A DNA stretch of 64,000 nt. Origin: Xylona heveae TC161 (Eukaryota > Ascomycota > Xylonomycetes > Xylonales > Xylonaceae). The stretch is taken from positions 248,001-312,000 of the forward strand of contig NW_017264205.1 of the NCBI RefSeq assembly GCF_001619985.1, read 5' to 3'. The notes beneath the pieces are model-generated. The model saw only the letters and a program-made list of their open reading frames with translations. It had not been told where the DNA came from and made no database searches. The number at the start of each line of letters is the position of its first letter. Position 1 is the stretch's first letter. The position numbers and the translations under genes are program-made. Below, piece by piece: positions 1 through 64,000 of the stretch.

Positions 1-2104
1 ACCGTTGCCTGACCCGAATCTCGTCTTTCCTTGGCTGCATGGCCTTCATGCCGAAAACAATATCCAACTCTCCTTTTTCATGGCCCGTCGCAAGGCCATG
101 CGGAGGACCCCGCCCTATCTGAGAGCAATTACTGTAGTAAAGGCAGGTGGAGACCTGACAAGAGCAAGGATCAAAGCTGCCCTCTCTCCGGAAGAGATTC
201 TTCCTGCCAGGGACACTGAAGTCTCCGTTTTTCCCGATGTAGACCCTAAATTTGGGTTTTCGGTGCGCAACTTTCAGATTCAGGCGGCGAAGATGGCCAC
301 GGTCTCGGACATTGTTATTTACGGTGATGAGAACACGAGTCCAGAAGAGGTGAAACGATTGGCCTGCAGGATCTCTGAAGCTCAGCACGCCTGCAAAATT
401 AGGCTTGATCCGACTGGTACCGAGTTTCCCATGTATAGCACCTTTGTTTTAACCGGTAAATTTCTTCCCCCCCCCCCCCTTCCGCTGCACCATTTCTATG
501 AAGATATGCTAATGGACTCTTTTTCTTTCCTTGGTTGTAAACAGATTCTTTCCATGAGATAGAGAAGAAATTTCCAGATCTAGTGGCCATTGATTCCCAG
601 GGTTGCATGAATGAAAATGTCATGGACTTTTGTGAGTTGACTTGTGACTTGTGTTCATGAGGCTTTGTTTAACAGATTGAATCCTCAGTTTATTGGGAGC
701 GGCGAGAGATGTGCACCATGTCCCAGGCATCTGAAATTTCACGAAATGTCTGGCTCGGTCCTACTCCAGACTCATCTCTATGCCCGAATAAGATGCCCGA
801 CTCCGATTTTCCTTTCTTTGATATCTTAATTGAGGCAAGCGATTCAGCCCAGGCTCCAAATTCACGTACCTTGCAAGGTGTCATCGATCGTCTCGAACAA
901 ACTGGGGAACCACAGCATTTACTATTCCCGTCGTCTGGCAGCATCATGCCTCCGACATGGTCTCATGCCGAGGTGGATTCCATTGTAGAGACATGCCGAT
1001 GGATATATGACTTGGCGTATCCTGGGGAGGCTCAGCACGACTTCAAAAAGGATAGCGATGGCGATACAATCATGGAGATGCATGATTTGCGGCCTCGAAG
1101 AATACTCATTCACTGCACTGACGGCTACACCGAAAGTTCCCTGTTAGCTCTGGCCTACTTTATGTATGCCGAGGGCCTTCCGGTTCACGAGGCATGGCTT
1201 CAGTTGCATCGGGAAAAGGGACGAAATTTCTTTGCTTATTCGTCGGACGTGAGTCTTTTATCGACTATCCAGCCTCGACTGCTACAAGAGTCCCCCCGTT
1301 GGAAGGCGGATCCCAGGGCCTTCCAAGAGCCCGCTTGGCTAAGCCGAATGGATGGATCGCTGCCTAATCGGATTTTGCCATACATGTACCTTGGAAACTT
1401 GGGTCACGCGAATAACCCTGAATTGCTCTGGAAACTGGGTATCAGGAGGGTTCTGAGCGTGGGAGAGCCAGTCTCATGGCCTAAAGAAGAGATAGAGAAG
1501 TGGGGCAAAGAGAATTTACTTTTAGTCGAGCGTGTGCAGGATAACGGCGTTGATCCTTTGACAGAAGAGTTTGATAGATGTTTGGAGTTTATTGGTGAGT
1601 TTCGAACTTGTCGATTACTTGTACTTTGTGTCTCTAATGTCGTGTGTGCACGCAGGTAAAGGCAAACGGGATGGAACGGCCACCCTTGTTCATTGTCGAG
1701 TTGGCGTCTCTCGGTCTGCCACCATTTGCATTGCAGAGGTTATGAATCATACAGGAATGTCATTTCCGCGAGCCTAGTGAGTTACCTTATGGGTCCGTAA
1801 TTTTTGCTCTCATGACTAATGTGACTGTAGTTGTTTTGTTCGCGCACGACGGTTAAATGTGATCATTCAGCCCCACCTTCGCTTCTCGTGAGTCTTTGAT
1901 TTTTGTCGAGTACTTTTGACTTGGGCAATCTCATGCTCATGCCTGATTCTCGTACGGTTATGTGTCTGACGTATATCCAGGTACGAGCTTTTGAAATGGG
2001 AAGAATATCAACAATTGAAGCGCAAGCTTCCTGTCCGGCGTGAGCACGAGTGGGCCACCATCGCACGGGAGATTGCGCTGTTGAATAAACCGTACTCTCG
2101 TTAG
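1..2104 (+). CDS. PPS1: PPS1-type dual-specificity protein phosphatase (5' partial)
   Basis: Exons as read: <1-455, 545-631, 689-1594, 1656-1776, 1831-1887, 1981-2104; the reading frame enters from before the window. The last third carries the catalytic signature HCRVGVSRSAT (C-x5-R) of a dual-specificity phosphatase, split from the upstream exon by an intron. About 190 residues upstream is a second phosphatase-like loop, HCTDGYTES, in which the arginine position is Glu, so that copy should be inactive. This two-domain plan with the active site near the C-terminus is that of Saccharomyces Pps1, which dephosphorylates Tyr and Ser/Thr and affects S-phase progression. The C-terminus ends in KPYSR and TAG. 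The exon 3 acceptor at 688 is chosen because the AG at 675 would bring an immediate stop. The N-terminus is outside the window. Confidence 0.9.
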
Positions 2105-2434
2105 CAGACACTGGCTTGTCTGCGACATTATATTTAACATCATTTCTTTTGGCAACAGGCTCATCTATCTTTCGCAGCCAACAGACTACAAGATTGTCGA
2201 CACAAACGAGTTCATTTACGAGTATTCTCCCTCCTTCTCTTTGTTTTCTCTTTTGATACCATTCCTTACCTTTTTACTTTGGTCTTGTCTCATTTTATGC
2301 CATATATCATCATGGGTTTTGTACGGTTGAATGACATGACGGAATGGCGATATATGATTTGATTTTGATTCGGCGCGAAACGGTTGGTCGGTTGATATCC
2401 CCCGGGGTCTTGGACGAGGTTTTGGTGACCGGTC

Positions 2435-2480
2435 GTTGTTGTTGTTGTTGTTGTTGTTGTTGCTGTTGTTGTTGCTGTTG
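2435..2480. repeat. (GTT)n microsatellite
   Basis: About 15 GTT units, interrupted by two GCT-containing units near the 3' end. It lies about 330 bp past the PPS1 stop codon, in the probable 3' UTR or intergenic space. Confidence 0.9.
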
Positions 2481-2964
2481 TGGTTGGGTATTGGTTGATA
2501 TCAATCATCGGCTCGGTGTGTCGATAGAGCATGTCTTTTTTCACATTTGATGCTTTTTTCCTGCTTTCTTTGTTCGTCTCTGGCCTTTTCGTTCCTTTTC
2601 TCGGCAGCATGCCCTTTCTGGTTTTCTGGTTTCTGGTTTTCTAGTTGTCTATTTTCACTAGTTTTGTACGGGATCTCGCATGCTTTTTTTTTGTTTCTTT
2701 TTATGTTATTCGGAGCTCCCCTTGTTTGGTCTGTTCATTTCTCATTTCATTGTATACGTCGTATCTTATATAGGCGTCTGTTACTTTTATCATTTGAACC
2801 ATGTTCAATGGATCTGTTACCAAATATATTATTCAAGCTTAGTACTCGTCTGTGAATTAATTATTCACTGGCCTGTTTGTCATTGCTCGATTGGTCGATT
2901 GGTCAGATAGTATAGTCAGAGCATGTCCCGTCCAGAATAGGAAATACGTCAAATATCGTCGGAC

Positions 2965-3053
2965 GTCGTCGCAATCCTTGCGCGGTCGTAGTGTCGCATT
3001 GTCGCAATGTCGCAGTTCGCAGTTCGCACTGTCGCAGTATAGCAGTTCGCAGC
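2965..3053. repeat. Degenerate GTCGCA / GTTCGCA tandem array
   Basis: The hexamer GTCGCA and the variant GTTCGCA recur about nine times in roughly 90 bp with small spacers. Function unknown; it may be a decayed minisatellite. Confidence 0.6.
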
Positions 3054-3601
3054 ATTGAACCCCCTGAGCAGGCCTTGGTTGCGAATTGCGAATCGCGATA
3101 GGACCGTTATTTACTTTCTGGTTTACCTTTTTATGCCCATTTTCTTTTCTTTTTTTGTCTCCTTCTGTTTGACAATTTTTTTTTTTTTGAATATTTCAAG
3201 GTATGTATGGATTCCCACGGAAGGTATGTATGGGATCCTACTCTGTACGTAGGAGTCTAATAGCCACCGAAGGCACCGAAGGCACCGACGGGCGGACGGC
3301 TGACGGGCGGACAAGCACTGACGAGGCATGTCAATGCCACTGCGAGTGCGACCGCGAGTGCCAGAGGTTGGTTCCATAGAGTTTGGACAGATAGAGGTAC
3401 GGCTGGATGTAGTACTCGTGCGATAGAATCAGGTATGGAATTGCTTTTTCCATTGACAGAAATATGTTGAGGGGACATTATTGATAGAGCTTGTTTGAAA
3501 GGACATGGTGACAGGGCATATTGACAGGAAATATTGACAGAGCATGGATAAAAGCCAGATGCGGAGGAAAGTATTACGTGGTATTTGGTATCTTCTGATT
3601 A

Positions 3602-3652
3602 TGTACGTATGGAGGTACGTATGTACGTATGTACAGATGTACGGGTGTACGG
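3602..3652. repeat. Degenerate GTACGTAT tandem array
   Basis: GTACG/GTATG units repeat with slight variation over about 50 bp. The core GTAC is palindromic. It lies in the convergent intergenic region and has no coding support. Confidence 0.6.
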
Positions 3653-4059
3653 ATATAAGTATGAAGGCTATTATGTGCATTGTATCAAATGGTGCTTGGA
3701 AAATGGGTCGCATGGCGTATAGAGGATGAAAGAGTAGGAGGAATATGAGGACTGGGATGAAAGATGAAGATGAAGATGAGGATGAATGTTGTTCTTCGCT
3801 TTTGGGTATTCGAGCATGTTGGAAGAGGAGTCGGGTCGGGGTAGATGGAGAGGAGGAAAGACGGTGGAGATAGTGGGAAGAGGACGAGGTCAGGATAGAG
3901 GGAAGAGGATGAGGGATGAAAGTGGGAGGAGGAAGAAAGATGTGAAAGTAATGGGAAATATACAGATGGAGAAATGGAAGGATGAAAAAAAAATATCTAA
4001 TGGCAAGAGAGAAAATATGAGCGCGGCAAAACCAAAGCCAAAAATCTACCCGCGCGTCA

Positions 4060-5153
4060 TCACCTCTGAAGGTCATCACCTCCAGTGCTAGGATCCTTGT
4101 CGTGCGCATGGTGATGCTGGTCCTTGACAGACCTGTTTTCCTCCATGTCAATCTCAGACATGTGCTCAGAGACGGCGCCACCAAGACGCTTCGAGTAGTC
4201 GCCTGGGCCTTTGCTGCCGTCGGGCACGTGGAAGCGCTGATCCACACGAGTGATGGCGTAGAGGTAGAGGACAGTAATCTCGATGGTGAAATTGAAGAGG
4301 TAGAAACATGCCTTGGAATGATACCAGGCCGGGTCGGTTCTTGGGCGGGGTGTCTTGTAGTTTGTGCCGCAACGGAAAGTAGCACCCAGGCAAAGCAAGA
4401 CAGCACCGACAAGAATGATCCACATCTTGGTTCGCCAGCGGCCTCCGCCAAACTTTTCCCACTCCGCGTGTTTGGGGACCAGGTTGCAGATCAGGACGAT
4501 TGGGATCGGCAAAAAGGACATGATGGCGAAAATGGTCTGGCCGTAGAGTTGCACGTCGCGGTCGATGCGGTGCGTGTTACGGTTCAGCGTGTAGAAGGAT
4601 TGCACGGTGCAAGTGATGAGCATGACCAAAGATACAACGATCAAGGCATAAAGAAAGGTAAAAGGGATTTTGGAGAGCTTGTGCCACCCAATGAATGGCT
4701 GCGCGCCGCGGAGAATGCGCTGGGCGAAGATGAGATTGATGACGAACATCAGCACCACTCCTGCTGCTACGAAAATCTGTGCGGCAATGGCGAGCGGTAT
4801 GTGGGTTGGTCTCGTCGCCCATGCTATCCGTAGAATGCAGGCAGTTATTCGCGCCATGGAGAAGCCTGAGAACATTAGAATAAGGGCCTTGTAGGACGTA
4901 GAATGATAAAGGAACGGTAACAGGGAGGTGTCACACCAAACATCATTCCTGATATGACGAATTTATGCCCTTTCCGCTTGTTCAGTTGGAATATTGTCAT
5001 ATGCGCTGCTGCGGAAATTATGAAGAGAAATAGGAAGACAGCGCTGATGGGCACATCAACTTTGACTGTCGGTACACCTCCAAGGCTAGCAACCTGCGGA
5101 AAGTAGGGTTTATGCATCTGTTGTGGATGCCGTTGCTGCCCTTGTGCAGACAT
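4060..5153 (-). CDS. Seven-helix fungal membrane protein (DUF3112-like)
   Basis: Two exons, complement(4060-4865, 4937-5153), with a 71-nt intron (4866-4936). The join gives GMMFG-FSMARI, the usual sequence around helix 2 of this family. The product is 340 aa. Hydrophobic segments lie at about residues 33-55, 70-90, 95-125, 140-165, 180-205, 220-240 and 255-280, so about seven helices. The C-terminal tail is acidic and polar with a His cluster and is probably cytosolic. The pattern of membrane Arg/Asn residues (MARI, RIAWATRP, FAQRILR) matches my memory of DUF3112 proteins of Pezizomycotina, whose role is unknown. An RTA1-like or GPCR-like protein is the main alternative. The gene converges on PPS1. 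Confidence 0.72.
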
Positions 5154-6304
5154 TTTGCCGGTGGTCTTTATGACAAGATAATTGAACCTGGTTCCTCCGC
5201 TTTCCGAATATTTTTTCTTTTCTAATATATTTCTTGAGCCTGGCGATTGTCAAACCCCTCTTGAAACCACCGTAATGACGTGGCGGGCGTTGAGAGGTAA
5301 CTGTTGGATAAAGCTAGTCGAGGGACCGAGTAGTAAATCACTCTTGGAGCAGCCGCATAAGAAAGACAAAGTGAATTAAAGTTCCTGAGATACAAGCCTC
5401 AACGGATCTGGAGCTTAATCTCCTGGAAATGTAGATTGGAAAGGCTGACAGGCTGAATCCTGGAGGGTCATGAAAGGGGGGAATTCATCACAGTTATATG
5501 CGCATCTCGCAGAAGGAGGTCGGAATACCAGATATTCCGTTGCTCGATCCATCTTCTATTGCTTTTAGGCCCGATGCAATAAAAGGCTTGAAATGAGAGA
5601 TTGACAGGAAAGTAGCTCTCTATAGAAAGAAATAGGAGCAGCTACTTTTGCAACCGTCAAAGGATTCTTCTGTGTATTTGCGGATTCAGCCCACACCGCA
5701 GTCAAGGAGCCGATAACCACCGACACCGAAACGGGACTCGCTCTTTGGCAACACGCGAAACCTACCAGGCCGCATATTGACAGGGTTCGTTATCTCAGAC
5801 ACTGGCCGTCTATAGGAGCATAGGGCATGTCCAATCCAAAGCCTCAAGAATAAGCTTCGTCTTCACTGACTTGGTTTGCCCACTTTAGGCTTGGTGGTGA
5901 CGAAAAGTACCTGCATCTGGGGAAATCTTCAGGATCCGGAGCGACGTCGCACCTTCACGGCCCCCGTTTCCTCCGCCATTTTTCGCTACATCGGCGTGCG
6001 ATTCGCCGACATTACCGACTGAGCAATGCTTTCTGATACGCCAATCTCCCATGGCCATTAAACAAATGATGTCGTGCAGCTGTAGAATATATATATCTGT
6101 CATTGTGCGATAGGGATTCTTGGATTTAGAGTAAAAGTAGTTGACGTTGAGCCATACCAGTTTTATTTTAATTTACTCTATTTTTAAATAAAGGGTGTGA
6201 AGAGGCCGGCCACTGATTAACACGGATTGGCTGGCATGCACAGATGATACTGTTCTTGTCTTTGTATCATATACTCAATGTAACTGACCATTAACAACAA
6301 CCAA
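5154..6304. other. Intergenic region upstream of the DUF3112 gene
   Basis: No gene was recognised. It should hold the promoter of the minus-strand membrane-protein gene and the 5' flank of the tRNA gene. Open frames are short and show no family motif. Confidence 0.5.
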
Positions 6305-6376
6305 GGACCTATGGCGCAACGGTAGCGCGTTCGACTCCAGATCGAAAGGCTGTGTGTTCAAATCACACTGGGTTCA
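6305..6376 (+). tRNA. tRNA-Trp (anticodon CCA)
   Basis: A 72-nt cloverleaf with acceptor GGACCTA pairing TGGGTTC (two G-T wobbles), D arm GCGC/GCGC with GG in the loop, anticodon stem TTCGA/TCGAA with loop CTCCAGA, T arm GTGTG/CACAC with loop TTCAAAT, and discriminator A. Reading CCA at 34-36 gives Trp. No intron interrupts the anticodon loop. The internal B box reads GTTCAAATC. Confidence 0.95.
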
Positions 6377-6383
6377 TTTTTTT
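6377..6383 (+). terminator. Pol III T-run terminator
   Basis: Seven consecutive T residues directly follow the tRNA-Trp discriminator base, the usual stop for RNA polymerase III. Confidence 0.85.
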
Positions 6384-6994
6384 GGATTTATTCTTTCACT
6401 ACATTCAAAATTTTCCATTTTTAATTTTTATTTATTTTTTTCTTTTAAAACATACCATCTACCAAATTTTTTATTAGTCAATTTATTTTACGTGGCTTTG
6501 CGATCGAATTTTTAGGCACGAAATTTTTTCTTGATCAATTATTGAAATTACTCGAGATTTGATTTAAGTAACAACTTCAAATCCTCCCGCACCCATGAAA
6601 AACAGAGGCAGATGTTTCCCCCTAACCTGCCGGGGGATCAATCTCAATTAATCTCGATACCATCTATAGCCTGCATGATACAAATAATAGTCAATTATCA
6701 AAAAGTCTACATCGCACATCTGGCATGACAATCTCGAGCACGTGACCACCATGGGATCCTACTTGCGAAGGACGCCCTCCCAAACGCAAAAACAAACATT
6801 AACTAAAAGAGCGGAGATCTAACTTAGGACAACGGAATAAAAAAAATAACGAATAAATGGGTCAACTGAAATCAATCCACAGGATTTCAGTGACTTTAGA
6901 CATGAGGATCTCGACTACGCAAATCAAAATCTATTCGCTTGAGTCCCAACGATCTCTTCCTACGAACGCCACGTTATGGGTCGTCGCTACATAA
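6384..6994. other. AT-rich intergenic region
   Basis: Between the tRNA and the 3' end of the AIF2-like gene. The first 150 bp are strongly AT-rich. No gene or clear repeat was seen. Confidence 0.5.
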
Positions 6995-8371
6995 CTACTG
7001 CACTCCCTTTGGATCGGCACCCAACAATTTCCATATTTGCGATACACCCAAGTCATCGTCCTTTGTCTTCCCGGAGAGTAGAAGATCATCTTTACCATCC
7101 TTCATATACGCGACCCAATCACTCTAAAATGCACGTCTCATAAGCTTTCTTTCAGATTGTTGTTTTGGAGAACATGATCAGGACTTACCTTTCCAAGTGT
7201 CAATTTGATAGTTCCTTCTATGGATTTCGGCGTGTATTCCTTCAAATTTCCTTTATCTTTGATCAATCTTACTATATTTTCTCTCACGACCTCTGACTGG
7301 ACAAGACCGGCACGTGCCATTTTTGGGCCTCCTGTCTCTGCAACATCACCCAGAACAAAAATATTCGCGTGCTCCTCGCTGGCTACCTGCAGAGTTGGCT
7401 TGACCAATATCCTGCCAGTCGAGGAAGACGTTCCTTGAGAAGCGAATTCGTCCCAGAGCTTAGAATTGGGTCGCTGACCAGTGCAAGGAATCTATGGAAG
7501 AGAGAGTTAACGCAGAACATGCTACTGGGCAAGAGATAGGTCAACATACAACGAGATCGAAATCCAGAACCCGACCGTTCTTGAGTTCCAACGACGTCTC
7601 CTTATTCACGAATCGTGTCGTGCTCGGCAATACTGGACGCTCGTTGAGTATGACATCAACTCCCAATCTCTCCATTGCGTCGAGGACATGCTCATGCAAT
7701 CGCCTACCAAAGCTTGGCAGCAATTGGTCTCGAGAATGGATCAGAGTGACAGATTTGTCCGGGTAGAAGCTTTTGATGTCCGTTGATAGCTCTACACCAA
7801 CCGCTCCGCCTCCGACAACTGCAACCCTTGCTGCAGCCTCGATCACTCCTTGAAGCTCATGTAGCTCTACGCACGCGTCGTCCTTTGTGGAGGCTAGTAG
7901 CTTCGAAGGTTGAGGCTGCAACGTGCCAGTTGCGATTGCAAGGTAATCGTAACTGATTTTTTCTCCAGATTTCAACTCCACTTCATTTCTAGTGAGACCC
8001 AAGGCGGTATCATGCACTACCTGCAATGACCCTTGAGGCAGGGCGTGCACCAGGCCATCATATGGCACGAATGCGAGCTGTTCGTGACCCTGCAGAACCG
8101 AATAGCGCGGAAAGTTGAATGTATAATTAAAGTGTGAATTCTTTTCGATCAAAACAACTTTGTATCCAGTCGGCAGCGATTCCGCCAGGCGCTTGGCTGC
8201 AAATACCCCGGAGAAGGAGCCCCCAAGTACCACCACATTCTTCGCTGATGGATCTGCAACATATGTCCATTTGTGTATAATTGCTTGTATCCGTTGGCCT
8301 ATAAATTCAAATGCGTATTTTAAAACAATGACAAAGAATTTGCCGTAGAACTTCAGCTTTGTAGGAAGCAT
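6995..8371 (-). CDS. AIF2/AMID-like FAD-dependent NAD(P)H oxidoreductase
   Basis: Three exons, complement(6995-7123, 7189-7491, 7550-8371), introns of 65 and 58 nt, product 417 aa. An N-terminal hydrophobic stretch (about 9-30) could anchor or target it. The FAD dinucleotide fold is at 45-55 (VVVLGGSFSG), the NAD(P)H fold at 184-192 (VVGGGAVG), and the C-terminal FAD contact FVLGDVAETG lies in exon 2. This order is that of class-II type pyridine nucleotide-disulphide oxidoreductases of the AIF2/AMID/FSP1 branch, which reduce quinones and are tied to cell death or lipid-radical defence. The short last exon (ending GADPKGVQ) restores the usual C-terminus; reading through the intron would give an early stop. 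Its start faces YVC1 across about 1.8 kb. Confidence 0.85.
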
Positions 8372-10212
8372 CGTGCTTGATTGCGCTATTGTACGGTTAA
8401 GAAACCGGGCTGATTTGAATCGTTACTCGACAACGACTGTCGCTGCGCTCGACCGCCGAATTTAAAAGATTGAAAAGTCTGAATCGTCTACAGATAATCT
8501 CTTCTCAATTTTTAAAGTCCGCGGACCTTTATTTCAAAAAGTCCTCTTCTTCTTATGGGCTGAAACGCTCAGTTTACTTATTGCCAAGGCAAAAGGTAAG
8601 GAGTTATCAGATCATCTGATAGCGGGGTATGCTGATCCTTTGATGGACCAATGATGTTGCGAGCTACTCTACAAGTGTCCGCGGTATGCCCGTGATCTCC
8701 GGCCATTGGCCAGATTGCCTTGGCACGGCCCGCTCCGGTAGGGGATCGAGTCAGGCCTCGGTCTCGCCTTCCGCTTCGGCCGGAGAGCAAACCCGAACCC
8801 GCATCACTATATTAACCCTCAATATGCCACTCACGAGAACGAAACGCGTTATACCAGCTCGGATTTTTGTTGGGCTTCATTAAGTTTGCCAAATGCACTC
8901 TATCAAGTGAACAGATGGAATGTGGTACTTGACATTCTCGTCAGACTTTTAGATTATTTGATTGACATCCTTCGCCAGGTTGTACAGGGCGCATTCCAAG
9001 CGGGAAAGGCTTTTACCACAACAAAATTGCTTATTACCATCAGATTTTGGACAGTTTGCTCTCAGTTCTCAACTGATCAGAACATCATACAAGCTGGCTC
9101 AGCAAAATGGGCACAGTATGAGGTCGGAACTTTTTCTTGAAGCTCATAGCAGTGTGTTGCTTTTACGAACATCTGACAGAGGGAGAGGTGTCACGAGTTC
9201 AATGCATTCTACCTCCGGACGCGCTGCCGTGTACTACGAAAATAAGATGGACTGTTGCAAGTTCATCGCTTAATATTGTCATTCTGGTTTTGCACATAAT
9301 CTCGCCCAAAAAAATGAAGAAGTAGGTGATTTCAAAAGTCTATAGCTTATCATGCTTCGGAAAATAGAAAGCTGCCTCCGTGGTGTATGTATTCGCAATC
9401 ATTGGATGTTAAATTGCAATGCAGGCTTATCTCCATGTGATCAGACCTGCAGGAGCTCGAGCCACTTTATTCAGCCCCTCAGGGTGGCAGCCCTCGCACC
9501 TCATAATGGCAGAATCTCTCCTCCTGCAAGAGGACGATGATTGCGCGATTCTATAGTACAATTCAGGGCTTATTTTACCAATACCAGAACGCTTCATTCA
9601 ACTAAGAAACCATCTCTTCGCACGGAGCCCAGCGTGAGTATCCTACGTGAATATCCAATGTTTACAATGGACCCAGGATCTACAGTATCAGTACGAGTAC
9701 AGGGCAACCGAATTGAGTCCCAGGGGCCTTTAAAAAATCTTTGCGATACCGTAGAAGCTGCCCCCCTCGCCCCTCCTCGCAATACTCCGATACGGATCTA
9801 CTACGGCGCTCGTATAAGTAAGGTGTTAGTGTTACTTGGGTAAGCCCCCATGGTAACTTTGCCGAGATATTGAACCTTTAGCCAATAATTGACGCCAATC
9901 GCGTCTTTCGCGTAGCGAGAACGACAAGCTTTGAAACCCTTTCGATGACATAAGTTCTCAAATTTCATGATTTTGACCGCCGGACTTTTCCACTTGTTGA
10001 TAGATAGGTGAGTGGAGTTGGTTGGATCGGCGAAGCTTTACGTGATAACAGTTCGTTCTCCATTCGCCCAGCCGTGTTGGGTCGCTCGTAGGATCGCTAC
10101 TTGCAACCTCATTTTTCCATCCTTTTCTCCCACAAAAAACCGGCTTGTATCATTCAGCTTGGCGGCCATAACATTACTCGACTTGCCATTGCCCTCTCAG
10201 ACAAAGTCCAAC
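8372..10212. other. Divergent intergenic region (AIF2-like / YVC1)
   Basis: This 1.8-kb region separates two divergently transcribed genes and should carry both promoters. CT-rich stretches lie near 10110-10200 just before the YVC1 start. No gene was recognised. Confidence 0.5.
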
Positions 10213-13200
10213 ATGTCTGAGACGGTTGTAGAGCTACCTACCTTCGAGGACAATGAAGCTTTTGGTTCAATTGTCCGAAAACTTTCCTAGTATGGGCTTG
10301 CCTTGTGTGAGAAAACAGTAGGAAATATAACTGAAATGCTTTGCAGCTTTTTTGTCACTGCGATTGAAACTCCGCATACCTTTGAGGATCTTCGAAGCTC
10401 GGTGGTTGGGCGACCATTGAGGCAACTTGTCAAGTATCTCACCGTCGAGGTCCATCATCCAGCAATTGTTTCCGCGCTTCTGTACGCACATATGCTCTCG
10501 CGAGAAGATCAACTGAATGCCTGTTAACCGCGATAGTGCACTCAAATCTCACTTTGCCTCATTGGACGCCGATGATAGAGGCATCAACGACACGAGAGGC
10601 CTTGCTTGCGAAATTGTGGCCTGGCGGTTTCTTGCACATCTTTCAGAGAGAGAAGTCATAGACTATCTTCTTTATTTCCTTCCACATCCTGCTGCCGAGG
10701 AAATCGCGGATCCCGAAAACGGCCAAGCAAACGGCCGTCATTCAAATTCTGCTGATGATCCCGACGAGCAGACGCATTTGCTGTCTCGCGCTGCGACGAT
10801 TCCCGCCACACCGGCTGCGGTTCCGCTGCATTTCGGAACTTATGCGGGAGATCAAGAGGACGAAATAGACCTAACGCCGTTATTTCTTGGTAAGAACGCT
10901 CTGGAGATTGCCGCAATCGCCGATGCGAAGACTTTCCTGAGTCAGAGGGGAATCCAGAATGTCATCAACGGCATCTGGCGCGGGGATATAGTCTTCTGGG
11001 AATCTATGAGCGTTCATTCAACCAAGAAAGTGCGGCTCTATAACAAAAAGTGAGTTGTTTATCTTTGCCTCTCAAATTTCGACCGTCATATTGATATTTT
11101 CATCCGCGAATTAGGAGGGCAGACCCATACTGTCGACTGAGAGTGCCAAAGTATCTCAAGGTGTTCCAGGCTCTGTTCTTCGCAAGCTTCTTGGCTTTGT
11201 ACTACGCTGTATTGATTCAACGAGACTCGGAAAAGATTGTTCCTGTTGAAATTTTGCTATTACTTTGGATTGTGGCTTTTGCATACGACGAGTTTGGCGA
11301 GCTTCAAGACATGGGAGCACTTCTCTATGTCACTGATTTTTGGAGTATATGGGATTTAGGTATAATTTGCGTTGGCGTAGCGTACCTTGTCGCACGTAAG
11401 TCTTTTTGACATGGCTCTCGGTTCTTAGGAGCAAAGGGTTCTGCCGACCACGACGCAGCCGTGGTTTCACTGAAGGGCAAATTCAGGCAAAACTGACACT
11501 TTCTACTTCTGTTTTCTCGTAGGTTTTATTGGTGTCGCAAAAAAGGATGGCCAAATCGTGGAGCTGTCTTTTGACATACTGTCGCTCGAAGCTCTTCTTC
11601 TGGTGCCCAGGTGAGTCTCTTGACTGGAATTCAGCCTCATTGAGAGTGTAGGACATCTAACGATCACTCAGAATCTTCTCATTGTTGAGCCTCAACCCTT
11701 TTTTTGGGACCCTGGTATGTTGGCATTGCTTTGGATAACCTAATGCGAATGCTAATGTGACAGCAGATTCCCTGTCTTAAACAAATGGTAACCCTGTCGA
11801 TCGCTGTGGCTTTGCATCAATGACGCCGTGTCCGTTTTTCTGACCGACTGTAGACCAAAGATTTCCTCAAGTTTCTCTCTTTAGTGGTTATTCTTTACCT
11901 AGGTGAGTTGCGGTCTATGATAGTCTTGGCTTTGTTTGCGGCTAAAATGAAGGACTTTGTTACAGGGTTTTTCACCACCTTCACATTACTAGCCAGGGAT
12001 CAGTTTACGCTTCGGGAAATGTCCTGGGTATTGATCAAGGTATTTTTTGGGTAAGAGAGTTACAATTGTACCTGTTGTCTGTTTTGACGCTGATTTGGGG
12101 CGGTGAAAGGTCGAGTTACCTGGGTTTTGTGAGTAGTGACATCTGCCAACCATGTTCCATGTTCATTGTGGCTTACAAGCTGCATGCAAGGACGTTGCTA
12201 AAAAAGTCAGTTTAAATCTCAATCTCTCGCAAAGAAGGTCGCTGATTGGTACAGATTTCACCGATTCTTGGCCCAGCATTGATGGTCAGTGCACTGCCGC
12301 ATTGAAATGTTATCACGTTTTGTTCCAAGGCTAATGCCGCACGCCAAGCTAATTTTCGTCTGCATGACGAACATCCTTCTTGTCACCTCCTTAATCAGTC
12401 TGCTCAGCAATAGTTTGTCAAAGGTAAGAATCTTCAATTTAGGCGCCGAGTGGCACGCCTCTTTAGCCGTAACCCCGGAAAATGGTTCGCTAGTCGCTAA
12501 CCAGCACCGGGGACCCATCACCATTAATCTCCTGCGCCCTGCTGAGACGCAGGATAAACATACGATCGAATGGCTGACATGCTTCAGGTCATGGAACATG
12601 CGCGAGAGGAATATCTTTTCATGTAGGAGCCGACCCAACTGAATGGCACTCTGCAAGGCTAATCCTTCAATCACAGCTATTCCGTCTATGTTCTTGAGGT
12701 TTGTCGTGGCTCCCTTGGAGCTCGCATTGTACCATGTTCTTGCTCATTCTTCGATCGCAGGCTGCTTCTTCTGACCGACTCACTTATTACTATCCTCCTT
12801 TGGTAGGTTTTCGCATGTGGTCATTTCAGACCTGAATCCCCCGTAGCATGTGTGCGTTGTCTGTCCTTGGGGACTGATGTCCTTTTTAGAATCTGATACC
12901 TCTCGTACTTTTCCGCCCGTTGCGGCTCATAATGCCCGCGGAAAAGGTCCGAAGTGCTCGGATTGTTGTGCTGAAGATTACCCATGCTCCCTTTGTACTT
13001 GCAATATGGGCGTACGAAAGTGCCCACCGTTCCCTCTCGGGCCGGATGAGGTCGTCGTCAATAAAGCTCGGCGGAGCGAGAGGGCCTTCAGGTGGGCCGG
13101 CCCCCTCGTTAAAGCGGTCAATCTCGGCAAGCGTAGTGCCATCGACGGCGGCTACCAAGCGTGACTTATTGGCCCCAAGGGTCGTCTACCCCAGTCGATC

Positions 13201-13336
13201 GGCGCAACAGCGGCCGACCTCGCAGCAGAGTAGCAACGTCGATGCCCCGCCCGAAGATTTGAGGGTCATGGTAGAGAAACTGAGCTCTCAGGTCTCTGAG
13301 CTGGCCTCCATGTTGGCTCGCCAGCAGAGCAGTTGA
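10213..13336 (+). CDS. YVC1: YVC1/TRPY-like vacuolar cation channel
   Basis: Seventeen exons: 10213-10289, 10347-10481, 10537-11049, 11115-11395, 11523-11610, 11672-11714, 11767-11787, 11854-11902, 11966-12050, 12110-12128, 12191-12205, 12255-12284, 12349-12423, 12588-12622, 12677-12698, 12761-12802, 12890-13336; 658 aa. The N-terminal cytosolic part has the fungal TRP motif FGSIVRKL and the block ALEIAAIADAKTFLSQR. Six helices follow (first FFASFLALYYAVL, then WIVAFAYDE and DFWSIWDLGII), with the pore loop near ISWxLIKVFFGSSYLGF-like sequence and a last helix MTNILLVTSLISLL. The C-terminus is basic, then has a short heptad segment (VMVEKLSSQVSELASML). Yeast Yvc1 releases Ca2+ from the vacuole on osmotic shock. 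Exons of 15, 19, 21 and 22 nt are needed to keep the conserved core in frame; all obey GT-AG. The intron-dense 3' half is unusual for a fungal gene. Confidence 0.88.
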
Positions 13337-15089
13337 AAGAACCATGGTGGGGCTGCCGGTCCCTCAGTGATCCTCCATCATCGATCGGATACACCTCAAT
13401 TTCCCGCTCACGGGCAATCCGCTGCCTGATGCCAATCAGGTTGACACTGCGTTCAAGCCTGCGCAACGCTCTCTACCGACCCAAACTTTGCATTGGCAAG
13501 CAGCGAAGTACGAAGTACATAGACCCTAGATTACGACAAACTCATCATATAGTACCAAAAGAACGCGAAAAATACAGAATTGATAGGTAGATGACTCTTA
13601 GGTGACTTGAATAATATTCATGTGCAACATTCTTTAAAGCAAAACTTTGAGCTTCATGCGTTTTGGTTTCGGCGCTTTCACCACTCGCTCTAGCCCAACG
13701 ATGACCTCTCTATAGAGATGCTTAACTTTCTAGTGTCGACTTCTGGCATTGCCGGGTTTGGGCACGGTTGGGGTCCGGCACAGTTTTTCGCACCTTGATT
13801 CTCCTTGACTCTGTTCACCACCGACTAAGCTCAGATAGGTTGACGGGAGAAGGGAGGGGCGAAGTGGGCCGAGAAGAGCGCCGCAGCCGAGCAGCGGGAG
13901 AGGAAAGATGCAAATCGATTCGATGATTCAGGGGAATTTCACTTTCGTCTGCGGCTGCGTTCACAGACGCAAGCGATTGGGCTGGAGAGAGGGCGTGGCA
14001 GATGATTAGGGAAGCGCATCACTGCGGCCGAAACGATGCAAGTGCTGCGGTTCAAAGACATACAGTATCTTTTCACCCCCCTTTAACAAATGAACAACCC
14101 GTCTCCGACGGTTTAAACAAGGGGAGAATCGAACTTGTCAATGAACTGGCAGGGGCCCCCGGTATTCTCGTTCATGAGGCCATGAAGCAGAAGACCCTCC
14201 GGCGGGGTGGTAGTCATTGGCCGTGGCCTCTTTTCCTCACCCGTCCCCCTAAAGATTGCCATCGAACTGGATCCCTTCGTGCCCATCTGGGTACTTCTGT
14301 GACTACAGGCATGCTGCAACCCTGGCCCCTCCACTTTTAAGGACACTACCATCGACTAGCACCTGACGCCTTACGCTTGTATGGCTCGTGCGAGTGGTGC
14401 GAACTATGCATCTCGGAAAAGAACAGGAGAGGATACCCAAATGGATAGACGCAGTGAAAGCAAAAGTGCAGTTACAAGTCCCCACGCGGAGCAAGGGCAT
14501 GGCACACACACCCGCGCACGCTCCAAGCTCGATGACTTGACCTTTTTCTTGACCGGGATGTGTTTTCGACCCCCTCCGACAGCGTCCAAGCCCGAACCCA
14601 AGTTCATTCCCCTGTATGCGTCGTGCTCTTGGGACGGATCGGTTCAAGGGCCGGCGACCTGGTGCCGCGGCCGTTCGCCGCAGCAAGAGCAGCGGCGACA
14701 GCGGGGAGATTCGTCCAGGGTTTGCTAGTTTGCTACCTTTTCAAGGCAGTACCGCCTCAATTTTGGATGAATCTATCTGGCTTCTCAAGAACACTGAACC
14801 TCCTGCCCGTTAATCACCGCCGCATTGTTCTATTGTAGGACCATTCTGCCCAGTGCAAGGCTATTCTTGCGTCATTCTAGGCGGTCTGCTTGCATTTGGC
14901 TTCTTTTCATCAGCTTATATGTAGCTCTTGAAGGGCGCAGTCTCTCCATTCTCGTTTGACTATCGTTCATCGTTTCTGCCATCATTGGAATTAGCTGGCT
15001 CACGCTTCATCTTCTTCCGCTCCGCTTACGCGTCGCTTTGATCTATTCAGCTGGAAAACCCCCCCGGAGTGCTGTTTTCAATTTCCCTC
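13337..15089. other. Intergenic region upstream of the C2H2 factor gene
   Basis: No gene was recognised in this 1.75 kb. It holds YVC1 3' flank and the probable long promoter/5' UTR of the zinc-finger gene, with CT-rich stretches near 14890-15060. Open frames on both strands lack any domain signal. Confidence 0.5.
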
Positions 15090-16546
15090 ATGGAGCGGAC
15101 ACCGCAATCCCTTCGATCATCCGACTCAGTGTCCCCTTATCATCAGTCAAGGAGGCGTGTTGCAGCATTTCCTTTCGACTCCTCCCATCCCACATCGCCC
15201 CAGAACACGGCTAAGCATGCTCCTCAAGGGCAGGAGAGAGGCCTCGGCCTATATGGCTATTCCATGGCTCCTACGACGTCTCCTCTCCCGGCTAATATAC
15301 TTCCACCTTCACCGCAACCGACTGAATACTGGTCACGACAACCAATTCCAGAGCAAAACCTGGTCTATCATACTCAAGGTCCACCTGATGTCTTCTCCGA
15401 AGCTTATGATCCGTTTGCATCACTGTCAGGAGCGCCTGCTGAAAGCTTCATGCGCTCCGCCTATAATCCTCCCCCCCAGCCCGCTACAGAATATCGAAAT
15501 GCCGATAATCTCCAGTCGCAGAGGTCATCGGTGTCCTCCGGCCCGGCTTCAGATATCTATTCCCAAGTAGGATCTGATCTGGGCTACAGCACGTCGACAA
15601 TTCATCCCAAGGTTAAGGTGGAAGATCCGAACGACTGGTTCCCCGTCACCAGTACAAGTCTCCCAGCTGCCTTTCCTAATCACAACCTCATAACTGCTCC
15701 CCAAGCCTCTTTTCCCACCCCCATTGAAGGGCATTCTGCGGCTCGAACAATTCCACCGTCTCTCTCAGAGTACGAAGCGCTCGACGAAGACGACCGGCCG
15801 TATTTCGGGCGGAACTACAAAGAGCACTCAACCGGATTTCAGGACCTGGAAGCCGAGCGATATGAATACGATCGCCCACTCATTACGTGCGTGGCGAGGA
15901 CTCGAAAGAGGCGGCAACTCACAACACCGGCCGAGGCAAATCATGAATGTCGAATCTGCGGGAAATTATTTGGAAGGAGCTACAATTATAAAGCCCACAT
16001 GGAAACACACGATCCCGCTCGCGTCTACCCACATCCTTGTACAGTCAAGAACTGTACAAAGAAGTTTGTGCGAAAGACGGACCTACTACGCCATCAAGAC
16101 AGTGTATGTGAAGAAAACCGTTACTGAGTTCTGAAAAAAGCTAACCCATTTGCAAGGTGCACTTTAAATCTCGAAATTTCGGATGCAACCTCTGCGGCAG
16201 CCAGTTCGCAAGAAAGGACACACTTAGAAGGTATTTCTCCCTGCGAAACGCTCACCCATTCGTTTCATAGAACCTCTGTGGCGCTTTGGTACTAGCATCT
16301 TGCAATAGACACGTTGAGGATGGTTGTCCAAAACGATACGAAATAATGTCCCGCAAGGACCTGAGAAATACTAGTGGGACGCCGTTGCATGCCAGAATCT
16401 CGAACTACGACGGCGTCTCGCCGATGAGCCCCATGCCGATGCAAACCTCGTCAAGCCTCCCCCCTTTGTCACACTCTATGCAGAACCTTGGCGGCATTGG
16501 CCGCACAGAGCTTGTCGACCATCAAACCGGCTATCTCTCCTTCTAG
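15090..16546 (+). CDS. C2H2 zinc-finger transcription factor
   Basis: Three exons, 15090-16103, 16157-16230, 16309-16546; 441 aa. The ATG at 15090 is chosen; the frame extends 21 nt upstream but only from a GTG. The first 270 residues are Ser/Pro/Gln-rich and unstructured. Three fingers follow: C-x2-C-x12-H-x3-H (CRICGKLFGRS), C-x4-C-x12-H-x4-H (CTVKNCTKKFVRK, its last His supplied across the first intron) and C-x2-C-x12-H-x4-C (CNLCGSQFARKD...HVEDGC). A basic RTRKRRQ patch just before finger 1 may be a nuclear localisation signal. The finger array is of the Pezizomycotina type whose third finger ends in Cys. I do not recognise the orthologue, so no target is proposed. Confidence 0.85.
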
Positions 16547-19500
16547 GATAATATCATACGACGTTGAAAAGTTCTTCTGGGCGGAAATCTCGAATTTTTG
16601 AGGAGAAAGCAACTTTGCTAATTACGATATATTGTTATACCCGACGCATTATTCCTGGGTGGCGGCATCGTGCCTTGCTTTTGAGTTCTTTCTTTTTGCG
16701 TAACGAGCGACTATCTTTATTATGACTAACCGGGCTCAAAAGTATCGCACAAGCATTACTTGAGGTGTGCCGGCCCCCAAAGTGGACCTTTGGGGAAAGT
16801 CTCAGATCAGGTTGGGAAAGTAACGAGGGGGTGTGCTGAGTGTGGCTTTTCTCATGTCTTCAGCTCTGATCTAACAGCGATTCTCACAATCTCATGACGG
16901 CTCCATGTTTTTCTTTCCTTGTCCTACAGCACGCACATATATATACATATTTGGTTTCGCTCCTATACAGCCATTTCTTTATTATCAAACAATGCTGGAA
17001 TTGTCTTTTCCTTATTCTTTATGAACCCGTTTGTTTGAATTTTTGCCGGACTTCATTCGTTCTAAGCAACGGTCAAATGAGCTCTGCTGGAGAGGGAGGT
17101 CCTCTCGGCTTGTCCCCCATGTCGGTTGACTTTCATCTCATTTGGGCAATCTGTCATTGGTGCACTTCTTCGGTAAGTCATTTCGGGATTCAAGCTCACC
17201 TGAGGCGGGCAACCTAAGACAGCGGTATGTTACAGGCAAGGGTCTAGAACACATGGAATAATTATATGGTATCTTCCGTCGTCATATCATCGGTCAGAAG
17301 AAACTTTAATCCAGGACGTGAATAATTGATAGACTTTTCATTATTTGTCATGGGCTTTCCGATATTGAGTACCAAGAGTGCATCTGGGCAGGCCGGCGAA
17401 ACTGGTATTGCAAATCCATCCCACTCTTTTTTTGGCCCCATCCACTTCCACGTCAAGATGCGCCAATTAAGTTGTCTACGTAGTTGGCGTAAAGGGGGCA
17501 AGGGGGGCCGATCGGATCTCGATGGATACAGAGATACACCGGGCCTTTCATCAAATGAAATCACACCAGAACCTCGTGGCACTTGGCTCACTCCAAACGC
17601 TCAACGTTTTGCACACAGCTACATCTGATCAGACGCACTGCTGGTGATTACCATCCTTACGGACGGTGTTTCGGGTTTGAGCCAGCTAAGTGGGGGGGGA
17701 GTCTTGAAAAGTTAGTGTAGTATTTCTTTTCCTGTTATCTAGAATGCCTACAAAATGCGGTGGAGTTATCTCCTGCCTTGCTTGTATTGTCTGCTGACCA
17801 GCATGTTTGAAATGCTTTTGTCATTTTACACGGAAGCATACAGCGGAATTACTAATGTATTATGGACTGTGACGGGGAACTTCCGCATCAACCTCGGTTG
17901 AAAGGAAAAGGTTAAACGGCGAACTTATAATTCGGCGACCTTGAGTCGGCGACCTTAAATTCCTGCAAGTCCCACCTAGTGGGCCGTGGTTGTCGCTCTA
18001 ACTCATCGCAGTGCCCGCCGCTATGATCGCCTCGCCCACTGTTCCCCGTTTTCCCAACTGACCCACCTCGTGGCCTGTTCTCTTGACGAACGCTCCCGAT
18101 GGCCCGAACAACGAGCCTACTGATTTGGGGGCGAAGACGTTCCGGAGCCTAAACGTCGTTTTGCGCCTTTTCCTCCACTACAAGAATCCAGCAGTATTGA
18201 TCATGATCTTGGCCGTAAAGACTGGAGAGTCTTATCCAAGCGGCATTATTTGTGATTTTCCTTTTTCGCGTTGGGGGCTATAACTAACTTAGAGTCCATA
18301 CCAACCCAAGGTAAGTATAAACTAACAGTATTTCCCGCCTAGTCATTAACTAACCGCTTACGGTAGTCTGAATCTCTCGGAGATTCCGAGAGTATTCCGA
18401 TACCTCCAAAAGGCAATTTCTGGAACCGGGTGATGCTTGCGACCATTTTTGCTAAGATTCCCGCCACGTAGATGGGCGAGAAAGTTTTACAATAGGGACG
18501 TTGATTGGAGGAACTATGTCTCCGTCGTCTCAGACGATTAAACACCAACAAAAAGCGTTCGAGATATTCGCCTAACATCTTGCTCAGCTCTCCACTGAAC
18601 TCGTTTATTTGGAACCGACGCTCAAAACGCACGAACTCAACTCGCTGCTTAGCCCGCTTTTACACTGCCTGAAAATGACGATATTGCAGATGGGAGGGAA
18701 TTATGATTCAATGTGGACCCGCAATCCATAGTTCTTTTTTTTTTTTCCTTGTGGAGGAGCCGGATCCCTGGAGAGCATACGCGTCCTGAATATTCGACTC
18801 ACAAACGGATGGATGAAGCAATTCATACTCTCCGGCCCACTTGTTTAACAAACGGTCCGGCCTTTTTGGAGCCGAGTTAAGACAACGGTGCGTTCGTAGT
18901 GAAAACATCTCGGGCATTATTCTCCCACAATGCACCCTGACGCTGTCGTGCTTTTTTGGATCTACGCTGAATCAATAAGCATGACAAAATATCATCTAAA
19001 TCTGACTAAACGCCACAAACTCATTCCGGCCCCATGCTATTGACCATTTCATTTATTTTGTGGAGAGGAAGTGGAGCCGGAAAGGAGAAGAACTGGATCG
19101 TGTTAGGAAAAATTCAAGCACGAAATTTTCGCGTTGAAGCGATTACGAGAGTTAGGCCTGCACATGGAGGCCCTGGCAAATTCCAGTGTTGCAAGATTCG
19201 CATTATTTTGGTTGGCCTCAGCCTTAGCGATGACGTTAATCTTATCAGGGATGCGAGCCAAAAAAGTTACTTTTGCGGGAATGCCTAGGGTCCAAGATAT
19301 TTGGCTTTGTGTTATCTGTGTATAGATCCAGGATTGTCCAAATAACATCTTGCAGTTGGACATTTCCAGTCGTCTGCCTCTCCTAGAGCCGGCATGATTT
19401 TACTGGATGACCCCTTTCGCAGCGAACCTTGCCATCAGGATCTTCTTTACCATTGCCATTTTTCTGAACGCGAATTAGCTCCGTTCGACCCGAGAGTCCT

Positions 19501-21339
19501 TGCTAACCATGACGCTCGGAGATGTGTGCAGGTGCGGAATTGAAGGCATGGCTTCATCTCGATCATTACATGCACTGGTGACCAACCAAAATTCTCAATT
19601 TGCTTTTTCATCATTTGAAATAGACTGCTCTCGTCCAGTCGTTCTCCACAGAATTGATGATATGCCGCGCCACTGTCAAAACTTTACACGGCAAAGTCGC
19701 GCATGATCTCTCTACGAAAAAACGTAATAAGGTACCATCCGAAATGGGAAATGGGAGACAACGTTACGATTTCTCGCCATGTCACAAAAGCATTACATTG
19801 CATATGCCCGAGGCACCGAGGCAGCAAGGCAACAAGGCAACCATGGAGATGCTGATGTTGGTGTCGAACAATCCAACAAAACCCCTGGAACATGAACATA
19901 GAATTATCCATGCCACAACCCGCATGGAGGCACAGCAGCCGTAGTGGCCGCAAATGCAACCAAAACGCACAAAACGACCGGGGATGAGTTTAGACACGCA
20001 AGCTTGGGCAGGGGACGATAATAAAGGCCTGCTCCAGCTCCCAATAACCAAACCATTGGGCAACGTGGTAAAGCCGGATGATCATCCAACGCGAGTGTGA
20101 AAATAAAAAAAATAAAATAAAAAAAAAGGGGGATGTAAGTTACGGAACTACTACTTTCCAGCCTATCTCTACTCCGTAGTAGATTTGCCATGCTGCGCTA
20201 GGGCTGGCAAAAGTGCGTTTCGTGGATTCTGCCTCGGTCGACCCAGTGGCCGACCCTTCGGTCCGGCGCAAGCGCAAGTTGGGCCCGGGCCGCTCATCTG
20301 CGACCCTTCCGCTCTCCCCAACTAGGATAGTCAACTTAGCCTTTGGTAGGTTCCTCGTTCGCGGACCACGACTGCGACCTTGCGGCGAGGAAGGATCTAG
20401 TCGTGCATATCTGGAAAAGGAAAAGGAAAATATGACGGCAAATAATATCGGAGACACGTTTTGCTTTACAACAAGCAGCCCGCCCCCATCGTCCCCCCAT
20501 CTACGCTTGATGTCATGCTCAAAACTTAACGTTGTCTGATCCTTGCATATGCTAAAACGTTCCATGAGGTCAATCATCGGGACAATCATCACCATTTCGA
20601 CGCTTGCCCCTTTGGCCTAGAGTACGAAGCTACTGTACAAAGTAACATACTGTAAAAAGGCTTCAGCCCGCTAGTAGCTTGTGTTTGTAGTTACCTTGTG
20701 TTTGTGTCCTCAACCACTCCCACCCCTCTCACATCGTAAGCGCTTGAGTTGCAGTTTTTTACCCCTCCATGGGCGCGATAGTGCGTTGATATTGCATTGC
20801 ATCTGCATATTACCCCTGACCAGTGTCCCGACCTAACTTCTGTACACGCTCTTAACTCTCTGGATGGGGGCCGTAACGCCGTCCCTATCCCAAAAAGTCA
20901 ACGGCAAGGATGGTCCCATAAACGCAAGGTGTGATTTTTTCGGCCACTCGATGGAATATTGTTCCTAACAATTCTGTCGGATTAATTGGTGATAAAATCA
21001 TAACTAGGATTTGGTATGGACTTTTAGCATTATGTACCTCAGTCAACGTAGGTATAATCCCATTCGTTATTGATCTACCTTAGCGCCCTGGACTAAGGGG
21101 ACGTACAAGGTTATGCTGCTGGCATAACTTGTGCTGGCCACCTACCTTAACGCTTGGAACAAGATTATTGAAGCTTTCGTACGGAGTACTCCATACACGG
21201 AATACTCTCTAATCATACGGTCATACCGTGTACCTCATGCATGCAATAATAAACACCAACATGTTTTGTATTCGTACCGCACCGTGAAGAGCGCAGAATC
21301 ACACTACACCTTTTACTATCCTTTCCAAATAACCTAGGT

Positions 21340-21665
21340 CCTTTTTACCTTTCTTTCACTGCCTACCGTACCTACCTACCCTGTGTAGCTTTATAATAGT
21401 ATTACTCCCTAAAGAAGCACGACATAAAGTACCTTAACCACCTAACTCTGTACTTTGAAGCCAGTCATTTCATTGCATTTTCATTAGCTACCTACCTACC
21501 TGTTCCTCACACAAGCCCCGTCCAGGGTCATGTTAACCCGCCCGTCCCGGTAAATTGCTTGGTCGTTGTTGACCACGTTTTAACTAGACTGCTAACTAAC
21601 TATCTTAGTTTGAGTTATACCTTACCTTACCTTACCCACTAAGGTAGGTAGGTAAGTTAGGTATG
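21340..21665. repeat. TACC/GGTA short-motif-rich DNA
   Basis: Runs of TACCTACC, TTACCTTACC and the complement GGTAGGTAGGTA recur through about 300 bp. Around 21620-21660 they face each other and could pair. Related sequence continues upstream to about 21050. Confidence 0.5.
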
Positions 21666-22205
21666 CCTAGGTAGAGTAGAAGGAATATGCCGTGGAGTGA
21701 ATAGTGTACGAAGCTACTCCGTAGCATTACAAACTCGAAACTCCGTCGGCCGAGGGTTCATGGGCCTCGGACCTCGGACTTTTCTCGTTATAGACGGCAG
21801 GACCGAGGGGACGGCCACCAAGGTCCTCATGAATCTGGGACCCGTTACATCCCGCATTATCCGACCTTTTCCGCAACGCTTTCGTTGTGCAGTACCTCTG
21901 TTGCATTAACTGAATAACTAATGCATAACTGGAACGGAGGGGATCTTGAAGCATAACGTGTACAAGTATGTGGTAGCATAATTAAATCGAGTTATGCAAA
22001 CGCATATCGCTGGGATCTGGGACAAGTCATGGAGATGGACTCATGGAGTTAAGCTTCATTTTGTTGAGGATATATATGAGATGAATTTATATAACATTCC
22101 CTATTTCTTTTTCGTTTATTTTGTTCGTATTCTTTTCCTTATTTTTATTTTTTTTTTTCTTGAATACCAAAAAACGCGGGTAAAAGTTTGCGGAGATAAA
22201 AAAAA

Positions 22206-22215
22206 NNNNNNNNNN
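22206..22215. other. Assembly gap (10 N) with overlapping flanks
   Basis: Ten N separate two copies of the same 17-nt string, TGCGGAGATA followed by seven or more A, one at about 22189-22205 and one at 22216-22232. The contig ends probably overlap, so the gap may have no real length. Poly-A tracts around it likely caused the break. Confidence 0.8.
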
Positions 22216-24140
22216 TGCGGAGATAAAAAAAAGAGCCCTTTGCAAAAATAACGTTGAATTATTTCCGAGAAAAGAGTTGACATTGAAGCACAAAGACAAA
22301 CATAGATAAAAAAAAAAAAAAAAAAACATAAAATAAAATAAAACAAAAAAAATATAACCCGTTCCTTCCTCGATCAAAACCGCCATAGCCGCTGTATATT
22401 CCCCACATCCTTAATCCCTCGCAAGGAAAAAAGATTTCTTGTTTCTCATCCATACAGATTACAGAATGCCATGCGGCCGTGCCAAACTGCGGCAACGCGG
22501 CGTGGATCGTAAACGGTGATTGAGTCTTGACATCTCGCCCGGCTGCTGCCCGCGCCACGCCGTTGCATTGCTGCAAGGGACTGAGTTAATCGAACTGCAT
22601 GACAGCAAGCTGCAAGCTACAAGCTACAAGCAGCATGAGCCGGCGCCCTGGCTGCCATTTAAATTGCAATATTACCAATTTACCCAGAATTCCAGGGCCC
22701 CAGGATTCCAGGATTCTAGGATTCTAGGAAGTGTCACGCCGCACAGATACAGTGATGACTGATACACATACAGATACACACGGGCATCGCCGCAGCGCGG
22801 ACAGTACAGTGGCCGTTCATATCGGGCATATCGGGGCAAGACCACGGTCCGCGGGCCGCGTGTAAGCGCGTAAAACATGCCTAATGCCTACATCTATGAT
22901 TCTATGCCGTAGATTGTATTGATACTTATACAGCATGCAGAATGCAGCATGCAGAAGTGTGGCACAGTTATACTTTACTGGCTTACAGGCCTACAGCTGC
23001 AGGAAAAAAAAAAAAAACTCCACAGGGTCCGCGTAAAGTTTGGAACTTTGGGTGAAAGGAAAGGGTCTCAGACATGGGCCAGATGGATGCCAGGACGGCT
23101 GGTAAGGGAGTTGCTTGGTATAGAGTAGGAGTGTTTGGTGAATAAGGTAGTGAGTTGAAGTTGAGTGCTACGTATGGGCCATGGCGTGTTGAATGAGTAT
23201 CGGGATTATGAGGGATATATCGTTGCGAAGGAGGGAAATTCTGGGAAATGGCTGGAAGTTCGAACCCATGACCCGGACGGGTGAACTTCGAGAATCGGAG
23301 AATCGGAGATGCGTGTTTTGTTTACTCGAGGACAGCGTGTTTATGGAATAGAGAGGGATGTGATCATGTGAGGACCAAGGTTCGTTGGTTGAGCTGCGTA
23401 TCTGAATGACGGATGAGTAGTCGGGATGTGCTGTATCATGTATGTGCCATCGGACGTTCATATGAAGAGGGTGTATTGGAGATGTTGGGCGTTGTGACTG
23501 TATTATGCCGTGATAGTATTCAATTTTCTTATTTTATTCAGAGTATTTTTCTTAGTGGAGTAAACAATAGGTTCAAGCTACCTTAGGTAATGTCAAGGAA
23601 AAACATGCAGCGAGAAAATATTATACAAAGAAGCTTAATCAATAGTTGAAAATGATAAATGAAGATAGAAAGCATCAGAAACTGGAACGCTCTGCTACAA
23701 GAAGGTGGGCGGCATGACCAAGGGAACCATGGTGGCTTCTATCAAGCAGCAAGCTATCTCGCATTCTCCACCAAATCATGCTACCATACATAACTACATC
23801 CTATAGAAAACATATGAATCTCTACCGTGATACGCTTCTACATGCATCTATGTATTTTCCATATGAAACAGTAAAAGACATCAGTATATTCCGAGTCGAG
23901 AACTACAAGTTGATCTCACAACTTACAACGGCACATACTCATACTAAACTAAAGGTACCCACATTCTACAGCCCTCCCTAAGAATACCCTACCTTACCTT
24001 ATCCACGGTGGGCAAGGTGAGTGATCTGAGCGACAAATATCGCGGGGGCTGAGGGTTGGGTAAGAATGTAGATGATTTATACACCCCAGCAAAAGAATTC
24101 CCCAGATCACACCCTTAGCCGGCTACATCCAAGCACTCAT

Positions 24141-24172
24141 AGGACCACAGGAGCTTGTGATCCTGTGGTCCT
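24141..24172. repeat. Perfect 12-bp inverted repeat
   Basis: AGGACCACAGGA pairs with TCCTGTGGTCCT across an 8-nt loop. It stands alone in the gene-poor stretch. Role unknown. Confidence 0.7.
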
Positions 24173-24966
24173 GTGATCCAATCCTCCAATCAAGAGCTGC
24201 GCCCAGATCACCAAAGCGTAGATCGATCCTATTGGGTCAGACGGTAGAGTTGTCTTGCTTAGCTTACTTCGTCTACTCGATGTGCTTGAAGTGTTGAACT
24301 GGCAGGTGCTGTTTAAGAGGTTGACTGCCCTCTGATACCCAGTAGATTGTTTACAAAACATATACACGCTAAATCGTGTTGTTTTCGTGCTAGCGTCCCT
24401 TTGTTTGTATATGTTGTTGTTGTTGTTGTAGTGTATATAACTCTAGCGTGCTTCATAACAAAACAAAGAAGATATCAAACGGCCAAGTGGTACACAGGGA
24501 AAGAACGGGCTCGCTTGCTCAGACGTCAAACGTAACTACGTGACTATAGTCCGAGAGTCCCATACGACAAACGACAAGCTGGAGATATATACCCGCATAT
24601 CACGAATAATATCCCCATGACCCCATGAGCCTTATTGTCTTACTGTGCATTTTATATCCCATACAGTCAACCGACTCCATTTCCTTCATATTTTCGATGC
24701 AGAGCTCAGATCTTCGGGGGCTAGTGTTGAGACTTCCCGCCAAACAATGAGGGGAAACTTCAACGCAACCCTGGACTCGTAATATTTGGTTATCGTAGGT
24801 TTAGACTTCTGTAGCTGGAAATATAAAGTTGAAATTATACCCAAGTCCCCCTCATTCCTAGACTGCACCATTCCGCCCTAAATTCAAAAATAGTATACTA
24901 TCAAATATAAGACAAAAAGATAAACCCCCTTGTTATGCTGTCATTCTGCCTTTTGCCCTATGAAAT

Positions 24967-25299
24967 TCAAGCACGTCTTTCGAAACAATTGTCAGCCAAT
25001 TGAAAACCATGCAATGCCAAAATAGTAAAGATTGGCTTGATAGCCCAGTGTACGGCCAACAGTCCCAGACAATGGCCCCTCATCTGTAAACCAGCCTGGG
25101 CCGACGTAGTAAACGTCCCCGTTTCACCATAAATTCCTATAATCGAATAAATCCACGTCGCCAGAATGAGGAGTTGACACTCGCCATCAAAACCGGCCCG
25201 AGATATGAGTATGTGATGGCAGTGTGCAAGACTGCCGCCAACAATCCCAGAATCATACATCATTGACCAGAAGTCGCATGGGCTCACCAGCCTAACCAA
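24967..25299 (-). other. Uncertain coding fragment, hydrophobic
   Basis: A 110-codon open frame (read as GTG/ATG start) with hydrophobic segments such as LLILATWIYSIIGIYG and HCLGLLAVHWAIKPIF separated by polar turns, which is more protein-like than its neighbours. CTCCTCAG just upstream (about 25313-25320) could be an acceptor. I do not recognise the family and cannot link further exons. It may be the last exon of a small membrane protein, or chance. Confidence 0.2.
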
Positions 25300-26436
25300 G
25301 AAGCCAGTCTGCTGAGGAGGGATTTGAATAGAAAAACAATGGACCGGACCACTTCGCCGGGTTATTGGTTTGACACGTAATCTAATTTGATCGAGAATCT
25401 TTCTTTCGAGAAATTGTATTCGAACTGCAATTAAAAACCCCCTCGTGTGAGATTCTTAAAGTGCTCCGATAGCCTCGAGTACTATCCACCTTCTCGCAAA
25501 AGTTCAAGGGCCAGGAGCATGGACTGGTATATTGAGGCGGATCAGGGTCGGAGTCTGAAGACAGCTTGGAGAAGATATCTTGAGCCCAAGACAGACAAAA
25601 AAATGGCGTCGAATACAAGGAATAGGATGGAATAGCCAAGAAAATTTTGGTTGTTCATAGAGGACCGAGATATTAAATAGTCTCGGAGGAGAAGAGCGTA
25701 GAGTTAAATAGGAACGAAAAAGTTTGGCATCATTGGGACTAATTAAATACAGAGCACGGAGCCTAGTTGAAAAAAGAACAAAGGAGGAAAACATCATCAA
25801 GCAACGAAGGAAGATGAAAGAAGGAGAGAGTTGTCGAATGGAAAGGGGCAGGATTAGAATGGACACTGCGACGAGAACGTTCAAAGACAGAATCCAGACA
25901 GCTAGGAAGGCAGGGAGCACCAAAAAGGATATATAATGACGAGGGAAATGGATTCATCCCTGATGGAGATCAGGAAACCCTTCACCACGATGCCGGCAAT
26001 GATTGATTGACTTGTAGTTATTTCCTACAGTCCTACTATATCTGCAATTCGGTGGCGAAAGAGGATGGGTAATTCCGCCGTGAGCAAAGATGGGCATTAA
26101 CCCCTACTCCTCTGAATTAGGGATATAGCTACCCGGCAAGTTATCGTCAAATGGAAATTATGAAATGTTATCACCATAAAGGGTAATAATGCGTAGGCAC
26201 GAGCCTCGCGCATAAAGGGAAAGGGCTGAAATAGGGTAGGAAGCTTGGGCCACCCTCGCCAAGCTAGACGACTTGTAGTTCGGTAATCGCTCCTTCTCTC
26301 CACAATCTTTTGCGAACATCACCAACCTCCGTCATAGTCCCTTCCGTATGTTGCGTGACGCTCAACATTCACTGCAATCGCGGCTTCTGTCGCCGTTCCT
26401 TCCTCGCTGGCTCAGAACGCACCACAGTCGGTTACC

Positions 26437-29400
26437 ATGGACGACCACGAGCAGTCGCGTCCTGATCACCACCAGGATTTTCCCCCCGAATCTCGTCTCT
26501 CCTCCTCCTCTCCTCACCCTTCACATAACGATCAGCAAGAAAGCTCGTTCGAAGATTCTCATTTCTCCTTACTTTCGATTCCAATCCTTGTGATCAAGAC
26601 CTTGTTCACTTCCAACTCACTTCTTCCTGATTTCTTGATAAATCCCAAACCTGCTGTCAAAATGACACCCCCTCAGAACCAGCAGGCGCGTAACAACCGC
26701 CGTGCTCACCCTCAGAACTCTTCCATGCCCCCCCCGCCCTCTGCTCCTCCAAACGAGGTTGGATTTTTCAGCGCTATGCTCCACGGTCATTACGACCCAG
26801 CTCACCCGTATGGGATGCCTTACAATACCAATACCAATGCTATGCCCTACGTTCCTGGCACCTACGCGGACGCAGGACCGGCTCTCAACACAACTCCCTC
26901 TGTTCTTGGAACTTACGCGGACGCAAGCCCTGCAACGGCGCCTCCAACACCCATGTCATGGGAGTACAGCACCCCTCAGAACACGGGAGAGAAGAGAAGC
27001 TTCGAGACCTTTAGCGCTCAGGATGCAACTGCAGCAAATATCGACCCTTCGTAAGTAAACAAGTGTATTGAAAGCAACTCGCCGCTGACATCACAATAAA
27101 ATAGACAACAGATTCATGCCGAGACCGAAAACTCTCAGGCTGGCTTCCCTATTTGGGGCCAAAATCAGAACGCAAATGCGTCGAACCATATTGCCGAGCC
27201 CAATAGAGCTCAGGCCGGTTTCCTTCAAGAGAGAAGCCATAGACATCGCTCAAATCCTTCACTCTTTTCCACCAACACTCATGCCGAGACCGAAAACTCT
27301 CTGGCCGGTTTCCAACAAAGGAACCGTAGACAGAACGCGAACGCGTAAGTAAACAATACCAAATAAACATGGGACGCGTCACTGAGCATCATGATAAAGC
27401 AGGCGACAAGTTCACGCCGAGATGAATAGATCTCTGGGCGGTTTATCCACTGAAAACCGTATGCTGAACGCCAACGCGTAAGTAGAAGGTGCACCCAAGC
27501 AGCAGAGACCAGACACTAAATATCACAATAAAACAGACAACCTTTTTATCCTCAGAGGAATAGACCTCAGGACGGGCATTTCAATAGAAACCATATCCCG
27601 ATCGCAAACGCGTCAAACAATTTTCGCCCAAATGGCAACGAGACCAATAGATCTCAGACTAGCTATCCCAATGGTGGTCTTTTCCAGAATACAAACGCGT
27701 AAGTAAAAAAGGTGGTAAACATGAAACGCGTCACTGAATATCTGAAATAGACAACCTTTTCATGCCGAGACAAGAAGATCTCAGGCCGATAGAAATCGTC
27801 TATCGAACGCAAATGCGTCAAACAATTTTCGCCCAAATGGCAATAGATCTCAGACTGGGTATCCCAATGGCGGCCTTTACCAGAATGCAAACACGTAAGT
27901 AAACACGGTGGTAAACATGGAACGCGTCGCTGAATATTACTATGAAACAGACAACCTTTTCATGCCGAGACAAGAAGATCTCAGGCCGATAGAAATCGTC
28001 TATCGAACGCGAACGCGTCAAATAATTTTAGCCCAAATGGCAGCGAGACCAATAGATCTCAGACCAATTATTCTAATGGTGGCCTTTACCAGAATGCAAA
28101 CGCGTAAGTAAACACGGTGGTAAACATGGAACGCGTCGCTGAATATCACGATAAACAGTCAAGCCAATGATGGCAGACTGAATACGCAGATTGTCGCCGG
28201 GACTGGGAGGTCACCAGCTTCCCCCAGAAATTTTACTCAACACGATAATTCTACTCCATCTACTCCCACCCTTCATATTCCTGGTGCATTTGGCACACCG
28301 GAGACACCGACACCAATTATACCCGATCGAAGTTATCAAATTAGACGCCCTCTCCCTTATCCTATTCCCTCGGTAAGTTTAAAACTCTCTTTTTATTCAT
28401 CCTTTCGATACCTCGTGCGTGTGTGCCTTAAAATATATATTTTCCAAAGTCGCTAACCTTTGAATATTAGCAACATCCCTCCCGCCGATTATTTAACAGA
28501 GTGGTCAATATTTCGCTTCAAGATTTGGGCGCTGGCCTTGGTCATACTGCAACCTTCACTGCAAAGGCTGCTACAGCGCTTTGCCGAGGGGGCCAATCCA
28601 TCATCTGGCCCCCTCCTCGCGCTGTTTCTTCTATCGCAAGGGCGGTCCGTCCGACCGCCCTTGCGATAGAAGAAACCTATGATCGCGTCAAGCGAAGAGC
28701 GGTACACGCCATTGCGCGTGTACCGGAAACGGCTAGAGTGGTGTCGCACCGACTAAATGAGGTGCGACGGCACTCTAGCCGTCGCCTGAGGCGGTCCCAG
28801 CTCGACCGCCTCAGGCGGCAATCGCCTATTCGGGCGACCAGCGCCGCTGTTGCACCTACCAACAGCGGCGCTGGTCGCCCCGAGGACCTTCTGGCCAGCC
28901 TTAGGCCAGAAGGTCCTGAGCTCGTCGAGCTCATGAGCGGCCCCTCCGGGGCCGTTCCCGCGGCTCCCCTTGCCGATCAAGGGGAGCCAGCCAGTTGCAG
29001 GGGGCCCACTGAGTTGCAGGGCCTCCTGCAACAACAACTTGAAGCGACACTCCGCGAGGCCGCGGAGTTTGAGGAGCGGGTCGAGAGGGATTTGCTGGAG
29101 AGGCAAATCTCTCTCGACCTGGAGAGAGCGGCTGCTGCGGCTTCGCCCGTGACGGCCGATTCTCCGTCCGACTTGTCCTCCCCTCCCCAGGGGAGACGTG
29201 TGCGCTGGGAGCACACGCCTGGGGGCGGTGTGAGGACAACGGTAAGAAATTACCAGGTCGGTCGGAGGATCGACAGCACGGGCGAAAGCCCAGTGGCCGC
29301 CTCTGAGGAGGCGGACAGCCAGAAACCTCTCCGGCGTGTCCTGCGGGACACACCCGCCAGACGGCGGCGCCAGCACCCCCTGCACCAGGTAACTCCCCTA

Positions 29401-30523
29401 GATTCAAGAAACTTTTCGATCAACTGAGCTAACTTCGCTGACGTGAGGCCAACTAAAGCAGGGGGGTGCTGGTGCACCGCCGTCCTGGCGGGACCGCCTC
29501 CGGTCCTCCTCGGGCCAAGCTGGAGGAACAGAAAGTTCCTCCACTGACTGCACGGTGTCCAAAGATATTTTGGACACCGTGCAGAGAGATTTGGAAGTTT
29601 TCCAAATCTCAGATAGACGGGCGGCGGACCGCGCCCACATCGCCGCCGAACAAAAGCGGCAAGAAGAAGCCGCCCAAAAGGCACGGGCCGCCGCCCTTCA
29701 GGCCGAAGCCGAGGCCAGAGAGGCGGCCAAGCGGCCGGCAAGACCTCGAAAACTTGTGCCGGCCGCAACGGCCGTCACGGCTCTGTCCCAGGAATGGGAC
29801 TCCAAAGTTGACGTCGCCATGGCGACGGAGTCTCTCGACGCCGTCCTCGCGCAGACGTCAACCGGGGGCCAAATTACGCGAAGAGACCTCGGCACCATCC
29901 TCCCAGGCCTACGCGATCGCTTGGGAGGATGGTTGAACGATGAGGCCGTCAATGCCTATATTCAGTCGGTTGTTGACTATGGTCAACAAGAGCGTGGGGA
30001 CGGGATTTCTCGGCGCGGTGAGACCCCTCAGGTACATGCCTTCAACACATACTTCTACAAGAATCTTCGCGAAAGGGGGGTCCAAAGCATCCTGCGATGG
30101 TCGAAACGGGCGAAAATAGGAGGGAAATCTCTACTTAAGGTTGAGAAGGTTTTTATTCCCGTGCACGAGCATAGCCATTGGACGTTAATTGTGGTAAGCC
30201 CGAAAGATAGGACCATAGAATATTTTGATTCTATGAATGGTAAACCCGATCGCTTTATCAAGAATGTTAAAAAGTGGCTCAAGGAGGAGTTGGGCGACAA
30301 GTGGGATGAGGACGAGTGGGAAGTCCCAGCAGTTGTGGGACCACAGCAAGAAAATGGTATTGACTGTGGGGTTTTCGTTTCAACAACCGCGAAGATGATT
30401 ATGCTGGGTATCGATCCAATGTCCTATTCACAGAGGAACATTCCAGCACAACGGCGAAGAATGGTCGCAGAACTTTTGAATGGTGGATTTTCGGGTGATT
30501 TTGCACCGCAGCCTTTGGAGTAG
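26437..30523 (+). CDS. Ulp1/C48-family cysteine protease with exon-repeat N-terminus and hairpin-coded middle
   Basis: Nine exons in one frame: 26437-27050, 27105-27344, 27403-27477, 27537-27698, 27751-27894, 27951-28103, 28159-28372, 28471-29388, 29462-30523; 1193 aa. A second in-frame ATG at 26662 could be the true start. Residues about 205-463 are Asn/Gln/Ser-rich repeats, one or more per exon (HAETENSQAGF, NRSQ, NGGLYQNANA). Residues about 569-997 are Ala/Arg/Glu-rich, partly coiled-coil, and are coded by the inverted-repeat chain. The C-terminus is a Ulp1 domain with His1079 (EHSHWTLIV), Asp1096 (YFDSMNG), Gln1135/1136 (GPQQENGIDCG) and Cys1142, so it may be an active SUMO/NEDD8-type isopeptidase; target unknown. 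Ulp1 domains also occur in some DNA transposons (KDZ, Mutator-like), but no transposase or terminal repeats are seen here. Confidence 0.82.
27051..28158 (+). repeat. Tandem duplicated exon+intron units (phase 2-2)
   Basis: Five exons (240, 75, 162, 144, 153 nt, all multiples of three) are flanked by phase-2 introns. The introns start GTAAGTAAAC or close to it and share internal blocks such as TAAACATGGAACGCGTC and AATAAAACAG-like acceptors. The units 27751-27950 and 27951-28158 are nearly identical in exon and intron, so duplication took the whole genomic unit. The start of exon 1 also carries an internal direct repeat (GTTCCTGGCACCTACGCGG at about 26849 and a copy near 26908). Confidence 0.9.
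28575..29119 (+). repeat. Chain of perfect hairpins in coding exon 8 (core)
   Basis: Arms, left/right: 28575-28579/28619-28623 and 28586-28595/28606-28615 (nested); 28624-28647/28653-28676 (24 bp perfect, loop 5); 28700-28709/28716-28725; 28729-28740/28771-28782 enclosing 28743-28750/28761-28768; 28783-28796/28804-28817; 28834-28852/28860-28878 (19 bp); 28883-28896/28904-28917; 28917-28923/28927-28933; 28938-28944/28948-28954; 28962-28971/28979-28988; 29013-29020/29025-29032; 29049-29056/29061-29068; 29079-29095/29103-29119 (one mismatch). By hand count about 63% of these 545 nt lie in paired arms. The frame stays open throughout. Adjacent stems often abut with no spacer. Confidence 0.95.
29197..29933 (+). 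repeat. Continuation of the hairpin chain in exons 8-9
   Basis: Further arms: 29197-29203/29211-29217; 29297-29303/29308-29314; 29336-29341/29346-29351; 29491-29496/29501-29506; 29522-29529/29535-29542; 29548-29563/29569-29584 (16 bp, loop 5); 29586-29596/29600-29610 (11 bp, loop 3); 29785-29790/29795-29800; 16-nt palindrome 29812-29827 inside the stem 29807-29815/29854-29862; 29894-29905/29922-29933 (12 bp). The chain crosses the intron at 29389-29461 but stops near the start of the protease domain; only a few 6-bp stems occur beyond. Confidence 0.88.
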
Positions 30524-31298
30524 AGGGTTGAATGGTCGACGAGAAATGGTCACGTGGATCTTTGGGGTTGGTGGATTTCTTCTTGATTTTCTCTTTGTAT
30601 GAGCTCGCTATGGTTATTTGGCGTTTGTCGTTTGATGCTGTTCTCTGTTGTTTTCCAATGCTTCTTTTGCCCTGCCCTTTCATGATGCGTTGAAAAGCAA
30701 TGATGATTCCGCATCGCAGTGGCGTTTTCTGTTTTGTTTTTCAACTTCTCGTTTTTTTCAACATTCATTGATCCGAACTCGCGTGGCGTTATTGCTGGGG
30801 GTTTACATTTCTACTTGTTGGCGCTTTGTCTCTATGGTTTTGATTCATACCGTTTTCCTACCATTTTTCCGATCGGCAAACTGCTTCCCAGCGCATTGAA
30901 GACCCATAGCGGTCGCATGGTTCAAGGTTTTCTACGGTTTTCGTTCTGAGCAAATTTTTGTATGTCGCTTCACGAGTACCTCATGGCTTTGTCCTGACTC
31001 GTTTCTGTATTTTTCTTGTTGCTCTCATCTTGCTTTCGCTTAAATCATTATTCTCTTCGTTGGATGGCGTTGAGGGAGGCTCACAAAATAAAAGCTCGTC
31101 TTTGAAGGGGTTTGATGATACCATCTCGCATAGGCATATTTTTTCTAAAGTAGCATTTCTTAGACTTTTCACCGCCTGCGAGGATGAAGACTTTTTCCGA
31201 TTACATTGCATGAATACGTTATTGACTACCTAAACATTTAAAAGTTTCCTTGAAATGCTACGTGATATCTCATGGCTCGACTAAGCTCAAAAGCTAAA
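30524..31298. other. Convergent 3' flank
   Basis: Between the stop codons of the Ulp1-family gene and PI31. T-rich, probably both 3' UTRs. No gene was recognised. Confidence 0.5.
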
Positions 31299-33018
31299 TT
31301 AGATGAAATCACCGCTTCCAAAGCCGCTGAATGGGTTGGGTGGTCCTCCACTCCCTCCTCGAGGTCCACCTGGGAAACGCGGTCGGTCGCGTGGCGCGAA
31401 AGGTTCATCTCCAGGCCCAACAGGGTCGTATCGCGCGCCTAGCGGAGCTCTTAAAAATATTCGAAAAAACAAAAGGTTAGCAAAACGCGTTCCCAAAATT
31501 CGCCAAGATTCTGACCAACTCACCTTGAACCCACCCCTCCTTGGGGACTGTCCCGTCTGCCAGCAAACAAGGGATCATCAAACGTCGGATGCATTCCACC
31601 ACCACCAAAGCCACCACCAGGCCCGAACGTGCCTCGAAGTGGATCATGTGGACCAAGACCCTGTGGATACAGGTCATCTTGTCCAATGCTGAGAGGGTTG
31701 CGAGGTCCAGACCCTGGGCCGCCGAGAAATCCGGGCATCGAGCCGCGAGGCGGTCGGTTCATCTCGTACTCGTCCTCGAAGCCAGGAGGTGGAAAATCAC
31801 CGGGAGGGTGAGGAGGCCGGGCGGGTCGGGGGATGGCCAGTGGGTCATCGAAGGGATACGGTCTCGCAGGCTGAGGGAAGGTGTCGTCATCTGGATTTCG
31901 CTGGCCGCGAGGAGGAGGTCTGTTCGCAGATGACCCTTGAGCGGTAGCAGAGGCCGACTCAGTCTGCTCTTCCTCATAACCTGGCTTGTATAGCCCAGGA
32001 GCTAGTTTCTGAATGATGCTGATTTTGAAGAGCGCTGCTAGGTCCGATATCCGTCCCAGCGAGATGAACAGATTCTGTAGTAGGCGCTTTGCCTCGTCCA
32101 ACGGTGTGGGCCCTGGAGTCGCCGATCCGGCTATTGCGACGTGCTGCGGTGGTGCGACAGGTCGTGGATGTGATGGCGTAGGGGGAACAACCGTGGTCGC
32201 AGCCATCGATGGAGATGCGGGCGCAGGAGTATGTGGAGTTGTCTCCGGCGTGGAGGGTTCGGTTTGCGCCTCTTGCTCCATTTCGCCCAGTCGCTGGTGA
32301 GGTGCCTGAAACCGTGATTGGGATGGTGGCGGCAATGATGGAGTTTCAGTCAAGTTTGAGGGAGGGAAGGGTGTCGTGAGCGGCAGCGCAGATTCAGATA
32401 TATAGTCCCGTATCGCCACGTCAAAAGATGCTGTCTTGTCATCGCCGAGAGCGATGCCGAGTATGACGGCTTTGTTACCGAGACGGCTGATCTTGATTTG
32501 GTATTCCATTGAGGATTGAGCGTGCGCATAGCGGAACGCATAAGAGGAGGAGGTCGTTGCATTCCATGATGCAGGGAGGGGCTGAGTGTCATCTGCTTCG
32601 GAGCGGGCTTCTATTGCAAGTGAACGATTTTAGTTAGTATTTAAAAAGCACTGATGATTCTTTGGCAAAGCGAATAATGATAGATGATCAACGGCACATT
32701 CGGATATTATGAGGAGGAAAAGCTTCAATGCGGAAAGAAAGTAAAAGAACAGCTCCGATGAGCGGCGAATAATTCGCACTAAATGGAAGTGTGCGTACCG
32801 ATCTTGTCGTCTTCTCCAAGACCAATCAATCGAAATCCAACACCAAGCATGCAGGCATGACAGAAGAGAGCAATAGCCTCATACGCAGTTTTTAGCTGAG
32901 GGTGTTGCTGTTGTGACTCAGTACCGGCTTGATCAGGTTGCTGCGGATGAGGCAAGCTAAGTGCCATGAGCTTGCTCAGAGAGCTTGCGGACAATGGGTT
33001 CGCCACAGAAGACACCAT
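31299..33018 (-). CDS. PI31-like proteasome regulator
   Basis: Three exons, complement(31299-31449, 31524-32610, 32799-33018); 485 aa; introns 74 and 188 nt. It opens with NPLSASSLSKLMALSLP and a YEAIALFCHACMLGVGFRLIGLGED block, then YAFRYAH and ISRLGNKAVILG: the fold of the N-terminal FP domain of PI31/PSMF1. A central LFISLGRISDLAALFKISIIQKL segment completes that domain. The C-terminal half is Pro/Gly-rich with repeated D-P-L and G-x-P motifs (HDPLRGTFGPGGG, RYDPVGPGD), the usual PI31 tail that binds the 20S proteasome. The ATG at 33018 is chosen because upstream sequence is simple GGTGGT repeats. Found in cytosol/nucleus in other species; it modulates or transports proteasomes. Confidence 0.9.
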
Positions 33019-33651
33019 GATGCAGTTCAGGGTTATTAAATATGATAAATAATGTCAATCTGAAGTGTTCAGAAGAAGAAAGATACAATCTGAATGGTGG
33101 TGGTGGTGGCGTCGTCGAGTAATTGGAGCTTGGCGGGGTAGGTGTCAATTGATCGCGGTATAAGTAGGGAAATATAAGTGTAAGGGTTGTCGTCAGTTGC
33201 TGGCTCAAGCTCTCCCAGTTGGTCATAGTGTGGTGGGGTTCCGTTCGGACTACGTAGGCGAGCTGTAGCCTTAAGACGGAGAATTACGCTATCCAGCCTT
33301 GGGGCGGTTGTGGCTGGTTAAGCCACCGTCAAAAGGGCCTTTAAAAGGTGCTGTGGCTGATCCCAGTCGAAATATGATGACACTTGTGGGAAGATGCAAA
33401 GACATCTACTCGCGATAAGACAAATTGACACTCTCAAAATAGTATACTGATAATTGTTACGTCTTCAAAATCTCAAATTGGAGAGTATCTACTTTGATTG
33501 GATATCAGGAAGGACCATCAACCCTCGAAAAATAACGCCCGCTCAGAAGTGCTTGGAACAGTAGAACAATTAGCAAGAAAGAGTAAGATAGCAGGACATG
33601 GCGCATTCCATGCAACGGTTTTTGGCTGCGACCGGTGACAGCAATCTGCGG
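33019..33651. other. Intergenic region PI31 / ATG18
   Basis: It holds the PI31 promoter and the ATG18 3' flank (both genes on the minus strand). A short GGT-rich stretch is at about 33093-33110. No gene was recognised. Confidence 0.5.
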
Positions 33652-35206
33652 TTAGTCATCCATTACAGATCGACCCAACTTGTCGCTAGATTCAAGGAGA
33701 CTGCGAAGACAAGAAATCATCAGCTCTATCCGGGCGAGAAGCATAGTAGTTTACTCACGAGTACTGCTTCACCAGAGTCCCTTCTCCACCTCTCTCCAAA
33801 TTAATGTTGAAAAGGTAAAAGTTTCCTTCATTGGTGACGACCATCACTTGTGGGCTGTTGCTGCTCATAGCAACGACACTGCGCAACGGAGTACCATTTG
33901 ATGCAGCACCGGGCGCTCTCTTTGGGATTCGAATCCATGCAAAATCTCGCATAGGCTCCCAGATTTCCGATACTGCGCTTGGTAAATAACCACCTACAGT
34001 AGCGGCAAAGCTTTTCCCAATGTTTTGAGATGAGCGGCGTATCATGCCGGCCAGGGTACCATTGTGTTTTCGAACCGCTGCGGCAGGATCATTCCCTAGA
34101 CTGGCGTTCGAAGCGTCTGCCATAGAGCTACTGCTGGGGCTAGCACTACGATCTCGTGATGGACCGACACCCTTTGCATGGATCGAACTCTCTCGAGTCG
34201 CATCAGCATGATGCCCGAGGCGGAAAATGTGGACGGTTTCGGTTGCGGAAGAGACACAAAGGAGCGTTGACGTGGCGTTGAAAGACATGTTGAAAATTCG
34301 CGCAGGCATAGAGCCTCGTCGAAACTGATAAAGTTTCTGAGCGTCGGGTACTGAAAAGACCCTTATGATGGTTCCCTTGTCAGATGCGGTGGCAAGCATT
34401 GTCCCTTCACTGTTAAGTGCTATGCATGAAAGGGGTGATCGGTGTGCTTCGACCACATTAACCGCCTCAAGTTTTACAGCGTCAAAAAGAAGAACATCTC
34501 CGCTGGTAGGAGAAACATGAGTATTGCTTGGTGGTGCGTGAGACGGAGGTGTGAACGACGACGGCGCCACTTTTTGTGGAAGAGGATATGCGAGATAGCA
34601 ATGGTCTGAAGAGGGCGAGAGCGCGCAAATAGCTTAACTCTGTCAGCATTACAATCTCAACCCGCAAATATTAAAGTTTCCATACCGTTCGGATTGGGAG
34701 AGGTTTCAATAGTATATAGTAACCTCATGTTACTTATGTCATAAAGGTATATCTGATCCTCTAATACGACCACAAGCCGTTTGCGGTTTAGACGCACCGC
34801 TAATACGGTGGTTGGAAACGTTAATTCACATATTGTGGATTGTCTCTGTAACACAGATTAGCTGTGCTTCAAATCGGAAAGTGATTCTCAATTTGAATTA
34901 AAAGATCTTCAATTTGTAGGCCAGGACCAGCCTCGACGACGTACCTTTGTATTTGTTATTTGCAGGCGGCGAGGCGACAATATCAGAGCAACCAATGACG
35001 TCGAAAAGAGCATCTCGAGAATGGCAATATCTCCTTCCGTAGTCTCGTAGCATTTTGAAAACGGTTCTGTATAGTAAATTCGGAAGCCTTTGGAGGTCCC
35101 TAAATGCCTGTTAGATATCACGTATGTGTGGAAGAGAGGTTAACGGGTACATACCAACAGCCAGATGGCTATAGTCCTGGTTAAACGTGACAAAATTCAT
35201 CGCCAT
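33652..35206 (-). CDS. ATG18: ATG18-type PROPPIN (PI3P-binding autophagy protein)
   Basis: Five exons, complement(33652-33700, 33759-34632, 34686-34845, 34945-35099, 35155-35206); 429 aa, the normal size. It starts [26 protein letters not shown], the conserved first blade of PROPPIN beta-propellers. The FRRG phosphoinositide motif is present ([13 protein letters not shown]), as are the blade motifs [22 protein letters not shown] and the variable loop of about 90 residues rich in Ser ([11 protein letters not shown]). Atg18 binds PI3P and PI(3,5)P2 on the phagophore and vacuole, works with Atg2 in autophagosome growth, and controls vacuole size. A second ATG two codons in (35200) is possible. 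The start faces PPM2 across 523 bp. Confidence 0.95.
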
Positions 35207-35729
35207 CTTGAGAATGAAGCAATTTAGGGTATTGTATATCTTATGTCTGGGAGACGACAGCTGAAATGGTCATGAAGTAGGTGTCACTATCGTCGCCGCT
35301 GCTGCCTTCGGTTCTGTACAGCTAATTCTTTGGCCTGACATTGACAGCTGCATTAGGTCGCAAGTGACTGGAAAGACATTTAGAAGTAATCTGTAATCGA
35401 ACTTGACCAGGTATGATAACTCCAAAGCAGAAGAGTACAAGCTCTTGGATTTTGTCGTCGATAAGACAATGCGACACCCCCCAATGGTTGGAGGTTCCGT
35501 AAAGCACAGCTATCGGCGGAGACGTAGGCGGTGATACATCGGCGGTTGTCGGCTTGCGACTTGGGAGTTAAGCTTAGCTCGGCAACTCCCGCCTCTATCC
35601 TACGCACAGACCAACCACATGATGCGCACGTAAAATATCCATCTGCAGGGTCCTTTTCCCATAAGGCAGTCACAGGACCCCTGCGCGTGTAACCCGGTAG
35701 CCCATCATAGGTAAAACAAATTAATAGCC
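35207..35729. other. Divergent promoter region ATG18 / PPM2
   Basis: A 523-bp bidirectional spacer. A 97-codon minus-strand open frame runs through it with one C-x2-C pair, but no family match or splice context was seen. Confidence 0.5.
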
Positions 35730-38700
35730 ATGATGGAGCCGGTGAAGAAAATTCCTAGGCCTTCGCAGGCGACGAAGAGGGAGAAGCAAGATGACTCCGT
35801 CATGGGCGTAAGAAACAGAAATTTACACTATGGGCTTCAGCCTGAATCTTGGCTGATATCAATGTGAATGCAGACCAATAATAGCAGTATTGTATCAAAA
35901 AGGAGCGTTGAGAGAATATACTATTCTCATGAGCCTCAATTTTTCAGACATTTTGTCAAGAAGCCCCAGCGGCGGGCACCTTTGATCAATCGTGGCTACT
36001 GGCTACGAATGTATGCCATTGACTACGTTGTCCGACAATTCTTGGCGGAGCCATCCCAAAAGCAAAAAGTCATTATTAATCTAGGTTGTGGGTAGTAAGT
36101 ACGCCAATGCATTCAAAATATAGTGGATTCCTCATTGCTGATTTTGTGCAGCGATCCTTTGCCCTTTCAATGCTTGACCCGGTGGGGCGAGGATTGTCAG
36201 GGCGTCAAATTTCTTGATGTGGACTACCCACAGCTCATGGAAAGAAAACGCGAGATGATTGTAGCTTCGGAGAATTTGCATGGACTACTGTCCCATATGG
36301 AGATCGGCCAGCCCAAGGAAGCCGTCAAGCTGAGAAGCGATCAATATCTTGCCGTAGGCTGCGACTTGCGGCAGGTTGACAGCCTCGAGAAAATCTTAAG
36401 TAAAGACTTGAAGCTTTCTGACTGCATTATACTCTGTGTGGCCGAGGTGTCTATCACTTATATGGATATCGAAGCAGCTGATGCCGTCATACGGTGGGGC
36501 GCTCAATATGAGAATAGTAAGTGGACTTCTTTTCCTCAACCGTGCCAGGTCCATCCCAATTTCTTTCACTTCCTTTTTCCCTTTTCTATGAGGGATCCGG
36601 CTTCATTCTAGATGCTATATATCCTCCCATCAGGCGGTAAACTGACTTAATATGGACAGTCTGGTTTGGCCTGCTCGAGCAGATTATTCCTGATGGTCCA
36701 GAGCATCCCTTCGCGAAGACAATGTTTCAGCATTTTACCAAGCTGAATACCCCTCTTAAATCTGTAAAGAAATACCCCACATTAGATGCACAGAAGCAGC
36801 GATTCGTCAACGCCGGTTGGCCTCTTCCTTTTGCAGAGAGTCTTTGGGAGCTGTGGAAAAAGCCTAGCTTTTTGTCCTCGGAGCAGCGGAAAGCCTTAGA
36901 CTCCATCGAGCCATTTGATGAGTGGGAAGAATTTGCACTCTTCGCGTCTCACTATCTTTTGTTGATTGCTAGAAAACCTAGCAAACTTGATCATTCAAAG
37001 CGTGAAGAATCCGTAACGAACGGTTCCCATCACGAGGAGAGGACAGAGCCTGCTGTCGACATCAGCTATTCTGAAAATCCCCCGAGTGAAGGTCGAAGGC
37101 GATTCGGCGCGGCAGTTAATATCACGCCATCAAAGGCAATTTATCATGGTGGTCTGGGTACGCAGACGCGCTTGAGCACGATAGATATCTATTCGCAAGA
37201 ACGCATGGAACCGGGCGAATTCAGCGAAGAAATTTTAGTACCTCCTTTCACAGCTCGAAAATGTCATACTATGACACGCCTTGGAGACGGATCATTGCTA
37301 CTTGTTGGCGGTCGCACCTCGCCTGACAAGTCAATGGCAGATTGCTGGTTGGCATCTAACGGCACTTGGCAAAGAGTAGACGATATTCCTATCCCGAGGT
37401 ATAGGCACTGCGCCTGCGCAATTTCTCATCGTAGTCCCGCAGGGACAAGCTATCGTATACTAGCCGCTGGCGGCAAAAGTAATGGCTGCAACGTCCTGGG
37501 CGACTGGCTCATCTGGGACGCTCAGAAGGGCTGGCATGCGCCAGAGATCAGCGGTGACGTCCCCAGCCCTCGGTTTGGCGCGTCAATGATGGCTTCTTCA
37601 GCCTCGAGTGGTATCCTTCTCGGAGGGATGGCGGCAGATGGCACCGTCTTGGAGGAGTACTGGGAGTGGTACGTGGAGGAGAACGAGTCATTGCGAATGA
37701 GCTTCCGAAATCGGACTCAAGATGCCATTCGATCAAAAATTGGTCGGATTGGAATCAATCGGTTTGGCGCAGCACTTGTTCCTTCCACACTCGGGCCTCT
37801 AATCCTAGGAGGTGTTACTGGACTTGGAATGCTTGGCTTCGAAGATGAAATCCTTATCCTAAACCCAAATGACGTTTCATTTTCTAGAATCAATGTCACG
37901 CTCGACGGTCCACGTCCTCTGCTTGCAGGCTTTTCCGCAACGGAACAAGCAACAGACAGTAGCACGGATGGCGTGGCTATTTTCGGAGGAGGAGCTGTTT
38001 GCTTCTCTTTTGGAACGTACTGGAACGACGGGGTCTGGACTCTAAAGACATCTTCGGACAAGATTGCCAACTGGCGGTTGGCGATCGCGCCAAAAAATAC
38101 TACACCTTCCGTCCTGGATACGCCTTCAGTTGATACGAATTCTTCAATACCATCCTCCATTACTTCAGCTCTCTTTCCTCAAACCACTACCATTCCTAGG
38201 GTCAGGGTTCAACATGCCAGAGAATTCAACAAAATCTTAGCTGCCGGTCAACCTGTCATTCTTGAAGGCGGTGACATTGGACCTTGTGCCGAGCTATGGA
38301 CAAGCCAATATTTGAAAGAGAAACTTGGGACAGATCGTTCGGTATGTAGAGGTTGATCGCCCAGACCTTCCATATGTTTCCGACTGTGAACAAGTAATTA
38401 ACAACGTGTCATTAGATTGTTGTTCATGAGGCTCAGGCCAAAGACATGGACTTTACTTCTAAAAACTTTTCGTACACCACGAAGAGGCTGGAGGAATTTC
38501 TTGACGCTATAGATGACGGACACAAGATGTACCTTCGTGCGCTTTCCGCCGACAAGCCGGCCGATAAGGCGTCCATGCTTGCAGATGATTTCCCACAGAT
38601 TGCGGCAGACTTTCGAGTCCCTTCGGAGCTTGAATTCGTCGCGAAAAACATGCACAGTTCGCCTTTGCGCATCTCAGGTCCTGTCAATATGTGGCTGCAC

Positions 38701-39442
38701 TATGATGTATGTGTCTTCTCTCCTTTGGATAATGCACTGTATCAAGTAAAGAGCTCATGAATGTCTAAAACAGGTGATGGCAAACGTCTATTGCCAAATC
38801 CGCGGTTCTAAGCGCCTACTGCTCTTTCCACCTCGCGACGTTTCTCATCTTCACTTCGCGCCAGGAGCCTCAAGTTCCCCAGTAAATGTCTTTGCGGCGG
38901 AGGCTGCATCCGCGCAATTAGCACGGAGTCGCGACCCAGTGGCAGAAACACAAAGTGTCGACCGACTCCCGGCCACACAAGCGCCTATTTCTCCCACCAC
39001 CCTAGCACATATTTCTGCGCTGTCTCACACGCATCCTCATGAAGCCAATTTAAGGCCTGGCGATATCCTTTTCCTTCCTCCTTTATGGCTTCACACTGCA
39101 ACTGTTGCAGCACCGTCTCCTGGTGAGCAAGGACCGAGTGACAAGCCAAATTCTGCAAATGCAAGCGCTACCAGTATTGCTGTGAATATATTTTTTCGAA
39201 ACTTAGACTCAAAGCCCGGCGACAGTACGAATGGCAAAAGTGGATCTGGGGCAGGTTCTAACTTTTATGCCGCTGGCAAAGATGTGTATGGAAACAGAGA
39301 TCTCCGGCCCTACGAAACAGGTCGCAGGGACGTTGATCGTATCGCAAAAGGGTTTGACGCACTCCCTAGGGATATACGGAGGTTTTATCTGGAACGTCTG
39401 GCACTTGAATTGCTAGATAAAGCAAGGGAACGGGGTGGATAG
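35730..39442 (+). CDS. PPM2: tRNA wybutosine-synthesising protein 4 (methyltransferase-Kelch-JmjC)
   Basis: Six exons, 35730-35807, 35874-36094, 36152-36516, 36660-38341, 38416-38706, 38774-39442; 1101 aa. The first exon gives DDSVMG, which joins [17 protein letters not shown], the typical start of the SAM methyltransferase domain; NLGCGYDPLPF is the SAM-binding loop and [12 protein letters not shown] follows. A Kelch propeller covers about residues 350-650 ([30 protein letters not shown]). The C-terminus is a JmjC/cupin-like domain with HYD as the likely metal HxD and a distal His in [11 protein letters not shown]. Ppm2/TYW4 does the last methylation and methoxycarbonylation of wybutosine at G37 of tRNA-Phe. 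Leucine carboxyl methyltransferase PPM1 is shorter and lacks Kelch, so it is excluded. Confidence 0.95.
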
Positions 39443-40843
39443 AAAAGCTTTTTTTTTGTAAAAAAGTTGGAACACGTCACATCTGAATAGAGCAAAATGG
39501 CTGCACAGGTTGAAATTTATCCAGTGCCGCTATATCTAGTACAACGCGATTATTTAACGCCTGTTACGATAGGAAAATAGCAGACAGAGAGTACAAGATC
39601 AATATGGCAATGTCACTGGCAAAAAAACAAAAAAATACAATCGACGGGGTTATTGGCTGGGTTTTTGAATGATATAATAAGACCGGACGACCGCCCGAAG
39701 TCGGCTGGCAAGACATCATCGAAGCGCCTAAGGCGCCTCATGCGCAAAAGCTAATGTAGCTAAGGGTCTCTTAGCGCGATCACTAACCGAATTAGGAAAA
39801 TTTCAAATGTCGTCGAACGTCTACAGAATTTAACCGCGATTTTTCTCCTCAGAACCAGGATCTCAACAAAGGGGTCTTATGAAGTTCAAAATTTCGATAC
39901 TCCATAAGGAGGAATTAAATCCTCGAAGCTCTGGAAGATTTGTGTGAAAGTTCGAATTCTGTAGACGTCCGACGATAGTTGCAGGATTACCCAATTGGGA
40001 AATATATTAATATGGGTGACCGTAGAACTGAGAGCGCTAGCGATGCTTGAGACTTTGGCGATAGATTCGAAAAGCCGGATTGGGAAATGCAGATTATCGT
40101 CGGACATCTACGGAATTGCATTTCCCATACAAAACCCAAGACCCGAGTTTTTGATAAATGATCCTTATGAAGTTCGAAATTTCGATACCTCATAAGGAGG
40201 AATTAAACTCCCGGGGCTCTGGGGGCATTGTATGGAAGTGCGAATTGTGTAGACGTTCGACGATGATTGTGGGATTACCCTTTTAGGAAATAAGTCGTAA
40301 ATGGGTGACCGGAGCCAGTAACGTTAGCGGCAGTGGCTGTTGAGGCTTGGTGGCAAGGCATGGATTTGAAATGGCGAAGTCAGGACACGCAAATTGTCGT
40401 CGAAAGTCTACCAGATCCAAGTGGTCTTACAAAGACCTCTCGTCGACATTCTGATAAAAGGGTCTTATGAAGTTTCAAATCTCGATACGTCATAAGGAGG
40501 ACTCAATCCCTCGAGGCTTTGGTGGCATCTGCGGGAGGTCAAATGGCGTAGACGTTTGACGATGTTTTGGGATTGCCGTATTCGGTAGTTTTGTGATGGC
40601 TCGCGCGCATGCGAATCGTAACCGGCGGTACTCACGGCTCTTGCCTAGAACCGCTACCGACCGTCTCTTTTCTCAAATAAGCACTGACAGAACAGGAGAA
40701 TCGCACAGTCATGACTTTTCTTTATTTCGTCGTTTTTGAATTCCCAAATGCTTGTCTGAAGACGGCCCTAAACAATATAACTGTGATTTCCAGACAGCAG
40801 TCTTTGAAAACTCAACGAATGATGGGCAAAAGATAGACCCTTA
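39443..40843. other. Convergent intergenic region PPM2 / DBR1
   Basis: 1.4 kb between two stop codons. The first 370 bp show nothing clear. From about 39808 to 40580 it holds three tandem palindromic units, described separately. No protein-coding signal was found. Confidence 0.6.
39808..40580. repeat. Three tandem diverged long inverted-repeat units
   Basis: The core CTTATGAAGTT...TCGATAC...CATAAGGAGG occurs at 39876, 40164 and 40464, a period of 288 and 300 bp. In each unit a left arm of the form TCGTCGAACGTCTACAGAAT and a right arm of the form TTCTGTAGACGTCCGACGA flank the core: 39811-39830/39955-39974 (one mismatch), 40096-40117/40243-40264 (four), about 40396-40410/40549-40563 (three). 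The core of unit 2 holds CCTTATGA/TCATAAGG around the palindrome TCGAAATTTCGA. So each unit is a 160-170-bp quasi-palindrome and the units are joined by about 120 bp of weakly similar spacer. Confidence 0.85.
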
Positions 40844-42793
40844 TCACCAACCTCCCGGCGCTCGATGTCCTCGGCCTCCTCGGCCTCCTCGGCCCCGACT
40901 TCCTCGTCCTCGTCCGCTGCCGCGGAAACCGCCACCTCCTCGCCCACGATATCCGCCACCGCTTGCGCCACCACGCGGAGCATCTGGCCGAGGGCCAATG
41001 CGCATCCGCTCTGCTCTCTGCTCCTCGGTCGCGTCAAATGGATTGTCGATATCTAGGAGCTCGCAGAATCTGCTAGTCTGCGGATTTGTGTACTCGGATG
41101 GCTGCTCGGGAACACGTGGACCGCGAACAGGATCATATATTGGAGCAGTGATCTCGAAATTATCAGGGACAACCATTTTTCCCGGCTTCACAACGTGTTC
41201 CTCCACCCACTCCTCTTCCTTTTCGATTAGTGGTCGATAGTAAGCTTCGCCCTGATCACGAGGCAATGAAGCACTTGGATCTCCTAACTTGAGGTCATTC
41301 GCAAAGACTCGAGTGATTGCAAGCCACTCTTTATCATACTCGAGACGAAATGGCCTTGTTGATGAAGATGTACTGGAACCCGATGGTCTCCCGTCAGACG
41401 AACCTTCGGATGATGTTAAGGCGCAGGGAGGAGGGATATCGAGGATCTGAAGGAACTTCCGATTTGGAAGACACTTGTCTAAGGCAAGAAACCGAGTCGA
41501 TTTATTGAAAATATCTGTTTGTAGTGGCGGATGTGATTGCACCGTTGCAGATGGATCTTGGCGGAAGAATGATTCGGGAAGTTGTGCACGCAGTTCATCT
41601 GATATTCCCTCCTGGGATGTTGGGCCAGGTTGGACTTGCATATTAGAGATATTATCAGCGTTGCCAGTTGATATGACAGTGCGCCCCTCTTCCGGCACAG
41701 CGCTGACTGAGGTGTCAACTTCATCGTCTAGATCCAGCTGGATCTCCTCATCATTTGACACGACGGCCGGAGCATTCGATTCAGATCGAGGAGGTACTGG
41801 CGCAACTTCATCCTCATCCATATCGATTTCAATCTCCTCTTCGTTTCGGCTCGGGCCAGTTGATTCTATTGGCGGCTCATTTCCAGGTGCGAGCTCAAAC
41901 GGGCGCACCCCTGAACCTCCAGTGGCATCTGCAGCCGGCGAATCATGTTCAACGACTGCAGCATATTTGATATGTAGATGTGCAGAGAACCAATATGGAG
42001 GTCTTAAGCGCTCTAGGACATACTTGGCGGCTGTGCTGCCAAGCCGTCCACTTCGTGCATCTGCCTCAAAAAGGTCCTTTTTCGCAAAGAGGGATTTATA
42101 ATTTCCTTTCCATTCGATCCCTTTCGGCCAGTCATGGCTGATACCAATGTCTACTTGAGTCCTTATTTGAAGCATCTTCCTGATATCGATTTCCCGGACG
42201 TGGTATATGCTCTTCACATCATCCTGATTGTATGGTAATCTTTCATAATGAGGTTTGTTGTAATTATACCCCTTCCAAATACCGGAAAATCCAGCAATGC
42301 GCAAGGGACCAAGTCTAATGACATTAGCTGCTCCCAGATAATAAATATTGGGTGCTACCCATCCACCGTAGTATAGCTCAAAGAGATGGTTACCGGCTTC
42401 ATGATTGCCGCCAACAAAGATGGTGAGATATGGCGCTTTCCGAGCGCCAGAGTAGTATTCATGGAAATCGCCAATCTCGCGAAATTTGATAGGCACAGAC
42501 ATGCAGTTCAGGTCTTGAGCATTGCGGACTGCCTGACTGTGTCAATGGTAATAAGAAGTGTTGGGGCCGGATAGCTTACCTGAAAGTCACCACCGATTAC
42601 GAGCAAATCAATGCCGTCCCATTTGTTGACTTCGCAAGCTTTCTCAATTGATGCGTATATCGCATTCAAAGTGCCATGGCCCTGGTAATGACCTACATGA
42701 GCCTGAATTCTCTTCAATGCACGTGCTTTTGAGCCTTACACAACCCTCCACCGCGATACGCAAAGATTGCGTCTCGAATAATTGAGGAGACAT
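40844..42793 (-). CDS. DBR1: RNA lariat debranching enzyme
   Basis: Three exons, complement(40844-42532, 42580-42681, 42740-42793); 614 aa. The first exon MSPQLFETQSLRIAVEGC joins GHGTLNAIYAS, then IDLLVIGGDFQ joins AVRNAQDLNCMSVP; these are the first metallophosphoesterase motifs. The others follow: VGGNHE, GISHDWP and FSAHLHIKYA. The conserved Dbr1 C-terminal domain (about 470-560, ITRVFANDLKLGDP) is present after an acidic linker. The tail is a 40-residue RGG/Gly-rich stretch ending HRAPGGW, longer than I expect for yeast Dbr1. The enzyme cuts the 2'-5' bond of excised intron lariats in the nucleus, a relevant job in such an intron-rich genome. Confidence 0.96.
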
Positions 42794-43903
42794 GATGTGA
42801 TATTAAAAGTGTTTTAAAATTATCCACCACCGATTAGAGCATTATTGCCGCGGCGTTTGATATTTCGCCACTGTTATATGCAACTGTCTGAAGTAAACAG
42901 TAATAATTGCGCGACCCCGGACGAGGGAACTTTTCTGGGGAGTGAGTTTTGGTCACTATTAGGTAAGCGACAGGACCTTGGAGGCCAAATGCCCTGAGCT
43001 GGTCGCTCAACTTTGAACTTAAAAGCTTCGCATTGTCAGCAAGTCTTTCCTTGACATTATTTGGCTAATGTTGTCTCAACCTTCCTTCAAACACTTCAAT
43101 GGGAGAGCAGGAACGTCGAATTCGAACTATATGGCCCCTTACAGCGAGCGTTTCTCTGGGTCTCAAAACTGAACACTTGCTGCGCTTGTAACAACACGGG
43201 CTGGTCCACGACTTGTTTGCGTCACGACAACCCTTCTTCACAGCTTCAGCTTCCTCATGCGTACTTCTGTCGGAATGAGGAACTCAAGCATACATTGGCT
43301 TGTATAATGACATCTGAGTGGATGGGCATTCGATTGGGATGAGTTTGGAGTTATATGAGGCTAATCATGAGGGAAACGACAACGATGTTTTCTTCAAATT
43401 TCTAGCCCTAGTGCTGTTGGGAGAGAATATTGGCTCATATCAGCTTGCCTCAGACAGCGCGTTCATTTGATGATTGGACGTTCAAACAAGACTGGGGAGA
43501 TGTTCTTGCTTGTCGCGATCGTGATTCCAGCCACAGTGGCGGTGCGAGGTGATACGGCGATCGCCGCACTGAATCAGCTTGGGTCCCTCGGTCGAGGGGC
43601 TGACAGGCGACATCACCAAGAACCTTGACTCGCTAAACCCCACTACTACCGTGCCGAAGCCTCTGGATCAACGAAATTTCGACCCCACTAAATAATCTAG
43701 AAGAATCTCAAGGGTAAAACGAATCATCGCCAAAAATACCGTGCCTGCTTTTCTTCTGCCCCGCTCAATAATTAATAATCCGCTTTTCCGTATTCTTTCG
43801 CCGTCGCAATTCTTTTTAAGGATTGGATTTCCCGCATAAAAGGCCAAGGAAGCATATTTCTTCACACGGAAAGCTTTGCGCCGTAAACTACCGAAACGCA
43901 GAT
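42794..43903. other. Divergent intergenic region DBR1 / ZPR1
   Basis: A 1.1-kb spacer with both promoters. No gene was recognised; open frames are under 95 codons without motifs. Confidence 0.5.
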
Positions 43904-45520
43904 ATGGATCAGAATCAGAACCCCGATTTGTTCCAGGATGTTGGGAGGAAGGCAGAGGGTCTCAGCGCACAGAATCCTGCCACGGGCGAGGAGGAGCGCA
44001 AGCCCGTCGAAGAAGTTGAAAGTCTTTGCATGAACTGTCACCAGAACGTAAGTTGTTTTCTATCTGGGGGATTTGAGGATTACAACAATTAACCCATTTT
44101 AGGGAATCACGCGCCTTTTATTGACAAGAATTCCCTACTTCCGTGAGATTGTGATCATGTCGTTCTCTTGCCCGCATTGCGGATTCCAGAATTCAGAAAT
44201 TCAGCCGGCCGGCGAGATTCAACAGCGGGGTTCCAAATATACTTTCACTGTGGAACACAGCGATGACCTTCAACGTCAGGTTGTTAAGAGTGACACCTCC
44301 GTGTTCAGAATTGAGGACCTCGATTTGGAGATTCCTGCGGGACGTGGCCAGCTCTCTAACGTGGAAGGTATTATTTCCATGATCAAGCAAGATCTTTCAG
44401 AGCAGCAGGAAGACCGAAAACAAGCTGCACCCGAAGTCTACGAAAAGATTGAGCAGATTACACAGCAGCTCGGTAGCTTCCTTGGTGGCTCCAGCTTCCC
44501 CTTCAAGATCTCCCTCGACGACCCTGCTGGCAACTCCTGGATAGAGCCTTCTCCGCTAGACAAGGGAAATAAGTTGACAAAGATTGAGTACACCCGAAGT
44601 GCTCAGGAAAACGCCGCCTTGGGTTTGGCCGATACGACCGGCGCTCCGTCCACCGAGATCAGACCTGAATACAAGGCCAATCAAATGGTGCCCGCGGGGC
44701 CACCAGGGACTAGTGAAGCCACCGAAGAGGAGGATATTGTGGAGGGGCAGGTGTACTCCTTCCCTGCGTCGTGTCCGGGATGCGTCAAGCCTTGCATGAC
44801 CAACATGAAGATGGTCAACATTCCTTTCTTCAAGCAAGTTGTCATCATGAGCACTGTTTGTGATCACTGTGGATGTGAGTTTGAGCGCTCCCCCTCGTTT
44901 TTGGATAGGTAGCTAACATATTGGTGCTAGATCGTAGCAATGAAGTGAGAACTGGTGGTGAGATTCCTGAAAAGGGTCGTCGCATTACTCTCAAGGTCAA
45001 CTCTGCGGAGGATCTCAGCCGCGACATTCTTAAATCTGAAACCTGTGCGCTCCAGTGCCCTGATCTTTCTTTGGAAGTACAGCCTGGCACAATGGGTGGC
45101 CGCTTTACGACAGTCGAGGGACTTCTCACTCAAGTTCGGGACGATCTCAAAGCTCAAATCTTTGAGACCGAAGGCGCCAGCCATGATTCCATGCTCCCGG
45201 ATCAAAAGACTGCCTGGGAGAACTTCTTCAACAAGATCACTGATGCCATCGAAGGGAAGACCAAGTTCACTGTTGTGCTCGAGGATCCGATCGCTGGCAG
45301 TTACGTCCAAAGTTTTACTGCGCCAGAGCCAGATCCTCAACTCCAAGTTGAAGACTATGTGCGGACAGATTTGGAAGAAGAGGAGCTCGGTCTCAAAGAT
45401 ATGAAGGTTGAGGGCTATGAGAACAACGCAGAGGAGAAAGCGGCGCCCGATGCCGACGAGGTCATGGCAGAGGCCAATGCTCGCATGGCGGAGATTAACG
45501 AGGCAGATAGAGGACATTAA
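43904..45520 (+). CDS. ZPR1: Zinc-finger protein ZPR1
   Basis: Three exons, 43904-44047, 44103-44874, 44931-45520; 501 aa. It has the tandem ZPR1 plan. Finger 1 is CMNCHQN...CPHCGFQN, and finger 2 is CPGCVKP...CDHCGYRSNE, whose last part crosses an intron. Each finger is followed by a double-stranded beta-helix block with GEI-Q/E-G (PAGEIQQRGSKYTFTV and GGEIPEKGRRITLKV) and the PGTMGGRFTTVEGLL signature. The acidic C-terminus is family-typical. Zpr1 is an essential chaperone for eEF1A folding and shuttles to the nucleus under growth signals. Confidence 0.96.
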
Positions 45521-45896
45521 AAGCGACGAGTAGGATTTCTTTTTGATACAGCGAATCATTAGAAGAGGACGACAGTCCTCCGGCGGGCATGATATGAATT
45601 GCGATGATCTCATGATTTATGTATAGATATACAAGGCTCAGCATGTGTGCTCCAAATTGGGATGCAAATTTACGCCTATTGTATTTTCACGTGCGTAATG
45701 GTGTTAGATGTTTTATTTGATGATCTCTGGGGTGGTGGAGACGAAATTGGCGGTAGTTGCGAGATTCGGAAATCGAGACAACTTGCCTCGAGCATGAAGC
45801 ATATAAAAATTTATTTAAATTCGTACATTGAATTATGGTGGTCTATTCGTGACAATCGTACAGGAAATGTCTTCGACGATGGAAATCATGACACCA
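45521..45896. other. Convergent 3' flank ZPR1 / cyclophilin
   Basis: 376 bp between stop codons, probably the two 3' UTRs. Nothing else was seen. Confidence 0.5.
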
Positions 45897-46553
45897 TCAA
45901 CCAGCGAGAGGGTTTGCGTGGATAGAGACTCGCTCAATCGTCACCTTTTCCTTGGGTCGAAACTTTTTATCAACCTCCAACGCTTCGATTTTATCCATGG
46001 TGCTATGGGATCCTTCGATCACTTTTCCAAAAACCGTATTCTTTCCGTCCAGCTGCGGCTGTGGGCCATATGTAATGAAGAATTGACTGCCGTTGCTGTC
46101 TGGTCCTTTGTTGGCCATGCTCACCATGCCGCGAGCATTGTGTCGCAGCGCCGGGCGGAATTCATCCTCAAATGTGCCACCCCATACGGATTCACCGCCT
46201 TTGCCCTTGCCTGACGGGTCGCCGCCTTGCAAAATGAAATTTGCGATGTTGCGATGGAAGGTCGTATTGTCGTAGTAATTTGACGCGCAGAGAGCGAGAA
46301 AGTTCTACAAGCAAAATTCAAACATATTAGACACTGGCTTGGCTCTGATATTGGAAGATGCAACGACTTTACGGGAAGCTTACCTCTGCGGTCTTGGGTA
46401 CACTTTCGCAAAAGATCTCGATCTTAAGATCCCCAAAATTTGTGTGAAGCTATAGCGAAGGATTTAAGATTAGCCACAGTTGACCACATTCGAATTGCAA
46501 AAAGAAAGATCAGAACTTAATATGGCTCAACATTGGCTTACCGTCACCGACAT
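45897..46553 (-). CDS. Cyclophilin PPIase, PPIL3/Cyp10 type
   Basis: Three exons, complement(45897-46304, 46384-46449, 46542-46553); 161 aa, exactly the PPIL3 length. The first coding exon is only 12 nt (MSVT). The domain starts [24 protein letters not shown] and has [15 protein letters not shown] (catalytic Arg), [13 protein letters not shown] and [10 protein letters not shown]. There is no signal peptide or RNA-binding domain. In other species PPIL3 belongs to the spliceosome-associated cyclophilins. The gene converges with ZPR1 and diverges from the arrestin-like gene. Confidence 0.93.
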
Positions 46554-47287
46554 TTCGTCTCCAACACTGCATAAACATGCTGATCAAGCTGTGGATTGGT
46601 TTTCGGGAACCATCGCGGCCTTGTAGTGACGACGGCAAGTCGCGATATTCTTTCAATTGGTGCCATTCGCTTCCCTAGGCTAAACCAGAGAGGGATTCCC
46701 TCCCGCGATAGCTCAGCTTTAGGCTCAGAACGTGCCCTTGATCAGACGTCAGATGGAGGTCACTATACTCATTTAATCTCTTAATCGTTGAGGTTTTCTG
46801 AGTATATCTACTTCTGCCAAGCTGACCCCTTCTCTTAGTGTCCGTGCACGCATCGTCACTTGGAAGCACCAGCAACAAGCAGCGGCGTCAGCTCAAAGGC
46901 AGGGTCTCGGACTTTCTTTGCAAACTTTCAGGGCTTTTTTCTTTGTGTCAATACCTACACACAGGCAAATTGGCTCAAAAAACTGTTACGACAAATGTGA
47001 CGGATAGGGCGACCGCTCTATCAAGCAGGGAATACCACGGCACCGCATATATTCGGCCAGCCGCCAAGGTTGGGAGGGTCCCACCCTGGCCGCCCTCTCA
47101 ACCCATATCCTGGAGGCGGGGAATCTACCGATACAGTCTGGAACTATTGGCCGGCAAAAGAGATTCAGGTGTAGGACACTAGGTTGGAGGAGAGAAGAGA
47201 TAAAAAGGCGAAATAGCAATCGTCCTGTAAGGCACTGAATTTGCATGCTCTCAAGAGCTGCAACATTGCGCGTAAGGCAAGGAAGAA
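46554..47287. other. Divergent promoter region cyclophilin / arrestin-like
   Basis: 734 bp between two starts. A loose inverted repeat GGTTGGGAGGG...CCCTCTCAACC lies near 47067-47103. No gene was recognised. Confidence 0.5.
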
Positions 47288-48644
47288 ATGGCGGCCTTTG
47301 TTCGAGTATCGGGACCGCCAAATAGCAACTTCTTGGTAGGATATCCGGGAATATCAGCGACGTTGGTAAGTTGCACTCCAAGCTGACATTGCAATCCGTG
47401 GATTCGGCGGATTCAGAAATATGATGTATCGTGCAGACATAACGCTAACAACTATTGCTTGATAGCCAAGGATTGAGGGAAAAGTCGAAATTCGTCCAAC
47501 CATTGGAGTATCGGCCCCTGTTCATATTTCTCTCGTGACAATATGTCTCCAGCGAAGAGAGACGATCCACCCGTCCGCCGATTCCGTGACTAAGAAACAC
47601 TTGGCGGCGCCTCGAAAGGAAATTGCAGATATCGTGGGCAAGGAAATGTTATTGTTTCGATGCGCGCCAGGGAGAGAATATGAAAAGGTGCTGTCTATGG
47701 ATTTACCCTTTGTCTTGTTCATACCGTTTGGTAGAGGAGGGGAAGAAATGGCACGACGCGTGCCACCTGCAAGCCTTCAACTCCCGAGCAGGACAGCGGA
47801 GACTTATTACGTGCTGGTTGTCACCGTGCAGCAAGGCCACCAGGAGCAAAGAAAATATATGTTTCCAGTGCCCATGTCAAGGTATGACACGCTCTCGACA
47901 TTCGGCATGTACAATCGACCCGAATCTGCTGAGCGGGTCTCAGACCACTTGGTCACGCTAGGTATTTCATTACCAAGATGGTCTTACGGACCGCTCGATC
48001 CCGTCAGTGTTTATATCAAGCTGTCACCCAATCCGGACTGGCTAAATAAAGCGAAGAGAGTCACGATACAAAAAATTACAATTGCTATAGAAGAGGAGAT
48101 TACCTATAACCATGAGGGCGATGAGCCGCAAAAGAAGGTAAAAACGCTGACGAAGCAGTCACAACCTGTGGGTATCAAAATGCCGGCTGAGGGCTACTTC
48201 ACAAACTTGGGCCTTATATTCCCTGCCAAAGATTTGAGGGATTCAGACGGGATAATACCACGTGGAAGGCCAGCGTTCCCCATGTATGCAGTCACCGGCT
48301 TCACCACAACAGGCAGCCTATACAAGATTGAATATTTCTTGACTGTCAAGGTAAATTGTCAAGCCCTTTTTGATACGAAGAAAGCCTACTAACAGCTGTA
48401 GGCCCATATGACATCGGCCAAAGACATTGTACTCCGACAACCCATCGTTGTCTGCCCACTCGATCATGCAGGTTGCAAAGAGGAAATGATTGCGATTGAG
48501 CAGGCCGCCAAGGATGCGGCGCATATCAATGCAGAAAATCCTATGCTTCCGGCGCCGACAATAGTGCGTCCGCATGACCACAACGCCTTGAATGTTCTGG
48601 GCATGACACTGGTCGGCGGCCAACGAAAACTACTTATAGAATGA
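47288..48644 (+). CDS. Arrestin-domain protein
   Basis: Three exons, 47288-47365, 47466-48350, 48402-48644; 401 aa. The first exon MAAFVRVSGPPNSNFLVGYPGISATL joins PRIEGKVEIRP, the first strands of the fungal arrestin fold. The N-domain runs to about 200 (LPFVLFIPF, SLPRWSYGPLDPVSVYIKLSP) and the C-domain to the end (VTIQKITIAIEEEITY, YKIEYFLTVKAHM, LRQPIVVCPLDH). There is no long tail with PxY ubiquitin-ligase motifs as in Rod1/Art4, so it is a compact arrestin, possibly of the SpoVs/Bul-independent class with scaffold function in trafficking. Precise partner unknown. Confidence 0.8.
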
Positions 48645-49118
48645 GCCCAGTCCTTGACCAATCATGCAGTATTGACTTTTTCATGTCTCCGACGACGCAT
48701 ACGATCTAGCCTAGTTTGCGATATCAGGCATGATTTGGCATATATTGAGTCTTTGTATTATCAGCAGTCTATGACAGCGTGGGTATCTTTTCGATATGAG
48801 GCATAGCGCCTGTATATCAACGGAGCGATTTGGCGAGCATGGATTTTCAGGTATTTCATTTTCAGTCTTCTTCCGCTTGTTCTTCTATCTGTCTATGGAT
48901 GAGCAGCACAATTTCGGCGCTCGGAAATTCTCTCTGCCTTTTTCCACCTGGCTGCATTATCGGATATTGGTGTTCTTCGGAGTTGCAGCATCTGAAAGGT
49001 CAAGCAACATATATAATATATACAAGCCATTCTATACCGTCTTTCTAAGCATTTTTTCATGTCCTCTCGCGTGCTTTAAGTGTATCAATTCCCTTTGAAA
49101 TAATAACCATTGCACGTT
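48645..49118. other. Convergent 3' flank
   Basis: 474 bp between stop codons of the arrestin-like gene and the small minus-strand gene. Nothing recognised. Confidence 0.5.
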
Positions 49119-49402
49119 TTACTGTGGTTTAGGTCTAAAAGCCAAAGAACCAAATCCACCGTGAAAGCTATGCCCTGATATTGAAGGCTGTTTGGAGGAA
49201 ATTCGATCTACTCCTCTCGTTTGGCTGCCACGCTGATACTCTGCAACCATTGCCTCGAGCTCCTTGTACCGCACACTGTCCTTTCCCCATACAGTGGCAG
49301 CATTTTCGAGATTCCTACTCATCTGATAAACTTTGGTGTTAGAGCTCACGTATCCATATGAAATGTGAGTTTACCGTTTACAATTATGAGTTGGGTATCC
49401 AT
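49119..49402 (-). CDS. Small unknown protein (about 74 aa)
   Basis: Two exons, complement(49119-49322, 49382-49402), with a 59-nt intron that has a CTCTAAC branch site and CAG acceptor, so splicing is credible. The product reads MDTQLII then MSRNLENAATVWGKDSVRYKELEA..., a polar helix-forming first half with a heptad-like pattern, then a Ser/Gly/Phe-rich tail (GHSFHGGFGSLAF). I do not recognise the family; its size and helical look recall small kinetochore or scaffold subunits, but this is a guess. Translation could also begin at the ATG at 49322. It shares a promoter region with SEN54. Confidence 0.5.
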
Positions 49403-49962
49403 TCTTCTGTCGCAAAAGATATAATTAGAAACCACTCGGAACATCAAAGCAGAATTTTATCCTATTTACCTACTTAGTTTGCGTTGCCACAGATAATTAT
49501 ATATGAGAAGACAGCGTCCCGCGCCGGTATTGTCTAGATCTTAAATTTCGCTTTGGACTAACTTGGCAGTTAAGTCGTGGTTAAGTGACTGCTGACATCT
49601 GACATTTCCTGTGACCAACTGCCCGGCAACCTTCGTGATTTTATCAGGGATTTGATTAGATTGATTAGATGCCTTCCAAGGCGGTGTGCTCAATCCATGC
49701 GCACAGCCGATTGAGCTTAGAATCTTAGTCGGAGAAATCACCCAGTTTACGCCGACCCGCAGTCTGAGCAGAAAGTCTTGAATGTCGCAGCAGTTCAACG
49801 GAGCTTTAAAAGAGGTATAGAAAGGACTCCAAAAGACAGGACTTGCGAAATTCATTTGTTCACCAATCCGAGGAGTTATTTGGAGAGCGCAAGTCGACTC
49901 ATTGCTAGTGTCCATCTCTTTGCGCAGTCTTCTGCGCGAAACAATTCCGGCTTCTACGCACA
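49403..49962. other. Divergent promoter region small gene / SEN54
   Basis: 560 bp between two starts. A minus-strand open frame of 183 codons crosses it and overlaps the SEN54 first exon; it has no motif and is judged spurious. Confidence 0.5.
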
Positions 49963-51571
49963 ATGGCCGATGCGGATGAAGATGTCGTCGTCTTTTCTGG
50001 ACAAGGGCCTCCGGGGGAAATAGACCTGTCTGACGAAACTCAGGATTTTCGGTTCTTGCAAAACTTCTCACAGTGAGTATGGTCTCAATCAATGCTTATT
50101 CGCTTTGAACTAGTTCTACGGAACGAATTGAGCTCTTCTTCCCATTTCGAGAGTCATACCGCCGGTTCAGAGAACCAAAGTCAAGAATGAATTCCAATTC
50201 TAACTAGGAGATATAGAGATCCAGACCAAGGAAAGATCCCTAAACGTGGCGTAAAGGACTTTGAGCCCCATGGCACTTCCTACCAAGAGTCCGTCCTCGC
50301 CGCCAGCCGGCAGGCTATGCACAATGCTCTCAACTGCACACGAACACACGCCCCGAAATCACATATCATCGGATACTATCACCCAGAAACCAACCTCACT
50401 CGAGTTTCTGTCCCCAAGGGACCTCATTTCAAGAACATGGGCAAGGCCGACCGCTCGGGCCATATCTGGCTGCTCCCCGAAGAGGCATTATACCTGATAG
50501 AGCGGGGAAATCTGGACATGAGGTGGCCAAAGACGGAGCATGATGAAGGTGTCCCTGGAGCCGAAGATGGGCTGCCGATGAGTCTGCAGGGGGCTTATGC
50601 CGCGATATTCGGATTCGAAGAGGAACTAGGCGGCGCTTTGACACTAGAGAGATACTTGGTCTATGCTGGTCTCAAAAGGTGCGGGTTTGCCGTTATCCGG
50701 GCAGACAGCTGGGATTGTCCCGGTGAAGGCGAATTCGGTGGCGGCGTGTATGATCCTCCGACTGACGCATGGAGCTCGGGGTTACTTGGGATGTTTACAC
50801 GCCTGTTCAGCGGACTCTGGTGGGGTAAAAACAGTGCGCATGCTCACTGGACGCCTTCAACATCCGCTCGAAAATTAGGGCCGCTTGTCAAGCCTGGTCT
50901 GTATAGAAGTTACAGTACGTCTTGCATCTCCCTACCCTTGGATTTAACCAGTATCTCCGTTATGCAAAGCTGCATTTATTCAGCTACGAGTGGCATGAAG
51001 CTGCTACTTACGAATTGTCCATCTAGATGACATATACCGCCTTCTTTCTGTAATTCCCGCTCACGATCCGACTATTGCTCCGCCGCGTCCGAAGCCAGTG
51101 GCCAAATCAGACTCTTCGTCCATTACCGATGGCGAAGCATCAAGGACAGGAACGACAGATCCGCCCTTTCGAGTCGCATACCACATTTACAAACCCACAC
51201 CAAGCTTCAAAAAGTCTGCGCCTGGTCCGCCGGATTTCCGCATCGCAGTTGTGAACGCGCGCGAGACAACCCTTCCTACACTTCCTCAGATTGCTGCATT
51301 GGTGGAGAGCACACCGTACTGTCCTCCGCCGGCATCGATGCATCAGTCAAATCAGAAGCTGCGCTACGGATATCGCAATGTCGTGCTTGCTATCGTGGAT
51401 AATGGTGTGGTGAGCTATATGCGGATCGGAGATGCCGGGTTTGCGCAAGAGAGGCTGTTCGAGAGGTTCGATGCGGTCAAGGCGGGCGGTGGAGGGAGGG
51501 GTAATAAACGAGGTGGCGGAAGAGGTGGTGGGAGAGGTGGACGAGGTCGGGGAAGAGGGAGAGGAAGGTAG
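49963..51571 (+). CDS. SEN54: tRNA-splicing endonuclease subunit Sen54
   Basis: Three exons, 49963-50072, 50208-50914, 51027-51571; 453 aa. The start MADADEDVVVFSG leads to DLSDETQDFRFLQNFSQ, then PKRGVKDFEPHGTS and HIWLLPEEALYLIERGNLDMRWP, the Sen54 N-terminal domain. FRVAYHIYKPTPSFKKSAPG and PDFRIAVVNARETTLPT are its C-terminal endonuclease-like fold, which has no active site. The first intron (135 nt) is the least certain joint: its acceptor TAACTAG sits right after a branch-like CTAAC. The tail is a pure GGRGRG stretch of about 30 residues. Sen54 is a structural subunit of the tetramer (Sen2, 15, 34, 54) that cuts introns from pre-tRNA, at the mitochondrial surface in yeast. Confidence 0.93.
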
Positions 51572-52229
51572 CACGTATATCTATCACGATATGGTGTTGG
51601 AGTTCTTTAAAAATATCGGAAGATCGATGAGAGATGGATGCATATATTTTTCCAGCATATATCACGGGCGCAAGGCGGAGTTATGGTTCATTGACTAAAA
51701 AGACCCGGTTTCCAATGGATTTTTAGATCTTCATGGACAAAATATTAAGGAGAATTCGATTAATGGTCTACATGTTTCCTCTGGAATAAAGTCGCGACAC
51801 TATAAGCAAGCAGGGCCGGACTGAATAAGAAGGAATGATGAGTAGACTTTGCTTTGCCATCTTCTTTAGACGTTCAACCCATGGAAGAGAGGGGGATGAA
51901 CGCATATGCTCAGATGGGGTGGTATACTTGAGTCCTATCAATTTTTGTTTTCTTGAATGTCTGCACATCAGTGTCTCATATGCTGCAAACACATAAAAGG
52001 CAACCCTTCCAAACGGCGAAAGATGTCAACGAATCGTAAAGAGTCTTTCAAATTGGGGGTATTCGTATAAGTAGATAATCTGCAGCGCTCATCGACCGGA
52101 ATCGTCCATCGTATGATAGCGCTATTTCCATATCCTGTACATAAAACGCCGCATCCTCAAAGTCTGAACGCCAAGTTCCATGCTATCCGTGTCGTCGTAG
52201 CCAAATGCCAGTTTATGTGCAAAGAGCCA
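51572..52229. other. Convergent 3' flank SEN54 / ELC1
   Basis: 658 bp between stop codons; no gene was recognised. Confidence 0.5.
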
Positions 52230-52899
52230 TTACGCTGAAAAGAATCGAGTGTCAGTTTAAAATGACTTTCAACTTGGGTCTCGGAAGTTGCCTTAAGAGT
52301 GCGGAAGAATAAGGTGGGGCAGGCATACTGTTCAAATAGTCCGCCGCCATGAGCAGCTCGAGGCATAGCTCTGGCGGAATATCCATGTCCGGCACGTCCC
52401 GGGCATCCTTGTTCTTTTCATTATAGTAAAAGTACTCGCACACTTTCTCGAGCACGATACCACTAGAGCATGTCAGCAAGAAGCCCCTCTTTTTAATCTC
52501 ACTCGTAAGGGATATTTGGAAAGGACAAATGATTGAAAAGTCAGAGAGGAGTACAAACGTACTTGATGTTTTCCAATACTGCTCGTCCAGTCACGGCTTC
52601 ATTAAAGCTACCTGATATAAGCATTAGCAATGGAAGATGGGACCAAGAGTCAGAGTGCCTTTAATAAAGCCAAGGATATGGAAGTTGTCTGATAGAGCAG
52701 GTTCTGATCCCAGGGCTCAAATACAAAACGGGAATAAGAAATGAAAGGGAAACAAAGATTTAAACGTACTGTTGGGATCGAGCATGCGACGGAGCGCACC
52801 AGCAACGCAGGCACATGAGCGACGGACTACAAACTCGTAGCCATCGCACGACACGAGCGTCACGTAATCGCTCGATGGCTGTTGCTGTGTTGTTGCCAT
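52230..52899 (-). CDS. ELC1: Elongin C
   Basis: Four exons, complement(52230-52234, 52329-52462, 52563-52611, 52770-52899); 105 aa. The Skp1/BTB fold is complete: DYVTLVSCDGYEFVVRR, ALRRMLDPNSSFNEA, VLENINGIVLEKVCEYFYY, DIPPELCLELLMAADYLNT. The last coding exon is just five nucleotides (CG plus TAA): the donor GTATGC after LN is followed by a CTGAC branch site and TTTTCAG, and splicing gives the family-typical end LNT/LDC. Without splicing, the frame would add about 25 unrelated residues. Elongin C links BC-box substrate receptors to Cul3/Cul2-type ligases and in yeast helps degrade stalled RNA polymerase II. Confidence 0.93.
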
Positions 52900-53299
52900 A
52901 GCGCCGAGATGAAAGCGCTGTGAACTTAACTGCGTCAGAGGTAGAGGAGAGACAAGAAAAAAGTTAAGGGTAGTGGGGGAAGGATTTATATCTGTGAGAC
53001 AGATCGACAGGTCGAGGGACAGGACGACGCGGTTAGCGACGCGCTCCAAACTGCTGACTACGGCCTGCGGTTGACGCAATAGTGGAACTAACGCAGCTTG
53101 CCGGGTGGATTCGACGGCATGTTTACAGCTAGAACACTCTGGAACGACAGCTTCATAGCGGTATAGAGCACATCTATTGACCTTGATCTAGAGACCTCAA
53201 AATCAAAATTCCAAAACATAAGATAAAGCACCAAATATATTTCTCTTAAATTTTACGAAACGACAAGGCAGGAGTATACATAGCAATCAAACGCCCGAA
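52900..53299. other. Divergent promoter region ELC1 / reductase
   Basis: 400 bp between two starts, with CT-rich sequence on the ELC1 side. No gene was recognised. Confidence 0.5.
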
Positions 53300-54694
53300 A
53301 TGCTCAGCAAGTTCACTGTCCAAGCAACTATTCCAAGCCTACTTCGAACACATATCTCCCAGCCTACCAGATACACCTGCCTTCCAGCATTCAAAAAATC
53401 CTTTTCACCGTCAGCATCATCAGCATCAATTAGCTCTTCTGCATCTGCATGCAGTGGTCGTCTGAGCGGCAAGAAATGTCTTATTACAGGCGCATCACGT
53501 GGCATTGGACGCGCCATTGCAGCTCGGTTTGCTGCTGAAGATGCATCCTGCGTGCTAGTCGGACGAAATGTATCCACCATTGAGAAAGTCGCTGCGGAGC
53601 TTGAGGGGAAAGCTCGGCATCAAACACGTGCGGGAGATGTCGGAGATCGTGCTTTTTGGGTAGAGACTGCCAAGGAATTGGTAAATTAAGCCTTCTTTTT
53701 ACATGTTTTGGACGTCCCGTTTTTTGATTTCGGCCATTTCTTTTGTATTTTGTTACATGTCTCGTATTGCAAGTTTTTTGGGTTCGGGGTCTGGGGGACT
53801 CATGATGAATTGACATAATCATCTTGCGTCTATGCTGAGATAGGGTCATATTGACATTCTTACAGAAAGATATCGATATCCTTGTCAATGCTGCGGGAAT
53901 TACACATTCATCTTTGCTCCTCGCAACAAAGCCGGAGCTTGTTGAGAATATCTACAGAACGAACTTGCTAGGAACGACATGGGCATGTCAGGTTTTTGCA
54001 AAGAATATGGTTCGGCGAAAGGCAGGTGAGCTATTGGCCATTTTCTATGTCTACTCTATGCTCTACTCGGGTGGACGAGTAAAAGAGGCTGTCCGAGCAA
54101 GTGCTAAAGTTGAACGTAACCAGGATGTATAATCAATGTATCCTCTCTTCTGGGCGTCGCTGGCGGTAGAGGCTCTGCAGCATATGCAGCCTCTAAAGCA
54201 GGCATACTTGGTAAGTCAAATTTGTACAGTACCGGACGTTGATCGAATGCTGACTGTAGCAGGACTCACGCGCGCCCTAGCTGGTGAAATGGGCCAGTCA
54301 AATATCCGCGTCAATGCAATTGTGCCTGGATACATTGAAACACAAATGACAGACGGTACGTTGACCATTAATTTTAATAAGTTTTCATCGTTTCTATCTA
54401 AGTAGATTGGCTGTCCGTATTTTCATGATACTTCCCTTTCCTTTTCTTAAAAATGTCTTTAAAAAGTCCGCCGACCCACTCACCTCATCAAGCCAATGAC
54501 CCACGCATGCAAACAAAGAGGCTAATGTACAAAAAGATATGACAGAGAATGCTCGTGCTCAAGCGCTCGAAGCAGTTCCCGCAAAACGCTTTGGAAAACC
54601 AGAAGAAATTGCCGATGCAGCAATATTTTTGGCGCTGAACGAATACGCTAATAACTGCATCATCAATCTCGACGGGGGACTGAGCGCCATGTAG
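53300..54694 (+). CDS. FabG-like 3-oxoacyl-ACP reductase (SDR), probably mitochondrial
   Basis: Five exons, 53300-53680, 53866-54025, 54124-54210, 54263-54355, 54537-54694; 292 aa. Residues 1-52 are Ser/Arg/Lys-rich without acids, like a mitochondrial presequence. The Rossmann motif is ITGASRGIGRAIA, followed by NAAG, catalytic Ser in NVSSLLG and Y-x3-K in AYAASKAG, then VNAIVPGYIETQM and the C-terminal INLDGGLSAM. This matches fungal Oar1/CBR4-like reductases of type II mitochondrial fatty-acid synthesis. Other SDRs share these motifs, so the substrate is inferred. The last acceptor (AAAAAG at 54536) is atypical but is the only one that gives TDDMTENARAQAL. Confidence 0.85.
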
Positions 54695-54884
54695 AAAGGA
54701 AAGGATATTTGAATCTTTCAACACCATATCGCTCCATATCCATAATTGAACTCCGTTCGTTGAAAATGAAACAGACGGGAAAGAGATTTTGTTGTCCAGT
54801 GAGGAAAGAAGTTTCGAGGTACGCATTAAGGTGAAGGGTGCGACCCGTGAACAGATGCTGGAAATGCAAACGCAACGGCAGCGT

Positions 54885-57238
54885 TTAGTCGTCAATGACA
54901 ATGGCACCGTTGCCGGAATCTTCAACCACGACGAGGTCCTCCTCCACCGCGTGACTAGTCTCTTCGGCGACTTTGCCTCGTTTCTTGATTTGCTCGTCCT
55001 CGAGGCCGATGTCACTTGCGTTGCGCTTCCTCTTGAGATCAGCATTGTCCGCCGCATTCGGCGCATGAGCAACGCCATTGGCCACTGGCGGCGCTGGCTC
55101 GACGGCAGGCGCAACTGCTTTGGGCTTCCGGGGAACTTCGACCTTCTCTGGCAGTAAGACTGGTTTAGAGTCCTCGGGTAGCGGCCTGATGATGATCAGC
55201 AAAGCAATACAACATTTATCTCAACAGAACCTACTGCTCAGAAATTGATAGAACGAGATTCACTCGAGGATTATCATCGTCCTCGTCCACCACAGTCAAG
55301 AAGCTATCTCCTTTAATTCCAAGATCAGACAACTTCTTGGGAAGATTGTCGTCCAGATCAGGATCATAGAGAATTCCAACTTCATTATTGACGCTAAACT
55401 CTTCACCGTACCCAAGCTCCAGGCGCAGGAGGCTTTCAACAAGGTCGTTGAGGGTAGCCCGAGTAGGATCAACGACAAGTTTGGATTGCGCAACACCACA
55501 AACGGGGCAATCAGGGTTCGGTGCATGAAGAGGTTCTCCTGAGATCACCCGTTCGGTTGAGCGTGTCAAGAAGACCTATCAGCGATCAGTAAATACGCCC
55601 AAGTAAACAGTGCTTGGGGTATACCTACCATTCGTGCCTTTTCCATATCTCCTCTCATGACGTGGAAGGCTTGCAAAACGCATAGCCCAGCAGTCATCGC
55701 ATTGGTCGTGGCAATTGCGGGGATGATATTACCAGCCATTTCTACATCAAATCAGCTGAAGAACTCCAACGCAAAGTAAGTGAGAGTCTTACGTTTAATG
55801 TCAAATTTCGATTTGGTGCCAATTCCGAAAATGAACGAGCGAAGATTTGCCGAAGCAGTGACAAAGTCGAGTGTATCAACGTCATCTTTATCAAAGCTAA
55901 GGATCGGGGGTGCATCGCCATCAGAGACCTTGGCCTGTGTATCTCGTAGTCTGGCACTCAAACGACGAAGGCTGTTGTCCGTTAGCGGATGACCATACAG
56001 CGATTGTATTGGGGGGGCGTACCTGTCGGAGAAAACCACGAAATTTTCTGCGAGATTCCAATTCTCTTGGTCTTTGACAGAGATGCTAGGGTCAATCCCT
56101 GATGCCGACTGCGAAACCCGGTCATAATCTAGCGCCTCCGGGGGTCGGCGAGACTTCCACATGTCTTCCATGCTTCGTAGCCGTTTGATGTCGTCGCCAA
56201 AAACTTTTTCAAACACTCTTCGTGGAAATTCATCAGAGCCCATGGAATCTCGAATCGCTTTGAGAGCCTGCGACTCCTGTCTAAGGTTTTCGATTTCCTT
56301 TGCTAGTAGCAGTTAGTTTATCAATGCATCGAATATAGAGATTATCGACACGAACCATTTTCGGCATCTTCGGAATGGTCGAATTCTGCAGCATCATCCT
56401 CACTCGTGCCAAATATTTCCCTGGAAGACATCAGTATTGAGCTTGTTTTATTGAAGGGGTTCTCATACGTAAATAGATAGCTCTTTGCCCAGACGATACA
56501 GTGGATTGGTTGGCTGGGCGTGCTTCTGATTGTGCAGACGGGAAAGCTCTTGGGAGTTTGCTTAGGTGTGCAGTCATAGCATTCGGTTTTTCCCTGCAGA
56601 ACTTTCATTAGCGATTTCAATATCCTAATAGCATGTTTCCTCTTGCTCACCCTCTGAATGACCTGCACCTGCCCGTTGAATCCAGTAGTACCGCTCTCAA
56701 TAAGAGGAACCTCCGCCGCCAAGCACATTTTGTTCACATGTCGCCGAGCGTCAAGATTGTCAAGGGCGTTGAATACCAGGTTAAATCCTTTGAACCAATC
56801 GACAGTGAATTCGGCATCTTTAATGTTGGCGTGGTGCGCTTCGAGCTTTACGTTGGGATTGAAACGACCGGCCGTCTCTTTCGCGACCTGTGCAATGGCT
56901 CTGTTAGGTTCCCAACGAATCGCATCGGGGGTGCGATGCTGCTTACCAGCGCCTTAGACTTCTTTATATGTTCATGGCGAAACAAGAATTGCCGATTGAG
57001 GTTGCTGAGGTCGATAGTGTCTAGATCGATAATATGTACTTCTCCAAAGCCCGTCAGGACCAGGTTCTTGAGCAATTCGCAGCCAATGCCTCCAGCTCCA
57101 ACCATCAAAACCCGAGACTAAAAATTCCTATTGTCAGTATCTTGTAGGAACAAAGCTCCAATAGTAACGGGGACGCACCTGCTTGATCCGGGAGTACAGA
57201 GAACCCAGAGATTGTTTTGGAAACCGATCACGGCCCAT
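54885..57238 (-). CDS. UBA2: SUMO-activating enzyme subunit 2 (E1 catalytic subunit)
   Basis: Nine exons, complement(54885-55185, 55235-55575, 55629-55741, 55793-56302, 56356-56420, 56469-56593, 56651-56887, 56947-57117, 57179-57238); 640 aa. Order: ATP-binding [50 protein letters not shown], zinc ligand pair CYDC, catalytic Cys in [21 protein letters not shown]-like sequence, second zinc pair CPVC, a ubiquitin-fold block ([27 protein letters not shown], split here for reading) and a basic C-terminus KRKRNAS near an acidic end (VIDD), a probable nuclear signal and SUMO-interaction motif. With Aos1 it activates SUMO and passes it to Ubc9. It converges with the reductase (190 bp) and diverges from QNG1. 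Confidence 0.95.
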
Positions 57239-57938
57239 GCTGGGCAACGGATGACAGCGGCAATAGCGAAAGGAGCGTGCAAGAGGAAAAGACTGACGAA
57301 GCAAAGTATTGATTGAGTTTCCAGAGCCGATAAGAGCTTTTTTGCGAGCGAGCGACAAAGAAGAAGAGAACACAAGTGAGCTCAAATGGAGTAGCGCAGA
57401 TCAGGCCAACCCACGCCCGTGCGCGATTGGGGCGGGAAGCTTTCGTTTGCTCCGCGAAACTCAATTGTTACTTCCACAGCCTTGTCCACCTATGTCATCG
57501 CCTCCCCGGGTAACCCCTTTCTCTCTTACCACATCGGCCGATGAAGGGCCGACTTTATCAAAGTACGCGATACCCATTTAGTCGTCCAGCTCGTATCGTC
57601 CTTGATGGTACCAGATACTCCTGCTTTGTCTTTGGGTCCCTTAAATTATTGCCACTGTTCAGAAACCCTTTGCAAACTTGGGAACTGAGACAAACTCCAT
57701 ATCACATTTTTCTCACCGCTATTTCTCTTTCTTTTTCATTCATCTGGGGATTCGTTTGGAGTTGATTCCTACTTATCATTTCTCCTTTCTCTTTCGGTTG
57801 AATTTCATTATTATGAAAAGATCATAAATTGGGGAAACTTCAGGCGCTGTGGCACATTTTGTAATCATTTGAGTCCATTTTCTTCACGCTTTTTTTTGGT
57901 CCTGTATTGGTTTGTCTGGACTTTTCCCGAGCAACAGC
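57239..57938. other. Divergent promoter region UBA2 / QNG1
   Basis: 700 bp between two starts; CT- and T-rich runs lie just before QNG1 (57700-57930). No gene was recognised. Confidence 0.5.
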
Positions 57939-59309
57939 ATGTCCGACGATGAAGCAGATCCCGAGCTCCTGGCATTACTGCGCCAGTCTCTGGGAATCAA
58001 GACGCATGATCCCGAACTTCCGCCTGAAACCGGCGTATTAGAGGGTGCAGAGCACGTGTACAATCAAGCAATTGATGTAGCTCTGGACACGCAAGCAACA
58101 AAGGCAGCGGCGCAAGCCATTTACGAGATGATGCAGAGAAAGTCCTATTCGACAAAGACGTGGGCTGAGCATGAATTGCATCCCAAAGAAAAAGATGAAA
58201 GCACTGTGAATTTTATATTCACAATGGATTTGCTCAATTTCAGTTTCTGGTCCGAGAGGACTCCCGAAGAACGATTTGCCATTGAGTACAAGGGCCGAAA
58301 ATGGACTGGTTATTGGAGTCTTGTGGCCGCGCTGCAGAGAGCATTAGATGAAGGTACGTTGAATAATTAAAATAAAACACACCCTACACCACACGTGACC
58401 TTCATAACGAATCCCCAGAACGTAAAGCGTCCAAAAAGTAAATCAGTATGCTAATAAGACACGTAGGCATTCCAATTACTAGTCCCACGTTCTGGCGGAA
58501 CGAGGGAGAATGCTCCATCAAAGTACTCCGACATGTCTTCCGGTCCGCCACCGAAGAAGACATTCCATTGTTCGACGAACGTGTTGCTTGTCTACGAGAA
58601 GCCGGACAAGTCCTCTGCGAGGTACCTCGTCTCTTCCTTTTCTGAGCTTTATTTTCCGGGCCTCATGACTAATATATGTCTCCAGCACTTTGACTCCCGC
58701 TTCTCAACATGTATCACGCAAGCGCAGCAATCAGCAGCAGGCCTGGTGAATCTTCTAGCCACCAACTTCTCTTGCTTCCGAGATGCATTCCGCTTCGAGG
58801 GCAAGCGCGTGCACATCTACAAGCGCGCCCAGATTCTTGTTGCAGACCTCTGGGCCTGTTTCAACGGCACCAGTTATGGTACTTTCAACGACATTGACAA
58901 GATTACAATGTTTGCCGGTACTTTCAATCCCCTTTTGTTTTCAATCCCCTTTGCCTTTGGATTTTCACCTTGCACAATTCAAGGAACACCTTTTTTTCTG
59001 ACATCTCATCTAGACTACCGCATCCCGCAAATGCTGCAATCGTTCGACTGTCTGCGCTACAGTCCGCCCCTTGAGATGCACATTCGCCATCTCAAACCGC
59101 TCGAGTCGGGCCATCCCTGGGAGATCCAACTCAGATGCTGCAGTATCTGGTCCGTCGAGCTCCTCCGCCGAGAAATCATCCGCACGCATCCCGGCACCCA
59201 CGTTAATGCCATTCTCATTGACTTTTTCTTGTACGATACCATGAAGGAGCGCGAAGCCGCTGGCCTGGAGGGACTTCCTCATCATCGTACACGGAGTATT
59301 TGGTACTGA
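57939..59309 (+). CDS. QNG1: Queuosine 5'-phosphate N-glycosidase/hydrolase (queuosine salvage protein)
   Basis: Four exons, 57939-58353, 58467-58621, 58686-58917, 59014-59309; 365 aa. The ATG at 57939 (MSDDEADPEL) is the first ATG; the frame is open for nine more codons from a TTG. The whole DUF2419 (Q salvage) domain is present: FIFTMDLLNFSFWSE, YKGRKWTGYWSLVAAL, GIPITSPTFW, KRAQILVADLWACF, FNDIDKITMFADYRIPQ and the C-terminal NAILIDFFLYDTMKE. The enzyme frees queuine from queuosine nucleosides/nucleotides, letting eukaryotes recycle this wobble-base precursor for tRNA-guanine transglycosylase. It converges with the LCB3-like gene. Confidence 0.95.
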
Positions 59310-60536
59310 TTTTATTTTCCATTTCTTATCTTGAAAATACCCACTCTCTTTTCACAACCATCTTCGACATCATTCGTCTATCACGGCATTTCTATCTTTT
59401 TTTTTCCTGTCCCATCTCGCATTTGCCTCCTTATCACATCCAATTTCGCATGGTCACCCTGTACTGTTCCATCCATTTCTTCCTCGGGCAGATTCCTCCC
59501 CCAGCGTCCTTTTTTTCGAAATTGGCACAGAACGCATGAGCATCGCCTCACATAGAATTAGACTCAGACTCTCGCGAGCTAGTTACGATAGACGTTTATT
59601 TGTTTTATTCTTCTTCTTCTTCTTCTTCTTCTTCTTCTTCTTCTTCTTCTTTTATTCACTTTTCTTTGGTATGTGTTGATTTCGGCGTGCACACTATGGA
59701 CTTTGAACTTGGCAAATATGACACAAGTATCCAAGAGGAAAGGAAAGGAAATTGTAGTTGGAGGCAATGAGGTAGTTGATTGGATTTTGTGTTTATTGTA
59801 TGTATGTACCTAGGTAGGCAGGCATTATTAATATTATTAACATTACTACTCTAGCCTAATGTCCGGAGACTTTTTCCTGGCTCTTTCACGACTGGCCATT
59901 TCTCGATATTGCCCCCTCAACCCCCAAATTCCCTGAAGATTCGAATTTTGATGTAAAGTGACAAAATCTATGAGCTTTTGTGGACTGTCTTGGTTCGGCC
60001 TCTCTGAGTGACCGGTTGAGTTTTGATACTCCCCATGCCAAAGGAAAGGGTGGAGGAGATCTTGCGACAAACTATGTCGCAGCAGTATGGCGTCATTTAA
60101 ACGTAGTGTAGACCAATCATACGCCCTGGAGACTGTAATAATGGAAGCGTGCCCCTCTTTTTTAGGAGTACACAGAATGCAATCGTTGTTTTGGCTCCTG
60201 TTGTTAACTTGGCAATGTGATCACAACGGCGGCGGAGGGAATGCTGAAGCGGGCCGTTGTGATCGGGCGCGTGGCGGCGCGTGTGGTTAGCTCGTCGAGA
60301 CTGCGCATTGGGGGAGACCCGATGCAGACTTTCGCCATCGACTACTTTCCTCGGGCTTGACAGGACTGCTTTGAGGCTTAAGAAACCATGATTGAGCAGT
60401 AGAATGTAGGGTGCATGGACCTGAAATGGCGAGGTCAAATGTGTGGCAGTCATGCCTGTGGCACGCGGGGGGGAGTGTCTTGTGATTTTGATCATAGACG
60501 GATGATCGACAAAAGAATGGACATGATTCGATATGA
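59310..60536. other. Convergent intergenic region QNG1 / LCB3-like
   Basis: 1.2 kb between stop codons with a TTC microsatellite. Open frames here are short or low-complexity; no gene was recognised. Confidence 0.5.
59608..59650. repeat. (TTC)n microsatellite
   Basis: About 14 uninterrupted TTC units, about 300 bp after the QNG1 stop codon. Confidence 0.95.
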
Positions 60537-62510
60537 TCAAATTGTCTGCTTCGGCATGCCGAGGCCAACGAGTTCAAAAAGGAAGGGCATCCCCTCAATT
60601 ACCCACCAAGCGATGCCTGCAAGATCGAAAGGTTAGATGAGACGATGCTTGCTGGAATGCTTTTTGGGGAAGATTCAATGACGTACCGAAATAGACGATG
60701 AGTTTGGTTACCACTTCCACGTCATATCTGACTCGAGGCTTTTCGAGCATCAAGAACATGTCTTTCTCATCTTGTTCACCCTGCTGGTCATTTTCCAAGT
60801 TCACCGGAGGAGTGGACACCTCCATTGCAAATTGAGGAAACGGCTCCGAAGGCACGGGGGCTCCGTCTATCGCGGAGACGGAAGCATTCACACTCGCTGC
60901 TTCGGAAGAGGGCAGCGAGTCAGAGGAAAGGCCGTTCCTGAAGGGGCCAGCTCCAGTCTTGCGATTCACCGGCCCATTGGGAACTGATTGCTGGGGCGAA
61001 TTGTCACTGGATTGGCCAGCGATAAGGGCGCCATCCTTTTGCAAGCTCTCGCGTCGACGTTGCTCGCGACGAGCTAATGCCTCGTATGCATCAGCGGCGG
61101 ATTGCGGTCCAACAGAAACGGCGCGCTTCCTGGGGTGGCGGATGTTGGAAAGCATGCCTGGCAAGTCGCGGACGGACGGGAAGATACTGTCCACTCGCAA
61201 GTGAGACGGCACACGCTTATACTCACTGAGATCAAGATGTCAGTATCGTCGATGGTGAAAGAGGGGCGAGGGGGAAGCGAATTAGGACGAGACATACGTG
61301 GCGGGTAAAAAGTATCTTCTAGGCAGCGAAAGACCCAAGCGCTCGATGACACGGAAGAGCGGCGGCAGGCCCTTCAATAGGGTTGGCTTCATGACTTCGC
61401 GCCAGGCGAAAATGACCAAAGTCCCGAAGAGCAGACGCAGGATAGATCTCGTCACTCCCATGGCTTGAAATTGGTACGGTGTAGTGGATGGAACGGGCTC
61501 GTTCCAGGCCAGCGCCGTCTGACCAAAATGCCACACAGCCCATTCTGCGCCAATGAAAACTCCGGCAAAAGCAACGCTGTCGTCGAAGCACGGACAATCG
61601 TCTGCGGGTTCCGGGTGAACCCGAACCAAAATAATGAGACCAGCAGTGATGAGAAAGGGGACAATCCATGTTGAAGCATGGATGTAGTTGTCAAAGGTCT
61701 CGCCCCAAACCCACTGGACGGCGGCGATCAAGAATCCCAGCATTGTCCCCGTGACAACGTCGAAAAAGCCATGCATGCCGCAATAAAGTCTGCCCAATAT
61801 GATCGACCCCGCATAAAGATAGACCGAAACTTGCACCAAGATTTTCATTCGCGGATCAATTTGGTCCTCGCTTGAGCTGACTAGGAAAAGAATATACGAA
61901 GCGACAGAAACGGCATTTGTCGAATGGGTTGAGGGGAAGCCGTATTCGAGAGCCGCCGAGCCAGACATGGTGATGCGCTGCAACGGAGGAGACAACGGGC
62001 GTGGAAGGCACATTAGATCTTTGAGAAACCCGCTAAGAAAGACTCCTGAGGCAAGCATATGGACCATACTATTTTTTATGAGCGTTGATCATCAATTACA
62101 CAATCCGATCGACTTACGCTCGTCCAATCGTCGTCCAGCCAAACCAGAACAGAATGGGCAGAAAAATCATGAAAAAAGTGTGTGTGCCCAGATTCGCAGT
62201 AAATGCAAAATAGGAATCCAGCGTCGGTGTACGGACTTTGGACTGTATCGCTCCGAGATATGGTGTCTCCCATCGCGTTAGAGGAATCAGCGCCTGGCGC
62301 ATGCGATATCGCCAAACCGGCAAACGGTCCTTGTCTGAAGGTGTATTTAGCATTTGCCAAGGTAGGTGGGCTATCATCTGCGATTCCTAGGCACGTACAG
62401 TGATCGAGGCTGCGCAAGCCAGCGTCAGGCTTGCCTGACTCTGGCGCGACGGTCATGGTCGGCTTCGAGGCTTTACTTTGAGACAGGGTTGAGGAAATTG
62501 GAGCGCTCAT
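60537..62510 (-). CDS. LCB3: Long-chain base-1-phosphate phosphatase (LCB3/YSR3-like)
   Basis: Five exons, complement(60537-60616, 60687-61225, 61298-62068, 62118-62334, 62399-62510); 572 aa. After a polar N-terminus and LDHYKDRLPVWRYRMRQAL come the PAP2 motifs: KDLMCLPRP (K-x6-RP), YGFPSTHSTN (PSGH-like) and GRLYCGMHGFFD (R-x5-H). Eight or so hydrophobic segments surround them (FFMIFLPILFWFGW, SVASYILFLV, WIVPFLITAGLIILV, FAGVFIGAEWAVW). A 150-residue polar insert rich in Ser/Pro and an amphipathic last exon (IAWWVIEGMPFLFELVGLG) close the protein. In yeast Lcb3 sits in the ER and dephosphorylates dihydrosphingosine-1-phosphate, feeding ceramide synthesis. Confidence 0.93.
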
Positions 62511-63741
62511 CGGTTCTGCATTCGAAGCGAGAGGGAAAGGAAAGAAAACAAAAAAAAGATTCGTGAAGAAGTATTTGCAGCAATATTTAATCGAGATTTA
62601 TGCTTCAATTGCACGAAGAGATTGCCGTTGAACCATCGGACGGATCAGGACATGAGCTGGGGGACGGAAAAACCAGACGGTTGGTGACGACGCAGGACCC
62701 TTGAATTGAGGGGAATTATTATTGCATGGGGGCAGGGTCAATAAAGTGACTGAATTGGGTATAGAAAAGAAGAATATTAGAGCTGGAAATTGATAATATA
62801 ATGATAATCATCAATCAAAATCATGTGGTGATTCTAGGGGATGCAGCTGTTGGTCCAACACTAACGAGCTGTCCGTTGCGCTCATTTCATCAAAAAGAGA
62901 CGGGGAATACCGAGGTTCAGGGAGTTGGCAGTGGAGTACGAGACAAGACAAGATTCAGGTACAAGTTCTAGTTACTACGGTAGTGGGGTCATTCGGGTGT
63001 AATCAGGCACAATCCTGTAATGTGTCCCTTGTACGTAGGAGTAATCATGTCCTGGCTATCTGACAGCTGATTGAAAGATCCTATCTCCATATCAATGAAA
63101 TGATCAGTTGCTTACACATGCTGATGAGGACTTGTGCTGACTGTACACGCCAAGGTACCTGTGGTAAAGGGACATTTGAATCTACCTAGAGACTTGATCA
63201 TTGAAGAGCACAAGTTCAGATGATAGGAGATTTAGATATTCCATACAAAATAAGTCAAAGGCGAGACAAGATCTTCGATCCATCCGGATGATGCTCATCG
63301 TGGCTCAGCCGCTACTCTGATAGTCGGATCGGGGAATCGAGATGAAAAGGTACTTGCATCTCCACCAAGAAACGGGGATGAGGTCATGTACCTGTCCCAT
63401 CATGGAAGGCACGACCCAGCTGAACAGAGTGGGTGGTTTCCCCGCCAACGATTGCGTCGTCAACATTCTTGGGCCACCCGATATGAAACCATCTCAACCC
63501 TCACCAGAGATCCCAAGAAGATATTTCCATCTTTAATCAAATTTCCCACAATCGGTGGCAGAGGAATTTAATCTTCTCCATTCTGGACAAAATTCCCTCT
63601 CACTTGTCTTTTTCTTTACTTTTTGCTGGGATCACCCTTTGATTACGCCCCCGTCCACGCATAAACCCACGCGACATACGCCTCCGCGTCAACATTTCAT
63701 AATCGTCATTTCGGTGTATCAAGATTGAAAGTAAACTCGCA
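62511..63741. other. Divergent intergenic region LCB3-like / RHO4
   Basis: 1.2 kb holding both promoters. CT-rich sequence lies near 63570-63620 before RHO4. No gene was recognised. Confidence 0.5.
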
Positions 63742-64000
63742 ATGTCGGTGCAGGCTCACGACTACGAACCCGGATATCGCCGTCACAACCGTTCCATCAG
63801 CACAGACAAATCCCCCGCAATCTCCATTACTTCGCCCTATCAACCCCAGCGCAAGCTTCATTCTCGTCAACACAGCACTCGCGATAGCAGTGCTACCATT
63901 CGCACCAGCATGAGTGATTCCACCGGTCGGGATTCTGCCGCAACACATGTCACTCAACCACCCGAGTATTCGAAAAAGCTGGTCGTGGTTGGTGATGGTG
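63742..64000 (+). CDS. RHO4: Rho4-type small GTPase (3' partial)
   Basis: The frame is open from the ATG at 63742 (MSVQAHDYEPGYRRHN) to the window end, 86 codons. About 75 residues of Ser/Thr/Arg-rich extension precede KKLVVVGDG, the start of the P-loop (G1 box) of a Rho-family GTPase. A long N-terminal extension before G1 is typical of fungal Rho4, which acts in septation and cell-wall integrity. The G domain and CAAX end lie outside, so other Ras-like members with extensions are possible. Confidence 0.75.
   Translation, partial: MSVQAHDYEPGYRRHNRSISTDKSPAISITSPYQPQRKLHSRQHSTRDSSATIRTSMSDSTGRDSAATHVTQPPEYSKKLVVVGDG

Follow-up and report, generated by a model that had tools for sequence, protein, structure and literature searches.

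A chain of hairpins in the coding linker of a predicted Xylona heveae SUMO protease gene and its possible origin by fold-back template switching

A predicted SUMO protease gene of the ascomycete Xylona heveae TC161 carries, in the coding linker ahead of its catalytic domain, a chain of adjoining inverted repeats that is real and unusual, and the predicted mRNA is a string of about two dozen stem-loops. The best overall explanation, to which we give an even chance, is that the linker was rewritten by repeated fold-back template switching, the structure of the mRNA being mostly a by-product; for the origin of the arms as such, template switching is probable. The main rival is selection for mRNA structure, toward which the tests lean weakly. 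Positions are those of the window, the whole stretch of 64,000 nucleotides analysed, and the features are collected in Table 1. The 64-kb window contains a 10-N gap at 22206-22215 and is for that reason probably a scaffolded draft.

Table 1. Features of the protease gene and its hairpin chain
Feature	Position	Strand	Basis or remark
Nine-exon gene model	26662-30523	+	splice sites from sequence, continuous frame
Exons 1-5 of gene model	26662-27050, 27105-27344, 27403-27477, 27537-27698, 27751-27894	+	
Exons 6-9 of gene model	27951-28103, 28159-28372, 28471-29388, 29462-30523	+	
Tandemly duplicated intron+exon units, 5' part of protease gene	27345-28103	+	TRF, alignment of five units
Hairpin chain (all but the first tenth of exon 8, plus the start of exon 9)	28561-29935	+	fold-back scan, folding z-scores
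Perfect 24-bp stem, 5-nt loop	28624-28647/28653-28676	+	inverted-repeat scans
22-position stem, 2 mismatches, 10-nt loop	28729-28782	+	fold-back scan
Perfect 14-bp stem, 7-nt loop	28783-28817	+	fold-back scan
Perfect 21-bp stem, 7-nt loop	28832-28852/28860-28880	+	inverted-repeat scans
Perfect 14-bp stem, 7-nt loop	28883-28917	+	fold-back scan
17-position stem, one G-U	29079-29119	+	fold-back scan
Large decayed gapped hairpin, arms ~80-90 nt	29128-29300	+	gapped arm alignment
Large gapped hairpin, intron 8 in loop	29307-29501	+	gapped arm alignment
27-bp stem enclosing intron 8	29353-29380/29462-29492	+	3 gapped positions, one G-U
Intron 8, 73 nt, phase 0, predicted	29389-29461	+	consensus splice ends, continuous frame
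Perfect 16-bp stem, 5-nt loop	29548-29563/29569-29584	+	inverted-repeat scans
Perfect 11-bp stem, 3-nt loop	29586-29610	+	fold-back scan
Decayed 26-position stem; 7 mismatches, all away from paired third codon positions	29807-29862	+	
Last strong hairpin, edge of protease domain	29894-29905/29922-29933	+	perfect over 12 bp; 15 positions if one G-U is counted
Ulp1/Peptidase_C48 catalytic domain	29930-30463	+	Pfam PF02902, PDB 6dg4

Host gene and protein

The gene, modelled from the sequence with eight GT-AG introns, comprises 1118 codons and a stop with no internal stop codon, and its product is a predicted SUMO-cutting enzyme ending in an Ulp1-type protease (Peptidase_C48) domain. The active site of such proteases comprises His, Asp, Gln and Cys. 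The domain was matched by PF02902 (E 2.1e-25, 90.3 bits against a curated cut-off of 20.7) and by PDB 6dg4, described as 'Ulp1-like SUMO protease' (E 1.8e-32, residues 6-191 of 195), and alignment with the latter places HSHW, FDSM and Q-ENGIDCG opposite SHW, LDSM and Q-NGWDCG, all four active-site residues having counterparts. The catalytic domain is like that of Ulp1/SENP SUMO proteases (PF02902; 6dg4), while the hairpin-bearing linker and the tandem exon units, in which TRF reported a 209-bp repeat unit at 27599-28162, lie outside the domain. Eight of the ten neighbouring ORFs scanned matched Pfam families, with nuclear-type domains.

Extent and composition of the hairpin chain

A scan of 28540-29990 that allowed loops of 3-24 nt found 27 fold-backs, 26 of them within the chain and all with loops of 3-16 nt; 16 are free of mismatches and gaps, and the other 11 contain one or the other. 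The earlier note, made from the sequence alone, had described about two dozen inverted repeats in succession, and this description is borne out. The stems it named of 24 bp, 16 bp, 14 bp (twice) and 12 bp are all present, and the one given as 19 bp exists but is 21 bp long. What it took for a single open reading frame is, in the gene model, two exons separated by intron 8, with the frame open across the splice. Across the 435 codons of the array, about 7 to 11 stops would be expected and the other five frames hold 4 to 13. The hand count of about 63% of 28575-29119 in paired arms compares with recomputed values of 68.6% (fold-back alignments on the spliced sequence, mismatches inside arms counted) and 57% (perfect stems alone, 7 bp or longer). 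The two large gapped hairpins at 29128-29300 and 29307-29501 are additional to those listed before.

The pairing had been called near-perfect, which holds for most stems of the 5' half, but the 3' half is a mixture of perfect and decayed stems, suggesting hairpins of several ages. The perfection is accordingly unequal, with no mismatch in the stems of 24, 21, 16, 14 and 14 bp and 7 in the 26 positions of the stem at 29807. The 3' limit of the chain falls approximately at the start of the protease domain; the part encoding that domain shows a slight excess too, with two 8-bp stems where 0.05 would be expected.

Codon-shuffled controls, proposed beforehand as one means of refuting the observation, did not reproduce the stem density: 33.5% of the hairpin stretch lies in perfect stems of 7 bp or more, compared with 2.2% (maximum 6.5%) in 100 shuffles preserving the protein and codon use. 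There are 10 perfect stems of 10 bp or longer, where 100 synonymous-codon shuffles average 0.06 and never exceed 2; with loops of 3-12 nt, the whole window holds 10 such stems, nine of which lie in the chain. The minimum free energy of the array is -824 kcal/mol versus -538 +/- 13 kcal/mol in 25 synonymous shuffles, and folding z-scores range between -2.3 and -9.6 in the chain and from -2.4 to +1.2 elsewhere in the coding sequence. Ungapped fold-backs of the window scoring at least 28 number 7 inside the chain and 0 outside, those scoring at least 20 number 14 inside and 2 outside, and at the low threshold of at least 16 there are 16 inside and 25 outside. The claim that no other exon shows such a structure thus stands for the remaining exons of the protease gene and, as regards strong stems, by the whole-window scans.

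Template switching as a candidate origin of the arms

Short-range fold-back template switching in DNA replication would have rewritten the linker before the protease domain repeatedly. In a single event, a short stretch would be copied in reverse complement beside itself to give a hairpin, and hairpins may stall or fold the nascent strand, favouring the next event, also inside older hairpins. Frame-preserving events would survive because the linker presumably tolerates almost any peptide, and events hitting the conserved protease domain would be lost. What we observe are the hairpins, their excess over codon-preserving controls, their confinement, their dissimilar sequences, and their unequal perfection and nesting; the template-switch origin itself, the order of the nested hairpins, the self-feeding of the process, the tolerance of the linker and the absence of a function are the parts of this scheme that we infer.

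Reverse-complement arms with short spacers exceed chance in both the codon-preserving controls and the window scans. Long perfect Watson-Crick arms with short loops and few G-U pairs fit copying rather than slow co-evolution: G-U pairs occupy 6 of 276 positions in the 21 better stems (chosen by hand) and 8 of 324 in 22 stems, and their share of the pairs in the predicted fold is 4.2%, versus 8.9% in 25 shuffles. The hairpins are also unlike one another in sequence and show no preference of codon phase, both of which count for template switching. The 27 fold-backs are distributed over the phases as 8, 9 and 10, and at a laxer threshold as 7, 11 and 11, compared with 421, 515 and 524 in 60 codon-order shuffles; with no preference beyond the control, the hairpins seem not to be adjusted to the code. 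The unequal perfection, the open frame and the end of the chain at the catalytic domain point the same way. Small hairpins occur in one arm only of the two large hairpins, as 17 extra nt in the 3' arm at 29128-29300 that fold into a small hairpin and as an extra stretch of about 37 nt holding small hairpins in the 5' arm at 29307-29501, suggesting nesting with younger hairpins inside older ones, although extra sequence in one arm could instead be loss from the other. In excerpts of the literature, template switching is on record in yeast coding genes (PMC8604942) and for both making and mending RNA hairpins (PMC8794818).

Several observations count against template switching. It could act freely in the window's introns and intergenic DNA too, yet strong fold-backs are found 2 outside versus 14 inside the chain. 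Third-position pairs are mismatched less than others, unlike what passive decay would give, a result that is fragile (see below). An asymmetry of G-C/U-A over C-G/A-U pairs, linked to intrastrand switching in the excerpted text of PMC8794818, is absent from the stems (135 vs 132). Distant inverted 10-mers are in mild excess (9 against a mean of 1.7 and a maximum of 6 in 60 shuffles), which short-range switching does not explain. These nine represent four separate matches of 11-12 nt, each linking array parts that lie 480-705 nt from each other (window coordinates); one of the four is part of a 25-nt, 76% pair. The large hairpin at 29128-29300 was ruled out as their source, as none of the nine lies there.

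Selection for mRNA structure and other explanations

Pairing may instead be kept since the folded mRNA matters, however the arms arose: it might slow ribosomes ahead of the catalytic domain, shield the message or feed Dicer to self-limit expression. This account is possible but less likely than not. The chain is confined to exons, sharply bounded and continuous across an exon junction, and for the given protein the z-scores of windows between 29597 and 29956 against synonymous shuffles are -6.0, -6.8 and -4.2. The stem enclosing intron 8 has an 8-nt loop only once spliced, a hint of structure at the level of the mature mRNA. Its genomic form is as good (score 37 vs 36 spliced) and can extend 4 nt into the 3' end of the intron, entering the 3' splice site, and the placement of the intron in a loop was therefore dropped as proof of mature-mRNA structure.

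G-U pairs outnumber A-C mismatches 8 to 3 at a score of at least 8 and 7 to 2 at at least 10 and at least 12, the reverse of the 392 to 549 in shuffles and in favour of selection at the RNA level, but the ratio is just 8 to 7 at at least 6. Likewise, the sense z-score is the more extreme in 7 of 11 overlapping array windows, yet three favour antisense and one is a tie. The whole-array energies (sense -824.4, antisense -814.8; codon-order null +26.5 +/- 9.9 in 58 shuffles) were given no weight: the codon-order null is a poor yardstick here, as perfect stems drive the difference toward zero. Third-position pairs are the best kept, being mismatched in third-phase hairpins at 2 of 49 versus 17 of 101 others (p 0.035) or, in a second count, at 3 of 60 versus 23 of 124 (p 0.013), but this depends on one or two hairpins, as in the first count p rises to 0.33 without the hairpin at 29807 and to 0.10 without that at 29532. 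Also against selection, decayed stems were left unrepaired, and perfect stems of 21-24 bp occur without G-U, which is unusual for evolved RNA structure.

A bolder combination, which we consider rather unlikely, would have the coding sequence serve as an RNA scaffold: some 1.3 kb of adjoining hairpins made by serial template switching and held by RNA-level selection, with splicing closing one stem and the message controlling the timing of the SUMO protease.

Unselected arm conversion ('parasitic palindromes'), in which a DNA process turns near-palindromes into perfect ones, appears improbable. Several long mismatch-free stems beside imperfect ones would suit it, and the third-position bias would follow if protein-changing conversions were purged. 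Against it, 11 of the 27 fold-backs contain a mismatch or gap, whereas hairworm repeats longer than 30 bp are mostly perfect in excerpts of PMC6649704, a rough comparison as the lengths differ.

Hairpin arrays occur in some elements, and an unknown element of this kind had been offered as a cause in the earlier note, but insertion of a mobile hairpin element or a viral structured RNA is now very improbable. No repeated unit was found among the hairpins except one weak 19-nt direct pair, distant direct 10-mers in the array are not in excess (1 vs 1.6 expected), and fold-back loops compared by eye share no motif. The region 22500-33500 holds nine inverted pairs of 20 nt or longer; a single one of them (28 nt, 71%) flanks the gene, and it was not considered significant. 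With the protease domain and exon 8 as queries, viral contigs gave 3 and 4 pattern matches, none supported by tblastn; genome contigs queried with 29555-30520 gave 164, none a relative by tblastn. Plasmid DNA had no match to exon 8, PHROGs no family match to exons 8 and 9, and Rfam on 26000-31000 only three weak matches, all far below gathering scores. Among the causes first offered, template switching is the best fit for the origin of the arms, selection for mRNA structure is retained as its rival and the element is unsupported. Least probable of all is an assembly or library artefact, for which the gap and probable draft state could speak, since artefacts would hardly keep a frame open through the array and a consensus-ended intron into an intact protease domain.

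Comparison with known systems

Among the listed literature titles and abstract starts, with subscription literature mostly outside that scope, none was seen that dealt with a nuclear coding exon built as a hairpin chain. The nearest known case is that of the coding palindromes in hairworm (Nematomorpha) mitochondria, whose genes, in excerpts of PMC6649704, hold many perfect in-frame inverted repeats of unclear function for which template switching, and conversion of near-palindromes to perfect ones, were proposed. Perfect inverted repeats of at least 15 bp in the coding frame are common to both (here 24, 21 and 16 bp). The hairworm arms reach 142 bp at a mean distance of 37 bp, and the palindromes are scattered over genes and overlap conserved protein; here, arms of 7-27 bp and two larger gapped hairpins form an end-to-end chain of mixed perfection in one linker, with an intron in one loop. 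The near-absence of imperfect repeats, stated there for lengths over 30 bp, is not seen here, where 11 of 27 are imperfect and both large hairpins show gaps and decay. The genes also differ, being mitochondrial there and here having spliceosomal introns and nuclear-type neighbours. Third-phase repeats were dropped as a contrast, as hairworms too have many of them among arms of 15-30 bp (excerpts of PMC6649704; 41 of the 110 repeats longer than 15 bp).

In Saccharomyces cerevisiae, the excerpted PMC8604942 describes inverted repeats from single template-switch events with arms of about 8-16 bp. They resemble the present ones in short perfect arms, short spacers and amino-acid changes dictated by the copied arm, whereas here a single gene carries some two dozen hairpins side by side, with perfect arms up to 24 bp. 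The template-switch model of RNA hairpins in PMC8794818, which treats rRNA and microRNA loci and whose text lacks the word 'protein-coding', likewise has perfect stems arising in a single step, with later mending, and differs, in its excerpts, by the base-pair asymmetry. Rickettsia palindromic elements, a transposable palindromic element as described in excerpts of PMC6649704, also place hairpins in coding frames, whereas no common unit was found here.

Significance

If born of template switching, the chain would be a record of one mutational process acting dozens of times at a single site of a still-coding gene, and the rate and rules of that process would be visible in related strains. If selected, it would be an unusually structured nuclear mRNA and a clean test of the rule of RNA structure over protein sequence. 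Under either origin, it would bear on how long RNA stems arise and on how ribosomes and Dicer meet them.

Stem excess and its confinement

The earlier note had described about two dozen inverted repeats, and 26 were located within 28561-29935 by a fold-back scan of 28540-29990 (spliced), in which mismatches of every kind were weighted equally, loops of 3 to 24 nt were permitted and 27 hairpins were found overall. Of the 27, 16 are perfect (24, 21, 16, 14, 14, 12, 11, 11, 10, 10 and 10 bp, plus five of 7-9 bp), and between one and seven mismatches or gaps occur in each of the other 11. Every loop measures 3 to 16 nt. Local folding of the spliced mRNA (28560-29960) puts 72% of its bases in pairs, and the message is now a chain of stem-loops.

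Chance and codon bias were also said to be inadequate explanations, and synonymous-codon shuffling, preserving protein and codon use, bore this out: perfect stems of 7 bp or longer cover 33.5% of the array, compared with 2.2% in the shuffles (maximum 6.5%, n=100), and those of 10 bp or longer number 10 against 0.06 (maximum 2). Codon-order shuffles agree, with a perfect-stem coverage of 1.4% (maximum 5.2%). The folding free energy over 1305 nt is -824 versus -538 (sd 13, 25 shuffles), with z between -2.3 and -9.6 in 15 windows of 180 nt (28534-30046) and between -2.4 and +1.2 across the 21 remaining 180-nt windows of the gene's coding sequence.

Across the whole window, the array holds 9/10 perfect stems of 10 bp or longer (loops 3-12), 5/5 of 14 bp or longer and 14/16 ungapped fold-backs scoring at least 20, but only 16/41 scoring at least 16. 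The strongest fold-back elsewhere, at 24137-24176, has 16 positions, 12 bp of them perfect, and an 8-nt loop. Within the gene, the stem scan found no stem of 8 bp in exons 1-7, and the protease part shows a small excess, two such stems versus 0.05 expected by synonymous shuffling.

Coordinates of the array, its host gene and associated features
Feature	Position	Strand	Remarks
Nine-exon gene model	26662-30523	+	1118 codons, stop-free; predicted from sequence
Hairpin chain	~28561 to ~29935	+	fills exon 8 from ~28561, continues into exon 9
Intron 8	29389-29461	+	in loop of 27-bp stem 29353-29380/29462-29492
Distant inverted matches	28788-28798/29490-29500, 29104-29114/29583-29593, 29147-29158/29769-29780, 29294-29304/29719-29729		11-12 nt
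8-bp perfect stems	29970-29989 and 30214-30235		inside protease domain

Host gene

The C-terminal part of the predicted product matches Pfam Peptidase_C48 (E 2.1e-25) and PDB 6dg4, 'Ulp1-like SUMO protease' (E 1.8e-32), with active-site motifs aligned. The window is eukaryotic and looks fungal, judging by its short GT-AG introns and the domains of the neighbours (Pfam matches in 8/10 ORFs scanned), including a lariat-debranching enzyme, a Sen54-like subunit and a queuosine-salvage protein. The array is likely translated, since its frame stays open across 435 codons where ~7 stops (position-specific composition) or 11 (overall composition) would be expected; the five other frames contain 7, 13, 4, 4 and 13.

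The 5' part of the gene (27345-28103) consists of intron+exon units repeated in tandem, which TRF detected at 27599-28162 with a 209-bp period and 85% matches. Several units add an Asn-rich peptide, and each has its own GTAAGT donor.

Codon phase, nesting and intron 8

The hairpins pair first with first codon positions in 8 cases, second with second in 9 and third with third in 10; at a laxer threshold the counts are 7, 11 and 11, and codon-order shuffles give similar shares (421, 515, 524). There is no sign that they were fitted round the code. No common repeat unit was found among them, distant direct 10-mers numbering 1 versus 1.6. Distant inverted 10-mers are mildly enriched (9 vs 1.7, maximum 6 in 60 shuffles) and form four matches linking different array parts, one within a 25-nt, 76% pair (28785-28809/29479-29503), perhaps reflecting switching over longer distances or alternative pairing.

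The degree of preservation varies between stems, from perfect to decayed. Aligning the arms of hairpin 29128-29300 (78 and 92 nt) requires mismatches and indels, and only the 3' arm has 17 additional nt, which fold as a small hairpin; in hairpin 29307-29501 it is only the 5' arm that has ~37 additional nt, containing small hairpins. The most straightforward interpretation is that new hairpins landed within older ones, and therefore that the process is continuing, while loss from the opposite arm could still account for the extra sequence. A GTAAGA donor-like site lies within 29241-29254, in the small hairpin GGTAAGAAATTACC interrupting an arm of hairpin 29128-29300.

Once intron 8 is spliced, the loop of its enclosing stem shrinks to 8 nt, which would fit a structure of importance to the mature mRNA. 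It is just as possible that the arms were copied in DNA when the intron was already in place, because the genomic stem scores as well (37 vs 36 spliced) and extends by 4 nt into the 3' end of the intron.

By-product or selection

For stems with a score of 8 or more, G-U mismatches outnumber A-C by 8 to 3; the ratio is 7 to 2 at cut-offs of 10 and 12, but 8 to 7 at 6. The sense z is more extreme than the antisense in 7/11 overlapping windows, the reverse holding in 3/11 with a tie in 1/11. Among third-phase hairpins, mismatches affect 2/49 third-position pairs versus 17/101 pairs at other positions (p 0.035), a difference missing from codon-order shuffles (19% vs 18%); p becomes 0.33 without the decayed 26-position stem 29807-29862 and 0.10 without hairpin 29532. 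An excess of G-C and U-A pairs, ascribed to intrastrand switching in PMC8794818, is absent here (135 vs 132 in 21 author-chosen stems). Jointly, these tests lean slightly, and indecisively, towards maintenance.

Origin and relation to known palindromes

Most likely, template switching occurred serially in the coding stretch preceding the protease domain, a tolerant linker, and produced the arms. In the hairworm mitochondria of PMC6649704, third-phase repeats are missing only among long ones (none >65 bp, 41/110 >15 bp), so the phase spread does not distinguish the array. Nothing similar appeared among the literature matches listed, which mostly exclude subscription papers and leave absence unproven. 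As a variant of coding palindromes, the array occupies a new setting, differing from known ones in its spliceosomal-intron gene, end-to-end chain and mixed perfection, and the gene has grown by direct plus inverted repetition.
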